This document shows positions 1 to 64,000 of a stretch of 64,000 nt of DNA, in pieces. Within the stretch, counting starts at the first letter, position 1. The number at the start of each line of letters is the position of its first letter. The notes beneath the pieces were generated by a model, which did not search any database, was not told the DNA's origin, and saw only the letters and a list, made by a program, of their open reading frames with translations. The translations under genes were made by a program, and so were the position numbers. This DNA is from Corallococcus sp. NCRR (GTDB lineage: Bacteria > Myxococcota > Myxococcia > Myxococcales > Myxococcaceae): NCBI RefSeq assembly GCF_026965535.1, contig NZ_CP114039.1, positions 6,634,001 to 6,698,000 of the forward strand. The letters run 5' to 3'.

Positions 1-1721
1 GACGCCTGGAGCTCCTCCAGCGTGAACTTGCCGTCCGCGCCCGAGGCGCCGTCCGCCGACTGCTCGGTCAGCATCACCAGGTTCATGCGCGAGCGCGGCT
101 GCTGGCTGCGGGGCCCGGGCCCGTGCATCGGGGAGTAGCCCGACAGGGGCTGCGCCGGGTTGGTGAGCCAGTAGCTGTCGTTGGCGTTGTAGGTGAAGTC
201 GCGGCGCTCCAGCTGCGGCACCTGGGCGAAGGGCACCAGGCCGGGGCTGCGGGCGCCGGGGGCCTCCACCCACTCGTTGACGGAGGTGCTGCCATCCAGC
301 AGCACCAGGTTGAGGTTGCGGAAGAACAGCGTCGCCACCGGATCCGCGCCGGAGGTGGCCTGCTGCCACGCATCCAGCGCCGCGGGGCTCAAGTTGGGCG
401 TGGCCGCCGCGTCCGTGTACCAGGCGTTGCCGTCGCGATCCGTGGCCAGGGTGTTGACCCAGGGGATGCCCTGCACGGTGGCGAAGGCGTTCTTGAACTC
501 CTGGAGGTTCTTCGCCCGGTTCATCGCGTGGAACTGGGCCAGCAGGACGGTGTTCTCCAGGTTCGCGTCCCGGTAGGTGAACGCCACCTGCGCCGTCCAG
601 TCCGTCACGCCCGGGATGGCGAGCATGGGACCGAAGTGGCTGCTGTAGAGCGTGCGCGAGATGTTCGTGAGCGAGCCATCCGGCAGCCGCACCAGGATGG
701 TGTGCGTGCGCGCGGTCATCTCGCGCTCCTGCCCGTCGTACAGGTAGTGCGTCGGCTTGCCCGGCACGAGCTTCAGCCGGTACAGCGTCATCCGCTGGCC
801 GGCGGACACGGTGTGCGTCCACGCGACGTTGTCGTTGAAGCCGATGAGCACCCCGGGCACGCCCACCAGGGACGCGCCGTAGACGTTCATCACGTCCGGC
901 ACGGTGAGGTGGCTCTCCCACAGCCGCAGCTCGCCCTGCCAGGGGAAGTGCGGGTTGGCCACGAGCATGCCGTGGCCGTTGGCGGAGCGCTCCGCGCCAA
1001 TGGCCCAGCCGTTGCTGCCCAGGTCGTGATCGCGCAGTTGCTGGAATGCCTGCGGCGGCGGCACGTCGATGCGCTGCCCGCCGGTCACCGTGGGCGGCTG
1101 GGCGTTGGTCACCGCCGCGACGAACTGGTAGCTGCTCGAAAGCAGGGCCAGGCTGATGTGGTACGCCATCAGGTCCACGTCGTCGATGGGCCTCACCCAC
1201 GCGGCGTTGGCGCAGGCCGCGGGGCGGGCGGCGGGCTCCACCTGGGACAGGTAGTGGTTGTAGCCGGCGGCGTAGCCCTGGATCATCGCCCGCACGTCCT
1301 CGGGCAGCGCGGGCAGCGCGTCCTTCGCGCGCGCATGGACACCCAGGGAGAGGTAGCCGAAGTCACTCGCCACGTTGGCGTTGCCCGCGCCCGGGCCCAG
1401 GAACCGGGCCCGCTCGCTGCGCACCTTGAGGATCTGATCCGCCAGCGTGCACACGTTGTCCTGGGCGAACGCGTAGCCCTGGCCAAACGCCGCGCTGCCC
1501 AGGTTCTTCGCCGTGATGTGGGGCACCCCGTTGCCCGAGCGCCGGATCGTCGCCTCGTAGCGTGGCGCCGGCTCTGGCGTGGGCGGCGCCTCCGGGTCGT
1601 CATCGCACGCGGAAACGCCCAGCAGCACGGCGAGCGCGAGCGCACGACGCTGCCAGGGACCGCGACGCGTGGAGTGGGAGGGGACGGCGGAAGGGATCCT
1701 CGGAGAGCGGGCAGGGGGCAT
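1..1721 (-). CDS. Penicillin acylase family lipoprotein, 3' end cut by window
   Basis: Ntn-hydrolase amidase of the penicillin/AHL acylase family, expected to remove acyl side chains from an amide substrate in the periplasm or at the cell surface; the substrate cannot be told from sequence. The frame is open from ATG at 1721 to the left edge (573 codons visible, C-terminus missing). The N-terminus has a basic stretch, a hydrophobic run and a lipobox-like LGVSAC, suggesting a lipoprotein. The motif LGSNGWAIG places the autoproteolytic nucleophile at Ser236, at the predicted junction of small and large subunits. It aligns throughout with the protein at 6542-8983 (shared blocks such as FPWQGELR/FPWEGSLR and MTLYRLKLVPG). 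It is clearly the real gene rather than the long open frame antisense to it, which has no recognisable domain. Confidence 0.88.
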   Translation of the reverse strand, partial: MPPARSPRIPSAVPSHSTRRGPWQRRALALAVLLGVSACDDDPEAPPTPEPAPRYEATIRRSGNGVPHITAKNLGSAAFGQGYAFAQDNVCTLADQILKVRSERARFLGPGAGNANVASDFGYLSLGVHARAKDALPALPEDVRAMIQGYAAGYNHYLSQVEPAARPAACANAAWVRPIDDVDLMAYHISLALLSSSYQFVAAVTNAQPPTVTGGQRIDVPPPQAFQQLRDHDLGSNGWAIGAERSANGHGMLVANPHFPWQGELRLWESHLTVPDVMNVYGASLVGVPGVLIGFNDNVAWTHTVSAGQRMTLYRLKLVPGKPTHYLYDGQEREMTARTHTILVRLPDGSLTNISRTLYSSHFGPMLAIPGVTDWTAQVAFTYRDANLENTVLLAQFHAMNRAKNLQEFKNAFATVQGIPWVNTLATDRDGNAWYTDAAATPNLSPAALDAWQQATSGADPVATLFFRNLNLVLLDGSTSVNEWVEAPGARSPGLVPFAQVPQLERRDFTYNANDSYWLTNPAQPLSGYSPMHGPGPRSQQPRSRMNLVMLTEQSADGASGADGKFTLEELQA

Positions 1722-1754
1722 CGCGCGCGGAGGATAGGAAAACCTGATTCGCAA

Positions 1755-1767
1755 GGTCAAATTGACC
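1755..1767. promoter_or_regulatory. Palindrome upstream of penicillin acylase gene, candidate operator/promoter
   Basis: GGTCAA-A-TTGACC is a perfect 6-1-6 inverted repeat in the AT-richer gap of 134 bases before the acylase start at 1721. Read on the minus strand its right arm TTGACC resembles a -35 box, with TATCCT (1736-1731) 18 bases later as a possible -10. That would give a very short leader. The symmetry is seen directly; an operator or promoter role is inference. Confidence 0.35.
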
Positions 1768-1855
1768 AGCCTTGATTTTCAGCCAAACCATTACAGCGGT
1801 ATTAATTCGTTCTTCGAGACAAAAAGGATGTAACGCGGTCGCGTGTGACAGGGGC

Positions 1856-3010
1856 TCAAGCGACCCGTGAGGGCATGTCGTCGCCGGGCGCGGCGGTGCC
1901 TTGTCCCCAGAGCGAGGCCGGCGCTTCGCCGAAGCCGTCCGGCACGGCGTGGATGCCGTAGACGCACTCGTGGGGCGAGCCGCCCTCCAGCTCCATCAGG
2001 CGGTCACAGCTCCCCGCGTCCAGGTCCACGACGTACAGGGCCGCGGGCCGCTGGCTGCCCACGAGGAAGCGGTTGCCACCGAACGGCGCGAGCCCCCGGA
2101 CGAAGGGCGGATCGCCGGGGATCTCCACGTGCTTCCTCCAGCTCCCGTCACAGGATTGTTGCACCAGCCGGTTGCCGTGGGTGTCGTTGTAGACGAGCGT
2201 GTCCCCGTGCCGCAGCAGGTTGTGGTTGGGCCGCATGATGCGGTCCTGCCGGGCCACGACGCGCGCGGGCCCCTGGTCCGGCAGCAGCACGCCCACCCAC
2301 GATGACGACGTGAAGCTGGAGGCCATGAAGCGCAGCGCGAAGAGGCTGGAGGGCCGCGCCGCCTGCTCCTTCTTGCCCAGGCGCCGCTGCAGCGCGCCGG
2401 GGAGGTCGAACAGCCACTGGATGCGCCGCGACGCTCGCGAAGGGACGAAGCCGAAGGACAGGAGCAGTCCCTCGGGACAGCGCGCCACGCTGTTGACGTG
2501 GACGAAGTCGAACGCGGTGGGCAGCTTGCGCGGGTCCCGGTAGTCGTCGCACGGCTCGCCGTGAAGCGCGTCCAGCAGGTTCAGCTCCCGGGCGAGCGCC
2601 TTGTCCTCCCGCCAGCTCCAGGCGCGGAGGACGGCGCCGTCCCAGCCCAGCTTCATCACCACGTCCGACGCGCTGGCCGTGACCCAGACGCCGTCCGGCT
2701 CCACCAGGATGTCGTGCACCTGCCCGAGCAGCGGGTGCGTCAGCTCGCCCACCTGCTTCCAGGCGCGGTCGAAGACATAGAGGCGGTCCGTCACCGACAC
2801 CACAATGCGCTCCGCGTCCCCGCTGATGCCCCGGGCGCCGCGCAGCCCGCCGCGCGGGTTGGGATCGAAGGCGCGAAACGGCGACTCGGGGATGGGCCAC
2901 TTCGCCAGCACGCGTCGCTCGTTCACGCTGACGAGCCGCACGGAGCCACTGTGCGCGCCCGGCTCGGTGATCCGGATGATGCTGCTGACCAGGAGGCGCG
3001 TGTCGTTCAT
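1856..3010 (-). CDS. Beta-propeller-like protein of unknown function
   Basis: Protein of 384 residues with no signal peptide. It shows repeated short strand-turn units with periodic aromatic, Gly and Asp residues (for example HDILVEPDGVWVTAS, VNSVARCPEGLLLSFG, HNLLRHGDTLVYND and LAPFGGNRFLVGSQR), the pattern of a WD40/NHL/TIGR03032-like propeller. I do not recognise a catalytic motif, and a scaffold or ligand-binding role is only a guess. It is divergent from the methyltransferase at 3174 and shares a 163-base intergenic region with it. Its position beside a methyltransferase and a glycosyltransferase suggests a shared small-molecule or surface-modification role, but the sequence does not prove it. 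Confidence 0.7.
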   Translation of the reverse strand: MNDTRLLVSSIIRITEPGAHSGSVRLVSVNERRVLAKWPIPESPFRAFDPNPRGGLRGARGISGDAERIVVSVTDRLYVFDRAWKQVGELTHPLLGQVHDILVEPDGVWVTASASDVVMKLGWDGAVLRAWSWREDKALARELNLLDALHGEPCDDYRDPRKLPTAFDFVHVNSVARCPEGLLLSFGFVPSRASRRIQWLFDLPGALQRRLGKKEQAARPSSLFALRFMASSFTSSSWVGVLLPDQGPARVVARQDRIMRPNHNLLRHGDTLVYNDTHGNRLVQQSCDGSWRKHVEIPGDPPFVRGLAPFGGNRFLVGSQRPAALYVVDLDAGSCDRLMELEGGSPHECVYGIHAVPDGFGEAPASLWGQGTAAPGDDMPSRVA

Positions 3011-3056
3011 GGCGAAGGCGGGCTGGGCCGTGAGGCCCTGTCGAGGATGGGGCGCC

Positions 3057-3062
3057 CTTATA
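3057..3062 (-). promoter_or_regulatory. Candidate -10 element for the beta-propeller gene
   Basis: TATAAG on the minus strand lies about 47 bases before the ATG at 3010, inside an unusually AT-rich patch (about 3057-3100) of the divergent gap 3011-3173. The -35 region (TAAAAC around 3085-3080) is poor, so this is a weak call. Confidence 0.25.
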
Positions 3063-3173
3063 AGCGATTTCCTGGATGGGTTTTATTTCTTGTATTGCCT
3101 GCCTCTCGTTGACCACGCGAGTTGCGTCATGGAACCATCCCGGCCCCCTCCCAAGTGAAAGGCAGGTCGCAGA

Positions 3174-4049
3174 GTGAATCCCGGGATTGATCTCGCATCG
3201 CAGGTGTCCTCGCTCGCGGCCCGATTCCAGGGGTTCCTGCGGATGGAGCCCGCCGCCGCGAACCCCGCCATCCTCGGGTGGATCAAGGAAGTGGAGGGCC
3301 TGAGCGGGATGCTGACGGACGGGGCGGTGGCCCGGCTGGGGCCGCACGCCGCTTCGGTGGACAACCTGAAGCTCACGGTGCGCACCGCGCTCACGCGGCT
3401 CCTGGACTTCCCGTGGGTCAGCCCGGAGGTGAAGACGGCGGTGCATGGGTACCTGGAGCGCAACCCCGCTGCGCGTCAGGTGGGCAAGTACCGCTTCTCC
3501 TCGGACTGGATGTCCAACTGCGAGGCCGAGTGGCGCGAGACGCTCGCCCCGCTGATGGGCGCCCCTGGCGTCCGGGCGCTGGAGATTGGCAGCTTCGAGG
3601 GGCGCTCCTCGCTCTGGCTCCTGGAGAACGTGCTCACGCACGCGAGCTCCCGGCTGACCTGCGTGGACCTGTTCCAGGGTGACGCCGCGAAGCTGTTCGA
3701 CGAGAACCTGGCGGCGAGCGGCGCGGCCGAGCGCGTGGAGAAGCGCGCGGGCCCGTCCGGCGTCGTCCTGCGGCAGCTCCCGGCGGAGCCCGTGTACGAC
3801 TACATCTACGTGGACGGCTCCCACGAGGCGTACGACACGCTGGAGGACGCGGTGCTGTGCTTCCGGCTGCTCAAGCCGGGCGGCATCATGACCTTCGACG
3901 ACTACGGCATGGCCACCGCGCAGTTGGCGAACTACGAGAGCATCGACCGGCCCGACATCGGCATCGACGCCTTCGTCTCCGCGGCCGGGCGGCGCCTGCA
4001 GGTGGTGCGCAAGGGCTTCCAGCTCACCGTGCGGAAGCAGCCGGCGTAA
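3174..4049 (+). CDS. Class I SAM-dependent methyltransferase
   Basis: Protein of 291 residues starting at GTG 3174. After an N-terminal helical region of about 120 residues comes a Rossmann methyltransferase fold: motif I LEIGSFEGRSSLW (Glu137-Gly139 onward), an acidic end of strand 2 in LTCVDLFQGD, and the Methyltransf_24-type block YDYIYVDGSHEAYDTLEDA followed by LLKPGGIMTFDDYG. Family members methylate small molecules or sugars; the acceptor is unknown. The last 26 bases overlap, tail to tail, the end of the glycosyltransferase gene at 4024. The neighbouring glycosyltransferase and nucleotidyltransferase-like genes suggest tailoring of a glycosylated product (inference). Confidence 0.85.
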   Translation: MNPGIDLASQVSSLAARFQGFLRMEPAAANPAILGWIKEVEGLSGMLTDGAVARLGPHAASVDNLKLTVRTALTRLLDFPWVSPEVKTAVHGYLERNPAARQVGKYRFSSDWMSNCEAEWRETLAPLMGAPGVRALEIGSFEGRSSLWLLENVLTHASSRLTCVDLFQGDAAKLFDENLAASGAAERVEKRAGPSGVVLRQLPAEPVYDYIYVDGSHEAYDTLEDAVLCFRLLKPGGIMTFDDYGMATAQLANYESIDRPDIGIDAFVSAAGRRLQVVRKGFQLTVRKQPA

Positions 4050-5346
4050 TCGCGGCGCTCCCTGCCGTGGGCGCCTGGAGCAGCTGCTCGATGGCGTCCG
4101 CGGCCGAGGCGTTGCGCTCGCTGTCGTGGAAGCGCTCGCGCAGCGGCTCCATGGCCTTGCGCCACCGGGGATCGCCCACCAGCGCGTCCAGGTGCCGCAG
4201 CATCTGTGAGGCCTCCAGCGTCTTGGGCGGGCAGTGGACGCCCAGGCCGCGCAGCTCCACCTGGCGCGCCACCGCCGGCTGATCGAACGCCAGCGGGACG
4301 ACCACCATGGGCACGCCGAAGTAGATGCACTCCTTCACGGTGTTGAAGCCGCCGTGGGTGATGACCGCGGTGGCGCGCTCCAGCAGTTGGAGCAGCGGGG
4401 CGTGCTTCACCGCCACCACGTTGGAGAGCGCGTCGAAGCGCTGCGTCTCGTGGGTCGGGTTCACCGCGAAGACGAACTGCCACTGGGGCCGCTCGCGGGC
4501 GACCTCGAACATGGCGTCCAGCACCCGTGTCTCCAGGGCGCGGCTGTAGCCGCCCATGCCTCCCAGGGAGAAGAGGACCAGCGGCTTGTCCGCCGCCAGC
4601 CGCTCCCAGGGGAAGTCGGACGGAGGCCGGTCCAGGTCCACGCTCGGCCCCACGTAGAGGTACGTGGAGTCCACGCTGCCGGAAGGCTCGGCGAACTCGC
4701 GCGGGGCGAGGATGAGCTCCGGGATGCCGCGCACGAGGATGGGCTCGGGCTCCGTCGCCAGCTCCTCCACGGGATAGCCGTAGCGCAGGGCGATCCGCGC
4801 GTGGCGCTTGCGCATCCTGGGCGCCACGCCCAGCAGCTCCATCAGCGACAGCAGCGTGTGCACGCCCATGGCGCGCACCCGGCGCGAGAGGGTGGTGGAG
4901 GGACGGGCGAGGAACGGGTGGACCAGCTCGCGCGGGATGGTGACGTTGAAGAAGACGGCGGGCACCTGGCGGCTGCGCGCCACCATGGCGGGGTAGGGCA
5001 GCATGGAGTCGCACACCACCACGTCCGGCCGCGTGCGCTCGAAGAGCCCGTCCAGCGCGCCGTCGCCAATGGCCTTCAGCGCGTCATCCACCCGCCGCGA
5101 GTACTGGCGCAGCTTGCGCACGTGCTCCAGGAAGCCCCGGGCCCCGAAGGCGTGGAAGCTGCCCTCGGGGAACTGCTCCTCCAGGACGGGGAGGAACTCG
5201 AACCCGGCGCGCAGCACCAGCTCCCGGGCATCCACGGGGCCCGCGTACACCACGTGGTGGCCGCGCTCGCGCAGGGCCCGGGCGGCCTTGAGCGTGGGGT
5301 TGACGTGGCCGTGGCTGGGGTAGGGCGCGATGAGGACGTTCGCCAT
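4024..5346 (-). CDS. GT1-family (macrolide/UDPGT-type) glycosyltransferase
   Basis: Protein of 440 residues with the two-domain GT-B layout of family GT1. The N-terminal acceptor domain opens with IAPYPSHGHVNPTLKAARAL and has the characteristic HGH near the start. The C-terminal nucleotide-sugar domain carries SLGGMGGYSRALETRVLDA and then the PSPG-like block ITHGGFNTVKECIYFGVPMV ending in PLAFDQPAVARQVE, where the Asp-Gln pair typically contacts the sugar. It would transfer a sugar from a nucleotide donor to a hydrophobic aglycone in the cytoplasm; donor and acceptor are not predictable here. The upstream neighbour (5362-6414) is in the same direction with a 15-base gap, so the two are probably co-transcribed. 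The gene overlaps the methyltransferase tail to tail by 26 bases. Confidence 0.9.
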   Translation of the reverse strand: MANVLIAPYPSHGHVNPTLKAARALRERGHHVVYAGPVDARELVLRAGFEFLPVLEEQFPEGSFHAFGARGFLEHVRKLRQYSRRVDDALKAIGDGALDGLFERTRPDVVVCDSMLPYPAMVARSRQVPAVFFNVTIPRELVHPFLARPSTTLSRRVRAMGVHTLLSLMELLGVAPRMRKRHARIALRYGYPVEELATEPEPILVRGIPELILAPREFAEPSGSVDSTYLYVGPSVDLDRPPSDFPWERLAADKPLVLFSLGGMGGYSRALETRVLDAMFEVARERPQWQFVFAVNPTHETQRFDALSNVVAVKHAPLLQLLERATAVITHGGFNTVKECIYFGVPMVVVPLAFDQPAVARQVELRGLGVHCPPKTLEASQMLRHLDALVGDPRWRKAMEPLRERFHDSERNASAADAIEQLLQAPTAGSAAITPAASAR

Positions 5347-5361
5347 GGGCAGGAGGCCGCG

Positions 5362-6414
5362 TCAGTCCGGCAGGAAGGTGTTGCCCGCGATGGCTTCGTC
5401 CGCGGCGCGGGAGATCTTCTCGAACACCGCCTTCGCCTGCTGGAACCGGGCCGCCCAGGGGGAGTTGGGCAGGAAGCCGAGCCGGCCGAAGAAGGCGTGG
5501 AAGCGGGCCTGGAACGCGGCCTTCTCCGCCTCGGGGGCGTCGTTCTGGATGACCATCAGGGCCAGGAAGTACAGGCCGAAGAACCAGAACAGCGACTCGC
5601 GGTGCCGTCCGGCGTCGATCATCTCCCGCGTGCCTTCCAGGTACGCGCCCCGCAGGTGCGCGCGGAGCTTGAAGCCATAGGGCACGTCGCCCTTCTTCAC
5701 CTCGACGGCGCGGTCGAAGGCCTTCATGAAGTCCGCGAGGTAGCCCTCCACGTCCTGCCGAGACAGGTCCGCGCAGCCCAGCAGCGCCAGGCACTCCTCG
5801 TGGAGCGCCGCGTGCCCCTGCCGCTCCAGCAGCTCACCCGACAGGACGTAGCACTGGCGGACGGTGATGGGCTTCAGGTGGGACAGCGCCACCAGCCCCG
5901 ACAGGTACACCATGGCGGCGTGGAAGTTCAGGAGCATGCGCGGAATGGCTCCGGCGCCGGCGTCCTGCATGGCCTGCTCCAGGTGACCCAGGACGGCGCG
6001 CCGGTGGGAGTCACAGCGGGCCTTCACCCAGGTGCGGCGGGGAAACTCCCGGGCCACCTGTTCGTGCAGCGTCTGGAAGGCGCCCGTGGGGTCCGCGAGG
6101 ATGCGCCCCTCGCGCACGTTGTCCGCGTGCTCCGGATTGGAGACGACGCTCTCGAACTTCTGGAACAGCGCCGCGTCCAGGACGGAGCACTCGACGATGA
6201 CGCCCTTGTGGAGCATCTCCAGGCGCGAGGCCCGGGCCTGCTCCGCGTCGCTCGTGGCGACGACGAGGTCGACGTCGCGCCACGTGCTGAAGGGGGTGTC
6301 CAGCGGGAGCGACGCCATGCGCCCCGCGACGTAGGCCCCCATGAAGCCGGGGATCCGGCTGCCTTCGGTGTCCACCCAATGCTTCGCGTGCTCGAGCGCG
6401 TCCCGGACGATCAT
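5362..6414 (-). CDS. Nucleotidyltransferase-like protein
   Basis: Protein of 350 residues if it starts at ATG 6414. Residues from about 25 read GAYVAGRMASLPLDTPFSTW followed by RDVDLVVAT. This gives the Gly-Arg turn and Asp-x-Asp pair of the Pol-beta/aminoglycoside nucleotidyltransferase fold, and the remainder is mostly helical. Such folds transfer NMP to small molecules or proteins, but many members are uncharacterised, so the reaction is unknown. ATG 6414 is preceded by GGAG at a 9-base spacing. A TTG at 6465 in the same frame is better read as part of a TTGACA promoter element and is not used. Probably co-transcribed with the glycosyltransferase 15 bases downstream. Confidence 0.65.
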   Translation of the reverse strand: MIVRDALEHAKHWVDTEGSRIPGFMGAYVAGRMASLPLDTPFSTWRDVDLVVATSDAEQARASRLEMLHKGVIVECSVLDAALFQKFESVVSNPEHADNVREGRILADPTGAFQTLHEQVAREFPRRTWVKARCDSHRRAVLGHLEQAMQDAGAGAIPRMLLNFHAAMVYLSGLVALSHLKPITVRQCYVLSGELLERQGHAALHEECLALLGCADLSRQDVEGYLADFMKAFDRAVEVKKGDVPYGFKLRAHLRGAYLEGTREMIDAGRHRESLFWFFGLYFLALMVIQNDAPEAEKAAFQARFHAFFGRLGFLPNSPWAARFQQAKAVFEKISRAADEAIAGNTFLPD

Positions 6415-6436
6415 GGTGTCTGGCTCCGAAGCCCCG

Positions 6437-6465
6437 GGGTTACAGGGCTTCGAAGGGACTGTCAA
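6437..6465 (-). promoter_or_regulatory. Candidate sigma-70-type promoter for nucleotidyltransferase-glycosyltransferase pair
   Basis: On the minus strand a perfect TTGACA (6465-6460) is followed, after 17 bases, by TAACCC (6442-6437). This puts a start site near 6430, some 15 bases before the ATG at 6414 and its GGAG. The -35 is a full consensus match and the spacing is ideal; the -10 is weak. Its position argues against the upstream TTG start. Confidence 0.45.
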
Positions 6466-6541
6466 CGCAAGTCACTGATACATGGGAGTGACGGATTATC
6501 AAGACATCCCGGCGGACATGGCCATGGCTGAGCACGCCCCG

Positions 6542-8983
6542 CTACTCGAGCTTCGACGTGGCCTCGATGCGCAGCTCCAGCGTGGTGAGCGCCGGATCCG
6601 CGAGGATGTCCGCCGTGTTGAAGAGCACGGGGCGGAAGTGCTTGCTGGCGAAGAGGTCCGTCTGGTCCGCGAAGTGCGGGGACTCCGGGTCGGTGGACTC
6701 CGCGTAGGAGAGGACCGCGTTCGCCTTGGGGCCTTCCGGCGTGAACTCCATCACCATGAGGAAGCTGGTCCCGAAGTCGACCAGGTAGCCTTCCGGCGTG
6801 AGCCCCGTGCCGGAGGAGAGCAGCGGGCCCTGCGGCTGGGACTGGGGCAGCAGCGTCGCGTTCGCGCCGGAGTAGCCGACGACGTTGGTGACGCCCTCGA
6901 AGGCCGCGCCGCCGTGCAGCGGCACCTTGCGGTTTCCCTTCCAGGCGAACTGTACGTCGCCCAGCTTCGTCCCCACCGGGAGGCCCGCCTTGCCCAGGAG
7001 CGCCACGGCCTCCGCCAGCTTCTGGTTCACCGGATCCGCTCCGGACTCCGGCGCGGGCACCAGGCCCGCCGGCGTCACCGCGGCGCGGGCCGGATCGAAG
7101 GGCTGCGCGAAGAGGGCGCCCCGGTCCACGAGGTCGGAGCGGTTGAAGCCGTTGAGGAACTCGCGCCAGACGATGGCGCCCGTGCGGTCCGCATCCAGCC
7201 GGCCATCCCACGCCGCGATCAGCCCGCACGCCTCCGCGATGTCCACCGGCGCGCCGTCGACGACGATGGGCTCCGCGCCCTGGCAGCGCTGCACCACGGC
7301 CGTGCGCAGCTGCTCCGCCACCCAGGTGCGGTTGCTCAGGATGGCCTGCTCGGCCTCCTCGCGCGTGAAGCGCCCGTCGCTCCCGGCCGCCGCGGTGTCC
7401 CCCTGCTCGGTGATGAGGGTGAGGTTCATGTGCGAGCGCGTGCTCATCCGGCCGCGGGTCCCGAAGATCTCGTAGAGGAAGGGCAGGTCCAGCAGGGGCT
7501 GGGCGGGGTTGGTGAACGTCGCTGGATCATTCGCGTTCATCACGAAGTCCGTGCGGCGCAGCTGCGGCATGACGTCCGTGGGCACCAGGCCGTGCGACTC
7601 GCTGTCCAGGCCCACCCATTCGTCGCGGGACGTGCTGCCATCCAGGAGCACGAGCCCCAGCGACGCGAACACCGGCGCGTCCGGGGTGGACTCGAGCGAC
7701 TCGCGATACGCCGCGACGGTGGCGGGGCTCAAGTAGGGGACCCGGGACGCGTCCACGTAGCGCGTGTCTCCAGCCGCGCTCGTCATCAGCGTGTTCACCC
7801 AGGGCGCGCCGCGTACCGTGCGCTCCACGTCCGCGGCCTCGTCGATGCCGTGGGCCGTGTTCAGGCGCACCCAGTGCTCCGCGAAGCGCGGGTTGTCCTC
7901 GGTCGCGTCGCGCGTCGTGTACGCGGTCTCGCCCGTCCAGTCCGCGCCGGGGCCGGCCAGGATGGGGCCGTAGTGGCTGCGCCAGAAGGTGCGCGTCTCC
8001 TGCGTCATGCGGTCGTCGTCCCCGCGCACGTAGACGGTGACGGTCCGAGACGTCATGCGGCGGGTCGCTCCGTCGTAGACGTATGCCGTGGGGTCGCCCG
8101 GCACGAGCTTGAGCCGGTACAGCGTGAGGTGGCTGGACGCCGTCACCGTATGCGTCCACGCGAGGTCCCGGTTGAAGCCGATGTTGATCGCCGGCACGCC
8201 CAGAAGGGACACGCCGTACACGTCGAGCTTGCCGGGGATGGTCTGGTGGCTCTCGTGGAAGCGGAGGCTGCCCTCCCAGGGGAAGTGCGGGTTGGCCACG
8301 AGCATGCCCCGGCCGCTGGCGGTCTTCTCTCGGCCCAGCGCCCAGCCGTTGCTGCCCAGCTCGTCCTTGCGCGGCGACAGCGCGAGCGGCCTCGACTGGA
8401 GCCGCTCACCTCCGGTCTCCGCGCCCGGTGGTTGCGCGTTGCCCACGTAGCCCAGCAGCGGGATGAGCGTGTCGAACAGCGACAGGTCCAGGTGGTACGC
8501 CATCAGGTCGTACGCGCTGATGGGCTTCACCCACTCGGCGTCCCGGCAGGGCTCGGGACGCTGATCCGCCGGCACGTCCGCGAGGTACTGGTTGTAACCG
8601 GCGGCATAGCCCTGCATCAGGTCGCGCAGCTCCTGCGACTGCTCCGCGAAGCCGGCTTCGGCGCGGGCCCGCAGCGCGAGCCCCAGGTAGGTGAAGTCAC
8701 TTTCGAGGAAGGCATCCTGCGGGCCCCGGCCCAGATAGCGGGCGCGCTCGCCACGGACCTTGAGGAACTGATCCGCGAGGATGCACACCGCGTCCTGCGC
8801 CTGCGCGTAGCCGATGCCGGCGCCCAGGCCGCGATAGCCATCCGCCTGGATGTGCGGGACGCCGTAGGACGTGCGGTGAAGGGTGGCCTTGAGCGGGGTG
8901 GAGGCGGGTGGATCGTCGTTCCGGCAGCCGCCGAACGCCGTCAGGGTCAGCAACAGGGAAAGGGGGATTCGGGATGTGCGCAT
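6542..8983 (-). CDS. Penicillin acylase family protein
   Basis: Full-length Ntn-hydrolase acylase of 813 residues, normal for the family. The N-terminus has a hydrophobic run and LTAFGGC, a lipobox-like site, so it is probably an exported lipoprotein. The motif LGSNGWALG places the N-terminal nucleophile after self-cleavage at Ser211, with the small subunit before it and the large subunit after. Conserved blocks include ANPHFPWEGSLRFHES, VPAINIGFNRDLAWTHTV and a downstream MNANDPATFTNPAQPLL. It would cleave an acyl-amide bond (lactam side chain, acyl-homoserine lactone or lipopeptide; not resolved). It is a close paralogue of the partial gene at the left edge, and the two bracket the tailoring genes between 1856 and 6414. 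Confidence 0.92.
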   Translation of the reverse strand: MRTSRIPLSLLLTLTAFGGCRNDDPPASTPLKATLHRTSYGVPHIQADGYRGLGAGIGYAQAQDAVCILADQFLKVRGERARYLGRGPQDAFLESDFTYLGLALRARAEAGFAEQSQELRDLMQGYAAGYNQYLADVPADQRPEPCRDAEWVKPISAYDLMAYHLDLSLFDTLIPLLGYVGNAQPPGAETGGERLQSRPLALSPRKDELGSNGWALGREKTASGRGMLVANPHFPWEGSLRFHESHQTIPGKLDVYGVSLLGVPAINIGFNRDLAWTHTVTASSHLTLYRLKLVPGDPTAYVYDGATRRMTSRTVTVYVRGDDDRMTQETRTFWRSHYGPILAGPGADWTGETAYTTRDATEDNPRFAEHWVRLNTAHGIDEAADVERTVRGAPWVNTLMTSAAGDTRYVDASRVPYLSPATVAAYRESLESTPDAPVFASLGLVLLDGSTSRDEWVGLDSESHGLVPTDVMPQLRRTDFVMNANDPATFTNPAQPLLDLPFLYEIFGTRGRMSTRSHMNLTLITEQGDTAAAGSDGRFTREEAEQAILSNRTWVAEQLRTAVVQRCQGAEPIVVDGAPVDIAEACGLIAAWDGRLDADRTGAIVWREFLNGFNRSDLVDRGALFAQPFDPARAAVTPAGLVPAPESGADPVNQKLAEAVALLGKAGLPVGTKLGDVQFAWKGNRKVPLHGGAAFEGVTNVVGYSGANATLLPQSQPQGPLLSSGTGLTPEGYLVDFGTSFLMVMEFTPEGPKANAVLSYAESTDPESPHFADQTDLFASKHFRPVLFNTADILADPALTTLELRIEATSKLE

Positions 8984-9110
8984 GGGTCGTCAGCCTCGCA
9001 AGCAGGGCTGACAAGGATATCCGTTCTAGGCCCGGTATCCTCGACCGCGAGGGTAGTGGTGGCCGCGTGGGACCGGTGGCATAGGCTGCGCCCCCAACAA
9101 GGAGCAGGCG

Positions 9111-9473
9111 ATGGCGTACATGCTGGTGGTGAAGCAGGTGGGGAACAGCAAGGCGTTCACGGAGGAGGAGAATCGGGTGGCGGCGGCTCGCATGGAGCGG
9201 ATGCTGCGCTTCGGGGCGTCGCTCCAGGAGCGAGGCATCTTCCTCGCGGGGGACTCCCTGCGCTCGGACGCCGAGGGCGTCCGGGTGGAGCGGCGTGACG
9301 GGAAGCTCAGCTTCAGCGACGGGCCGTTCACGGAGTCCAAGGAGATCATCGGCGGCTTCTTCCTCGTGGACGTGAAGACGCGCGAGGAGGCGCTGGAGTT
9401 GGCCACGCAGTGCCCCGCCGCGGAGTGGTCCACCGTCGAGGTGCGCCAGTGCGGTCCCTGCTACGAACCGTGA
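9111..9473 (+). CDS. YCII/DGPF-domain protein
   Basis: Small cytoplasmic protein of 120 residues with the YCII-related ferredoxin-like fold. It begins MAYMLVVKQ, has FTEEENRVAAARMERM in the first helix and the diagnostic DGPFTESKEIIGGFFLVDV. Proteins of this family often sit next to ECF sigma factors, but none is adjacent here, so its role is open. ATG 9111 is preceded by AAGGAGC at a good distance. It is divergent from the acylase gene (start 8983); nothing specific was recognised in the 127-base gap. Confidence 0.85.
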   Translation: MAYMLVVKQVGNSKAFTEEENRVAAARMERMLRFGASLQERGIFLAGDSLRSDAEGVRVERRDGKLSFSDGPFTESKEIIGGFFLVDVKTREEALELATQCPAAEWSTVEVRQCGPCYEP

Positions 9474-9498
9474 GCGGCGCGTCCGCGCCCGCCGTGGC

Positions 9499-11208
9499 CT
9501 ACGGCGGCGTGGCGCGGTCACGGCACAGCTGCAGGTAGCGCCGGATGAGCTGGAGCCGTGCCCGGTCGAAGGCCTCGCCGTCGTCCGGGACTGCCCAGGC
9601 GTGCGGGATGAGCTTGCGGGCCACGGCGCGCGCGTACGCCGGGTCGCCCGCGTCGCTCACCAGCTTCAGCCATTCGTAGTCCTGCATGCCCTGCCGGATG
9701 AGCTTCATGCGCAGCGAGGGCAGGGGGATTTCGGTGGTGCCGCCGATGAAGGAGGGCAGCCCCGGGTAGAAGAGGGTGCCGTCGCCGTTGCCATTGAAGC
9801 GGAACTGCGTGGTCCACGCGGTGTAGAGCAGGCCCACCGTCTGGTAGTACAGCTCGCCGCTGGCCCCGTTGATGAAGTCCAGCCACTGCATGCCGCGGGC
9901 CTTGGCCGCCGAGCGGTCCACCATGTACGAGGGCCAGCCCTGGCCGGGCTTGTTCTCCGGCGGGGGCGGCTCCGAGGGAGAACAGCCGTGGCTCGCGCAG
10001 CTCTGGTACAGCCACAGCTCACGGTGGGGAAGGTCGAGGAAGTCGTCGTACTTCGGGCGCTGGTCGCCCTCGTAGGGCGGCCGGGTCCCGTCGATGAAGT
10101 TCACCAGCACGGTGATGATGTCGATCTCCTCCAGCAGCCCGTGGGCCTCCACCTCGGTGACGGTGCTGGTCAGCAGCGTGCGCAGCTTCGGGGCCGCCGC
10201 GCGGGTGAGCGCCGCCCGTGCCGCCACCGCCTCCCAGGTGGAGCCGTAGGGCGGCTCATCCCCCACGTAGTCGAATGAGCGCGACAGCCAGCCGCGCGCC
10301 TCCGCCTGCGTCTGGAACTCGGTCAGCGCCGCGCCGTTGGCGGGCCCCAGGTACTGCAAGGCCGTCATGCGCGCCCCGGGCAGGCGGTTGGGGGCGGAGC
10401 CGTCGAGGAACGGGCCCCAGCGCTCACTGAACGTGTCGTAGTCCGGCAGATCCCACGTGGGCAGGTTCACCTCCCGGGGAAAGCCGCTCGCCAGGGTGAG
10501 GCGGTGCTCCAGCGCCATCCGGTGGAAGAGCTTCAAGAGGCGCACCTGGGTGTCCACGGGGCACACGGGATCCCCGGTGAAGGCACGGCACACGTGGGGC
10601 GGCCAGAGCAGGAAGGCGCTGCGCAGCGAGGAGGTGCTCGGCAGCCGCGCGTCCACCACCTGGAGGCGCACCTCCACCCGCGAGTTGAAGCCGTCGCCCT
10701 TCACGGACACGGCGCCACGGTAGTTGCCCGGACGCGCGTGGGGCGGCGCGTGCACGTCGATCCAGATGGCGCGGGATTCGCCCGCGGGCACGTCGAAGGG
10801 AAAGGCCAGACGCTTCTCGCCCACCACCTCGTCCACGTCCGGCACCAGGCCATCCGGCCACCGCCCGGGCGTCGTGTTCGGAGGCGTGGGGGTCGTGATG
10901 TCCAGGAACGCCTCCCGGTAGAGCAGGAGGTCCCCGCCGTGGATGCGCGAGCGGCCCGCGCGCAGCTCCGGCAGGGCGGCGCTCACGCCCTTTAGGCCCG
11001 ACCGGCCTCCGTGCACCACCACCTGGAAGGACACGAACTCGTTGCGCGCGGCGGTCAGCGACACGGAGCGCTGGACGCGGGGAGGCGTCTCCGGGCGCAC
11101 CTTCACCATCGCGCTCTCGCCCCAGACAGCCGGACGCGACGAGTGCGCCCAGGCGACCTGGCTCCCCAGCAACAACAAACCAATCAGTGCCAGCTTGAGG
11201 GATTGCAT
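9499..11208 (-). CDS. Secreted DUF4091 / glycoside-hydrolase-like protein
   Basis: Protein of 569 residues from ATG 11208, chosen because it begins a clean signal peptide (MQSLKLALIGLLLLGSQVAWA) with GAGG just upstream; the frame stays open further upstream but without sense. Residues about 30-230 form a beta-sandwich-like N-terminal region. The C-terminal third has the DUF4091 signature (GNGDGTLFYPG, then RMKLIRQGMQDYEWLKLV). DUF4091 occurs at the end of extracellular glycoside-hydrolase-like proteins with a TIM-barrel centre, so a role in polysaccharide breakdown is plausible but unproven. It is divergent from the CBS gene at 11463. The intervening 254 bases hold no motif I can name. Confidence 0.8.
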   Translation of the reverse strand: MQSLKLALIGLLLLGSQVAWAHSSRPAVWGESAMVKVRPETPPRVQRSVSLTAARNEFVSFQVVVHGGRSGLKGVSAALPELRAGRSRIHGGDLLLYREAFLDITTPTPPNTTPGRWPDGLVPDVDEVVGEKRLAFPFDVPAGESRAIWIDVHAPPHARPGNYRGAVSVKGDGFNSRVEVRLQVVDARLPSTSSLRSAFLLWPPHVCRAFTGDPVCPVDTQVRLLKLFHRMALEHRLTLASGFPREVNLPTWDLPDYDTFSERWGPFLDGSAPNRLPGARMTALQYLGPANGAALTEFQTQAEARGWLSRSFDYVGDEPPYGSTWEAVAARAALTRAAAPKLRTLLTSTVTEVEAHGLLEEIDIITVLVNFIDGTRPPYEGDQRPKYDDFLDLPHRELWLYQSCASHGCSPSEPPPPENKPGQGWPSYMVDRSAAKARGMQWLDFINGASGELYYQTVGLLYTAWTTQFRFNGNGDGTLFYPGLPSFIGGTTEIPLPSLRMKLIRQGMQDYEWLKLVSDAGDPAYARAVARKLIPHAWAVPDDGEAFDRARLQLIRRYLQLCRDRATPP

Positions 11209-11462
11209 GGCCTCGCAGGCTGAGGCTTGAGAGGGATTGCGGCAATGCGACCTCCGGCTCCAGCTCTCGTGGGGCAGCCGACATCGTCGGGCGTCTGGCC
11301 TGCCCTCCGGGATGGCTCGGGCCACGACGACGCGCCGTGATCCGCCGGGTTGCATCTGGCCGCTGGCGTGCGCTGCGTCCATGGGTGGAGGACGCACGCG
11401 GGGACGCCCCGCCATCCGGCCGTGCGATTGGACGCATGGCCGCGACGTCCCGGGGAGGCACC

Positions 11463-11885
11463 ATGTCGCTCGCAAGGTTCTGCCGCAAACCGGTGGCCAT
11501 CATCCAGCCCACGCAGAGCGTGGCCGAGGCCGCGGAGGCTCTGCGCGACCAGCACGTGGGCGCGCTCGTGGTGGTTCAAGACGACCTGCGCCCGGTGGGC
11601 ATGCTGACCGACCGGGACATCGTGACCCGGGTGCTGGCCGCGCGGAAGGACGCCACCGCCACCTCCGTCGCGGACGTCATGTCGCCCAGGCCGTTCGTCG
11701 CCCGTCTGGAGGACTCCATCGACAGGACCCTCTTCGCCCTACGTCAGCACGGCGTGCGCCGCCTGCCCATCGTGGACGGGCAGGGACAGGTGGTGGGGCT
11801 CGTCTCGCTCGACGACTTCTGGGTGCTGTTGTCCGCGGAGTTGGATCAGACGGCATCCGTCGTGCGCGACAACCAGGGGCCCTGA
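11463..11885 (+). CDS. Twin CBS-domain protein
   Basis: Protein of 140 residues made of two CBS motifs. The first spans about residues 10-65 (PVAIIQPTQSVAEAAEALRD and VGMLTDRDIVTRVLA). The second spans about 75-130 (SPRPFVARLEDSIDRTLFAL, RRLPIVDGQGQVVGLVSLDD). Such stand-alone CBS pairs bind adenosine nucleotides and act as energy or redox sensors; the partner is unknown. ATG 11463 is chosen because GGGGAGG lies just ahead of it, although the frame is open from 11337. No transcription partner is evident. Confidence 0.85.
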   Translation: MSLARFCRKPVAIIQPTQSVAEAAEALRDQHVGALVVVQDDLRPVGMLTDRDIVTRVLAARKDATATSVADVMSPRPFVARLEDSIDRTLFALRQHGVRRLPIVDGQGQVVGLVSLDDFWVLLSAELDQTASVVRDNQGP

Positions 11886-11992
11886 AGCCGCTCATCCCGG
11901 AGCCGTGCCGCGGGGCTGCTCGAAGGTGCTCCGCGACAGCGCCAGCAGGTCCACCACCTCTTCATTGGGGTCCGCGGCCGGCCCGTGACAGG

Positions 11993-12718
11993 TCACGACG
12001 TGTCATCCCGCTTCCGGGCCCCTGGCGGCCGCGCGCCCAGTCGCTTGCGCAGCAGATGGAAGGCCCACAGGCCGGCGAGGATGCCGGCCGCGCCCAGTCC
12101 CAGCAGCGCGGGGGTGCGCCGCTCCAGGACGCTGGCGCCCAGGTAGACGGTGCCCACCGCGTAGGGAAGCTCCGCCAGGGCGAGCACGGCCAGGTAGCGG
12201 CGCAGCCCATAGCGCGCGAGGCCGAGCACGTAGCCCGGGATCTCCGAGGGGACGGCGAGCTGGAAGAGGAGCACTACCCCGAAGGGCGTGCGCCGGGAGA
12301 TGCGCTCCTCGTAACGGGCGAGCAGGTTTTCGGAGGTGAGCCGGCGGATGACGGGTCTGCCCCATGCGCGGGCGATGCCGTAGGCGCACGCGCCGCCCAG
12401 CATCCAGCCCAACCAGAGCAGGAGCGCGCAGACCGCCTTTCCCCAGGCCTGGAGCGCCACCGGCAGCAGCAGCGCGCTGGAGAAGAAGGCCAGCATCGCC
12501 GACAGGGCGGAGAGGAGCACGAAGAGCACCGCGCCCCAGACGGGATGCGTGGAGATGATCGGCGCCGCCGCGTCGATGGCCCGGTCCACCAGGGACTGGA
12601 ACGCCTCAGAGGACGCGAGTAGCGCGAGGCCGGCGAGCAGCAGCCCCATCAGGAGCGCCCGGCCCCACATGGCGGGGAGCCCGTGGTGCGCGTCCCGAGG
12701 CTGGGGGGAGGTGCTCAT
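11993..12718 (-). CDS. VTT/DedA-like (TVP38/TMEM64) membrane protein
   Basis: Integral membrane protein of 241 residues with about five hydrophobic segments: near residues 18-38, 55-80, 85-108, a re-entrant region about 150-175, and 195-215. The block RRTPFGVVLLFQLAVPSEIP followed by GYVLGLARYGLRRYL is the hallmark of the VTT (SNARE-associated Golgi/DedA) fold. These proteins affect membrane lipid homeostasis, with several members acting as lipid scramblases or undecaprenyl-phosphate flippases. ATG 12718 was chosen because longer frames run into the preceding permease gene. It lies 13 bases after that permease and may be the last gene of the exporter operon. Confidence 0.8.
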   Translation of the reverse strand: MSTSPQPRDAHHGLPAMWGRALLMGLLLAGLALLASSEAFQSLVDRAIDAAAPIISTHPVWGAVLFVLLSALSAMLAFFSSALLLPVALQAWGKAVCALLLWLGWMLGGACAYGIARAWGRPVIRRLTSENLLARYEERISRRTPFGVVLLFQLAVPSEIPGYVLGLARYGLRRYLAVLALAELPYAVGTVYLGASVLERRTPALLGLGAAGILAGLWAFHLLRKRLGARPPGARKRDDTS

Positions 12719-12731
12719 GGGCCTCGGGCCT

Positions 12732-13889
12732 TCAGGCTCGCAGCGCGTCCAGGATGGACAGGCGCGAGGCGCGCAGCGCGGGGAGCAGCCCACCCAGCAG
12801 CCCCATCCCCGTGCCGAACAGCAGCGCGCCCAGCAGGATGGCGGGGGTGGGGGAGAAGCCGAAGCTCACTGCCGCGAACGTCTGGAAGTTGAGCGTGCGG
12901 ATGTGGATCCACCGCGTGGCCAACGCCCCCAGCGCGCCCAGCACGCCCCCGGCCGCGCCCAGCATGGCGGACTCCACCACCACGCTGGCCAGCACGCTGC
13001 GCCGCCGGAAGCCCACCGCGCGCAGCATCCCCAGCTCCGCGACGCGCGTCGCCACCTGGGCGTACATGGTGATCATCGCCCCCAGCACCGCGCCCACGCT
13101 GAAGACGAAGGACACGAAGAGGCCCAGCACGCGGATGAAGGCGGCCAGCCCGCTGGCCTGGTCCGCCCAGTACACTGGCTCGGGTTTGGCCTCCAGCGTG
13201 AAGCGCGGGTTGGCCTCCACGCGCTTCACGAAGTCCTCCACCTCCGCGGGCGAGCGCAGCCGCACCACCGCGGAGTTGTAGTCCTCGCGCCCGAAGGCCG
13301 TGCCCAGGCGCATGGCGTCCGCCCACACCTCGGACTCGAAGGCGCCACCCCGGGCGGCGAAGACGCCCACCACCGGCCAGCGCTGCCGGGCGAACCGCAG
13401 CTCCCCTCCCAGCGTGGCCTCTGGCGAGGTCCCGACGAGCGAGCGGCCCAGCACCACCTCGTTGGTGCCCGGCCGGGGCCTGCGCCCGGAGACGAGCTGG
13501 ACCTCCGGCCGCGCCTCGAAGCTCTCCGCGCTGACGCCGCGCGCCGACGTGTTCATCGCCTGCGTGCGTCCGCTGGGCAGCGTCAGCAGCACCACCCGCT
13601 CTCCGGCCGCCAGCGGCTGGCCGTCCGGCCCGGACGCCACCTGGGGATCCGTGGCGAGGATGCGCACCGCGTCGCGCTCCACGCCGCTGACCAGTTCGCT
13701 GGTGGCCCCCTTGCGCAGCACGACGACGTTGGACGCGTCTCCACCCGAGGCCAGCGCGGACTCGATGCCGTTGGCCAGCATCAGCACCGCGGAGAAGACG
13801 AAGACGACGAGCCCCAGCCCCACCACCGTGAGGCCGGTGGACAGCCGGCGCGCCCACAGGCTGCGGGCGTTGTAGTAGAGCGGCACCAT
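12732..13889 (-). CDS. ABC transporter permease, MacB/FtsX type (second permease)
   Basis: Protein of 385 residues with the MacB architecture: one N-terminal membrane helix (about 15-40), a large periplasmic domain (about 45-245) and three C-terminal helices forming the FtsX domain (about 252-280, 300-330, 345-370). The terminal motif LLPALRASRLSILDALRA is the typical FtsX ending. It lacks an ATPase domain and depends on the separate ATPase at 15056-15754. It sits 3 bases after the other permease, with which it probably forms a heterodimer. The usual role is mechanotransmission-type export of a peptide, lipid or lipoprotein substrate through the HlyD-like adaptor encoded upstream. Confidence 0.9.
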   Translation of the reverse strand: MVPLYYNARSLWARRLSTGLTVVGLGLVVFVFSAVLMLANGIESALASGGDASNVVVLRKGATSELVSGVERDAVRILATDPQVASGPDGQPLAAGERVVLLTLPSGRTQAMNTSARGVSAESFEARPEVQLVSGRRPRPGTNEVVLGRSLVGTSPEATLGGELRFARQRWPVVGVFAARGGAFESEVWADAMRLGTAFGREDYNSAVVRLRSPAEVEDFVKRVEANPRFTLEAKPEPVYWADQASGLAAFIRVLGLFVSFVFSVGAVLGAMITMYAQVATRVAELGMLRAVGFRRRSVLASVVVESAMLGAAGGVLGALGALATRWIHIRTLNFQTFAAVSFGFSPTPAILLGALLFGTGMGLLGGLLPALRASRLSILDALRA

Positions 13890-13892
13890 CGC

Positions 13893-15059
13893 TCAGGCCA
13901 CCTTCCTCAGGCCTTCCGCCACCGGCAGCCGCACCGCGCGCAGCGCCGGCCCCACGCCCGCCAGCAGGGCCACCGCCACCGCCGCGAGCGCGGAGACCCA
14001 GAGCGTGTGCCCGCGCGTGAGGTGGTCCGGCATGGGGCCGAACCGCGAGGCGATGACGTTCGCGAAGATTCCCACCAGCACCGGCGCGGCCGTCACCCCC
14101 AGCGCCGCCGAGCACAGGCCGATGAAGGAGGACTCGGCCAGCACCAGCGCCACCACGGCGCGCGAGCGGAAGCCCAGGGCGCGCAGGGTGGCGATGTCGC
14201 GGGTGCGCTCGCGCACGCCCATGGCCAGCGTGTTGCCGATGACGAGCAGGATGATGAGCAGGATGACGCTGGACACCACCCGCACCGCGGTGACGATGGC
14301 CGAGGACATGGCCACGAAGCCCTGCTGGAAGGCCTTCTCGCTCTCCGTCTTCGTCGGGTAGGGGCTGTTGTCGAACAGGTGGTCGATGGCCGCCGCCACC
14401 TCGGCAGAGCGCGACGGGTCGTCCACGCGCACCGCGTAGATGCCGGCCTTGTCCTTCATGGCGTCGGTCAACCGGTCGCTCTCGTTGAGGCAGCGGTAGC
14501 CGAACACCAGCGTGCTGGTGTCCACGCCGGGCCGCGCGCCGCGGTAGACGCCGTGCACGTTGAACGTCCAGTCGCCGGGATAGAGCTGCCCCTTGAGCGT
14601 CACCCGGTCCCCCGCCTTCCATCCGAAGCGCCGGGCCAGCTGCTCCCCCACGAGCGCGCCGCACGGGTCGCCCCGGAAGGCGGCGAGTTGCGAGGGGGGA
14701 ACGACGTACTCCGGGAAGACGTCCAGGAAGGTGGTCGCGTCGACGGCGAAGTTGGCGAAGAAGTCCTTCTGCGAGTCGCCCAGCTTGCCGCCGAACCACT
14801 CCTGGTGCGTGACCGAGGTGACGCCCGGCAGCGCGGCGATGCGCGCGTAGTAGGACAGCGGCAGCGGCTGGGTGAAGGACACCTTGTTGCGGACGATGAG
14901 CCGGTCCACCTGCGCCGCCCGCGCGTTGTAATAGAAGAGGTCGACGACGGTGCTCAGGAAGATGAAGGCCGTCACTCCCACCGCGCCCGCGAGGACGGTG
15001 AGCGTCAGCCGCAGCGGATTTCGCATCAGGTCGCGGCTCGCGAATCCCACGTAGTTCAC
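13893..15059 (-). CDS. ABC transporter permease, MacB/FtsX type (first permease)
   Basis: Protein of 388 residues starting at GTG 15059 (VNYVGFASRDLMRNPLRLTL). It has an N-terminal helix at about 17-40, an extracytoplasmic domain, and FtsX helices from about 262 onward including TAVRVVSSVILLIILLVIGN, ending in RAVRLPVAEGLRKVA. The start codon overlaps the stop of the ATPase gene as GTGA, a 4-base overlap typical of translational coupling, which also fixes the start. It pairs with the permease at 12732. The exported substrate is unknown. Confidence 0.9.
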   Translation of the reverse strand: MNYVGFASRDLMRNPLRLTLTVLAGAVGVTAFIFLSTVVDLFYYNARAAQVDRLIVRNKVSFTQPLPLSYYARIAALPGVTSVTHQEWFGGKLGDSQKDFFANFAVDATTFLDVFPEYVVPPSQLAAFRGDPCGALVGEQLARRFGWKAGDRVTLKGQLYPGDWTFNVHGVYRGARPGVDTSTLVFGYRCLNESDRLTDAMKDKAGIYAVRVDDPSRSAEVAAAIDHLFDNSPYPTKTESEKAFQQGFVAMSSAIVTAVRVVSSVILLIILLVIGNTLAMGVRERTRDIATLRALGFRSRAVVALVLAESSFIGLCSAALGVTAAPVLVGIFANVIASRFGPMPDHLTRGHTLWVSALAAVAVALLAGVGPALRAVRLPVAEGLRKVA

Positions 15060-15754
15060 TGGAGCACCCCCTTGTCCAGGTGGTGCACGCGGCCCGCGCG
15101 CTCCGCGGCCTGCGGGTCGTGCGTCACCATGACGAGCGTCTTGTGCAGCTCCCGGTGGAGCACGCCGAAGAGATCCAGCACGGCCTCCGCCGCCTTGCGG
15201 TCCAGGTCCCCCGTGGGCTCGTCCGCGATGATGAGGTCCGGGTCGGTGACGATGGCGCGGGCAATGGCCACGCGCTGCTGCTCGCCGCCGGACATCTGCG
15301 GCGGGCGGTGGCCCACGCGGTGGCCCAGTCCCACCAGCTCCAACGCGGCGGCCACGTGCTGGCGCCGCTCCCCGCGCGTCAGCGGCGTGAGCAGGAGGGG
15401 CAGCTCCACGTTCTCCGCCGCCGTCAGCACGGGGATGAGGTTGTAGAGCTGGAACACGAAGCCCACGTGAGCGGCGCGCCAGTCGCTGAGCTCCCGGTCG
15501 TCCATCCGCGCCAGGTCGCGTCCGGCCACCTCGACGACACCGGTGGTGGGCCGGTCCAGCCCGGAGACGAGGTTGAGCAGCGTGGACTTGCCGGAGCCGG
15601 ACGGGCCCATGAAGGCCTCGAAGGCGCCGGTGCCGATGGTCAGGTCCACCTCGGCCAGCACGGGCACCTCCACCGTGCCGCGCCGGTACGTCTTCGACAC
15701 GCCCCACAGGCGCACCATGGGGGGCGGGGCCTCGGGCAGCGCGTCCGGGTTCAT
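15056..15754 (-). CDS. ABC transporter ATPase, MacB/LolD type
   Basis: ATP-binding subunit of 232 residues driving the two FtsX permeases. Walker A is GPSGSGKSTLLNLVSGL, the Q-loop region FVFQLYNLIPVLTAAENVEL, signature MSGGEQQRVAIARAI, Walker B DLIIADEPTGDLD and the switch His in VMVTHD. All catalytic residues are present. ATG 15754 overlaps the stop of the adaptor gene (ATGA) and is preceded by GGAGGCGGGGAGCGG, so this start is preferred over longer versions. Adaptor, ATPase, permease and permease therefore form one tightly coupled operon. Confidence 0.95.
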   Translation of the reverse strand: MNPDALPEAPPPMVRLWGVSKTYRRGTVEVPVLAEVDLTIGTGAFEAFMGPSGSGKSTLLNLVSGLDRPTTGVVEVAGRDLARMDDRELSDWRAAHVGFVFQLYNLIPVLTAAENVELPLLLTPLTRGERRQHVAAALELVGLGHRVGHRPPQMSGGEQQRVAIARAIVTDPDLIIADEPTGDLDRKAAEAVLDLFGVLHRELHKTLVMVTHDPQAAERAGRVHHLDKGVLQ

Positions 15755-16989
15755 CCGCTCCCCGCCTCCACCTTCACGCGCCGGCCGTCGTGAAGGCGCT
15801 TCGGGTCCGGGGCCACCACCACCTGTGTGCCCGCCCCCGGGCCCTGTGTCAGGGACACCTCGTCCCCCACGCGCTCGCCCACGCGCACCGGCTGGCGCGC
15901 AAGCTGTCCGTCCTTCACCACCCACACGGCGGTGCCCTTCGCGTCGCGCACCACCGCGCTGGCGGGCACGCGCGGAGGCTGTCCGTGCGCGGCCAGCTGT
16001 CCGGGAGGCAGCGGCTGGCGGAGGAAGGACACCTTGGAGCCCATGTCCGGCAGCGCCCCCTGGGGGACGGACTGGAAGCGCACCAGCACCGTGGCGGTGG
16101 CCTTGGAGCGGTCGATGGCGGGGCGCACCGTGGCCACCTGGCCGGGGAAGGCGCGCCCGGGCAGGGCGTCCAGGAAGATGAGGGCGGGCTGGCCGATGCG
16201 GATGCGCGAGAGCTGCTCCTCGCTGACCTCGGCCTCGACCTCCAGGGCGTGCAGGTCCACCAGCTCCACGATGCCGCCCAGGTTGGTGCCAGTGAGGGCG
16301 GCCGGCGCGAGCACCGCGCCCTCGTTCGCGAGCTTCTTCGACACGGTGCCGTCGAACGGCGCGCGCACCACGGTGTGCGAGAGCTGGAGGCGGGCCGCTT
16401 CGCTCGCCCGGCGTGCGACGGCGAGCTGCGCTCGGGCCAGGTTGAGGGCCTCCTGCGTGGCGCGGCCGGCGGTCTCCACGTCCAGGAGCTGGGCCCGGGG
16501 GACGACGCCCTGCCGGGCGAGGTTGCGCGTGCGCTGCGTGGTGCGCTGCGCGTTGAGGGCCTGGGCCTCGGAGGAGGCGAGCTGGGCCTCGGAGGCCCGC
16601 ACCGCCGCCTCGGCGCGATCCAGCACCACGCGGGCATCCCGGTCATCCAGCCGGGCAATCACCTGCCCCCGCCGCACGGGCTCTCCTTCCTCCACGGCGA
16701 CCTCCACGAGCTGGCCCGCGACGAGCGGCGCGATGACCGAGCGGCGCCGCGAGTCGACGTAGCCGGAGGCGGACAGCTCCGTCTGCTGCTCGCCGGGAAG
16801 CGGCTCGCGCACCTCGGCCACGCGCACGGTGGGCGCGCGGCGTGTGACCGCGCCCGCCACCAGGACGAGCACCGCCACCAGGAGCCCCACGGGGATGAGC
16901 CAGCGCAGCCTGCGCCGGCGCTTCATGGGGGCAGCGGAGCGGTCGATGCGCAGGGCGCTCAACGCGGTCTGGGACTGTGCGTCGGCCAT
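15751..16989 (-). CDS. HlyD/MacA-type periplasmic adaptor protein
   Basis: Membrane-fusion protein of 412 residues. A cytoplasmic basic patch (MKRRRRLRW) is followed by one membrane helix at about 31-47 (LIPVGLLVAVLVLVAGAV). Then come a barrel-sandwich lipoyl half (SVIAPLVAGQLVEVAVEEGE), a coiled-coil hairpin rich in Ala, Arg and Gln at about 105-195, the second lipoyl half (LSHTVVRAPFDGTVSKKLAN) and beta-barrel domains. It bridges the inner-membrane ABC exporter encoded downstream to an outer-membrane channel, which is not encoded next to it. First gene of the exporter operon; its stop overlaps the ATPase start. Nothing recognisable lies in the 98 bases between it and the formate dehydrogenase gene. 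Confidence 0.92.
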   Translation of the reverse strand: MADAQSQTALSALRIDRSAAPMKRRRRLRWLIPVGLLVAVLVLVAGAVTRRAPTVRVAEVREPLPGEQQTELSASGYVDSRRRSVIAPLVAGQLVEVAVEEGEPVRRGQVIARLDDRDARVVLDRAEAAVRASEAQLASSEAQALNAQRTTQRTRNLARQGVVPRAQLLDVETAGRATQEALNLARAQLAVARRASEAARLQLSHTVVRAPFDGTVSKKLANEGAVLAPAALTGTNLGGIVELVDLHALEVEAEVSEEQLSRIRIGQPALIFLDALPGRAFPGQVATVRPAIDRSKATATVLVRFQSVPQGALPDMGSKVSFLRQPLPPGQLAAHGQPPRVPASAVVRDAKGTAVWVVKDGQLARQPVRVGERVGDEVSLTQGPGAGTQVVVAPDPKRLHDGRRVKVEAGSG

Positions 16990-17087
16990 GGCACCTCCCG
17001 GCGAGGATCCCGGGCCCTCGAGGATGAGGGTAGGGAGGCGCGGGGCGGGGTGCCACGAGCGGGGCGCCGCCTGGCGCCGCGCCCCGG

Positions 17088-19751
17088 CTACTCCACGGAC
17101 TCCACCCGGACGGCGGTGACCTTGTAGTCGGGCGTATGGGTATACGGATCCTGATGCGGGCCGATGACGGCGTTGATGAGAGTCTCCGCGGTGTGGAAGG
17201 TGGTGAAGAGCTCGCCGGGCCGCAGCCCTTCCGCGCGGTGCATGGGCAGCACCGCCTCACCGTGCCGGCTGCGCACCCGCACGCGCGCCCCATCCTGGAG
17301 CCCCAGCCGCAGCGCGTCCGCCGGGGCCATGTCCAGCCAGTCGCCGGGTTGGAGCCGCGCGTGCGGCGTGCGGGACGTCATGGTCCCCGCGTTGAACCCA
17401 TACAGCCGCCGGCCCGTCATCAGCACGAAGGGGAAGTCCTCCGTGCGCGCCTCCGGGGACGGCGTGTAGCCAACGCGGCGCAGCGCCGCCCGAGGGCCCA
17501 GGGCGAAGCCATCGGTGTGCAGCACCCGGGTGCCGGGATGCGCCTCGTCGGGGCAGGGCCATTGGAGGCCGCCGTGCTCCAGGCGCGCGTAGGACAGGCC
17601 GGCGCCCGCGGACCACACGCTGCGCACCTCGTCCCAGATTTCCTCCGGAGAGCTGAAGTCGAAGCCCTCGGGGTGTCCCAGCGCGCGGGCCGCGCGGCGG
17701 AGGATCTCCCAGTCCGGCAGGGACTCCCCCGCGAGGGGCAGCGACGCGCGCACCCGCTGCACGTGCCGCTCGCCGTTCATGAAGGTGCCGTCCTTCTCGA
17801 AGGAGGTGCACGCGGGCAGGAAGACGTGGCCGCAGGCCTTCGCCGTCTCGTTGAGGAACAGGTCCTGCACCACCAGCAGCTCCAGCCGCTCCAGCGCCTC
17901 GCGCGTGGTGTTCGCCCCCGGGTTGGTGAGCAGCACGTCGTAGCCGAAGGCCCACAGCGCCTTGAGCCGCCCGCCGTGCGCCGCCTCCATCATCCGCATC
18001 AGATCCATGCCTGGCGTGGCGGGCAGGGGAGCGCCCCAGGCGGCCTCGAAGCGGGCGCGGTGCTCCTCCAGGGGGACGTAGCCGGTGAGCTGCCCCGGCT
18101 CGCAGCCCATGTGCGCCGAGCCCTGCACGTTGTTCTGCCCGCGCAGCGGGTTGACGCCCATGCCCGGCCCGCCGAGGTTGCCCGTGAGGAGCGCCAGGTT
18201 CACCAGCGCCATGACCGTCTCCGTGCCCTGCACGTGCTCCGTCATGCCCAGCCCGTGCACCATCATGGACGGGCCGTGCGTGGCGTAGAGGCGCGCGGCC
18301 GTCCGGAGGTCCTCCGCGTCCACCTCGCACAACCGCGCGGCGCGCTCGGGCGTCCAGTCGCGGATGAAGGTCTGGAAGTCCTCCAGGGCGTCCACGCGCT
18401 CGCGCAGGAAGTCCTCGTCGCACAGGCTCTCGGCCATGATGACCTGGGCCAGCGCGTTGAGCAGCGGCACGTCCGTGCCGGGCCGGGGCCGCAGGTGCAC
18501 GTCCGCGTAGCGCGCCAGCTCCGTGCGCCGCGAGTCGATGACGATGAGCTTCGCGCCCCGGAGCACCGCCTGCTTGATGCGGGCGCCGACGACGGGGTGG
18601 CACTCGGTGGCGTTGCTGCCCGCCACCAGCAGGGTGCGCGCGTGCTCCACGTCCTCGAAGGAGTTGGTGGCGGCGCCCGTGCCCAGCATCCGCTTGAGCC
18701 CGGCGGCGCTGGGCGCGTGGCACACGCGGGCGCAGCAGTCCACGTTGTTCGTCCCCAGCACCACGCGGGCCAGCTTCTGCGCCAGGTAGTTCTCCTCGTT
18801 GGTGGCCCGCGCGGAGCCCAGCATGCCCACCGAGTCCGGGCCGTGCGCGTCCCGCAGGCGGCGCAGGCGCTCCGCGATGAAGCCGAGCGCCTCGTCCCAC
18901 GAGGCCCGCCGCCAGCCTCCCGCCTCTCGAAGCAGCGGCACGGTGACGCGGTCCGGCGCCGTCACGAAGTCGTGGGCGTAGCGCCCCTTGGAGCACAGGT
19001 GGCCCCGGTTGGACGGGCCCTCGCGCGAGGGGCGCACGGTGACGATGCGGCCCTCGCGCGTGCCCACGTCCATCTCGCAGCCCACGCCGCAGTAGGAGCA
19101 GGTGGTCCGCGTCCACGCTTGCGGCCAGCCCCGGTCCAGCAGCGTGCGGTCCTCCAGCGCGCCGGTGGGGCAGCTGTCCACGCACGCCCCGCAGGACACG
19201 CACGAGCTCTGCCTCAGGTCCGGCCCGTCCGGGAGGATGCGCGTCTCTTCCCCCCGGTTCCACACCCGCCAGACGAACTGACCCTGCACGTCGTCGCAGA
19301 TGCGCACGCAGCGGTAGCAGTGGATGCACTGGGACATGTCCACGTGGATGTACGGGTGCGAGTCGTCCGGCGACTCCGGCCGGTGCGCGCCGCGCGCCTC
19401 GTCCGCTAGGCCGTACTCGCGCAGCGCGCGGTGGAAGGGTTTGTCCGGATGGCGCGCCACCGCTTCGGCCGGGTACTGGGAGGCCAGCAGCCGCAGCAGC
19501 ACCTTTCGCTGCGCCTCCACCCGGGGACCGCGCGTGCGCACCTGCATGCCTTCCGCCAGCGGGGTGGTGCAGGCGGCCACAGGATGCACGCAGCCCTCCA
19601 CCTCCACGATGCACGTGCGGCACGCGCCCACCGGTGTCAGGCGTCGGTCGGCGCACAGCGCGGGGATGGAGATGCCCAGGGACTCCAGTGCCTCCAGTAC
19701 GGTGCCGGGCGCGCACTCGCGAGGCTGCCCGTCGATGGTCACGCGAAGCAT
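17088..19751 (-). CDS. Formate dehydrogenase, molybdopterin catalytic (alpha) subunit
   Basis: Iron-sulphur molybdoenzyme of 887 residues. Domain order: a 2Fe-2S ferredoxin-like domain (about 1-80, CADRRLTPVGACRTC), an NDH-1 G-type His-Cys segment, two 4Fe-4S sites (CIHCYRCVRICDD and CVSCGACVDSCP), the proximal 4Fe-4S of the molybdenum domain (CSYCGVGCEMDV with CSKGRYAHDF), then the bis-MGD catalytic region. The motif RVCHAPSAAGL gives the predicted Mo-ligating Cys344 with its adjacent His, as in cysteine-type formate dehydrogenases. ATG 19751 begins a natural ferredoxin fold. It overlaps the end of the NuoF-like gene by 13 bases, and the two should form a soluble NAD-dependent complex oxidising formate to CO2 or running in reverse. 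No FdhD or cofactor gene is adjacent. Confidence 0.9.
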   Translation of the reverse strand: MLRVTIDGQPRECAPGTVLEALESLGISIPALCADRRLTPVGACRTCIVEVEGCVHPVAACTTPLAEGMQVRTRGPRVEAQRKVLLRLLASQYPAEAVARHPDKPFHRALREYGLADEARGAHRPESPDDSHPYIHVDMSQCIHCYRCVRICDDVQGQFVWRVWNRGEETRILPDGPDLRQSSCVSCGACVDSCPTGALEDRTLLDRGWPQAWTRTTCSYCGVGCEMDVGTREGRIVTVRPSREGPSNRGHLCSKGRYAHDFVTAPDRVTVPLLREAGGWRRASWDEALGFIAERLRRLRDAHGPDSVGMLGSARATNEENYLAQKLARVVLGTNNVDCCARVCHAPSAAGLKRMLGTGAATNSFEDVEHARTLLVAGSNATECHPVVGARIKQAVLRGAKLIVIDSRRTELARYADVHLRPRPGTDVPLLNALAQVIMAESLCDEDFLRERVDALEDFQTFIRDWTPERAARLCEVDAEDLRTAARLYATHGPSMMVHGLGMTEHVQGTETVMALVNLALLTGNLGGPGMGVNPLRGQNNVQGSAHMGCEPGQLTGYVPLEEHRARFEAAWGAPLPATPGMDLMRMMEAAHGGRLKALWAFGYDVLLTNPGANTTREALERLELLVVQDLFLNETAKACGHVFLPACTSFEKDGTFMNGERHVQRVRASLPLAGESLPDWEILRRAARALGHPEGFDFSSPEEIWDEVRSVWSAGAGLSYARLEHGGLQWPCPDEAHPGTRVLHTDGFALGPRAALRRVGYTPSPEARTEDFPFVLMTGRRLYGFNAGTMTSRTPHARLQPGDWLDMAPADALRLGLQDGARVRVRSRHGEAVLPMHRAEGLRPGELFTTFHTAETLINAVIGPHQDPYTHTPDYKVTAVRVESVE

Positions 19752-21208
19752 GCCTCCACCTCCTCCCGGTAGTAGCGCAGCACGCTCCGGGCGAACTCCC
19801 CCAGGCCGGTGCCGTGTCCACACAGGCTGGTGAGGCGCAGCGCTTCGGCGACCTCCTCCCAGTCCGCCGCGCTGTCACGCGGGGCGGTGCCGGCGTCCAG
19901 CACGTGCGCGAAGAGCCGCTCGACGTGCGACGCCCCCAGGCGGCAGGGCGTGCACCTTCCGCACGACTCGTACGCGCCGAAGGAGAAGACGTGGTGTACC
20001 AGCGCCGCGATGGACGTGTTCGCGTCGAAGGCCACCACGCCGCCATGCCCCACGGAGGCGCCCACGGACTGGAGCTCCTCGAAGCCCAGCGGCGTGTCCA
20101 GCAGGTGCGGAGGGAGGATGCCCGCCCGCGGCCCTCCAATGAGGACGCCCTTCAGCGGACCGGTGCGCAGCCCGCCGCCCAGCTCCTCCACCACGGTGCG
20201 CACCGGCGTGCCCAGCTCGACTTCGTAGAGCCCCGGGCGGTGGAAGAGCGAGTTGAGGGACAGCACCTTCGTGCCCCGGCTGCCCGGGATGCCCAGCGCC
20301 GCGTAGGCCTCACCGCCGTGGCGTGCGATCCACGGGAGGTTGGCGAGCGTCTCCACGTTCTGCACCAGCGTGGGCCGACCAAACAGGCCAGCCTGGGCGG
20401 GGTAGGGGGGCCGCGCGCGCACGAAGGGCCGGCGTCCCTCCAGGGCGTTGAGCAGCGCCGTCTCCTCGCCACACAGGTAGCTGCCGCGTCCCACTTCGAT
20501 GGAGACCTCGCAGGAGAACGCGCTGCCTAGAATGTGTGGACCCAACAGGCCCACGCGATGGGCTTCGTGCAAAGCCACGTGCAGCGCGCACGCCGCGAGC
20601 GGATACTCCTTGCGCACGTAGATGACGCCCCGGCGGGCGCCCACCGCGTATGCCGCCAGCAGCAGGCCCTCCAGCACGGCGTGGGGGTCGTCTTCCATCA
20701 GGAACCGGTCGATGTATGCCCCAGCGTCGCCCTCATCCGCGTTGGCAACGACGACCTTCTCCTCGCCGGGAGCGGCGGCCACCGCGCGGAGCTTGCGTGC
20801 GGTGGGGAAGCCCGCGCCCCCACGGCCGCGCAACCCGGATCGCTCCAACTGCGCGACCAGGACTTCGGGAGGCGAGGACAACGCCAAGTCCAGCGCCGCG
20901 TAGGCCCCCTGGCGGGTGGCCTCAGTGAGGGAGCGGGCTCCGCCGCTGGCCACGCGCCCCAGCGTGATGGCGTGTGGGGCCCGGATGTGCACTTCAGGGC
21001 GGGCCTGCTCTCCCGTGACGGAGGGCGCCTGGTAGCACTGGCCCAGGCAGTAGAGGCGGGTGTCACCCGAGGTGGCCTGCCGCCAGCGCGTGGCATCCAG
21101 GTGGCGCGCGACGAAGCAGGCGGTGCCCTGACAGGCATGCGTCCCCAGGGGGCCAGGCCCCAGGTGGTAGAAGGATTCGATTTCGGGGGTGTGCTGCCCT
21201 GGCTTCAT
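19739..21208 (-). CDS. NAD-dependent formate dehydrogenase beta subunit (NuoE-NuoF fusion)
   Basis: Diaphorase subunit of 489 residues. Residues about 12-90 are a thioredoxin-like 2Fe-2S domain of NuoE type without its helical N-terminus (Cys26, Cys31, Cys54, Cys58). The rest is NuoF: the NAD/FMN-binding RSGLRGRGGAGFPTARK, NADEGDAGAYIDRFLMEDDP, the GRGSYLCGEETALLNALEG block, the PTLVQNVETLANLPWI block, and the 4Fe-4S motif ESCGRCTPCRLG with its fourth Cys in TSLCGHGTG. It passes electrons between the Mo subunit encoded next and NAD. ATG 21208 with GGAGG just ahead is chosen over longer frames. It is the first gene of the pair and divergent from the RADAR-like genes. Confidence 0.9.
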   Translation of the reverse strand: MKPGQHTPEIESFYHLGPGPLGTHACQGTACFVARHLDATRWRQATSGDTRLYCLGQCYQAPSVTGEQARPEVHIRAPHAITLGRVASGGARSLTEATRQGAYAALDLALSSPPEVLVAQLERSGLRGRGGAGFPTARKLRAVAAAPGEEKVVVANADEGDAGAYIDRFLMEDDPHAVLEGLLLAAYAVGARRGVIYVRKEYPLAACALHVALHEAHRVGLLGPHILGSAFSCEVSIEVGRGSYLCGEETALLNALEGRRPFVRARPPYPAQAGLFGRPTLVQNVETLANLPWIARHGGEAYAALGIPGSRGTKVLSLNSLFHRPGLYEVELGTPVRTVVEELGGGLRTGPLKGVLIGGPRAGILPPHLLDTPLGFEELQSVGASVGHGGVVAFDANTSIAALVHHVFSFGAYESCGRCTPCRLGASHVERLFAHVLDAGTAPRDSAADWEEVAEALRLTSLCGHGTGLGEFARSVLRYYREEVEACFA

Positions 21209-21342
21209 GCGCCGCCTCCTCCCGCAACGGTGTGCACGTCGCGCGGTTCGGACTTCGCGCCCGGGCTGCTTCCACCTCGCGACATCCCGCCTGACTCCAG
21301 GGCGATTCGCATGGAGGAGTCGCCCGCCCATCCTCCGGGGCC

Positions 21343-23985
21343 ATGGCCACGACACCGCACGATGCCCCGGAGGCGGGCCAGCCCTACCTGCCCACGCCCC
21401 AGCCGGAGGCGCAGGCCTTCGCCTGGGACGACCTGCTGAGCCCCACCCGCCAGGGCCTCCAGGAGCTCTTCTCCTGGCTGGAGGCGGCCTGTGAGACCCG
21501 CGCGCGGGATGAGGCCAACACCGAACACCTCTCCACCAGCCTGCTCGTGTCCGGTTCCAGGGGCTCCGGGAAGACGACCCTCCTGCTCAGCGCCGTGCAG
21601 GCGCTGCGGGACTGGAAGTCCTTCGTGGCCGGGGCGCCCGGTCCGGAGGTGGCCGCGCTGTCTCGGACGCTCGAACGGCTGGAGCGCCGCATCCTCTGGC
21701 TGGAGCCGCTCGACCTGGAGCCCGTCCCGACGCAGGCGAACCTGCTGGCCACGCTGCTGGTCCGCGTGCGGGCCGCGTTGGATCAACCCCGCCGCGCGAA
21801 GGGCACGCGCGGCGAGTCCGCCCGGTGGTCCTCCTCCATCCTGGAAGAGGGCGCGGAGGAGACGTGGGGGAAGCTGGATCACCTCATCCGCGACGCGTCC
21901 TTCATGTGGGAGGACATCCCGTCCACCACCGATGCCCGCGTGCGCGCGGAGCAGCAGATCCGCGCATCGGAGATCTACGCCAACTTCCAGCCGCGCTTCG
22001 CCGACGCCATGGAGGACGTGGCGCGCACGCTGTCCATGCCGCGCTTCGGCGCGTCCGGCGGTGACCAGGTGCTGCTGGTGCTGCCCATCGACAACGTGGA
22101 CCGCAGCATCGAGCACCTATACAACATCGTGAAGCTCACGCGCATGGTGGCCAGCCGCCACCTCTGGTTCGTCCTGGCCGCCGGCCACCAGGAGTTCCAG
22201 CGCTTCATGGAGCGCTCCTTCCAGAAGGAGTTGATCATCTCCGGGCAGGCCGGCATTGGCGCGCGCGGGCAGGAGGAGACGCTCGCCATCGCCCGGCGCC
22301 AGGCGGCCACCACGCTGCGCCGCGCGCTGCCGCCCAGCTACCGCATCGTGCTGGACCTGGTGGAGCCCCACGAGTCCTGGCGCTTCCCCGTGGATGGCCG
22401 GGGTGAGCCGTTGGGCTCGCTGCTGCGGCGCCTGCGGCTCCCGGCCGGCAAGCGGACGGAGTCGCGCGTGCTGGACACCTTCGCGGACCTCTTCGACTTG
22501 CAGGGCCGGCTCGCGCCCGACGTGGCGCGCTGCTACCGCGAAGCCCTCCGCACCGACGACGCGGAGGTCCGCGAAACCGAGGAGCGTCCGGACGGGCCGC
22601 TGCTCCACCACGTGGGGAGGCTCGCGCTCACGCTGCCCGCGCGCACCCTGCAGGACCTGTGGCACGCCGTCCGGCGTGAGGTCCTGTCCTCCACCGCGCC
22701 CACCGCCGGGGCCGCGCCGGAGCAGGGCGAGCCCGTGGTCCGCATCGCGTCGGAGATGCTCCGCAACGCCATCGACGAGAGCGACCTGCCGGCCTGGGCC
22801 AGCGAGCAACTGCACCACCGCATCCTCCGGCAGGACGACCAGGGCCGCGTCTGCCTGGACCTGACGGGCAAGCCCATCCGCCGCTCCAAGCGCACCAGCC
22901 TCCACGGCGTCCTCCAGGCGCCGCCGCGCGATCCCGGTGGAGATGGGATTGGCGCGCACGCCCGGGTGCTGGGCACGGAGGTGCACCTGCGCCGCTTCCA
23001 CGAGGTGGTGCTGATGCTGGAGGACCTGGAGGTGCCCGGCCGCGAAGCGCCACTGCCCGCGAGCGTCGCCGGCTGGTTCATGGTCCTGCATGACGTGCTG
23101 ATGCTCTTCGAGCGGCCCCGAGTGCTGAGCGCGGACGTGACGGCCCTGGAGATGAGCCCGGAGATGGTCGTCACCGTGCACGAGCTCTGGTCGGGCCGCG
23201 CGCGCGGCGAGCCGTTCGTCCAGGCCGCGTTCTGGTGGACGCCGCCCTCGTGGAACACCTTCATCGAGTTCGCCATCCTCACCGCGCAGTGGCGCGCGTT
23301 CCTCGCGCGGCTCCCCAGGGGTTTCCTCACCGCGGGCGACGCGGAGGAGGTCACCCTGCGCGCCCGCTTCATCCAGGCCGCGTGGGTGGAGAACATCTGC
23401 TCCGTGGCCGGGATGGCGCTGGGGCAGTGGAGCTGGGGGGATGAACGCCAGGGCGCCGTGTCCGTGCTGAAGGCTCCACGGCTGGCCTTGGCGCTGGAGC
23501 GCTATGAGCAGCAGGTGCGCGACACGGTGGCGGAGCTCGTCTCGCGGATCCGCGAGCACAGCGCCGGATACGACCGGCTCTGGACGGCTCGGACCTGGCT
23601 GCGCGACACGCTGCCGCTCCAGGTGCTGCCGGAGTTCGCGCTCGCCTTCGATGCGCGGAGCCTGCTGCGCCAGCCGCCCGGCGTCGCCCGCCCGAATGAA
23701 GGCTGGGACACGCTGATGAAGGACTGGCGCACCCAGGCGCCCCGACTGGCAGCCTTCCGGCAGCAGCGGGTGCGCGACGCGGTGAACCGCTCCAGCGCGG
23801 CGGAGTCGCTGCGTCAGGCGCTCGGCGCGGGCGGCGGGCGCGCGTCGGAGACGTACTACGGCTGGCTCGACACACTGGTGGACGCCTGGTTCACGGTCAT
23901 GGACCACGACGGGGATCCGCTGGTGGGGGTGGTGATGGGCGCGCCGCCCCGCATGGCGCCTCCGTCCACGGATGAGCACCCGTGA
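21343..23985 (+). CDS. rdrA: RADAR-type anti-phage ATPase (RdrA-like)
   Basis: Large P-loop NTPase of 880 residues, about the size of known RdrA proteins. Walker A is GSRGSGKTT at residues 71-79. A KAP-like Walker B reads LLVLPIDNVDRS with Asp250 and Asp253, followed by a sensor-like strand HLWFVLAAGHQEFQRF. The C-terminal 500 residues are mostly helical and unrecognised, as in RdrA. The stop overlaps the next start as GTGA, so it is translated together with the deaminase partner. In characterised RADAR systems RdrA assembles into a ring, binds the RdrB shell and is required for defence against phage. The Shine-Dalgarno site is poor, and base composition matches the neighbours, giving no sign of recent transfer. 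Identification rests on the pair; the ATPase alone could belong to other STAND/KAP defence families. Confidence 0.82.
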   Translation: MATTPHDAPEAGQPYLPTPQPEAQAFAWDDLLSPTRQGLQELFSWLEAACETRARDEANTEHLSTSLLVSGSRGSGKTTLLLSAVQALRDWKSFVAGAPGPEVAALSRTLERLERRILWLEPLDLEPVPTQANLLATLLVRVRAALDQPRRAKGTRGESARWSSSILEEGAEETWGKLDHLIRDASFMWEDIPSTTDARVRAEQQIRASEIYANFQPRFADAMEDVARTLSMPRFGASGGDQVLLVLPIDNVDRSIEHLYNIVKLTRMVASRHLWFVLAAGHQEFQRFMERSFQKELIISGQAGIGARGQEETLAIARRQAATTLRRALPPSYRIVLDLVEPHESWRFPVDGRGEPLGSLLRRLRLPAGKRTESRVLDTFADLFDLQGRLAPDVARCYREALRTDDAEVRETEERPDGPLLHHVGRLALTLPARTLQDLWHAVRREVLSSTAPTAGAAPEQGEPVVRIASEMLRNAIDESDLPAWASEQLHHRILRQDDQGRVCLDLTGKPIRRSKRTSLHGVLQAPPRDPGGDGIGAHARVLGTEVHLRRFHEVVLMLEDLEVPGREAPLPASVAGWFMVLHDVLMLFERPRVLSADVTALEMSPEMVVTVHELWSGRARGEPFVQAAFWWTPPSWNTFIEFAILTAQWRAFLARLPRGFLTAGDAEEVTLRARFIQAAWVENICSVAGMALGQWSWGDERQGAVSVLKAPRLALALERYEQQVRDTVAELVSRIREHSAGYDRLWTARTWLRDTLPLQVLPEFALAFDARSLLRQPPGVARPNEGWDTLMKDWRTQAPRLAAFRQQRVRDAVNRSSAAESLRQALGAGGGRASETYYGWLDTLVDAWFTVMDHDGDPLVGVVMGAPPRMAPPSTDEHP

Positions 23986-26768
23986 GCAACGAGGGCGCGC
24001 GCCCCCCTCCGGGAAACCTGGCCCCGCGCCGCGTCCCGGAGGCCTACGTGCGAGCCGAGGTGGCCAGCTTCCCGCTGACGAGCCTCGGGGCCTTCCGTTC
24101 AGCGGTGACGGAGCTGGTTCCGTCGCTGGAAGGCGCCTCCGGCGAGCCCACGCGCGCGCTCTGGCGCGAGTGCGAGAAGAGCCTGTCGGAGCACGCCAGC
24201 GGCTGGTCGTTGGACCGGATCATCGCCGTGCGCGACGCGTTCTGGTTCCCCTCGCGAGGCCACGCCAGCCACCGGCAGGCTCCGCGCACGGGCGTGTCGA
24301 TGTTCCACTACCTGCGGCACCTGGCGGACACGCACCTGGAGCGCAGGCCCGGCGTCACCGTCATCTTCCAGGGCACGGGCGCGGAGGCGGTGGAGGCGCT
24401 GACGCACTACCGCTGGCTCACCTTCGCGATGCCGGAGGACCTGCTGCTGGCGGCCGTGCCGGTGGAGCCGCCTCCCACGCGCGTGGACATCGAACCGCCG
24501 CTGCTGGTGCGCCACCTGCTGGACCGGGGCGTGGCGGAGGTCCACCACCACGTCGGCGCGGGCATGGACTTCCCGCTCCTGTGGGCGTCACTGCTGTCCG
24601 CCGTGGGCGACGCGGGCCTGGATCCTCGCGCCCTGACGGGGCCCGGCCTGCCCTTCGACGAAGGGGAGCTGATGCTGCGCTGGCTGCTGGCGGCGGCGGT
24701 GACCCGCTGTGTGCTCGCGGAGGTCCTGCTGCGCCGCGAGACGCCTCCGCTCCTGGACTTCGTGCGCGGCCTCTCCGAATCCCAGGCGTGGCTGCCGCAG
24801 CGGCGGCGCGTCCTCTCCCGCACGCTGGAGGCGCTCTCGCGGGGCCGGCGGGAGGTCCTCCCGGCGCTGGATGAGCTGCGCGGCCTGTACGAAGACCTCC
24901 ACCCGCTGGCGGTCCGCAACGTGACCGACCCGCCCGCCACGCTCGATGAGGTGTGGCGGCGGTGTGATCCGGTCGCCTTGCGGCTGCGCCTGAGCAGCCC
25001 CAACGGAGGGGAGCGCTGGCTGGTGCGCGCGGGCCTGAACCACCTGGGGCGCATGGAGCGCGCGGGCCTCCATGACGTGCACTTCGACCGGCTCTTCTGG
25101 CAGGTCCAGCGCGTGCGGTGCCTCAGCTACCGCGCCTACGTGCAGCGGCCGCTGACCGCGGGCCTCCAGTGGTTCATCCGCTTCTATGGCCGCCCGGGCG
25201 CGATGAAGCGCCCCCTGCGCGCCGTGCGCGCGGAGGTGTCCTACGCCGTGGCGGGCGGCGACCAGCCCATCGCCGCGCTGGAGGTCCGCACGAGCCTCGC
25301 GAACGACCCCATCCTCATCGCGGAGGAGCTGGCCTCCCTCACGCGCTCGTGGCGGGGCGTGCTGGGCCGCACGGGTGAGCGCGCTGTCGGAGGGCGCCCG
25401 CCGGAGTTCGGCGTGGTGATGCACCTCATCAAGTCCCGGGACCCCGGCCGGCACTGGACGCAGGGGCAGCCGCCCGCGCACGGCGTGGGGACGTACGCGG
25501 AGCCAGTGCCCGAGGGACGCGTGCGGCTGGGCGGACGGTTCTCCGACTACTTCGCCGCGCAGTCGGTGCAGGCGGAGGCGCTGGTGGACCTGCTGAAGGC
25601 GGTGCCGCTGTCGCTCTGGCTGGTGCGGGGCCTGGACGTGGCGTCGGACGAATTGAGCGTGCCCACGTGGGTGCTGGCGCCGCTGTACCGCTACGTGCGG
25701 TGGGGCGCCGCGCGCGCCGCGACGAGGCGTGAGGCCCGGGGCGCGCCGCCGCTCCGGCTGACGTCGCACGTGGGAGAGGACTACCGGCACCTCATGGAGG
25801 GCCTGCGCCGCATCTATGAGAGCCTGCACTACCTGCTGGACCGCACGGGAGGACGGCTGGGCCACGCCACCGCGCTGGGCGTGGAGCCCGGGATGTGGGC
25901 CGAGTCCGTGGGCGCGGTGATGATGCCGGCCGAGGACCGGCTGTGGGACCTGGTCTTCGAGTGGCGTCTCTACGGCGACTACCGGCTGCCACCGGCGCTC
26001 GCCGCGCAGGCACCTCCCGGACGCCCGCAGCGCGTGGAGAACATGCTGCGCGAGCTGTCCGAGTCCGTCTTCGGAGACTGCGTCGCGCCGCACGTGCTGG
26101 CCGAAGCGCACCACGTGCTGCATACGCTTTGGAGCCCGCCGCTGGCGCGGGAGGAGGGCGGCGTGGGCCTGGATGCCTTCAGCCGCGCCTTCCGCCGGCT
26201 GGACTGGACCCGGGTGCTCAACGCGGAGCAGGTCCGCAGCCTCCTCATCGCCTACCGGGAGGACGAGCGCGTCTTCCAGCGCGGGCAGCAGTTGGTGGAC
26301 ATCCCGCTGGATGCGTCGGAGGTGGAGGCGCTCCGGGCGGCGCAGGACGCGATGCGCCGGCACGTGGGCGCGCGGGGGACCGTCGTGGAGGTGAACCCGT
26401 CCAGCAACCTGCTCATCGGCAACCTGATGGACCTGCGCAACCACCCCATCCTTCGCCTCAATCCCCCGCGCGCCGATGACAGCGCGCCCCCGCCGGTGCC
26501 CATCGCGTTGGGCGCGGACGACCCCGTCACGTTCTCCACCTTCCTCCTGCGCGAATACTCGCTCCTGCACGAGGCGGCGCGCAGCGCGGGTTACTCCGAG
26601 CGGGTGGTGCACGAGTGGCTGTCCACCATCCGCCAGACCAGCATGGACGCGCGCTTCACCGCGCCCTGGCGCCCCAATGCGCTGCACATGGCGGACGAGC
26701 TGCTTGCCGCGCTGGCCCGCTTCGCCCGGAGGGCCATGCCCCGCCACGAAGCCCCCGCGCCCGCTTGA
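23982..26768 (+). CDS. rdrB: RADAR-type adenosine deaminase (RdrB-like)
   Basis: Divergent adenosine deaminase of 928 residues, far longer than housekeeping ADA (about 350) but matching RdrB. All amidohydrolase metal and catalytic motifs appear in order: VHHHVGAG (His188-His190, HxH metal site), SHVGEDY (His596 metal ligand, Glu599 proton shuttle), RLGHATALG (His628), EVNPSSNLLIGN (Asn805-Asn809, substrate loop) and GADDPVTFSTFLLREY (Asp846 metal ligand, Asp847). Several hundred residues between the first and second motifs form the insertion typical of RdrB, which builds a dodecameric shell. Known RdrB converts adenosine, ATP or dATP to inosine forms on infection. GTG 23982 overlaps the rdrA stop by 4 bases. 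Intact motifs imply an active enzyme. Confidence 0.85.
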   Translation: MSNEGARPPPGNLAPRRVPEAYVRAEVASFPLTSLGAFRSAVTELVPSLEGASGEPTRALWRECEKSLSEHASGWSLDRIIAVRDAFWFPSRGHASHRQAPRTGVSMFHYLRHLADTHLERRPGVTVIFQGTGAEAVEALTHYRWLTFAMPEDLLLAAVPVEPPPTRVDIEPPLLVRHLLDRGVAEVHHHVGAGMDFPLLWASLLSAVGDAGLDPRALTGPGLPFDEGELMLRWLLAAAVTRCVLAEVLLRRETPPLLDFVRGLSESQAWLPQRRRVLSRTLEALSRGRREVLPALDELRGLYEDLHPLAVRNVTDPPATLDEVWRRCDPVALRLRLSSPNGGERWLVRAGLNHLGRMERAGLHDVHFDRLFWQVQRVRCLSYRAYVQRPLTAGLQWFIRFYGRPGAMKRPLRAVRAEVSYAVAGGDQPIAALEVRTSLANDPILIAEELASLTRSWRGVLGRTGERAVGGRPPEFGVVMHLIKSRDPGRHWTQGQPPAHGVGTYAEPVPEGRVRLGGRFSDYFAAQSVQAEALVDLLKAVPLSLWLVRGLDVASDELSVPTWVLAPLYRYVRWGAARAATRREARGAPPLRLTSHVGEDYRHLMEGLRRIYESLHYLLDRTGGRLGHATALGVEPGMWAESVGAVMMPAEDRLWDLVFEWRLYGDYRLPPALAAQAPPGRPQRVENMLRELSESVFGDCVAPHVLAEAHHVLHTLWSPPLAREEGGVGLDAFSRAFRRLDWTRVLNAEQVRSLLIAYREDERVFQRGQQLVDIPLDASEVEALRAAQDAMRRHVGARGTVVEVNPSSNLLIGNLMDLRNHPILRLNPPRADDSAPPPVPIALGADDPVTFSTFLLREYSLLHEAARSAGYSERVVHEWLSTIRQTSMDARFTAPWRPNALHMADELLAALARFARRAMPRHEAPAPA

Positions 26769-26772
26769 GGCC

Positions 26773-27969
26773 TCACCGCGCGGCCGGCGCCGGCGCGCGT
26801 GGCGGAGGCGTGCCCGCGGGGCTGGACGGAGGCAGCACCTTCTCCGACTGGCCGAGGAGCCGGCCCAGCACCTTGTCCATGATGGAACCCAGGAGCTTGT
26901 CGGCGGACCAGCCCGCGACGACCGACAGCGCCATCAGCGTGAAGAACACGGCCTGGTTGTCACTCACGACGATGTGGAGGAGCGCAGGGCTGGGATCCAC
27001 GCCGGTGCTTCCCGCCCGCGTGTCCACCGACAGGAGCATGCGGGACTGCTCCAGGAACAGGAGCATCAGCGCCGCGAACGCGCCGATGACGGGCTTCACC
27101 ATCAGGTGGTAGGCGAAGAAGCGGCCCGTCGCTCCCGTGGCGACGAGGAAGCGCTCCTTCGACAGCATGTTGGAGATGATGGCCCCGGAGGCCCCCGCGA
27201 AGCCCACCAGCAGCAGGCCCCGGGGAATCAGCTCCCCCGGCCAGGTCTGGAGCAGCTCGCGCGAGAGCAGCAGGAAGGAGATGCCGAAGACCGCCAGCAA
27301 CAGCAGCGTGCTGAAGATCTGCAGCGAGACATTGATGGAGAGCTGCCAGAACGTCTTGTCCACCTGCTGGTTGACGGTGTCGAGCGCCCCGCGAAGCACG
27401 CTGCGGCAATACCGGCCCTGCTCGGTGCTGAGCGGCGGGGGATCGTCCACGTGGGTGAGCCCGCGCACGCACCGGGGCAGGGGACCGCTCGTCCTGTCCG
27501 CGCCGAGCCAGAGCTGGGCGCGCGCGGAGTCCGTCACCCGGCGCTCGAACTGCTGTTGGATCTCCAGCGCCCGGGGCACCAGCATGGACGCGGGCATCAC
27601 CAGGAGCAGCAGCCCGTCCACCTCGTGGATGAGCTCCCAGTAGGAGAAGGACCAGCGCCCCGAGGGCTTGTCCAGGCACCAGCAGGCGGCGTCCAGCTTC
27701 TCCTGACATTGCTTCAGGACGGTCTCGTCCTCGTCGGTGAGGTCCTTGCGGATCCGGCACAGCTCCAGGAGCGAGGTGTTGCTCTCCACCCTGTTCCAGA
27801 GCAACTGGGTGGCCGAGCCAAACCCCCGCCGCCTCCGCCGGAAGCCCACGCGCTTCAGCAGCTCCGGCAACGGAGGATCTGGAAGCGTGTCGATGGCCGC
27901 CATGAAGCACACATGGCCACGGCGCGAGCAGGTGACAACCCGCCGCGCCGCGCAGTGCGTCAATGTCAT
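26773..27969 (-). CDS. Four-helix membrane protein of unknown function, convergent with rdrB
   Basis: Protein of up to 398 residues (376 if it starts at ATG 27903; neither start has a clear ribosome site). The N-terminal 200 residues are soluble, with a basic patch RRRRRGFG and several Cys. Four hydrophobic segments follow at about 214-236, 250-268, 288-306 and 338-353. Between them lie the Gly-rich VGFAGASGAIISNML and the terminal LMALSVVAGWSADKLLG, a pattern seen in uncharacterised bacterial membrane proteins. The C-terminal tail is Pro/Ala-rich. Its stop lies 4 bases from the rdrB stop on the opposite strand. Some RADAR loci carry a small membrane accessory (SLATT or Csx27-like), but those are shorter and co-directional, so a defence link is only a possibility. 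Confidence 0.65.
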   Translation of the reverse strand: MTLTHCAARRVVTCSRRGHVCFMAAIDTLPDPPLPELLKRVGFRRRRRGFGSATQLLWNRVESNTSLLELCRIRKDLTDEDETVLKQCQEKLDAACWCLDKPSGRWSFSYWELIHEVDGLLLLVMPASMLVPRALEIQQQFERRVTDSARAQLWLGADRTSGPLPRCVRGLTHVDDPPPLSTEQGRYCRSVLRGALDTVNQQVDKTFWQLSINVSLQIFSTLLLLAVFGISFLLLSRELLQTWPGELIPRGLLLVGFAGASGAIISNMLSKERFLVATGATGRFFAYHLMVKPVIGAFAALMLLFLEQSRMLLSVDTRAGSTGVDPSPALLHIVVSDNQAVFFTLMALSVVAGWSADKLLGSIMDKVLGRLLGQSEKVLPPSSPAGTPPPRAPAPAAR

Positions 27970-28056
27970 GCGTCACCGCGCTTAGACCGTGAGATTTGAT
28001 TAGCTGGAACCGGTGCTGATACGCCCGGTGCACCTCCACCCGGAAAGGTGCATCGC

Positions 28057-30090
28057 ATGTCGCGTCATTCCCGAATTGTCTCAAGATTTCTGTCTTCACC
28101 GCTGCTCGCGGCCACGTCGCTCGCGCTGGCCTGCGGGCCTGTCACCGACGAGCCGCCCGCACCCGCGGAAGCGCCCGCGGAGGTGGCCCAGCCGCTCGCG
28201 GTGAGCGGCTTCGCGGAGATGCATCACCACATGTTCGCGGAAGAGGCCTTTGGCGGCGGGTGGTTCCACGGTGGCCACACCGGCACGCTGGCGAGCTGTG
28301 ACGGCGGCATGCCGGAGAGCGACCACGCGCGCGTCCGCATGGACCTGCGGGACATGCTCAACCTCTGTCCCAACTCCGGCAGCGTGAACCTGGGCGGCAT
28401 CCCCATCCTGTCGGACGTCTTCGGCGTGGGGGGCGCGGTGGCGTCGGAGGTCATCGGGCAGGTGGAGGGCACCGAGGGCGACACCGGCCTGCACCTGGGC
28501 CGCATGGAGACGCCCACCCAGTGGCCGCGCTGGGACACCATCGCGCACCAGCAGGCGTGGGAGGGCTGGCTGAACAAGGCCCGCCAGGGCGGCATGTCCC
28601 TGGTCATGGTGTCGCTCGTCAGCAACGAGTTCCTCTGCAAGGCGCTGCCGTACCAGAACCTCAAGCGGCCCTGTGACGAGATGATGGACGTGGACGTCCA
28701 GCTCCAGATGGCCCGTGACTTCGACGCGCGCACGGACTGGGCGGAGATCGCCCTGTCGCCCGCGCACGCCCGGCAGATCATCGCCCAGGGCAAGCTCGCC
28801 ATGGTGCTCTCCATCGAGTCCAGCAAGCTCTTTGGCACCAAGGACTGGCGCGCGGAGTTGAACCGCGTCTATTCGCTGGGCGTGCGCTCGTTGCAGCCCG
28901 TGCACCAGTTGGACAACCGCTTTGGCGGCGCGGCCCCGCACAACGCCATCTTCCAGGTGGCCCAGTTCCTGGAGAACTGTCACATCGACACGGACTGCGG
29001 CCTCACCGGCAACGGCTTCACGCTGGGCTTCGACGTGGACGCCAACTGCAAGAACACCAAGGGCCTCACCGCGGACGGCAAGGCGCTGGTCCAGGAGATG
29101 ATGAACAAGGGGATGCTCATCGACATGGCCCACATGTCCGAGAAGAGCGTCCAGGACGCCTATGCCCTGTCCCAGGGCCGGACGTACTACCCGCTGTTCA
29201 TCTCCCACGGCCACTTCCGCGAGGTGATGAACCCGGAGCTGGCCGCCAACGAGAAGACGACGCCGTCGTGGGTGGTCCGCTACGTGCGCCAGACGGGCGG
29301 CATGTTCGGCCTGCGCACCGCGCACGACGAGACGCGCAACTACAACCGCACGCCGGTGGCCAACAACTGCCAGGGCTCCACGCGCTCGCTGGCGCAGGCG
29401 TACGAGTTCGGCCGCCAGGGCCTGAAGGTCAACATGGGCTTCGGCGCGGACCTGAACGGCTTCATCCAGCAGACGCGCCCGCGCTTCGGTGACTTCGGCG
29501 CGTGCTCCGCGGGCTTCCGCGCGGAGGCGGACGCGCAGGAGGAGCAGCAGCGCGTCTCCGGCCCGCCGCCGCTGGGCACCGACTTCGACGTGTACGGCCT
29601 GGCCCACGTGGGCCTGCTGCCCGACGTGGTGAAGGACCTGAAGCAACTGGGCGTCAACACCTCGGGCCTGGAGGGCTCCGCGGAGAACTTCATCCGGATG
29701 TGGGAGCGCGCCAACGGGACGCGCACCGGCATGGCGGACGCGGCCAACGACATCGACACCGGCGGCGTGGACCCCTACGTCGCCAAGGCCACCCGCGAGG
29801 CGGCGTACCCGAAGATCTGCGGCAAGGCCTACGCCCCCAGCACCAAGCTGGTGTCGGAGACGTGCCGCTTCGACGCGGAGTGCAAGTCCAGCCTGTGCAG
29901 CGCGTGGGACGACTGCGGTGACGTGCCGGGTGTCTGCACCTGCTCCACGGACTCGCACTGCGCCTCGAACCAGTTCTGCGGCTGGGGCACCAATGACGGC
30001 AAGTGCGTGAACAAGCGCCCCAAGGGCTCGCTGTGCTCCTCCGGCCGCGAGTGCCAGTCCGGCAAGTGCTCGTGGCTGATGTGCACGTGA
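28057..30090 (+). CDS. M19 dipeptidase-like lipoprotein with Cys-rich C-terminus
   Basis: Exported protein of 677 residues, ATG 28057 with GGAAAGG upstream. The signal ends in SLALAC, a lipobox. The body matches the metal motifs of peptidase family M19 (membrane dipeptidase): MHHHMF at residues 55-60, LSIESSKLFG (bridging Glu), LIDMAHMSEKSVQDA and YPLFISHGHFREV, then a late GADLNG block. M19 enzymes cleave dipeptides and related amides using two zinc ions, and catalytic residues appear kept. The last 75 residues are a Cys-rich module (CRFDAECKSSLCSAW, CTCSTDSHCASNQFC, CSSGRECQSGKC) resembling small disulphide repeats common in secreted myxobacterial proteins. It is transcribed alone and ends at a strong hairpin terminator. 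Confidence 0.78.
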   Translation: MSRHSRIVSRFLSSPLLAATSLALACGPVTDEPPAPAEAPAEVAQPLAVSGFAEMHHHMFAEEAFGGGWFHGGHTGTLASCDGGMPESDHARVRMDLRDMLNLCPNSGSVNLGGIPILSDVFGVGGAVASEVIGQVEGTEGDTGLHLGRMETPTQWPRWDTIAHQQAWEGWLNKARQGGMSLVMVSLVSNEFLCKALPYQNLKRPCDEMMDVDVQLQMARDFDARTDWAEIALSPAHARQIIAQGKLAMVLSIESSKLFGTKDWRAELNRVYSLGVRSLQPVHQLDNRFGGAAPHNAIFQVAQFLENCHIDTDCGLTGNGFTLGFDVDANCKNTKGLTADGKALVQEMMNKGMLIDMAHMSEKSVQDAYALSQGRTYYPLFISHGHFREVMNPELAANEKTTPSWVVRYVRQTGGMFGLRTAHDETRNYNRTPVANNCQGSTRSLAQAYEFGRQGLKVNMGFGADLNGFIQQTRPRFGDFGACSAGFRAEADAQEEQQRVSGPPPLGTDFDVYGLAHVGLLPDVVKDLKQLGVNTSGLEGSAENFIRMWERANGTRTGMADAANDIDTGGVDPYVAKATREAAYPKICGKAYAPSTKLVSETCRFDAECKSSLCSAWDDCGDVPGVCTCSTDSHCASNQFCGWGTNDGKCVNKRPKGSLCSSGRECQSGKCSWLMCT

Positions 30091-30106
30091 GCTTCCCGTC
30101 ATGAAA

Positions 30107-30138
30107 CGGCCCCCGGGATCTTCGGATCCCGGGGGCCG
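30107..30138. terminator. Bidirectional hairpin terminator with UUCG loop
   Basis: A 14-base perfect stem (CGGCCCCCGGGATC and its complement) closes a TTCG tetraloop at 30121-30124. An outer arm, TGAAAC (30102-30107) with GTTTCA (30142-30147), can extend it. It sits in the 71-base gap between the convergent genes ending at 30090 (+) and 30162 (-), so it can serve both. A long U-tract is absent. Confidence 0.85.
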
Positions 30139-30161
30139 GATGTTTCAGGCGGCCTTGCGGA

Positions 30162-31418
30162 CTAGCGCAGCTGCAGGAACGAGAACGACAGGCCCTGGTG
30201 CGTGGCCACCAGGTTGCCGCTCAGGTCCGTCAGCTCGCGGTAGTTCGTGGTGCCGCTGTTATTGGTGAACTCGCTGAACACCGTGCGGCCGTTCATCTCG
30301 TAGAGGAAGGAGCTGCCCGTGCTGGCCGGCAGCGTGTCCACCAGCGTCGCCTGGGTGCCGGCGGCCGGGTCGATCTTCCACCACTTCCAGGCCACGGCGC
30401 TCGCCAGGGTGCGCGCGACCGTGTCCGCCGCGACCGGGGAGACGGTCTCATCCAGCACGCGCAGGTAGCCCGTGCCGTTGGGGCCCGCGAGCAGCGAACC
30501 GGTGGCGCCGCCGTTCGTCAGCGTGCTCAGCTCCTTGAAGAAGGACTCGTCGTACTTGTTCGTCGCCGGGTCGAACTTCAGCAGGCACGGGGTGGGCACG
30601 CTGGGGTTGGAGCCGGACACGCGCTTCTCCGCGGCGCCGTACGCCTCCGTCGCCAGGTAGACCTTGCCGTCCGTGCCCACGATGCCGTCGCGCACGTAGC
30701 CGCAGCGCTCATCCGTCACCACTTCCGCGGCGTCGTTCGTGGTGTCCACCACGATGATGCCCGCCTTCTTGGTGACGGCGGCGCCCGCGCGCCAGCCCAG
30801 CGGCATCAGCACCTTGGTGCCCACGCGCAGCGGGTTGGAGGCGAAGGTCGTCGAGCTGCCGGCGACGGTCATCGCCGGCAGCGAGATGCTGTTCGTCAGC
30901 GTCATGTCCTTCGGGTTCCAGATGATGACCTGCGAGTTGCGGCCGTCGAAGTAGTAGGCCTTGGTCTCGGAGACGAACTGGAACTGGTTCTGGTACTCGC
31001 CGATGGAGGTGACGCCCTTGCCCGCGAAGGTGACCTCACCGGTCTTCTCCAGCGTGTTGCTGGCCGTCAGGTCGTAGCGGGTGACGGTGGCGCCGGCGCT
31101 GCTGGAGACGAAGAGGGAGCCCGTCTTCGAGATGCCGGAGCCCAGCGCGCGGCCGTTGATCTGCGTGGCGTTGGCCGTGGACAGCGGCGTGGCCGGGTCC
31201 AGCGTCTCCGTCAGGATGACGTAGCTCGTGGAGTTGCCCTCGACGCTGACCTGCGCGACGAACGCGTACATCGGCGTCGTCGTCGTGCCACCGTCGGTGC
31301 CCGTGCCCGCGTCCGGGGTGGTGTTGTCGTCGTCGTCGCTGCAGGCCGCCGTCGTGAAGGCGAGGGAGAGCGTCAGGAGCAGACGCGCGGAGGTGCGGAG
31401 GAAGGGTGAAGGCTTCAA
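30162..31418 (-). CDS. Surface lipoprotein linked to siderophore receptor (propeller-like)
   Basis: Lipoprotein of 418 residues beginning at TTG 31418, with AAGGGAAG just ahead and no better codon near. The signal peptide ends LAFTTAAC and is followed by an Asp/Thr/Gly-rich linker. The remainder shows repeating strand units (GRALGSGISKTGSLFVSSS, VTSIGEYQNQFQFVSETKAYYF, TDGKVYLATEAYG), resembling DUF4374-type propellers that accompany TonB-dependent receptors in other bacteria. It lies 54 bases after the receptor gene and is probably co-transcribed with it. A role in capturing ferric siderophore or haem at the outer membrane is inferred from that position only. Confidence 0.7.
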   Translation of the reverse strand: MKPSPFLRTSARLLLTLSLAFTTAACSDDDDNTTPDAGTGTDGGTTTTPMYAFVAQVSVEGNSTSYVILTETLDPATPLSTANATQINGRALGSGISKTGSLFVSSSAGATVTRYDLTASNTLEKTGEVTFAGKGVTSIGEYQNQFQFVSETKAYYFDGRNSQVIIWNPKDMTLTNSISLPAMTVAGSSTTFASNPLRVGTKVLMPLGWRAGAAVTKKAGIIVVDTTNDAAEVVTDERCGYVRDGIVGTDGKVYLATEAYGAAEKRVSGSNPSVPTPCLLKFDPATNKYDESFFKELSTLTNGGATGSLLAGPNGTGYLRVLDETVSPVAADTVARTLASAVAWKWWKIDPAAGTQATLVDTLPASTGSSFLYEMNGRTVFSEFTNNSGTTNYRELTDLSGNLVATHQGLSFSFLQLR

Positions 31419-31472
31419 AGGACTTCCCTTTCAAGTGGGGTGTGGGTGCGGCGAAAGACAGGGAGGCGATGT

Positions 31473-34043
31473 TCAGCGCTCCAGCGTGAACTTGGCGGCG
31501 ATGAGCCGACCGGGGCGCTGGACCCCGTAGAAGTCGTAGGTCTGGGCGTTGGTGATGTTCTGGAAGTCCAGCGTCCAGCTCAGCCGCGTCGTCATGTCGC
31601 GGATGACGTAGGTGAGCGCCAGCCCGTGCGTGAGCTGTGAATCGATGCCCAGCTTCTCGTCGTTGCCCAGCGCCTCCCAGGAGAGGAGGAAGCCGTCCAA
31701 GTAGCGCGTGCGCCACGTGACGAGCAGCTCGTCCTGGAACTTGAGCAGGCCGGTCACCCGGGCCTGCGCGCTGCCGTTGGCGGTCAGGTAGGGACGGTTG
31801 GGGATGCGCTGGTCGTTGAACTCGGCGTAGTTGCCCTCGCCGGATGTGTTGCGCAGGTCCTGATACGTGGCGTTGCCATCCAGGCTCAGGTAGCGGCCCG
31901 GCGACGTCCACCCCACGGAGCCCATTCCGCCCAGCGAGCGGGAGCCATGGACGTTCTGGTACGTGAACGAGCTGCCCTGGCCAATCAGGATGATGAGCTG
32001 ATCCGTCAGCCGGGCGAAGCCGCCCACGTTGGCGCGGAAGCTGCCGGCGCGGCCGGGCTCGGACGCGTAGCCCAGCCCCAGGTTGAAGTTGTGGCTGGTC
32101 TCCGGCTGGAGCGTCAGGTTCGCGTCGATGAGGTTCCCGTCACCGAAGAGCTCATCCGGGCGTGGCAGCCGCGTGGCCCACTCGTACGAGGCCTTGGCGC
32201 TGAGCTCGGGGGTGATGCGGAAGCGCAGGCCGTCCCCCACGCCCAGCTCGTGCGCGGTGCGGCCCTGGTCCAGGAACTCCGCGCTGGCCAGCAGCTTCCG
32301 TGCCCGCACGTCCTGGAGGTAGTCCTTCACGAAGGCGATGTTCTGCAGCCGCCCGTCCATGGCATCGAACTGGTACTCCAGGCCCGTCACCAGCGACGTC
32401 ACGCCTCGGGGCGCGGAGAGCGGATCCGGCTGGTTGTTCGCCTGGAGCCGGCGGTCCTCGCCCGTCCGCGCCACGAACGTGGGCGACACCGCGAGCCGCA
32501 GCGTGTGCGGGCCGCCGGGCACGGGCGTCCAGGCGGCGTTGAGCCGCGCGAACGCGGTGTGCTGGTTGACGTAGCGCTCCGTGCCGCCTTCGGTGATCTC
32601 CCCGGGCTGGGGCAGGGTGAGGAAGCAGCGGCCATACCAGTCGTAGGCGCACGAGCCGATGTCGAGGAACCGGTTGCGGCGGAACGTGTACCCGCCCACC
32701 GCGTCCACGCTCACGCCCGGGTCGTAGGTCTGCGCGTAGCGCAGCGTGGCGCCCGCGGAGCCGTCGGCGGTGGTCACCTCGCCGTAGGCGGACTCCATGT
32801 TGACGTCGTTCTGGATGTCGCGGCCGGCGGCGTTGAAGAAGCCGCGCACCAGCAGCCGCCGCGCCCAGGGCTTGTCCACGAAGCCCGCCTCGACGCTAGC
32901 CCCGCCCGCGCGGTAGCCGTCGTGGAAGCGCCGCACCTCCACGGGCACGGGCTTGCCCAGGTCGTTGGGCACCTCCACGTTGACGGGGTAGTCGTTGCGC
33001 GCGTCGTCGTAGAAGCCGTGCGCGCGCACCATCAGGCCGGTGGAGTCCTGGTAGTGGCGCCCGCTCGCGGTGAAGCGGTGGGTGTTGAAGGAGGCCAGCT
33101 CGTAGGAGCCCGCCACGGCCGAGCCGCGCACGTCCTGGTCCGTGACGAGCTCCACCGCGCCGCCAAGCACGTCCGCGCCGAAGCGGATGGGCACCACGCC
33201 CGTGTAGACCTCCATCTGCTGCACCAGGTTCACGGGCACGTTCGCCAGGCCCGGGCCGTAGCCCGCGAACTCCAGCGGCACGCCGTCGATGAAGAAGCGC
33301 ACCTGATCATCCGACAGGCCCGCGATGGAGATGCGCGCGCCGCTGCCCAGGCCGCCCGTGCGGCGCACGTCCACGCCCTCCGTGCGCGCCAGCGCGGTGC
33401 CCAGGTCGGCGGACTCCATGCGGGCCTGCTCCAGCTCGATGACCTGCACGGCCTCCGCGGACTTGCGGCGGCGCTCGGCGCGCGTCTCGCCCACGGAGGT
33501 GACCTCGACGTCCTCCTCGTACTCGGTCGGGGCCTCGTCGTCCTGGGAGGCCGGGGCCTTCGGGCCGCTGGACAGCGCGGGCGGGGGCGTGGCGGCCACG
33601 GCCTTGGAGCGGCCGGGCAACTGGAAGACATACGTGTACGTGACGCGCGCGGGGGCCAGGACGCCGTTGCGCTTCGCGGGCATGAAGCGGAACTGGAGCG
33701 CGGCGGTGCGCGCGGCTTCATCGAAGCCGTGGCCCACGGGCTCCATCACCTCCGCCTCCGTCACCACGCCCTGCGTGTCCACGCGCAGGCGCAGACGGAC
33801 GTTCGCCTCCAACCGCGCGCGCTCCGCCTCCTCGGGGTAGGGCGCTTCCACGGCGTGGATCAGCTTCGGCAGCTCGATGACGGGCTCCGCCGGAGCGGCC
33901 TCGGGTGTGGCCGCCGGAGCCTCCGCCTGGGTCGTTCCCGCGTGCGCCAGGCCCCCGAAGCAGATGGAAGACAGCAGGGCCACGCCCACCTGGGACCGCC
34001 ACCTGCGCTTCGCCTGGGTCGTGATTATGAAAATGGTTATCAT
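31473..34043 (-). CDS. mxcH: TonB-dependent siderophore receptor with N-terminal TonB-like domain
   Basis: Outer-membrane receptor of 856 residues from ATG 34043. A signal peptide (about 1-35) is followed by a TonB C-terminal-type domain (about 48-145: LPKLIHAVEAPYPEEAERAR, EAARTAALQFRFMPAKRNG), a linker, a plug domain (about 190-310: TALARTEGVDVRRTGGLG, VRFFIDGVPLEFAGYG, VLGGAVELVTD) and a beta-barrel ending in a C-terminal aromatic-rich strand (GRLIAAKFTLER). It should import ferric myxochelin. No Shine-Dalgarno precedes the ATG, and a Fur-box-like sequence overlaps it, so the true start is uncertain. It lies 58 bases after the DAHP synthase gene and before the lipoprotein. Symbol taken from the Stigmatella myxochelin cluster. 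Confidence 0.87.
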   Translation of the reverse strand: MITIFIITTQAKRRWRSQVGVALLSSICFGGLAHAGTTQAEAPAATPEAAPAEPVIELPKLIHAVEAPYPEEAERARLEANVRLRLRVDTQGVVTEAEVMEPVGHGFDEAARTAALQFRFMPAKRNGVLAPARVTYTYVFQLPGRSKAVAATPPPALSSGPKAPASQDDEAPTEYEEDVEVTSVGETRAERRRKSAEAVQVIELEQARMESADLGTALARTEGVDVRRTGGLGSGARISIAGLSDDQVRFFIDGVPLEFAGYGPGLANVPVNLVQQMEVYTGVVPIRFGADVLGGAVELVTDQDVRGSAVAGSYELASFNTHRFTASGRHYQDSTGLMVRAHGFYDDARNDYPVNVEVPNDLGKPVPVEVRRFHDGYRAGGASVEAGFVDKPWARRLLVRGFFNAAGRDIQNDVNMESAYGEVTTADGSAGATLRYAQTYDPGVSVDAVGGYTFRRNRFLDIGSCAYDWYGRCFLTLPQPGEITEGGTERYVNQHTAFARLNAAWTPVPGGPHTLRLAVSPTFVARTGEDRRLQANNQPDPLSAPRGVTSLVTGLEYQFDAMDGRLQNIAFVKDYLQDVRARKLLASAEFLDQGRTAHELGVGDGLRFRITPELSAKASYEWATRLPRPDELFGDGNLIDANLTLQPETSHNFNLGLGYASEPGRAGSFRANVGGFARLTDQLIILIGQGSSFTYQNVHGSRSLGGMGSVGWTSPGRYLSLDGNATYQDLRNTSGEGNYAEFNDQRIPNRPYLTANGSAQARVTGLLKFQDELLVTWRTRYLDGFLLSWEALGNDEKLGIDSQLTHGLALTYVIRDMTTRLSWTLDFQNITNAQTYDFYGVQRPGRLIAAKFTLER

Positions 34044-34047
34044 TTTC
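34029..34047. promoter_or_regulatory. Fur-box-like operator overlapping the mxcH start codon
   Basis: GAAAATGGTTATCATTTTC matches 15 of 19 positions of the classical Fur box GATAATGATAATCATTATC and is nearly palindromic. The predicted mxcH ATG (34043-34041) lies inside it. This implies iron repression of the receptor apart from the long biosynthetic operon, or Fur binding that blocks initiation directly. Confidence 0.75.
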
Positions 34048-34101
34048 AACGGCGCGACGTTTAGCCGCACGTACTCCGGACTGTCAAGGCTCCATGGCAA
34101 G

Positions 34102-35378
34102 TCAGGCAGCGCGGTCCTGAGGGGTGCGCACCGTGGTGTGGAGGCCGTCCGCGACGCGGAACGCGAGCTGGAGGGATTGGTCTGCGTTGAGGCGCGGATC
34201 ACAGTGCGTGTGGTAGCGGTCGGAGAGGTCGTCCTCGGACACGTCCAGCGGGCCGCCCAGGCACTCGGTGACGTCCTGACCGGTCATCTCCAGGTGGAGG
34301 CCACCGGGGTGCACGCCCTCGGCGGCGGCGACCTGGAGGAAGCCCATCACCTCCGCGAGGATCCGCTCCAGCGAGCGCGTCTTGTAGCCGTTGCTGGCCT
34401 TGTGCGTGTTGCCGTGCATCGGGTCGATGGACCACACCACGGGGCTGCCGTGGCGCCGGGTGGCGGCCATCAGCCGGGGCAGGCGCGCGGCGACCTGATC
34501 CGAACCGAAGCGCCCGATGAGCGTGAGCTTTCCGGGGAGGCCCTGGGGGTTGAGCGTGTCGATGAGGCGGACCAGGTCGTCCGGCTCCATCGTGGGACCG
34601 CACTTGAGCCCGATGGGGTTCTGGATGCCGCGCATGAACTCCACGTGGCCGCCGTCCAGTTGGCGGGTGCGCTCGCCAATCCAGAGCATGTGCGCGGACG
34701 TGTCGTACCAGCCGCCCGTCGCCTCATCGACGCGGGTCATGGCCTGTTCGACGTTGAGGAGCAGGGCCTCGTGGCTGGTGAAGAAGTCCACCGGGCGCAC
34801 GGCGCCTTCGGACTCCGGCCGGTGGCCCAGGAGGCGGGTCAGGTCCGTGTAGCCCTCGCGCGCGAAGGCCCGCACCAGTTGCAGCGTCTCCGCGGACTGG
34901 TGGTACGCGCGCAGCAGGCGCTGGGGATCCGGTGTGCGCTCGCGCGCGTCGAAGTCCATGCCGTTGATGATGTCGCCGCGGTAGCTGGGCAGGGTGACGC
35001 CGTTGACGGTCTCCGTGGCGTTGGAGCGCGGCTTGGCGAACTGGCCGGCGATGCGGCCCACCTTCACCACCGGGCAGCCACCCGCGAACGTGAGCACGCC
35101 CGCCATCTGGAGCAGCAACTGGAAGGTGTCGCGCACGTTCCGCGCGGAGAACTCCTTGAAGCTCTCCGCGCAGTCGCCGCCCTGGAGCAGGAAGGCTTTG
35201 CCCTCGGCCACCTGTCCCAGGGCTTCGCGCAGACGGCGGGTCTCCTCGGCGTGCACGAGCGGCGGCAGGCGCGCCAACTCCGCCTCCACGCGCGCCAGGG
35301 CGGACGGGTCCGGGTAGTCGTCGGGGATGTAGCGGACCGGTTTCGCCCGCCAGGAGGAGGGGGACCAGGAGGAGTTCG

Positions 35379-35382
<4 letters not shown>
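34102..35382 (-). CDS. Class II 3-deoxy-7-phosphoheptulonate (DAHP) synthase
   Basis: First enzyme of the shikimate pathway, joining phosphoenolpyruvate and erythrose 4-phosphate. At 426 residues it matches the plant-like class II family: [122 protein letters not shown] and the [15 protein letters not shown] block, with metal ligands Cys, His, Glu and Asp present. GTG 35382 overlaps the mxcG stop by 4 bases (GTGA), so it is part of the siderophore operon. There it raises chorismate supply for dihydroxybenzoate when iron is scarce. A class II DAHP synthase gene is likewise associated with the Stigmatella myxochelin locus. Confidence 0.95.
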
Positions 35383-39758
<4,376 letters not shown>

Positions 39759-39803
39759 GACGGGGAAACTCCGAGGGGAAGAAGGGGCCGCCCCGAGGGC
39801 GGG

Positions 39804-40709
39804 TCAAGAGACGCGAGCGCCAGGGGCCATCGCGACAGGCTGCTTCGCGGCGAGCAGCGCGTACCAGTCGGTGAGCGTCGGCTTCTCCGCGAGCTCCACG
39901 AAGGACACCTCCGTGCCTCCCTGCCGCCAGCGCTCCACCAAGCTCATCAGGCGGATGGAGTCCATGCCGCGCTCGAGCAGGTTGTCGTCCTCGCCAATCG
40001 CGGACGCGGACTCCATCAGCAGCTCCGCCACGTCCGCGCGAAGCTGATCGCGGTCCACCGCCGCGCCGGCCGACTGAACCGGCATCGCGTCCATGAGCTG
40101 CTGCGTGGTGGTGACGAACGCCACGAGCTTCGAGGCGTACTCCAGCGCCATCTGGTGCTTCTCCAGCGAGAAGTCCGCGACGGCGTCCGCGACGAGGAAG
40201 GGGCGGATCTCACTCATGGAGCCATCGCTGGCCGTCTGCAGGCAGCCGATGTGCGCGTAGATGCCGCAGATGATGAGCTGGTCGCGCCCGTGCTCGCGCA
40301 TCAGGTCCATCAGGCGCGTGTTGCGGAACGCGCTGTAGCGCCACTTGGTGAGGACGGTGTCGCCCTGGGCCGGGGTGAGCTCGTCGATGATCTGCTGCTT
40401 CGGGCCGGCGCGGACGCCGGGGCCCCAGAACTCCAGTTGGAGGCCGCGCTGCTCCGGCGTCTGGTCTCCCGGCTGCGCGGAGTAGATGACGGGGATGCCC
40501 AGCTTCACCGCGTGCTCGCGCAGGCGCTGGATGTTGGCCACCAGGTCCGTCACCGGGGACTGCCCCTGGGTGAAGGCGTCCACGAAGTAGCGCTGCATGT
40601 CGTGGATGAGCAGGACGCAGCGCTGGGGCTCCGGCGTCCAGGCGAGCTTGTTCCGGGGCAGGTCCGCCGCGCCGGGCATGGAGTAGGGGGCAATGGCAGG
40701 CAGTGCCAT
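39804..40709 (-). CDS. mxcF: Isochorismatase / aryl carrier protein
   Basis: Bifunctional EntB-like protein of 301 residues. Residues about 25-210 form the isochorismatase domain (CVLLIHDMQRYFVDAF with catalytic Asp, TVLTKWRYSAFRNT with the Lys, LIICGIYAHIGC). It converts isochorismate to 2,3-dihydro-2,3-dihydroxybenzoate and pyruvate. Residues about 220-295 are an aryl carrier protein with LERGMDSIRLM, Ser251 being the phosphopantetheine site. The carrier accepts 2,3-dihydroxybenzoate from MxcE and hands it to the MxcG condensation domain. ATG 40709 has AGGAG upstream. It lies 14 bases after mxcE. Confidence 0.95.
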   Translation of the reverse strand: MALPAIAPYSMPGAADLPRNKLAWTPEPQRCVLLIHDMQRYFVDAFTQGQSPVTDLVANIQRLREHAVKLGIPVIYSAQPGDQTPEQRGLQLEFWGPGVRAGPKQQIIDELTPAQGDTVLTKWRYSAFRNTRLMDLMREHGRDQLIICGIYAHIGCLQTASDGSMSEIRPFLVADAVADFSLEKHQMALEYASKLVAFVTTTQQLMDAMPVQSAGAAVDRDQLRADVAELLMESASAIGEDDNLLERGMDSIRLMSLVERWRQGGTEVSFVELAEKPTLTDWYALLAAKQPVAMAPGARVS

Positions 40710-40723
40710 GGAGGGCTCCTGTT

Positions 40724-42354
<1,631 letters not shown>

Positions 42355-42358
<4 letters not shown>

Positions 42359-43644
42359 GGCTGCACCTCGAGGCCCAGGCCCATGGCCTGGAGCATGGTG
42401 CGGAACTTGGCCTCGGTCTCCGCGAGCTCCGCCTCCGGCGTGGAGCCCACGACGATGCCCGCGCCCGCGAAGAGGCGCAGCGTGCGCTCATCGGCCTCCG
42501 CGCAGCGGATGGTGACCGCCCACTGACCGTCGCCGTTCGCGTCGCACCAGCCCACCGTGCCCGTGAAGTAGCCGCGGTGGAACGGCTCGAGGTTCGCGAT
42601 GGCCTCGTGCGCGAGCGCCGTCGGGTGGCCGCACACCGCCGGGGTGGGGTGCATGGCCAGCGCCAGCGTCAGAGAAGTGATGGACGGGTCCTTCAGCTCA
42701 CCCGTGATGCGGGTAGACAGGTGCCACATCGTCTGGGTGCTCACGAGCGACGGGCCCCTGGGCACGTCCAGCGTCTTGCAGAAGGGCCGAAGCGCCTCCG
42801 CCACCGCGTCGATGACGACCGCGTGCTCGTGCAGGTCCTTGGGCGACGCCATCAGCCGCGTGGCCCGCGCCTGGTCCTCCACCGGATCCGTGCTGCGCGC
42901 GGCGGAGCCCGCCAGCGGATTGGCCAGGACCTGGAGGCCAGAGCGCGCCACCAGCAGCTCCGGGCTCGCGCCGATGAGCGTGCGCCGGCCCGCGCCGGGG
43001 GCCGCGTCCGCGCGCTGCGGCAGGTCCACCGCGAAGGTGTACCCATGCGGGTTGCGCCGGGCCAGGTTGTGCAAGAGCTGCCGCAGGTCCACGGGCGCCG
43101 CCGTGTCCACGTGCAGGGAGCGCGACAGCACCACCTTGCGCAGCGGGCCCTCCTGCATGAGCTTCAGCGCCGCAGCCACGCCGTCCTTGTACGCGGAGGG
43201 CTCCGGCACCGGCCGCAGCGTGTACTGACCGGCCAGGGGAGCCCGCGCCAGGGCAGCCGTGTCGAACACCATGGGCCCCGCGCGCTGGATCGTGTTGGGC
43301 ACCACGAGGTGCGCCGCCACCTTGCCGTCGAAGGGCACCGCGCCCACCGCCACCGGGATGTCATGCGCCGCGTCCCGCGAGGCGTTGAGCACCGAGGCCA
43401 CGCGCTCCGGCAGGCCGTCCAGCGAGTTCACCCCGCCCGCGTCCGGCACCGTGGCGAACACGCCGCGCGCCAGCATGGTGCGCTTGGGAGAGGCGAAGAA
43501 GAACGCGCCCGCGTCGTAGTCGCGCAGGAGCCGCGAAGAGAGCGCCTCCTGCTCCGGCTCCCGCGACACGGCCGGCGCGCCCACCACGCCGTCCACCGTC
43601 CGCGCGTCCGGCTGTCGCTCAGTGATTTTGGTATCAGGAATCAT
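42355..43644 (-). CDS. mxcD: Isochorismate synthase
   Basis: Chorismate-utilising enzyme of 429 residues, EntC/DhbC type, converting chorismate to isochorismate. Diagnostic blocks are [12 protein letters not shown] (Lys general base), [130 protein letters not shown] and [23 protein letters not shown] 43644 is preferred to an in-frame TTG six bases upstream. Only half of a Fur-like sequence (GAGAATGAT) occurs here, so it is presumably transcribed from the mxcC promoter, with a gap of 62 bases. Confidence 0.95.
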
Positions 43645-43706
43645 TCTCAACTCGGGACGACGTCTGTGGGAAGGTCAGGGAAGGGGCGGCGAACACCGCG
43701 GGCGCG

Positions 43707-44480
43707 CTACACGCCCAGCGTGGCGCCGCCGTCGATACACAAGTCGTGCATCGTGATGTGCCGGGCCTGGTCGGACGCGAGGAACACCACGGCCTCCGCG
43801 ATGTCATCCGGCGTGGCGATGCGGCGCAGCGGGATGCCCGTGCGGTACGTGTCCAGCGAGCCCTGGATGACACGCGCGGGGCCGGACTCGTCCGTCCACA
43901 TGCCCCGCTGCATGGCGGTGTCGGTGGAGCCCGGAGACACGATGTTGCAGCGGATGCCGTGCTCGGCCAGCTCCAACCCCAGGCACTTGGTGAACATGGT
44001 GGAGGCGGCCTTGGACGCCGCGTAGGCCGCCATCTGCATGCGCGGCACGCCGGCCGCGTTGGAGCCCACCGTCACGATGGCGCCGGAGCGGCGGGGGACC
44101 ATGTGCCGGGCCACCGCGCGCGACACATGGAACACGCCGTGGGTGTTGACGGCGAAGGTGGACATCCAGTCCGCGTCGCTCTGCGTGAGCACGGACCCCA
44201 TGCGCAGGATGCCCGCCACGTTGGCCAGTACCTGGATGGGGCCCAGCTTGGAGTCGATGTGCGCGATGGCGTCCTCGATGCCGTCCTTGTCGCGCACGTC
44301 TACCGGGAACGCGGTGGCCTTCAGGCCCTGCTGGCGCAGCTCCGCCACCAGCAGCTCCAATCCCGAGGCGTTCTGGTCGAACACCGCGACGGGCATCGTG
44401 CGCGCCAGCTTGCGTGCGACCGCGGCGCCAATGCCTTGCGCCGCGCCCGTCACCACCGCGTGCCCCGTCATCGAAGACAT
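43707..44480 (-). CDS. mxcC: 2,3-dihydro-2,3-dihydroxybenzoate dehydrogenase
   Basis: Short-chain dehydrogenase of 257 residues, EntA/DhbA type, oxidising 2,3-dihydro-2,3-dihydroxybenzoate to 2,3-dihydroxybenzoate with NAD. It carries the cofactor motif [21 protein letters not shown], catalytic Ser in VTVGSNAAG, and Tyr-x3-Lys in [22 protein letters not shown] 44480 is preceded by AGGAGG. It is the first gene of the biosynthetic run mxcC-D-E-F-G-DAHP synthase, and a Fur-box-like site stands 27 bases upstream of its start. Confidence 0.95.
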
Positions 44481-44506
44481 CCGCCGCCCTCCTGGATTCT
44501 TTGAAT

Positions 44507-44525
44507 GAAAATGATAACCATTCTC
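44507..44525. promoter_or_regulatory. Fur-box-like operator upstream of mxcC
   Basis: GAAAATGATAACCATTCTC matches 16 of 19 positions of the classical Fur box. It lies in the 155-base gap between mxcL and mxcC, 27 bases before the mxcC ATG. A TTGAGA on the minus strand (44527-44522) overlaps its far end and could be a -35 element. It implies iron repression of the biosynthetic operon starting here. Confidence 0.85.
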
Positions 44526-44635
44526 AATTTACGGGCCCGGAAGTGCCATGGCCGCGAATTCCTGTCAAGGTGGCTGATGCATGGAGCCGCCCCATGTCTG
44601 GCTTCACGGGCGGTGGTAGAGCGATTGTTTCAGTC

Positions 44636-45916
44636 TCAGGCGGCGCTGGCCTTGGCGGAGGCTGTCTCGCGGAGCACCTCGCCGGCGGCGGCGATGGTGT
44701 GATCGATCTGCTCCACGGTGTGCACGGCGCTGATGAAGTTCAGGTCGCGGCGGAGGAGGACGCCCCGGCGGGCCATGCCGGCCTGGAAGGGGATCATCTG
44801 CTCGATGTGCTCGGGGATGACCTTGCTGAAGCGGAAGAAGGGCACGGAGTCGTAGCCGATGACCTCCAGGCTGGAGCCCGTCTCACGCGCGTGGGCATTG
44901 ACGCCGTCGCGCAGGCGGCGGCCCAGGCTGGCGATGTGCTCCACGTAATTGGTGCGGCGGTACTCGTTGATGACAGCCTCACACACGGCCAGTGAGAGCA
45001 TCTCGCCGCCGAACGTGGTGGAGACCTGGAGCTCGCTCAGGCGGGAGAGGTACTTCTCCGGGCCGGCGATGGCGGACAGGGGCATGCCCGCGGCGATGCC
45101 CTTGGACAGGGTGACGAAGTCCGCCTGGATGTCGAAGAACTGCTGCGCGCCGCCCAGGGCCAGACGGAAGCCGGTGACGACCTCGTCCAGGACGAACAGC
45201 ACGCCGTGCTTCGCGCAGGTCTCCTTCACCTGAAGCAGGAACTCGCGGGTGACGGTGCGGTTGTACGGGATGGCCAGCAGCACGCAGGCCAGCTGGGCGC
45301 CGTGCTTCTCGATGTGCTCGAGGAGCGCGGGCTCGTCCGGGGGCGTGAAGAGGGGCAGGCGCGTGGTGAGCTTCGCGACCGTCGGGGGCACGCCCGGCGT
45401 GTCATACATGAAGTGGTCGTGCCAGCCGTTGTAGCCCACGGTGACGATGTGCTCGCGGCCGGTGAGGTGGCGCGACAGGCGCACGGCGGCGGAGGTGGCG
45501 TCCGCGCCCGTCTTGAAGAAGCGGGCCATCTGCGCGCCGGGAATCACTTCCACCAGCGCCTTCACGGAGGAGACCTCCACCGGCGTGGGCAGCGAGTGGA
45601 TGATGCCTTCCGACAGGTGCTTGCGGAGGGTGTCCACCACGGCTGGGTGGTTGTGGCCCAGCATGTTGGCGCCCAGCGCCTGGATGTAATCGATGTACTC
45701 CTGGCCGTCTGCGTCCTCCACCAGCGCGCCGTTGCCCCTGGTGAGGAACACGGGGAAGGCGCCGGGGGCGAAGTGGTCCGGCTTCTTCATCATCGTCTGG
45801 GTGACGCCAGGGACCCACCTGCGGGCCTCGGCCAGCAGCTGGTTGGAGCGCTCCAGCTTGAGCTCCCCCTCGATGGGACGGGGCAGTGATGGGTGACGCG
45901 GCGCTGTCTGGGACAT
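44636..45916 (-). CDS. mxcL: Class III aminotransferase forming myxochelin B
   Basis: PLP enzyme of 426 residues resembling glutamate-1-semialdehyde aminotransferase. Motifs: IQALGANMLGHNHPAVVDTL, MARFFKTGADATSAAVRLSR, VTVGYNGWHDHFM, FVLDEVVTGFRLALGG (Asp contacting the pyridine ring) and TLSKGIAAG with the Schiff-base Lys272. In Stigmatella, MxcL transaminates the aldehyde released by the MxcG reductase to give myxochelin B, and the same role is expected here. It is encoded 30 bases after the exporter gene mxcK and ahead of the mxcC Fur-like site, so it appears to share the mxcK transcript. Confidence 0.92.
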   Translation of the reverse strand: MSQTAPRHPSLPRPIEGELKLERSNQLLAEARRWVPGVTQTMMKKPDHFAPGAFPVFLTRGNGALVEDADGQEYIDYIQALGANMLGHNHPAVVDTLRKHLSEGIIHSLPTPVEVSSVKALVEVIPGAQMARFFKTGADATSAAVRLSRHLTGREHIVTVGYNGWHDHFMYDTPGVPPTVAKLTTRLPLFTPPDEPALLEHIEKHGAQLACVLLAIPYNRTVTREFLLQVKETCAKHGVLFVLDEVVTGFRLALGGAQQFFDIQADFVTLSKGIAAGMPLSAIAGPEKYLSRLSELQVSTTFGGEMLSLAVCEAVINEYRRTNYVEHIASLGRRLRDGVNAHARETGSSLEVIGYDSVPFFRFSKVIPEHIEQMIPFQAGMARRGVLLRRDLNFISAVHTVEQIDHTIAAAGEVLRETASAKASAA

Positions 45917-45946
45917 GAAGGGTCCTGGTGAGGGGTGGAAGGGGAT

Positions 45947-47173
45947 TCAGGGCGCGGGCGTCGCGTCCAGTTGCACGGCGCGGCCCGAGAAGGTCCACAG
46001 CAGCCCGAGCGCGAGCGCGGAGATGACCACGGCCAGCCAGCCCAGCTGCGCGAAGCCGATGAGCGTGCCGTCCGGTGCGGTGGTGAGCAGCAGGCCGCCC
46101 ATCCACGCGGCGAGCCCGGAGGCCCCGTCGCTGGCGGCGATGTTAACCGCGAGGTAGCGGCCCCGGAGGGCAGGCGGCACCTGCGACGCGACCAGCGCCA
46201 TGGTGGGGATGGCGCGGCCGGAGGTGAGCGTCATGAAGAGCACGAAGACGGCGGCCACCACCGGCAGCGGAGACGGAGGCAGGTGGGTGAAGAGCAGGTG
46301 CGGCGCCATGGTGGCGACGAGCAGCAGCGCCAGCGCGCGAGCGGGGCCCAGGCGGTCCGCCATCCGGCCAATCCAACGCGAGCTGAAGAAGGTGGCCGCG
46401 CCGCCCGCCAGGTACACCCAGGGCAGGTCCGTGAGGGCCAGGCCCACGTTGCCCACCATGAAGGCGCCCAGGTAGGGGATGAGCAGGAAGCTGGCGAACA
46501 CCACCGTGAAGGTGAGGCCCCAGCCCAAGGCCAGCCGGGGCGTGAAGCCCGGGGTGACGGATGCGCCGGAGGCCTGGGCCAGGAGGTGCCCGTCCACGCG
46601 CGGCAGGAAGCGAAGGAGCAAGAGCCACACGACGCCCGCGAGCCCCGCGAGGACGATGAACGGCGCGCGCCAGCCTCCCAGGTTCGCGAGGCCCAACCCC
46701 AGCGGCACGCCCGCGACGGCGGACAGCGCGTAGGCCGTCATCACCGTGCCGATGGCCTGCCCCCGGCGCTCCGCGGGCACCGTGTCGATGACGATGGCGA
46801 TGACGACGGCGCCCATCAAGCCCGCGCAGCCTCCGGCCACGGTGCGGGCGATGAGCAGGCCCGTGGCCCCGGTGGCCGCGCCGCACAGGAGGGTGGCGAG
46901 GATGAAGCCCGCGTAGAGCATCAGCAGCGTGCGCTTGCGCTCCAGGCGATCCAGCCAGAACACGCCCAGCACGCCCATGGCTGCGGACGCGAGCGTGTAC
47001 GCGGACACCAGCGCTCCGAACCGCGTCGCCGACAGCGAGAGCCGCTGCATCAGCAACGGGCCTAGCGGCATCAACATCATGAAGTCGACGACGTGGGTGA
47101 ACTGCACCGCCGCGAGGAGCCACAGCAGCGTGCGCTCGCGCGGGGCGGAGGATGGAGCATTCAAGACAATCAC
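45947..47173 (-). CDS. mxcK: MFS transporter, probable siderophore exporter
   Basis: Major facilitator protein of 408 residues with about twelve hydrophobic segments in two halves. The first-half signature region reads ASAAMGVLGVFWLDRLERKR and the loop FFSSRWIGRMADRLGPARAL separates later helices. Family members of this type (AraJ/YdhP-like drug:proton antiporters) export small molecules. Its place at the head of the siderophore locus, under a Fur-like site, indicates myxochelin export, though substrate is inference. The start is GTG 47173. The symbol follows the Stigmatella cluster, where mxcK encodes a putative permease; the assignment is less firm than for the enzymes. Confidence 0.85.
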   Translation of the reverse strand: MIVLNAPSSAPRERTLLWLLAAVQFTHVVDFMMLMPLGPLLMQRLSLSATRFGALVSAYTLASAAMGVLGVFWLDRLERKRTLLMLYAGFILATLLCGAATGATGLLIARTVAGGCAGLMGAVVIAIVIDTVPAERRGQAIGTVMTAYALSAVAGVPLGLGLANLGGWRAPFIVLAGLAGVVWLLLLRFLPRVDGHLLAQASGASVTPGFTPRLALGWGLTFTVVFASFLLIPYLGAFMVGNVGLALTDLPWVYLAGGAATFFSSRWIGRMADRLGPARALALLLVATMAPHLLFTHLPPSPLPVVAAVFVLFMTLTSGRAIPTMALVASQVPPALRGRYLAVNIAASDGASGLAAWMGGLLLTTAPDGTLIGFAQLGWLAVVISALALGLLWTFSGRAVQLDATPAP

Positions 47174-47286
47174 CTGAATCCAGACGCACGTCGGCCCAGG
47201 CCTGTCCTGGCAATGTCAGACAGGGCCCGGCCAGGCCCGGGCGCACTTCGCGCCGGACCGCCGTGTTTTGTTGCGGCTTAGCGAAT

Positions 47287-47305
47287 GATAATGAGAATCA
47301 TCCTC
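47287..47305. promoter_or_regulatory. Fur-box-like operator between mxcK and dihydroxyacetone kinase
   Basis: GATAATGAGAATCATCCTC matches 16 of 19 positions of the classical Fur box. It lies in the 285-base divergent gap 47174-47458, about 114 bases before the mxcK start and about 153 bases before the kinase start. Control of mxcK-mxcL is the natural reading, but effects on the kinase gene cannot be excluded. Nothing else was recognised in this gap. Confidence 0.82.
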
Positions 47306-47458
47306 AGAAATCTTCCGGAGTCAATGGGAAAGCGGGTTCTGTGACGTGAACGTCTCTCCGCGGCCTCGCGGCGTACGTCCGGCTTGACGGTCCGCGATGG
47401 GGGCGGAAGGGTGGATGCCGAGCGCAGTCCGTCCCCGTTCGTTCCATCCAAGGAGTCG

Positions 47459-49159
47459 ATGGTGAAGAAGCTCGTCAACGCGCCGCGCGCGGTGGTGCAG
47501 GAGATGTTGGAGGGGTTCCTGGCGCTGTCGCCGGGCCAGGCGTTGCTGGAGGGGGAGACGGTGGTGGTGCGCGCGGACGTGCCGGCGGCGCTGGGGGCGC
47601 GGAGGGTGGCGGTGTTGTCGGGGGGAGGCAGCGGCCACGAGCCGGCGCACGCGGGCTACGTGGGGACGGGGATGCTGCACGCGGCGGTGGCGGGGGACGT
47701 GTTCACGTCACCGAGCACGGACGCGGTGCTGGCGGCGATCCGGGCGGTGGCGGGGACGGCGGGGGCGCTGCTCATCGTGAAGAACTACACGGGGGACCGG
47801 CTCAACTTCGGGCTCGCGGCGGAGCTGGCGCGGGCGGAGGGGATTCCCACGGAAGTGGTGGTGGTGGCGGACGACGTGGCGCTGCGGGACACGGTGGAGC
47901 CCGAGCGGCGCCGGGGCATCGCTGGCGTGGTGCTGGTGCACAAGGTGGCGGGGGCGGCGGCCGCGGCGGGAGCGTCGCTGGCGGAGGTGGCGCGCGAGGC
48001 CTCCGAAGCAGCCGCGGCGCTGGGCAGCATGGGCGTGGCGCTGGGGCCGTGCACGGTGCCGGCGGCGGGCCAGCCGGGCTTCGCGTTGGGGGAGGGAGAG
48101 GTGGAGCTGGGGCTGGGAATCCACGGCGAGCAAGGGGTGCGCCGGGTGGCGTTGCAGCCCGCGGACGTGCTGGCGGACACGATGCTGTCCACCATCGTGG
48201 AGGACCGGAAGGTGGGCCGGGGCGACCGGGTGGCGTTGATGGTGAATGGGTTGGGAGGCACGCCGCCCATGGAACTGGCCATCGTGACGCGCCGGGCGCT
48301 GGCGTTCCTGGCGGAGCGGGGCGTGACGGTGGAGCGCGCATGGCAGGGAACGTTCCTGTCGGCGCTGGAGATGCCGGGGTGCTCGCTGACGTTGCTGAAA
48401 GTGGACGACGCGAGGCTCGCGCGGTTGGACGCGCCGACAGAGGCGCCCGCGTGGCCGGGCCGGGGGCAGGTGGTGACGCGGCGCCAGGTGGTGCCCACGC
48501 GCGCCGCGCTGCCGACGGTGGAGGGACATCCGAAGCCGCAGCCGGTGATGTCGCGGGTGCGCGCGGCGGCGCTGGCGGTGGCGGACGCCTGGGACGCGGC
48601 GGAGGCTCGGCTGACGGAGCTGGACAGCAAGGCGGGGGATGGAGACCTGGGCTTGAGCCTGGCGCGCGGCGCGGCGGCGATCCGCGCGTTGCCGGAGGGG
48701 GCGTGGGCCACACCGTCGGGAGCGTTGACGGAGATGGGGCAGGCGTTGCGCCGGAGCATCGGCGGCAGCTCCGGGCCGTTCTACGCGACGGCGTTGCTGC
48801 GGGCGGCGCGCTTCCTGGCGAACAAGCCGGCGGACGCGGCGGCCTGGGCGAAGGCGTTCGAGATGGCGGTGGAGGCGGTGTCGGAGCTGGGCGGGGCGAA
48901 GCCGGGAGACCGGACGATGGTGGATGCGCTGCACCCGGCGGCGACGACGTTCGTGCGTGCGGTCCGGGAGGGGAGGGAGCTGGGAGACGCGTGGGCGGAG
49001 GCGACACACGCGGCGGAGCAGGGCGCGGAGGCGACCGCGAGCATGTCACCGCGACTGGGCCGGGCCAGCTACCTGGGTGAGCGCGCGAAGGGGGTTCCGG
49101 ACGCGGGAGCCGTGGCGGTCGTGATCTGGATGAAGGCGCTGGGTGGGCGCGCGGGGTGA
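47459..49159 (+). CDS. ATP-dependent dihydroxyacetone kinase (DhaK-DhaL fusion)
   Basis: Single-chain kinase of 566 residues. The N-terminal DhaK domain (about 1-330) has LSGGGSGHEPAHAGYVGTGM, KNYTGDRLNFGLAAE and LGLGIHGEQG, where His222 would bind dihydroxyacetone covalently. The C-terminal DhaL domain (about 360-566) has LDSKAGDGDLGLSLARG with the Mg-binding Asp residues, and GSSGPFYATALL and GGAKPGDRTMVDALHPAA. This is the ATP-using, not PTS-using, form. ATG 47459 is preceded by AAGGAG at ideal spacing. It is divergent from the siderophore locus and has no evident operon partner. Confidence 0.95.
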   Translation: MVKKLVNAPRAVVQEMLEGFLALSPGQALLEGETVVVRADVPAALGARRVAVLSGGGSGHEPAHAGYVGTGMLHAAVAGDVFTSPSTDAVLAAIRAVAGTAGALLIVKNYTGDRLNFGLAAELARAEGIPTEVVVVADDVALRDTVEPERRRGIAGVVLVHKVAGAAAAAGASLAEVAREASEAAAALGSMGVALGPCTVPAAGQPGFALGEGEVELGLGIHGEQGVRRVALQPADVLADTMLSTIVEDRKVGRGDRVALMVNGLGGTPPMELAIVTRRALAFLAERGVTVERAWQGTFLSALEMPGCSLTLLKVDDARLARLDAPTEAPAWPGRGQVVTRRQVVPTRAALPTVEGHPKPQPVMSRVRAAALAVADAWDAAEARLTELDSKAGDGDLGLSLARGAAAIRALPEGAWATPSGALTEMGQALRRSIGGSSGPFYATALLRAARFLANKPADAAAWAKAFEMAVEAVSELGGAKPGDRTMVDALHPAATTFVRAVREGRELGDAWAEATHAAEQGAEATASMSPRLGRASYLGERAKGVPDAGAVAVVIWMKALGGRAG

Positions 49160-49165
49160 CGCGGC

Positions 49166-49636
49166 TCAGGCTTCGTTGTCGGGCAGGAGCGTGAGGAGGA
49201 GCGCGTCGTCAGGACCCAAGGGGCGCCAGCCGGCCGGAGGCGGTGATGCGAGGAGTGAGTCTCCCGCGCGGCTTACACTCGCCTCATGGGTTTCCGGCGT
49301 GAATGCGCCCAATCGGGCAAGCAGCTTGATCACCTGGAATCGGGTCGCCTCATCCGTGATGACGGGCCAACCCTCGGGGAAATCCCCTGCCACTTCGCGC
49401 GCGAAGACATCTCGCAGCAGGCGAGTTACCTGCCGACGCTGCTCCGCCTCGGAGAGCAGACCCTGGAAGACCTGGATCGCGGCGACATCGTCCCTGCCAA
49501 GCTCCTGGGCGAGTTCAAGGAGGGGAACGGTGGGACGCGAGTTGGCGAATTCCGTGAGCGAGGCGTGGCCGCGTTCGTGGACTCGCTCGTACAGTCGAAC
49601 CTTCCAGTTTCCCTGCCACGAGCGTCCGTCGGTCAT
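49166..49636 (-). CDS. Hypothetical protein, candidate immunity protein
   Basis: Small protein of 156 residues with no signal peptide or membrane segment. It is largely helical by composition (SLTEFANSRPTVPLLELAQE, AEQRRQVTRLLRDVFAREV) with a C-terminal proline turn; no catalytic motif was recognised. ATG 49636 overlaps the stop of the upstream lipoprotein gene as ATGA. That lipoprotein ends in a nuclease-like His-rich domain. A small cytoplasmic partner translated directly after such a domain is the usual layout of a polymorphic toxin and its immunity protein, which is the only basis for the suggestion. It converges on the dihydroxyacetone kinase gene with a 6-base gap. Confidence 0.6.
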   Translation of the reverse strand: MTDGRSWQGNWKVRLYERVHERGHASLTEFANSRPTVPLLELAQELGRDDVAAIQVFQGLLSEAEQRRQVTRLLRDVFAREVAGDFPEGWPVITDEATRFQVIKLLARLGAFTPETHEASVSRAGDSLLASPPPAGWRPLGPDDALLLTLLPDNEA

Positions 49637-51054
49637 CGCCGTCTCGCAGGAGCGAAGCTCAGCGGAATGTCATAGATGTCCATGTACTGCGCCACGATGT
49701 CCAGGACCTCGTTTCGCGTCAACGTCCGGCCGAGACGGGTTTCCGCTTTGCGGAGTTCACTCATGATGAGTTGATTCCACTCCCTGGGCCACATGCGGCC
49801 CAGTCTCCAGTCGCCTCCGCCGTGAATCGCTTCGTGGTGTGACTGCTCCAGCCGGACGCAGAACTGGTCGATGTCCATCTCACCCGTGAACCCGCGCTTC
49901 TCGAACCACTCGCGATGCTCCTGCGGCAGGACGTGGTGCCTGGGGGCGCTGGACATCCCGGCTCCGGCCCTGCCGGTCTCGTGCATGGCGCGGACTTCGG
50001 GGCTGTCTCCCAGTGCCTCGCGGACACCCTTCGGCAGGTCCTGCTTCGCCTGCGACATCAGCACCTGACCCGCGTGGATGCGGACCGCGGCGCTGACGAC
50101 GGGCGCGGAGATGACTCCCGCTTGTACCAGCCTGCGCATCCGCTCGACCCATTCGGCGGTGACGACGACGCGCGAGCCCATCATCACGCCTCCCGAGCCC
50201 ATCACGAGCCCGACTCCCAGCGTGACGGGAGCGGCGGGCGGCGGCCTTGGCAGCGTCGCCTTCAGGGCTGAAACCAGCGTGAGCATTTCGAGGACCTGGG
50301 CCGCCGCGACGACGCGACCGCCACGCTCCATCGCCACGCGCGCGCCTTCCTGGATGGATTGGAACTCCAGGGTGAGCTGCCCCATCAGTCCGGGCATCGC
50401 TGTCGCCGTGGCCTGCACCTTGTCGGGGTCCATGGACGCGAGCGCTGTCATCGTGGGCTCGATCCGCTTCTGCACTCGGTCCAGGTCCACGAACAGCCGC
50501 TCGACTCCGTAGAAGGGGCAGTCCTTCTGAATGACCTCCGCGAGCCGCAGGAAGTCGATCCATGTGGCCAGAAGCATCGCGCCACTCATGACCGCTTCGA
50601 GACGCGGACCTGTCAGGCGGAGGATGGCCGCTCGCATGTCCGCGTCCTCAACCGACTCCGCGGCGCCCGCGAGCGACGTCACTCTCGCGGTCGTGCCCCG
50701 CAGCCATGGCACCTGGATGGCGCCGTAGTCGGTGTACCGGGTGAAGACGCCGTCGGAACCTCCCAGGCCCTTCGTGTTCTCCGCGAGCCTGGGGAGCGTC
50801 CTGGCGACACCCTCCACCGTGCCCGTCACGTCCTTGAGGGCTTCGATGACTGCTTGATGGATGAGCGGATCGACTGGGTCGGCAGCCGGGCGGATCCGGG
50901 GGGCCGCAGTTCGCCGTCGCTCCGGGATAGCGTCGGATGCGAAGGCCGCTCTCTGGCGGAACACCCGCGAGCCACTGCGACGCTCAGGCGCCTCCACGCC
51001 CGCGCATCCCGAGACCAGCAACACCGCGCACAACACCCAGACCCCATCGCGCAT
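49633..51054 (-). CDS. TIGR02269/DUF2380-like lipoprotein with toxin-like C-terminus
   Basis: Lipoprotein of 473 residues, ATG 51054, signal ending LLVSGC. The middle is helical and Ala-rich, with a hydrophobic Gly-rich stretch PVTLGVGLVMGSGGVMMGS at about 260-280. The last 100 residues form a distinct domain with RHHVLPQEHREWFEKRGF, DIDQFCVRLEQSHHEAIHGG and WPREWNQLIMSEL. The spaced His pairs and Asp resemble the His-Me/AHH-type nuclease ends of polymorphic toxins. It matches what I recall of the Myxococcus paralogous lipoprotein family TIGR02269; its toxicity is unproven. The stop overlaps the next gene by ATGA, and the upstream PH-domain gene ends 11 bases before its start. Confidence 0.7.
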   Translation of the reverse strand: MRDGVWVLCAVLLVSGCAGVEAPERRSGSRVFRQRAAFASDAIPERRRTAAPRIRPAADPVDPLIHQAVIEALKDVTGTVEGVARTLPRLAENTKGLGGSDGVFTRYTDYGAIQVPWLRGTTARVTSLAGAAESVEDADMRAAILRLTGPRLEAVMSGAMLLATWIDFLRLAEVIQKDCPFYGVERLFVDLDRVQKRIEPTMTALASMDPDKVQATATAMPGLMGQLTLEFQSIQEGARVAMERGGRVVAAAQVLEMLTLVSALKATLPRPPPAAPVTLGVGLVMGSGGVMMGSRVVVTAEWVERMRRLVQAGVISAPVVSAAVRIHAGQVLMSQAKQDLPKGVREALGDSPEVRAMHETGRAGAGMSSAPRHHVLPQEHREWFEKRGFTGEMDIDQFCVRLEQSHHEAIHGGGDWRLGRMWPREWNQLIMSELRKAETRLGRTLTRNEVLDIVAQYMDIYDIPLSFAPARRR

Positions 51055-51065
51055 GGGCTCGGGGC

Positions 51066-52577
51066 CTATCCGGGAATCCGTACAGGCGCCACCCGGCGCG
51101 CGGGACGCCGGGCCGGGAGTACGTCGATGAGCGACTGGGCTTCTTCCCAGCCCACGCTGGGCAGGATGACGTGTGAACCCGCGACGTCGATTCGCACGTG
51201 CCCGATGCCGTAGCCGCGCTCCAGCGGTCCCTGTCTTGCTCTCACGGACTGGATGCGCGCGCGCTGCACCACCGTCGTGCGCCTGCGCCAGAAACCCTGG
51301 CGCACCACCACCAGGGCCTCCGTGATGAGCCATCCCTGGAAGCGCCAGTCGAACCAGGCTCCCAACAACTGCGCGGGCAGCAGGAGCCAGGCCACCGCGC
51401 CCCAGGCTCCCCAGAACCAGGTCGCTGGCGCCGCCACCAGCACGCTCAGGCCCACCGCGCGGATCCTTGCCCGCAGGAGTGCCTTGGGATGCGCTCGCTG
51501 GAATGGCATGGCGTCGGGCAACTCCGGCACGAACTCCCGCAGCAGCTCCGGCATCCGCGCCGTGGGCACCACGGGCACCAGCAGCTCCGCGCGGTCCGCG
51601 GCTTCCTTGCCCGTGCGGACGCCCGCCGTCTCCACCTCCACCGAACCGAAGCCCAGCGTGCGGCGCAGGAGCGGTTCGTCCAGCACCACCTGCTGGATGC
51701 GCGCACGCCGTACCGTGACCTGCCTGCGGGTGATCAGTCCTCCCACCGCTCGCAGGTGCGTGCCCGTGTCCACCAGCCGGAAGCCGTGGAACTGCAACAC
51801 GGCGCGCGCGCCGCTCACCAGCCACAGACCGAACAGCCCCGCGAGCGCCGCCACCGCCGCGGCCAGCCAGCCCATGCCCGGCGCCGCCACCGCGTTCCAG
51901 TGCGCCTCCATCCACGGCAGCAGCAGCTTGTGGAAGGTCTCCGTGATTTCATGCAGCGCGCCCATCACCACCGCGATGACGCCCAACCCCAACGCGGTGG
52001 CTCCGTAGAGCAGCAGGTCTCCCAGGTGGGCCTCGGAGAGCACGCGCTCCTCCGGCGCGGCTTCTCCGGGCAGGAGCACCGTCGCGGGGCCTTCGCCTCG
52101 CACGGTCTGGAGCGCGTGGATCAACGCCTGTGCTTCCTCCGGCGTCAGTCCTCGCAGGTGGCCGTCCGCCTTGCCTCCGGAGGCCGTCTCCACCTTCACC
52201 TCCACCAGCCCGAGCAGCTTCGACACGAAGGGCTGCAAGACCTCCGTGTTCTGCACCCGCGCGGCTTCGATGAAACGTGAGGTGCGCGTGAAGATGCCCG
52301 ATCGGATCTCCAACTGGGCGCCCACCATTCGATAGCTCAGCGTCGCCACTTCGTAGAGCCCGGCGGCGAGCAGCAGCATCGCCAGGGTCAGCACGATCAC
52401 CCAGAGGACCACCGGCAGGCCGCGCTCACCCGCGAAGTACGTGGGCAACAGCGCGCCCAGGAGCATGCGGCCAATCGTCCCCGACAGGGGCACCAGCGCC
52501 GCGAGCGGCGCCTTCGCGCTCAGCCGCTTCCAAGGCACCTCCTCCGGTGCGGCCAGCGCCACCGGCTCAGACGACAT
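51066..52577 (-). CDS. Bacterial PH-domain membrane protein, YdbT-like
   Basis: Membrane protein of 503 residues with alternating pairs of hydrophobic helices and bacterial PH (bPH2/YdbT) domains. Helices lie at about 28-48 and 55-78, with a first PH block (YRMVGAQLEIRSGIFTRTSR, IEAARVQNTEVLQPFVSKLL). A second helical pair follows near 185-260 with the PH block GLITRRQVTVRRARIQQVVL, then a third near 380-410 with VVVRQGFWRRRTTVVQRARI. Such pairs of YdbS and YdbT proteins are widespread and uncharacterised. The start overlaps the end of the YdbS-like gene by 11 bases, so they are coupled. Confidence 0.85.
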   Translation of the reverse strand: MSSEPVALAAPEEVPWKRLSAKAPLAALVPLSGTIGRMLLGALLPTYFAGERGLPVVLWVIVLTLAMLLLAAGLYEVATLSYRMVGAQLEIRSGIFTRTSRFIEAARVQNTEVLQPFVSKLLGLVEVKVETASGGKADGHLRGLTPEEAQALIHALQTVRGEGPATVLLPGEAAPEERVLSEAHLGDLLLYGATALGLGVIAVVMGALHEITETFHKLLLPWMEAHWNAVAAPGMGWLAAAVAALAGLFGLWLVSGARAVLQFHGFRLVDTGTHLRAVGGLITRRQVTVRRARIQQVVLDEPLLRRTLGFGSVEVETAGVRTGKEAADRAELLVPVVPTARMPELLREFVPELPDAMPFQRAHPKALLRARIRAVGLSVLVAAPATWFWGAWGAVAWLLLPAQLLGAWFDWRFQGWLITEALVVVRQGFWRRRTTVVQRARIQSVRARQGPLERGYGIGHVRIDVAGSHVILPSVGWEEAQSLIDVLPARRPARRVAPVRIPG

Positions 52578-53052
52578 CGTCGGCCTCGCGCCGCACCAAC
52601 CGCTCGCGCAGGAAGTCCGCGGTCTCCCGCGTCAGGCCGGGGATCTCTCCGTCCGCGCCACTGCCCGCCGCCGTGTAGATCTGCAGACGCGCGAGCCCCA
52701 GTGAGCGCTCGATGGGGCCCTGGTGCACGTCCACGTGCTGGATGCGCCCCGCGGGGATGGACACCACCTCGTGCAGGAGCACGCCGTGGGAGATGACCAG
52801 GTCGTGCTCGCGCAGCGCCCAGCCCCAGCGCTCATGCGCGCGCTGCGGATACCACGCCGTCAACACGCTCAAGCCCAACACCACCGCGCATGGCAGCAGG
52901 AACGGCCAGCGCTCGTTGCCGGCGAAGCTCAACCCCAGCGCCACGGCGAACGCGACTCCCCCGTAGATGGCCATGCGCAGCAGCGCCCGGATGCGGAACA
53001 GCATGAGCGCTCCGCGAGGGAGGCGTTCCAGCGTCGGCAGGGGGGCGGTCAT
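52567..53052 (-). CDS. Bacterial PH-domain membrane protein, YdbS-like
   Basis: Protein of 161 residues with two adjacent membrane helices (about 24-65: MAIYGGVAFAVALGLSFAG, WPFLLPCAVVLGLSVLTAW) followed by one bPH2 domain (RWGWALREHDLVISHGVLLH, VSIPAGRIQHVDVHQGPIER, GLARLQIYTAAG). It is the usual companion of the YdbT-like protein encoded directly downstream, whose gene it overlaps by 11 bases. The function of the pair is unknown; export or envelope roles have been proposed for relatives. Confidence 0.85.
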   Translation of the reverse strand: MTAPLPTLERLPRGALMLFRIRALLRMAIYGGVAFAVALGLSFAGNERWPFLLPCAVVLGLSVLTAWYPQRAHERWGWALREHDLVISHGVLLHEVVSIPAGRIQHVDVHQGPIERSLGLARLQIYTAAGSGADGEIPGLTRETADFLRERLVRREADDVV

Positions 53053-53117
53053 GGAAACCTCCGGGGGGAGGCCCGAATCTACTCCATCAAGCCCGTGAAG
53101 CTGAACTGGGCTTCATG

Positions 53118-53813
53118 TCACGGCGCCTGACGCAGGCCGAACGCGGCCCGGTGCGGGTCCTCGCACGCGGCGACACGTGTTCCATCGGGCATGACGTGGG
53201 GGCCGTTGTTGGCCACGACTCCGCCACCTTCGACGACCGTCGCGAGTGCTCGGTCCAGGTCGTCGGCAGCGAAGTAGAAGAGCCAGTGCGGATGGATGTG
53301 CGGGAGGCGCGCGGTGCTGCACGCCGCGCCAACGTTGCGCCCGTCCTCGCGCCAGGTGAACTGTTGATACGTCCCGACCTCGGGAGCGAGCTGGAGCGCT
53401 TCCGTGGGCCGCCAGCCGAACAGGTCGCGGTAGTGGGCGAAGGCTCGGACGTGGTCGGCCGTGTGCAGTTCGTGCCACGCCAACTCGCGGTGCACCTCAC
53501 GCCCGGCCCGGGAGGTCAGCGCGACCACGGCACCCAGGGGATCCCTCAGCACGGTGGAGGCGACACCCTCCGCGGACCTCCGGGGCGGTCCGAGCCGCTC
53601 CGCTCCGAGCGCGACGAAGCGCTGCACGGAGCGCTCCACGTCGGCGACGCCGATGTGCCCCAGCCAGTGACTCGGGGCACCGCGAGCGGCGGCGGCTTCG
53701 GGCAGTTGGGAGATCTCCTGCACGAAGTGCGTCCCCAGCACGCTCACGTAGAAACGTCGTGCCTCGTCGGGCCTGGGAGACCGCAGTTCGTACCAACAGA
53801 AGCCGTTCGTCAT
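53118..53813 (-). CDS. VOC-family protein (two glyoxalase modules)
   Basis: Protein of 231 residues with two vicinal-oxygen-chelate halves. Half one (about 1-115) begins GFCWYELRSPRPDEARRFYV. Half two (about 120-228) repeats this as AWHELHTADHVRAFAHYRDL with FGWRPTEALQLAP and later DPHRAAFGL. Each half has the beta-alpha-beta-beta-beta pattern; metal ligands are only partly evident, so the activity (isomerase, dioxygenase or resistance binding protein) is not assigned. It lies 15 bases after the multicopper oxidase gene and may share its transcript. Confidence 0.85.
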   Translation of the reverse strand: MTNGFCWYELRSPRPDEARRFYVSVLGTHFVQEISQLPEAAAARGAPSHWLGHIGVADVERSVQRFVALGAERLGPPRRSAEGVASTVLRDPLGAVVALTSRAGREVHRELAWHELHTADHVRAFAHYRDLFGWRPTEALQLAPEVGTYQQFTWREDGRNVGAACSTARLPHIHPHWLFYFAADDLDRALATVVEGGGVVANNGPHVMPDGTRVAACEDPHRAAFGLRQAP

Positions 53814-53828
53814 GGGCTGCTCGTAGCG

Positions 53829-55205
53829 CTAACGCGCCTCCACGTCGATGCCGTCCCGGCGCAGTTCGTCCTCCAGCGCGAGCTGGGCCAGCGTCCCCTT
53901 GGGCGGCGTGTACCAACCCGGATCCCCATCGCCGTCCAGCCGGTCGCGCACCTTGAGGATGGTGAACATGCCTCCCATGGTGATCTCGTCGTACGGGCCC
54001 TTGCCTCCGACCATGGGGATGGAGTTCGCGGGCATGGGCATGTGATGCATGCCCGCCATGTCGCCCATGCCCGTCTGGCCCATCGTCATGTAGCCGGGCA
54101 GCAGGGGGCGCACCTTCGTCGCCAGGCCTTCGGGCTTCACGCCAATCATGTTCGGAATGTCGTGGCCCATCTGGTTCATCACGTGGTGGGTCATGTGGCA
54201 GTGCATGGCCCAGTCGCCGGGCTCGTCCGCCACGAACTCGATGGTGCGCGTGCTCCCGGTGGGCACCAGCACCGTCGTCTCCGGCCACTGCGCGCTCTCC
54301 GGGATGCGGCCTCCGTCCGTGTCCGTGATGCGGAACTGGAAGCCGTGCAGGTGGATGGGGTGGTGGTCCATCGCGCTCAGGTTGCCGAAGCGGATCCGCA
54401 CCCGCTCGCCCTTGCGCACCACCAGCGGCTCCGTGCCGGGGAACGCCTTCGCGTTCATCGTCAGGATGTTGAAGTCCGTCATCTCGTTGGGGTCCGGACG
54501 CATGGTCCCCGGGTCGATGCGCCACTCGTGCAGCATGATGGCGAAGTCGCGGTCCACTCGCGGGCCCACCGGCCTGCGCGGGTGGATGATGAACAGGCCC
54601 ACCATGCCCAGCGCCATCTGCGTCATCTCGTCGTGGTGCGAGTGGTACATGCACGTGCCCGACTGCCGCACCGTGAACTCGTAGCGGTACGTCTCTCCCG
54701 GCGCGATGGCCTTCTGGTTCAGCCCGCCCACGCCGTCCATGCCGCTGGGGAGGAGGACGCCGTGCCAGTGCACCGTCGTGGACGCGGGCAGCCGGTTCGT
54801 GACGTAGAAGCGCACGCGGTCGCCCTCCACCACCTCGATGGTGGGCCCGTGCACGTGGCCGTTGTAGCCCCAGCACATCGCCTTGAGGCCGGGCGCGAAC
54901 TCGTGCTCCACCTCCTGGGCCACCAGGTGGAACACCTTCACGCCGCCCACGAGCTTCCACGGCAGCTTCGCCCCGTTGGGCACCACGACGGGACGGTAGC
55001 CCTGGCCCGCCGGGGCCGCTTCGCGCGGGGCCTTCGCGACCGGCACGCTGGATTGCGCCTGGGCGGGGCGCCCGTGCATCAGCAGGGCGCCCGTCGCCAG
55101 CGTCGCGCCCGTGCGCGCGAGCAGACCCCGGCGCGTAAGCCCGGGGGAGTTGTCGGAGGCCTCGGAGTGAGCCTGGGTTTCGTCAGTGGGCTTCATGGTG
55201 CTCAT
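53829..55205 (-). CDS. Multicopper oxidase with Tat signal and Met-rich segment
   Basis: Periplasmic copper oxidase of 458 residues (455 from the second ATG at 55196). The N-terminus has a twin-arginine signal (LTRRGLLARTGATLATGALL). Copper ligands are in TVHWHGVLLPSGMDGVGG, MYHSHHDEMTQMALGMVG, HHPIHLHGFQFRI and MHCHMTHHVMNQMG, covering the T1 and trinuclear sites. A Met/His-rich stretch (YMTMGQTGMGDMAGMHHMPM) near residues 365-390 resembles copper-binding segments of CopA/CueO-type oxidases. It would oxidise Cu(I) to Cu(II) for copper tolerance. The start overlaps the upstream TolC-type gene by up to 23 bases, and the CorE-like sigma factor nearby is a plausible regulator. Confidence 0.92.
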   Translation of the reverse strand: MSTMKPTDETQAHSEASDNSPGLTRRGLLARTGATLATGALLMHGRPAQAQSSVPVAKAPREAAPAGQGYRPVVVPNGAKLPWKLVGGVKVFHLVAQEVEHEFAPGLKAMCWGYNGHVHGPTIEVVEGDRVRFYVTNRLPASTTVHWHGVLLPSGMDGVGGLNQKAIAPGETYRYEFTVRQSGTCMYHSHHDEMTQMALGMVGLFIIHPRRPVGPRVDRDFAIMLHEWRIDPGTMRPDPNEMTDFNILTMNAKAFPGTEPLVVRKGERVRIRFGNLSAMDHHPIHLHGFQFRITDTDGGRIPESAQWPETTVLVPTGSTRTIEFVADEPGDWAMHCHMTHHVMNQMGHDIPNMIGVKPEGLATKVRPLLPGYMTMGQTGMGDMAGMHHMPMPANSIPMVGGKGPYDEITMGGMFTILKVRDRLDGDGDPGWYTPPKGTLAQLALEDELRRDGIDVEAR

Positions 55206-56607
55206 GGGTGGGCTCGGGCGAAGGAGTGGGAGTCGGAGCGGGGGCGGGGGCGGCGGTGGACGGCAGGCGTCCTCCCACGAGCCGCTCCAGGTCGGCCCGC
55301 GCCATCCAGTAGTCGCGGACCGTTTCCAGGTACGCCCTCCAGGCCTCCACCTGCTCGCGTCGCGCGAGGAGGAGGGCGGGAAGGCCGATCTGCATCGCGT
55401 TGTACTGGCGCTGGGATTCCTCGACGATGGTGGTGCGCAGCGGGAGCACGACCTTCTGGTAGCGCTCCGCCATGTTCCGCAGCGTCACCAGCTTCGCCCT
55501 CGCCGCGCGCACCTCCGAGCGGGCGTTGACGGCCAGCTCCATCAGCCGGTTCTCGCCCTGGCGGTGCTGCGCCTCCAGCTTCGCGATGAGCGCCTGGCGT
55601 TGATCGAAGATGGGCAGCTCCAGCGACAGCGTGGGGCCCAGCAGGCGCGGACCGTTCGCGTCCTGGTGCGTGTGCACACCCACGTCCACGCGGCCGAAGA
55701 AGCGCGTGCTGCGCGCCAGCTCCAGCGCGTTCCATAGCAGCGACGTCTGCTTGCGGGCCGCGTCGATGTCCAGCCGCTGCCGCATGGCCAGCGTCTCCAG
55801 GTGCTCCAGCGAGGACTCGGCGGCGGGGACCTCCGGCAGCTTCCGCGCCAGCTTCCACTGGACCCTCGCGCCGTACAGCCCCATCAGGCGCGTGAGGTGC
55901 TCTCTTGCGTCGACCAGCGCCAGCTCATCCTGCGCCAGCTCCAACCGCGCCTGCTCCAGCGCGGCCTGTTCGGTGGCCAGGGCCAGCACCGTGATGTTGC
56001 CCGCGGCGCGCTGCCGGGTGGACAGGTCCGCCGCCGCGTCCGCGGCCTGGAACACCTCGCGGCGCAGCGCGACCAGTTGCTGCCGGGCCTGCACCTCCGT
56101 GAACGCCTGGCGGACCTCCGCCGTGGTGGCCAGCGCCTCGTGCGCGACGCGCAGCGTGTCCGCCTGGAACTGCTCGCTCGCCACGCGCTTGCGCAGGGGC
56201 AGCGTGAAGAGGTCCACGAAGCTCTGGACGATGGAGAACTCGTGTTCGTTCACGCCGTCCGAGGTCAGCGGGAAGCCGATGCTCCCGTCGAAGGACGGGT
56301 TGGTGAGCAGCCCGGCCTGCACCATGTCCGCCTGGGACACGCCCAGGTCCTCATACGTCGACTGGAGGGCGGGGTTGTTGAGCAGCGCCACCTCCACCGC
56401 GTGATCCGACGTGAGGTCGCCGGCCAGCAGGGCATCCAGGTGCTGCTGGACCTGCGCGTCCTCTGGCGTTCCCTGGTTCCAACGCGTCTTCAAGCCCGTT
56501 CGCTCCTCCACGAGCGCCGCCACTTCCTGGTGACCGCGCTCCTTCTGGATGGACGCGCAGCCACCGAGCAGCAGAACCGCGAGGAGCCAGGGGGATTTCC
56601 AATGCAC
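55183..56607 (-). CDS. TolC/NodT-type outer-membrane efflux lipoprotein
   Basis: Outer-membrane channel protein of 474 residues. GTG 56607 (VHWKSPWLLAVLLLGGC) is chosen because it opens a lipoprotein signal. The body shows the duplicated TolC coiled-coil pattern: ALLNNPALQSTYEDLGVSQA with PSFDGSIGFPL, QVQARQQLVALRREV-like helices, then a second half with GPTLSLELPIFDQRQALIAK and QYNAMQIGLPALLLARREQV. The C-terminus is Pro-rich and ends in a His/Glu tail (THEHHEAH) that might bind metal. It overlaps the multicopper oxidase gene, so the pair likely handles copper at the envelope. A 160-base gap separates it from the methyltransferase gene upstream. Confidence 0.88.
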   Translation of the reverse strand: MHWKSPWLLAVLLLGGCASIQKERGHQEVAALVEERTGLKTRWNQGTPEDAQVQQHLDALLAGDLTSDHAVEVALLNNPALQSTYEDLGVSQADMVQAGLLTNPSFDGSIGFPLTSDGVNEHEFSIVQSFVDLFTLPLRKRVASEQFQADTLRVAHEALATTAEVRQAFTEVQARQQLVALRREVFQAADAAADLSTRQRAAGNITVLALATEQAALEQARLELAQDELALVDAREHLTRLMGLYGARVQWKLARKLPEVPAAESSLEHLETLAMRQRLDIDAARKQTSLLWNALELARSTRFFGRVDVGVHTHQDANGPRLLGPTLSLELPIFDQRQALIAKLEAQHRQGENRLMELAVNARSEVRAARAKLVTLRNMAERYQKVVLPLRTTIVEESQRQYNAMQIGLPALLLARREQVEAWRAYLETVRDYWMARADLERLVGGRLPSTAAPAPAPTPTPSPEPTHEHHEAH

Positions 56608-56767
56608 ACGAGACCTCGAAAATGGATGTGCCTGTACGGCAGCCAGGACACCGGCGCCTGTCGAGCAAGGGCCGGGCCACGGCGTCAGGTATCGCAAGCC
56701 CACGGAATGACAGCGTCTTGAGGCGCACGCTTGCATGGGCGCTTCGTGCGAGGTGTGACCGCCCACG

Positions 56768-57421
56768 TCACACTGTGATGCGCGGCGCGGTGTCCACGCC
56801 GGGCGCTCCGAGCCGCCCCACGCCGGGGACGAAGCGGCCCACGCGCGCCGCGTAGCGCTGATAGGTGGCGCCGTGCAGGCGCAGCAGGTGGTCCTCCTCC
56901 AGCCGCACCTGGAGCGACACCAGCAGCACGTAGTCGAGCCAGCCCATCACGGTCCACGCGCTCGGGGTCGCGAGCGCCATGCCCGTCACCACCACGAGCA
57001 TCCCGCTGAAGATGGGGTTGCGCACGACGCCGAAGAGGCCTCCCGTCACCAGCTCCGTCCGGTCCGAGTCGATGCCGATGCGCCACGACGCGCCCATCTC
57101 CACCTGGGCCCGCACGGTGAAGACGAACCCCAGGGCCACCAGGGCCCAGCCCGTCCACCGGAGCGCGTCCGGCACGCGCCACACGCCCAACGCCTGCTCC
57201 CCGAAGGCGAGGTGCGCCGCGCTCCAGAGCACGATGGCGCCCATGAACAGCGCCATGCCCACGCCGATGACCCGCTGGAGCGGCGGGCCGGAGCGGTGGA
57301 GCACCAGCGCCGGGCGGCCCGTGCGGCGGCGCAGACGCACCGACGGCAGCACCATGGCGAAGAGGAGGAAGGCGAGGGTGGCGGCGGGCAGGGCCGGCCG
57401 GGTGAAGGTGGCGACGTCCAT
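56768..57421 (-). CDS. Isoprenylcysteine carboxyl methyltransferase (ICMT)-like membrane protein
   Basis: Membrane protein of 217 residues with about five hydrophobic helices and the C-terminal ICMT/NnrU-like SAM site: LVTGGLFGVVRNPIFSGMLV, then VRLEEDHLLRLHGATYQRYA and GRFVPGVGRL. Bacterial relatives are frequent in heavy-metal gene clusters, but their substrate is unknown because bacteria lack prenylated CaaX proteins. ATG 57421 is preceded by GGAGGTCACCCC and preferred over a GTG upstream at 57445. It is 65 bases after the sigma factor gene, probably in the same transcript or under that sigma factor's control. Confidence 0.85.
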   Translation of the reverse strand: MDVATFTRPALPAATLAFLLFAMVLPSVRLRRRTGRPALVLHRSGPPLQRVIGVGMALFMGAIVLWSAAHLAFGEQALGVWRVPDALRWTGWALVALGFVFTVRAQVEMGASWRIGIDSDRTELVTGGLFGVVRNPIFSGMLVVVTGMALATPSAWTVMGWLDYVLLVSLQVRLEEDHLLRLHGATYQRYAARVGRFVPGVGRLGAPGVDTAPRITV

Positions 57422-57486
57422 GGGGTGACCTCCAACTGCGTTCACCCCGCTGACGCCCGGCCCCGCGCGCTCTTACACCTGATTTT

Positions 57487-58032
57487 TCACGCGGGCGCGC
57501 AGTCGCAGTCCACGCAGCCCTGCGCGCAGCAATGGCCGCACAGCTCCACCAACTGCGCGCCCAGGGCCTTCCGGGCGCGGTGCAGGCGCACGGCGGCGTT
57601 GTTGGCGGAGAGGCCCGCCTCCCGCGCGTACGCGGCCACGCTGAGCCCCTCCAGGTCCACGCGGCGCACGGCCTCCGCGTACTCGGGCTTGAGCGTCCCC
57701 GCGAGCCCCGCTACGCAGCCGCACACCGTCGCCTCCAGGCCGTGGGCGTCCTCGGTGGACAGCGGCTGCTCGTGGGCCAGGGACTCCAGCGCGGCGCCTT
57801 CACGCTGGCCCCGGCGGTAGCGGTCCACCAGGGCGTTGCGCAGCAGCCGGTAGAACCAGGCCACCGCGCTCTGCTCCTCGCGCAGGGCGCCTCCCTGTTC
57901 CATGCCCTTCACGAACGCGGACTGGAGCACCTCGCGCGCCGCCTCCTGGCTCCCCACGCGCGGCGTGAGGAAGGCCAGGAACGCGTGGTGATGGCGCAGC
58001 AGCGCGTCCATCGCTTCCGGTGACAGGCTCAT
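57487..58032 (-). CDS. CorE-like (ECF44-type) metal-responsive sigma factor
   Basis: ECF sigma factor of 181 residues. Region 2 spans about 10-78 (SAFVKGMEQGG, AVAWFYRLLRNALVDRYRRG) and region 4 about 112-160 (GTLKPEYAEAVRRVDLEGLS, LSANNAAVRLHRARKALGAQL). A CxC pair (Cys104, Cys106) lies in the linker, and a Cys-rich tail has Cys165, 168, 169, 173, 176 and 178. This is the layout of CorE-type factors of myxobacteria, where the cysteines bind copper or cadmium/zinc and switch activity without an anti-sigma factor. ATG 58032 overlaps the CzcA stop as ATGA, tying its translation to the pump. Which metal it senses cannot be read from the sequence. Confidence 0.9.
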   Translation of the reverse strand: MSLSPEAMDALLRHHHAFLAFLTPRVGSQEAAREVLQSAFVKGMEQGGALREEQSAVAWFYRLLRNALVDRYRRGQREGAALESLAHEQPLSTEDAHGLEATVCGCVAGLAGTLKPEYAEAVRRVDLEGLSVAAYAREAGLSANNAAVRLHRARKALGAQLVELCGHCCAQGCVDCDCAPA

Positions 58033-61000
58033 GCCGGGAGCTTTCTGGCAGCCCCGCGGGCCGCGAGGCGCTCCTGGAAGCCGTGCACCAGCGCGTAGAA
58101 CGTGGGCAGGGCCAGCAGCGTGAAGAGGGTGGACGTGACGAGCCCGCCCACCATCACCACCGCCAGCGGACGTTCAATCTCCGTCCCATGCAGCGGCAAC
58201 ACCAGCAGCGGCAGGAGCCCGAGGATGGCCGTGCCCGCGGTCATCAGCTTGGGCCGCACGCGGCCGATGCTCGCCTCGCGCACGGCCTCCGCGAAGGGCT
58301 TGCCCCGGCCCATCAGGTCCTTCGTCTGCGCCACCAGCACCAGGCCGTTCTGCACCGCGATGCCGAACAGGCCGATGAGGCCCACCAGGCTGGAGACGTT
58401 CCAGGTCTCGCCCGCGAGGAGCAGCGCGAGGATGCCGCCCACGAACGCGTCCGGCAGCGTGGCCAGGATGACCAGCGCCTCCGCCACGGAGTCCAGCGCG
58501 AGGTACAGCAGGACGAACACCGCGAGGAGCGCCAGCGAGATGGCCACCGTCAGCGCCTGCGCCGCGCGCTCCTGGCTCTCCACCTTGCCGCCCACGTCCA
58601 CGAAGTAGCCCGTGGGCAGCTTCAGCTGCGTGGCCAGCACCTCGCGCACCTCCGCCGCCGTGCTGCCCAGGTCCCGGCCGGACACGCCCGCCTCCACCGC
58701 GATGCGCCGGCTGCCGGCCTCGCGGCGCACGCTGCCCGCGCCGGAGGTCTCCTCGATGGTGGCCAACTGGCTCAGCGGGATGCGCGTGCCGTCGTGCCCG
58801 TCCACCAGCAGGTTGCGGATGGCGTTCACGTCGCCCCGGCGGTGGTCCGCCAGCCGGAGCACCAGGTCGTAGCGGCGCTGGCCCCGCAGGATCTGCGACG
58901 CCTCCTCACCCACGAGCCCCACGCGGACGGCCCGGATGACGTCCCCGGGCGTCAGCCCCACGCGCGCCACCGCCGCGCGGTTCACCGTGACGCGCAGCTG
59001 CGGCAGGCCGCTCAGCCGCTCCACCCGCAGGTCCTCCACGCCGTCCACCTTCGACATCAACGCGCGCGTGCGCTCCGCGAGCTCCGAGAGCGTGTCCAGG
59101 TCCGGCCCGAAGACGCGCACGGAGAGGTCCGCGGGGCTGCCGCCCAGCCCCTCGTCGATGCGCATCCCCAGCGGCGTGGTGAAGAGCACCGACACGCCGG
59201 GCACCTTCTCCAGGGCCTCGCGCATCCGAGACTCCAGCGTCTCGCGGCCTCCGACGCTGTCCTTCTTGAGGACCACGAGCACGTCGGACAGGGTGTGGGG
59301 CATCGGGTCCTCGGTGCGCTCGGCGCGGCCGGTGCGGCGCACCACGTCCTCTACCTCCGGGAACCCGCGCAGCACGTCCTCCACGCGGTGGTTGAGGCGG
59401 TCCACCTCGTCCAGTGACGCCTCCGGCGGAAGCACCGTCTGGAGCAGGAACGCGCCTTCATCCAGCCGGGGCATGAAGTCGCTGCCCACCATGAAGGCCA
59501 GGCCGAGCGCGGGCACGGTGATGGCCAGCGCCACCACGCGCACCAGGCCCGCGTGGCGCATGCACCGGTCCAGCAGCGGCGCGTACACGGCCTTCACCTT
59601 GCGGATGAGCCACACGTCCTCCGGCGAGTCCTCCTTCGGCGCGCGCAGGAGCAGGCCCGACACCACCGGCACCAGCGTGAGCGCCAGCGCGAGCGACGCG
59701 GCCAGGCACGCCACCACCGCCGCCGCGAGCGGCTGGTACATGCGCCCCTCGATGCCCGTCATCGCGAAGAGCGGGATGAACACCGAGACGACGATGAGCG
59801 TGGCGAAGGCGATGGGACGGCCCACCTCCATCGCCGCCGCCAGCGCCTCATCGCGCACCGTGCGGCGGCCCTTGCCCTCGCGCAGGTCGTGGATGACGTT
59901 CTCCACGACGATGATGGCCGCGTCCACCAGCAGGCCCACCGCGATGGCCAGCCCGCCCAGCGTCATCGTGTTCAGGCCGACGCCCGCCACCTTGAGCAGC
60001 AGTCCCGCCAGCGCCAGCGACAGGGGCAGGGTGAGCGTGACGATGAGCGCCGCGCGCCAGTCCCCCAGCAGCAGGAAGAGCACGCCCACCACCAGGAACG
60101 CGCCCAGCAGGATGGCCCGGCCCACGCCTCCCAGCGCGGAGCCCACCAGCTCCGACTGATCGTAGACGACGCGCAGCTGCACGCCCGGCGGCAGCGAGCG
60201 CCGCAGCTCGTCGATGGCCGCGCGCACGCCCTCGGCCACCTTCACGGTGTCCGCGCCGAACTGCTTGCTCACGCGGCAGCTCACCACCTCGCCCTCCAGC
60301 CGGTGCGCCATGCCCCGGCGCGGCGCGGGGGCCTCGCGCACGTCCGCCACGTCTCCCAGCAGCACGGGCGTCCCGTCGCGCAGCGCGACCACGGTGTTGT
60401 TCAGGTCCTCCACCGTCTCCGCCCGGCCCACCGCGCGCACGGCCCACTCCATGGGGCCCTGCGTGACGAAGCCTCCGGAGGCGTTGACGCTGGCGCCCTC
60501 CAGGCCGTGCTGGACCTCGTCCAGGGTGATGCCGCGCGCCACCAGTTGATCCGGATCCAGCAGCACCTGGAACTGGCGCAGGTAGCCGCCCAGCCGCTCC
60601 ACGCCCGCGACGCCGGGCACCGCGAGCAGCCGGTTCTTGATGTCGAACTCCGCCAGGTCGCGCAGCGACATCAGGTCCGCGCTGCCGGGCTCCGCCTCCA
60701 GCGTGAACTCGAAGACCTCGTTGAGCCGGCCGGTGAGGCTGGACACCAGCGGCGTGTCGGTGCCGGGCGGCAGCTCGCCCGCCGCCTGCGCCACGCGCTC
60801 CGCCACGTACTGGCGGCTGCGGAAGTAGTCCGCGTCCGGCTCGAACTCCACCGTCACCTGCGTGACGCCCAACTGTGAGGTGGAGCGGATGCGGCGCACC
60901 TCGGGCAGGCCCGCGAGCGCCACCTCCATGGGGATGGCCACCATCGTCTCCAGCTCCTCGGCGCCCATGGCCGGGTTCTGCACGATGACGTTGAAGATGG

Positions 61001-61157
61001 GCGCGGACAGATCCGGGAACACGTCCTGGCGCAGGTTGCGCAGGGCCATCGCGCCGAAGGCCGCCAGCGCCAGGACGACGAGCACCGTCAACCCGGGCCG
61101 GGAGAAGGACGCGCGGAGGATGCGCCCCGGCAGCGTCGTGCGGGTTTCAGTGTCCAT
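58029..61157 (-). CDS. CusA/CzcA-family heavy-metal RND efflux pump
   Basis: Inner-membrane RND transporter of 1042 residues, the usual size. It begins with the first helix GLTVLVVLALAAFGAMALRN and the porter segment RQDVFPDLSAPIFNVIVQNP. Transmembrane helix 4 has the proton-relay region TMTLGGLAIAVGLLVDAAII, with acidic residues following in VVENVIHDLREGKG. Two large periplasmic domains and a second helical half (GLIGLFGIAVQNGLVLVAQT, LPLLVLPLHGTEIERPLAVV) follow. It should expel a divalent or monovalent metal with the adaptor and channel encoded upstream. The start overlaps the adaptor gene by 11 bases; the stop overlaps the sigma factor start. Confidence 0.93.
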   Translation of the reverse strand: MDTETRTTLPGRILRASFSRPGLTVLVVLALAAFGAMALRNLRQDVFPDLSAPIFNVIVQNPAMGAEELETMVAIPMEVALAGLPEVRRIRSTSQLGVTQVTVEFEPDADYFRSRQYVAERVAQAAGELPPGTDTPLVSSLTGRLNEVFEFTLEAEPGSADLMSLRDLAEFDIKNRLLAVPGVAGVERLGGYLRQFQVLLDPDQLVARGITLDEVQHGLEGASVNASGGFVTQGPMEWAVRAVGRAETVEDLNNTVVALRDGTPVLLGDVADVREAPAPRRGMAHRLEGEVVSCRVSKQFGADTVKVAEGVRAAIDELRRSLPPGVQLRVVYDQSELVGSALGGVGRAILLGAFLVVGVLFLLLGDWRAALIVTLTLPLSLALAGLLLKVAGVGLNTMTLGGLAIAVGLLVDAAIIVVENVIHDLREGKGRRTVRDEALAAAMEVGRPIAFATLIVVSVFIPLFAMTGIEGRMYQPLAAAVVACLAASLALALTLVPVVSGLLLRAPKEDSPEDVWLIRKVKAVYAPLLDRCMRHAGLVRVVALAITVPALGLAFMVGSDFMPRLDEGAFLLQTVLPPEASLDEVDRLNHRVEDVLRGFPEVEDVVRRTGRAERTEDPMPHTLSDVLVVLKKDSVGGRETLESRMREALEKVPGVSVLFTTPLGMRIDEGLGGSPADLSVRVFGPDLDTLSELAERTRALMSKVDGVEDLRVERLSGLPQLRVTVNRAAVARVGLTPGDVIRAVRVGLVGEEASQILRGQRRYDLVLRLADHRRGDVNAIRNLLVDGHDGTRIPLSQLATIEETSGAGSVRREAGSRRIAVEAGVSGRDLGSTAAEVREVLATQLKLPTGYFVDVGGKVESQERAAQALTVAISLALLAVFVLLYLALDSVAEALVILATLPDAFVGGILALLLAGETWNVSSLVGLIGLFGIAVQNGLVLVAQTKDLMGRGKPFAEAVREASIGRVRPKLMTAGTAILGLLPLLVLPLHGTEIERPLAVVMVGGLVTSTLFTLLALPTFYALVHGFQERLAARGAARKLPA

Positions 61158-62337
61158 GCTCGTCACCTCCGCCCTGGGACTTCTCCACCTCGGCCTTGAG
61201 CAGGAACGCGCCCTCCACCACCACCTCGTCGCCCACGGCGAGCCCCTTGAGGACCTCCACCTGCGTGCCCAGGCTGCGGCCCCGGCCCACCTCGCGCTGC
61301 TCGAAGACACCTGCCTCCGGCGTGGGCAGGAACACCACCCAGCCGTTCTCCAGTCGCTGGAGCGACGCGGTCGGCACGGCCGTGAGCGTGGCGCCCGGAT
61401 CCCCCAGCGGGATGGACGCCGACGCGGACATGCCTGGCCGGAGGAGCCCCTTGCCGTTGTCCAGCTCCAGCCGCACGGGGATGGTGCGGCTGTGGGGATC
61501 CACCCGCTGCCCCACGTGGCCCACCTTCGCGGCGAACTCCTGGCCCGGGAACGCGGCGAAGGTGACGCGCGCGTCCGCGCCGGGCTTCAAGCGCACGGCG
61601 TCCCGTTCGAACGCGTGGACGATGAGCCACAGCGACGACAGGTCCCCGATGCGGAAGAGCGCCTGCGAGGGATCCGCCATCTGCCCCAGCCGCGCGGCGC
61701 GCTCCACGACGGTGCCGCCGATGGGCGCCTTGAGCACGAAGCCGGACGTGCCTTCCCCTCCGTTGCCCGCGCCCAACGCCGCGAGCGCGGCCTTCGCGGC
61801 GGCGACCTCCGCCTCCGCAGCGGCGGCGTCCGCTTCAGCGGCCTGCGCGTCCTTGCGCGCGACGATGCGCTCCTCGGCCAGCGTGCGCTTGCGGTCCGCG
61901 GCCTGCCGGGCGGCGGTGGCGCGGGCCTGGGTGGCCTGGAGGTCCGCGCGGGCCCGGCCCAGCTCCGGGCTCTGGAGCTCCGCCAGCCGCTGGCCCTGCT
62001 TCACCGCCTGGCCCGTCGTCACGGCGACGGAGGCCACGCGCGCGGAGACCGGCGAGGACACCTCCGCGTACGCGTCTTCACTGAAGGTCAGCTCGCCCAG
62101 CGCGGTGACGCTCTCTCCGCCCGGACGGGCCTCCACCTTCGCGGTGGTGACGCGCAGGTCGCGGAGCATCTCCTGGGGGACGTGCACGTGGATGACGTCT
62201 CCGGACTCGACGTGGAGCTTCTCCTCGGCGGCCTCGTCGTGGCCGTGTTCGCGCGCGTCGTCGTGCTCCGGCTTGGGGGACTTGCAGGCGGTGAGGCCCA
62301 CGAGGACGGACAGCAACAGCATCAGCGTGGGCTTCAT
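61147..62337 (-). CDS. CzcB/CusB-type periplasmic adaptor lipoprotein
   Basis: RND adaptor of 396 residues, ATG 62337, signal ending LVGLTAC. A His/Asp/Glu-rich segment follows (EHDDAREHGHDEAAEEK, then VIHVHVP), a likely metal-binding arm of Czc adaptors, and the C-terminus ends in GGGDEHGH. The core has lipoyl halves (YAEVSSPVSARVASVAVTTG and SGFVLKAPIGGTVVERAARL), an Ala-rich coiled-coil hairpin between them at about 110-190, then beta-barrel and membrane-proximal domains. It links the CzcA pump to the CzcC channel. ATG overlaps the stop of the channel gene (ATGA). Confidence 0.92.
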   Translation of the reverse strand: MKPTLMLLLSVLVGLTACKSPKPEHDDAREHGHDEAAEEKLHVESGDVIHVHVPQEMLRDLRVTTAKVEARPGGESVTALGELTFSEDAYAEVSSPVSARVASVAVTTGQAVKQGQRLAELQSPELGRARADLQATQARATAARQAADRKRTLAEERIVARKDAQAAEADAAAAEAEVAAAKAALAALGAGNGGEGTSGFVLKAPIGGTVVERAARLGQMADPSQALFRIGDLSSLWLIVHAFERDAVRLKPGADARVTFAAFPGQEFAAKVGHVGQRVDPHSRTIPVRLELDNGKGLLRPGMSASASIPLGDPGATLTAVPTASLQRLENGWVVFLPTPEAGVFEQREVGRGRSLGTQVEVLKGLAVGDEVVVEGAFLLKAEVEKSQGGGDEHGH

Positions 62338-63563
62338 GGCTGGACTCCCGTTTCCACTTCCAACTGCACACGAGCAAGGGCCAATCGCAGCAGGCCTTCG
62401 AGCCACGCGGCCCGCGCCTCCAGCGTGTCGCGACGAACGAGGAGGAAGGCCGCGAGGTCCATCTCCCCGGCGTCATAGGAGCGCTGCGCCAGCGCCTCGT
62501 TGTCATCCAGCAGCGGCAGCACCTCCTCCAGTTCCCCGAGGGCGCCGAGGCTCGCGCGGTAGCGGAGCTTCGCGGCCTGGACCTGGGCGGGCACGACGGC
62601 GCGCGCGGCGGCGAGCTCCTGCCCGGCACGGCCCGCCTCCGCTTCACCCACGAGGCGCGCCTCCTGGCCGCGAGCGAAGAGGGGCAGGGGCACGCTGAGC
62701 GTTCCCAGGAACACCGTCTCGTCCGCCTCCTTCTGGTAGCGCGCGCCCACCGTCACATCCGGCAGCACCTGACGCCGGCCCAGCGTCGCGGCGGCCTTCG
62801 CCTGGACCTGCTCCTGCTCCAGGGCCACCAGGTCCGCGCGTGCTCCCTTGCCGTCCGGCACCTCCCGGACGGGCGCCCGCGCGAGCGACCGTAGATCATC
62901 GTCGTAGGTGACCAGGGGCCTCGCGCGGTAGCCCGTGCGGACCTCCAGCTCCTCGCGCAGCGCGAAGACCTCGCCGGCCGCGACCTGGGCCTCCGCGCGG
63001 GCCCGGGCGTGCGCCACCTTCGCCACGTTCACGTCCACGGCCGGAACGTCACCGGCCGCGTAGCGCCGCTCCGTGGCCTGCACGGTGCGCGCCGCCGCTT
63101 CCGTCGCGGCGTCCACCAGCTTCTTGCGTTCCCGGGCCTGGAGGAGGCGCAGGTACGCCGCGGCCACGTCCCCCAGCAGGAGCCGCTCCGCGTCGCGCAG
63201 GCGGGCCTCCTCCATGGACAGGCCCGCGCGCGCCGCCTCGCGCCGCAGGCCCTGCTTGCCGCCCAGTTCGAAGGGCTGCGCCAGGCCCACCGCGAGGTCC
63301 AGGCCGTGGTCGCCATCGGGGAGCCGGCGCGAGCCCACCTGGACGTCGAGCTGGGGGTTCTCGCGCAAGAGCGGCGCGGCGCTCGCCAGGGGCCCCTGGG
63401 CGGCGCGCACGCGGGCCCGGGCCTCGATCAGCGCCGGGGCGTGCTCGCGCGCCAGGGCGAAGACGTCCTGGAGGGTGAGGGGAGAGGGATCCGCGCCACC
63501 AGGGCGCGGCCAGAGCATGACGGCGGCCAGCCCGAGGGCGGCCGTCGCGGAACGGATGGACAC
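62334..63563 (-). CDS. CzcC/TolC-type outer-membrane channel
   Basis: Outer-membrane factor of 409 residues starting at GTG 63563, which opens a signal peptide (VSIRSATAALGLAAVMLWP) cleaved near GGA-DP. The two TolC repeats are visible: LTLQDVFALAREHAPALIEA with RENPQLDVQVGSRRL, and VLPDVTVGARYQ with LGTLSVPLPLFARGQEARLV, each followed by long Ala/Arg/Glu-rich helices. It is the outer channel of the CzcCBA-type pump encoded by the next two genes, with 4-base overlap to the adaptor gene. Start is by signal peptide and an AGAGG about 9 bases ahead. Confidence 0.88.
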   Translation of the reverse strand: MSIRSATAALGLAAVMLWPRPGGADPSPLTLQDVFALAREHAPALIEARARVRAAQGPLASAAPLLRENPQLDVQVGSRRLPDGDHGLDLAVGLAQPFELGGKQGLRREAARAGLSMEEARLRDAERLLLGDVAAAYLRLLQARERKKLVDAATEAAARTVQATERRYAAGDVPAVDVNVAKVAHARARAEAQVAAGEVFALREELEVRTGYRARPLVTYDDDLRSLARAPVREVPDGKGARADLVALEQEQVQAKAAATLGRRQVLPDVTVGARYQKEADETVFLGTLSVPLPLFARGQEARLVGEAEAGRAGQELAAARAVVPAQVQAAKLRYRASLGALGELEEVLPLLDDNEALAQRSYDAGEMDLAAFLLVRRDTLEARAAWLEGLLRLALARVQLEVETGVQP

Positions 63564-63669
63564 GGGAGAAGACCTCTTCGGAAAAGGAGGCCGCGCGCAC
63601 CCATGCACCCGGGCAGGAGGCCGGGCACACCGGTGGCGGGGCGCGTGCGAACGACGGCGGACGCGGGCC

Positions 63670-63987
63670 TTAAACGAGAGGGACTATCGGGGGATGGAGG
63701 ATGTCATCCGCGTCGGCGGAGGACGGCTCCAGGGCTTCGGGGGCGAAGGGGGGCTCCCGGAACACGGGGTCCACGAGGCCCGGCAACGGCACGGCGACGG
63801 CCAGCGGCCTCGCGTGCGTGCAGCAGGCGCAGTCCACACAGGTGGGGGCGCACTGTCCCCGCGCGTCGTCATCCGCGCAGCCCGTGAGGCACGTCTCCGC
63901 CTGCTGCGCCGGCCCGAAGGCATGCGCGAGCCCGCCCCCGATGGGAGCGAGCAGCATCAGGCAGATGAAGAGCCAGAGTCGGAGCAC
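63670..63987 (-). CDS. Small exported Cys-rich protein, first gene of efflux operon
   Basis: Protein of 105 residues with a signal peptide (MLRLWLFICLMLLAPIGGGL, cleavage after AHA) and a short mature part. The mature part contains a dense Cys cluster (CLTGCADDDARGQC, CAPTCVDCACC followed by THARP) and then an acidic/Pro-rich tail. No known domain is recognised. Similar small exported Cys- or His-rich proteins often precede czcCBA-type operons and may bind metal in the periplasm; that role is inference. It lies 106 bases before the channel gene in the same direction. Its promoter is at or beyond the right edge of the window (13 bases remain). Confidence 0.7.
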   Translation of the reverse strand: MLRLWLFICLMLLAPIGGGLAHAFGPAQQAETCLTGCADDDARGQCAPTCVDCACCTHARPLAVAVPLPGLVDPVFREPPFAPEALEPSSADADDILHPPIVPLV

Positions 63988-64000
63988 TGGAGCGGTCTTC

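Follow-up and report, generated by a model that had tools for sequence, protein, structure and literature searches.

RADAR is an anti-phage system that destroys ATP. In E. coli, RdrB is reported to convert ATP into ITP, with four zinc ligands (H152, H154, H498 and H530) and a catalytic acid (E501), and the conversion is stopped by the substitutions H152/154A or E501A (PMC9994260). The same report describes RdrA as an active ATPase, with D253 as its sensor-1 aspartate, and cells carrying the Walker-A mutant K82A as making no ITP (PMC9994260). Subtypes named rdrABC (with Csx27) and rdrABCD (with SLATT) have been described (PMC7699616), and subtypes with Csx27 and SLATT also figure in a second source (PMC11676413). 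Antiviral conversion of ATP into ITP is further reported for Cad1, a CRISPR-associated adenosine deaminase (PMC11645235), which, unlike the pair described below, is fused to a CARF domain, belongs to type III CRISPR and comes without RdrA.

The locus compared here with these systems lies in the genome of Corallococcus sp. NCRR (9.79 Mb, one contig), within a stretch of 64,000 nucleotides at 6.634-6.698 Mb, hereafter the window, from whose first letter all positions are counted. A first-pass annotation had proposed a complete system of two genes encoding 880 and 928 residues and joined by a GTGA overlap. Both reading frames were recovered, neighbours on the plus strand that share the four bases GTGA: an RdrA-like AAA+ ATPase gene at 21343..23985 (880 residues, start ATG) and an RdrB-like adenosine-nucleotide deaminase gene at 23982..26768 (928 residues, start GTG). 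Their composition was correctly described as that of the surroundings, since GC3 is 0.94 in rdrA and 0.94 in rdrB, against 0.88 to 0.95 in four neighbour genes. The term 'complete' falls somewhat short, in that a third, convergent gene for a membrane protein (26773..27903, minus strand) goes with the pair. Gene order and sizes are those of the rdrAB systems of E. coli P0304799.3, C. rodentium and S. suis (structures 8fnt, 8fnu, 8fnv, 8fnw and 8hr7-8hrc), to which the locus is also alike in the catalytic residues of RdrB, in RdrB homology over nearly the full length and in the ATPase fold of RdrA. It differs from them in the sequence of RdrA (11 to 17% identity to known RdrAs in structural alignments), in an asparagine at the place of the second Walker-B acid, in the missing sensor-1 aspartate and in the added membrane gene. 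An annotated rdrAB of Aliivibrio has the same gene order with a 1-base instead of a 4-base overlap.

We consider it very probable that the locus is a chromosomal three-gene anti-phage system, namely a strongly divergent RADAR with an altered motor and a newly noticed membrane partner. By its homologies, this RADAR variant would be active in defence as follows. Infection would be sensed by the RdrA ring, by the membrane protein, or by both. The RdrA ring would dock on the RdrB shell, infection triggering the assembly or activation of RdrA-RdrB. RdrB would then deaminate ATP and dATP to ITP and dITP, and phage replication would thereby be starved and poisoned. Three features make the finding stronger than the one first proposed: the ATPase site is altered, a membrane protein accompanies the pair, and a RADAR pair is present in 15 of the 16 genus genomes searched.

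The 928-residue protein can be firmly regarded as an RdrB homologue. A profile built from 20 rows aligned with a profile of six plasmid RdrBs at 100% probability and E 1.2e-68 (hhalign), nearly full length, over columns 97-892 of 938. The six comparison proteins come from plasmids of Pseudomonadota, Fusobacteriota and Bacteroidota, one of the six being annotated as rdrB in its record. The E. coli RdrB structure 8fnw was matched at E 1e-28 by sequence and at 8e-46 by profile (over 368-892), and ordinary deaminases ranked behind it in the PDB search, with E 1e-6 at best. The score against the PADLOC RdrB model was 127 bits. Against the NCBIfam equivalog models, the profile search suggested by the first-pass annotation did match both proteins, neither of them over its cutoff: 160 bits for RdrB (NF041744, cutoff 800) and 22 bits for RdrA (NF041743, cutoff 600).

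All five deaminase motifs listed by that annotation (HHH, HVGE, RLGH, NPSSN and DDP) were found at the residues it gave. The zinc ligands H188 and H190 (24543..24551, plus strand, as are all sites below) align with the canonical HxH and correspond to E. coli H152 and H154. HVGE (25767..25778), aligned to 8fnw, provides the zinc ligand H596 (E. coli H498) and the catalytic E599 (E. coli E501), and H628 (25863..25865), aligned to the same structure, is the counterpart of the zinc ligand H530. None of these residues varies among the 20 rows, nor do the motifs NPSSN (residues 805-809, 26394..26408) and DDP (residues 846-848, 26517..26525). G598, R625 and G627 are likewise invariant in this alignment, and H189, V597 and L626 vary. 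The product of the window's RdrB would be expected to be ITP and dITP.

The assignment of the 880-residue protein as an RdrA homologue is supported by its predicted fold more than by its sequence. Searching the PDB sequences with its profile did not bring up any RdrA, and alignment with six other RdrAs (hhalign, 96%, E 2.9e-9) was confined to the ATPase domain, the C-terminal half lying outside. The predicted model has a low confidence (pLDDT 46, and less than 50 over residues 450-672). With this model, Foldseek gave 18 matches at E<=1e-3, every one a chain of an RdrA or RdrA-RdrB entry and of RdrA length, followed by a match at E 0.03. In the VIA structure alignment, RdrA entries took ranks 1 to 7, from Z 20.8 (rmsd 5.0, 315 aligned) to Z 17.8 (rmsd 4.2, 250 aligned), ahead of the next family, BREX BrxC, at Z 13.5. 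The structural comparison thus agreed with the RdrA-RdrB reading of the pair put forward in the first-pass annotation, as did RdrB homology and the RADAR-like gene order and sizes. Against the three-gene RADAR reading stand the weak sequence support for RdrA beyond its ATPase core and the poor models of RdrA and of the membrane protein (pLDDT 46 and 58).

A tree of 37 RdrB rows (23 type A, 8 other myxobacterial and 6 plasmid) assigns the window to a 23-row clade, which we call type A (support 100/100), with the RdrB of genome G006 as its sister (99/95). Seven myxobacterial RdrBs, type B, form a separate clade (100/99; G022, G042, G103, G125, G128, G135 and G140), and those of G022 and G042, the two that were aligned, are 32 to 33% identical to the window's. 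Several plasmid rows sit on very long branches, in an order that is uncertain. The tree covers 31 of 37 near-complete RdrB places, the others being two in G029, two in G139 and one each in G118 and G120; the RdrAs of these same places lie outside the Walker-B reading given below.

In RdrA, the first-pass annotation had placed a Walker A at residues 71-79 and a Walker B at D250 and D253. The P-loop is indeed there, over residues 71-78 (GSRGSGKT, 21553..21576), with G74, G76, K77 and T78 unchanged across 15 rows. D250 and D253 do not vary either, and N251, at the place of the second acid, had gone unremarked. The Walker B thus reads D-N-V-D (residues 250-253, 22090..22101). We aligned 22 type-A, 7 type-B and 6 plasmid RdrAs, setting aside the rdrA of G005, which is split over contigs. 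The motif is IDNVD in type-A RdrAs (VDNVD in one), with DN in 22 of 22, whereas all 13 aligned RdrAs outside type A have DD, including 7/7 of type B. DD is also present in the RdrA of G006, together with GD at the sensor-1 place, and in three of four RdrAs from viral contigs, the fourth (L160) being missed by the pattern. Altogether, DD was read in 17 of the 17 RdrAs resolved outside type A, with 7 further loci outside this count. At the sensor-1 place, an aspartate in E. coli RdrA, the window has G281-H282 (22183..22188). The column is a glycine in 22 of 22 type-A RdrAs, followed by H, R, Q or A; in the 13 others it is an aspartate in nine, a glutamine in three of a single lineage, and a lysine, with an uncertain alignment, in Aureibacter. 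By its spacing from the Walker B, H282 might be the sensor-1 counterpart, and neither G281 nor H282 is an aspartate. The second Walker-B acid and the sensor-1 aspartate are lost in every type-A RdrA read, Walker A being intact, and for this loss we call type A a RADAR variant rather than a typical member.

The question arises as to what such a motor could do. In AAA+ proteins, changing the second Walker-B acid to an amide traps the ATP-bound state. Since type-A RdrAs carry an asparagine at this place, they probably bind ATP and hydrolyse it poorly, or by another route, so that ATP would be mainly a bound ligand rather than a fuel. A bolder scenario, which we put forward as a tentative one, is that RdrA is a natural 'Walker-B trap': the ring would bind ATP as a signal or clamp, the membrane protein would have taken over release or gating, and arming of the ATP-destroying machine would take place at the cell envelope rather than through ATPase cycling. 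However, cells with E. coli RdrA K82A make no ITP, and a ring unable to hydrolyse ATP might therefore be inactive, unless the mechanism differs. Having kept the P-loop and the deaminase while losing the second Walker-B acid and the sensor-1 aspartate, the type-A clade amounts to a natural separation-of-function experiment on the RdrA ATPase.

Among the 16 Corallococcus genomes searched, 14 carry orthologous rdrAB genes together with the membrane gene, G006 has a divergent RADAR, and G013 has no RADAR pair. Named loci matching the pair were from Corallococcus in nine cases out of ten (up to 91% identical) and from Myxococcus in one. It is unusual for a defence system to be present in almost every genome of a genus. 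A RADAR-derived pair could have been domesticated for housekeeping or development (for example, control of the ATP/ITP pool or starvation signalling), phage defence being given up. Besides the wide presence of the pair, this scenario would be in keeping with the clade-wide change of the ATPase motif, with purifying selection on RdrB, and with the location of the trio in clade 1, at one chromosomal site. The downstream flank of that site is common to seven of the eight clade-1 genomes (the contig of the eighth stops there), which fits the first-pass view of a long-resident copy, though the upstream flank varies. In clade 2, by contrast, the trio stays together at other sites with varied flanks. 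Moreover, G013 lacks the pair, G006 has a divergent RADAR in its stead, G010 has a second set, a decayed remnant is found in G004 (C530), and RdrA and the membrane protein evolve faster than RdrB. These features point to gain and loss as in defence genes, and the losses, the second set and the remnant to defence-like turnover rather than pure housekeeping. We therefore regard domestication as improbable, and retain anti-phage defence as the preferred reading.

Rates of evolution were estimated from 15 pairs among six clade-1 genomes. Mean dN/dS was 0.38 for RdrA, 0.19 for RdrB and 0.43 for the membrane protein, compared with 0.19 for a neighbour M19 gene, and by these ratios the trio is under purifying selection. 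With orthologues in the genus 76 to 91% (RdrB) and 62 to 84% (RdrA) identical at such ratios, the pair is not a chance arrangement of reading frames. Mean dS was 0.21 to 0.27 in the trio versus 0.13 in the M19 gene, and the trio may have been exchanged between species. Sensors often evolve faster, as do RdrA and the membrane protein here, at about twice the dN/dS of RdrB or of the M19 gene.

The membrane protein (376 residues) is encoded 4 bases after rdrB, from a conserved ATG at 27903; the longest open reading frame reaches 27969. A crude hydropathy scan, in which the relatives' reading frames were picked by composition, predicts a helical N-terminal part followed by three to four spans. The two genus genomes that lack the gene, G006 and G013, are exactly those without orthologous rdrAB. 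Elsewhere it is kept beside rdrAB in convergent, tandem or divergent order and with differing flanks: in G036, from another family, it is in tandem after rdrB; in G090, it is in pieces on two contigs, one of them directly after rdrB, also in tandem; and in the second set of G010, which spans two contigs, it is divergent and precedes rdrA. A tree of 25 rows, built without gene fragments or the G003, G090 and G135 copies, contains one clade of 18 rows (98/96), of which 15 adjoin a type-A RADAR, two are separated from a type-B RADAR by about 3 kb, and one (G119) is located elsewhere in a genome with a type-A RADAR. Six rows form a separate clade, none of them seen beside RADAR (the contig that carries the G018 copy is 3 kb long), and G102b stands alone on a long branch.

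The gene might be a chance neighbour that was carried along, the unit being a plain two-gene RADAR. In favour of this, the gene runs opposite to rdrAB in the window, more remote members of the family are found apart from RADAR, and six of the 23 type-A loci do not have it next door (G029, G103, G119, G120, G139 and G145; reading frames were picked by composition and some are false). Among these six, G120 and G145 have homologous 4-span proteins beside rdrA instead, and G139 another 4-span protein. Yet it sits next to type-A RADAR in both clades of Corallococcus (1 and 2), in G036, in G090 and in the second set of G010, amid otherwise changing neighbours, and such a linkage makes coincidence an unlikely account. 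NuoF and NuoG, considered as further parts of the unit, were discarded: NuoF lies directly beside the pair in G000 and G010 alone, and is present in G013, where RADAR is missing.

With the membrane gene kept as a partner, its kinship can be considered. No family in Pfam, PADLOC or NCBIfam was matched above cutoff. A profile search of the PDB gave nothing below E 0.5, and its AlphaFold model (pLDDT 57.6) no Foldseek match at E<=1e-3. DUF4257 (11 of 15 members, best E 0.0014) and YLATT (2 of 15 members, best 0.039) both stayed below cutoff. There was no similarity to one RADAR-linked SLATT protein (hhalign 0.3%), to the VanZ-like protein of another RADAR locus or to the 4-span protein of G120. 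In other RADAR loci, the gene after rdrB encodes a SLATT protein in Aureibacter and a VanZ-like protein in Cetobacterium. Given the SLATT, VanZ-like, 4-span and Csx27 partners of other loci, a membrane partner is a recurring feature of RADAR, and the protein looks like a new family in this slot. The locus thus shares with rdrABC and rdrABCD an added membrane protein next to rdrAB, and differs from them by the opposite strand of its gene in Corallococcus and by the lack of similarity to the one SLATT compared. The protein is a definite candidate for a part in sensing or in localisation. We give even chances to a role as a tethering sensor or regulator, and somewhat lower ones to a second, membrane-damaging effector.

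That the two genes are an amidohydrolase/ATPase pair outside RADAR, with similarity of deaminase and AAA+ domains only, would agree with scores far under the NCBIfam cutoffs (22/600 and 160/800 bits) and with the PDB sequence search that returned no RdrA, and is nevertheless very improbable, as the match of the deaminase to RdrB extends across almost the entire protein at E 1e-68, ahead of ordinary deaminases, and the strong fold matches of RdrA are to RdrA only.

Among the matches listed in literature searches, no paper dealt with RADAR in myxobacteria, with an RdrA of altered Walker B or with the membrane partner described here. Matches to the membrane protein were absent from plasmids and from IMG/VR. 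For RdrB, there was no match in 50,697 phage records, eight matches, all distant, in 72,556 plasmid records, and five loci, again all distant, in IMG/VR. RADAR is probably undercounted, since the locus falls far below the NCBIfam cutoffs and annotation by cutoffs would miss it. Among 195 Myxococcota genomes, RdrB was present in 33 and near-complete in 30, the membrane family in 27, and matches to the RdrA profile, several of them weak, in 27. The 30 of 195 genomes with a near-complete RdrB can be set beside the 270 of about 38,000 (<1%) in which one report counts RADAR (PMC9994260), a comparison that is not strict, as methods and sampling differ.

Four-span membrane proteins adjoin rdrA in two genera, in differing orientations: one is encoded at 9349-9945 (-) of locus L148 and the other at 3753-4679 (-) of locus L147. 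The two proteins are homologous (E-values of 2e-18 and 9e-23), and we consider them a candidate second membrane partner of RADAR. Another type-A RADAR, in genome G139, is adjoined by a 251-residue four-span protein and a 152-residue protein (2894-4117 of locus L149). The former had no match in Pfam or PADLOC, and the latter, which presumably resembles nucleoside deoxyribosyltransferases, had none in PADLOC or NCBIfam.

The family of the window's own membrane protein is also found about 3 kb from type-B RADAR, in genomes G140 and G125 (12214-15999 of L133 and 1133-5728 of L134, respectively). At both loci an RNA-repair-like gene adjoins this membrane protein; in G140, its product carries 2'-5' RNA ligase, MJ1316 and nucleotidyltransferase domains.

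Within the genus, a decayed second copy, consisting of the starts of rdrA and of the membrane gene placed back to back, lies in G004 (contig C530, 67388-68033). In a single genome of the genus, G006, the usual RADAR is replaced by a divergent one (L063); in the RdrB tree, its RdrB branches as the sister lineage of type A.

On the Rhizobium leguminosarum plasmid pRLN3, a RADAR pair annotated as hypothetical is followed downstream by an adenylosuccinate synthetase gene (L155, 7540-9839), possibly a tie to inosine metabolism.

Finally, the window encodes a TonB-dependent receptor (31473-34202, minus strand) that, besides its plug and barrel, contains a TonB C-terminal domain (residues 120-194), to our knowledge an unusual fusion.
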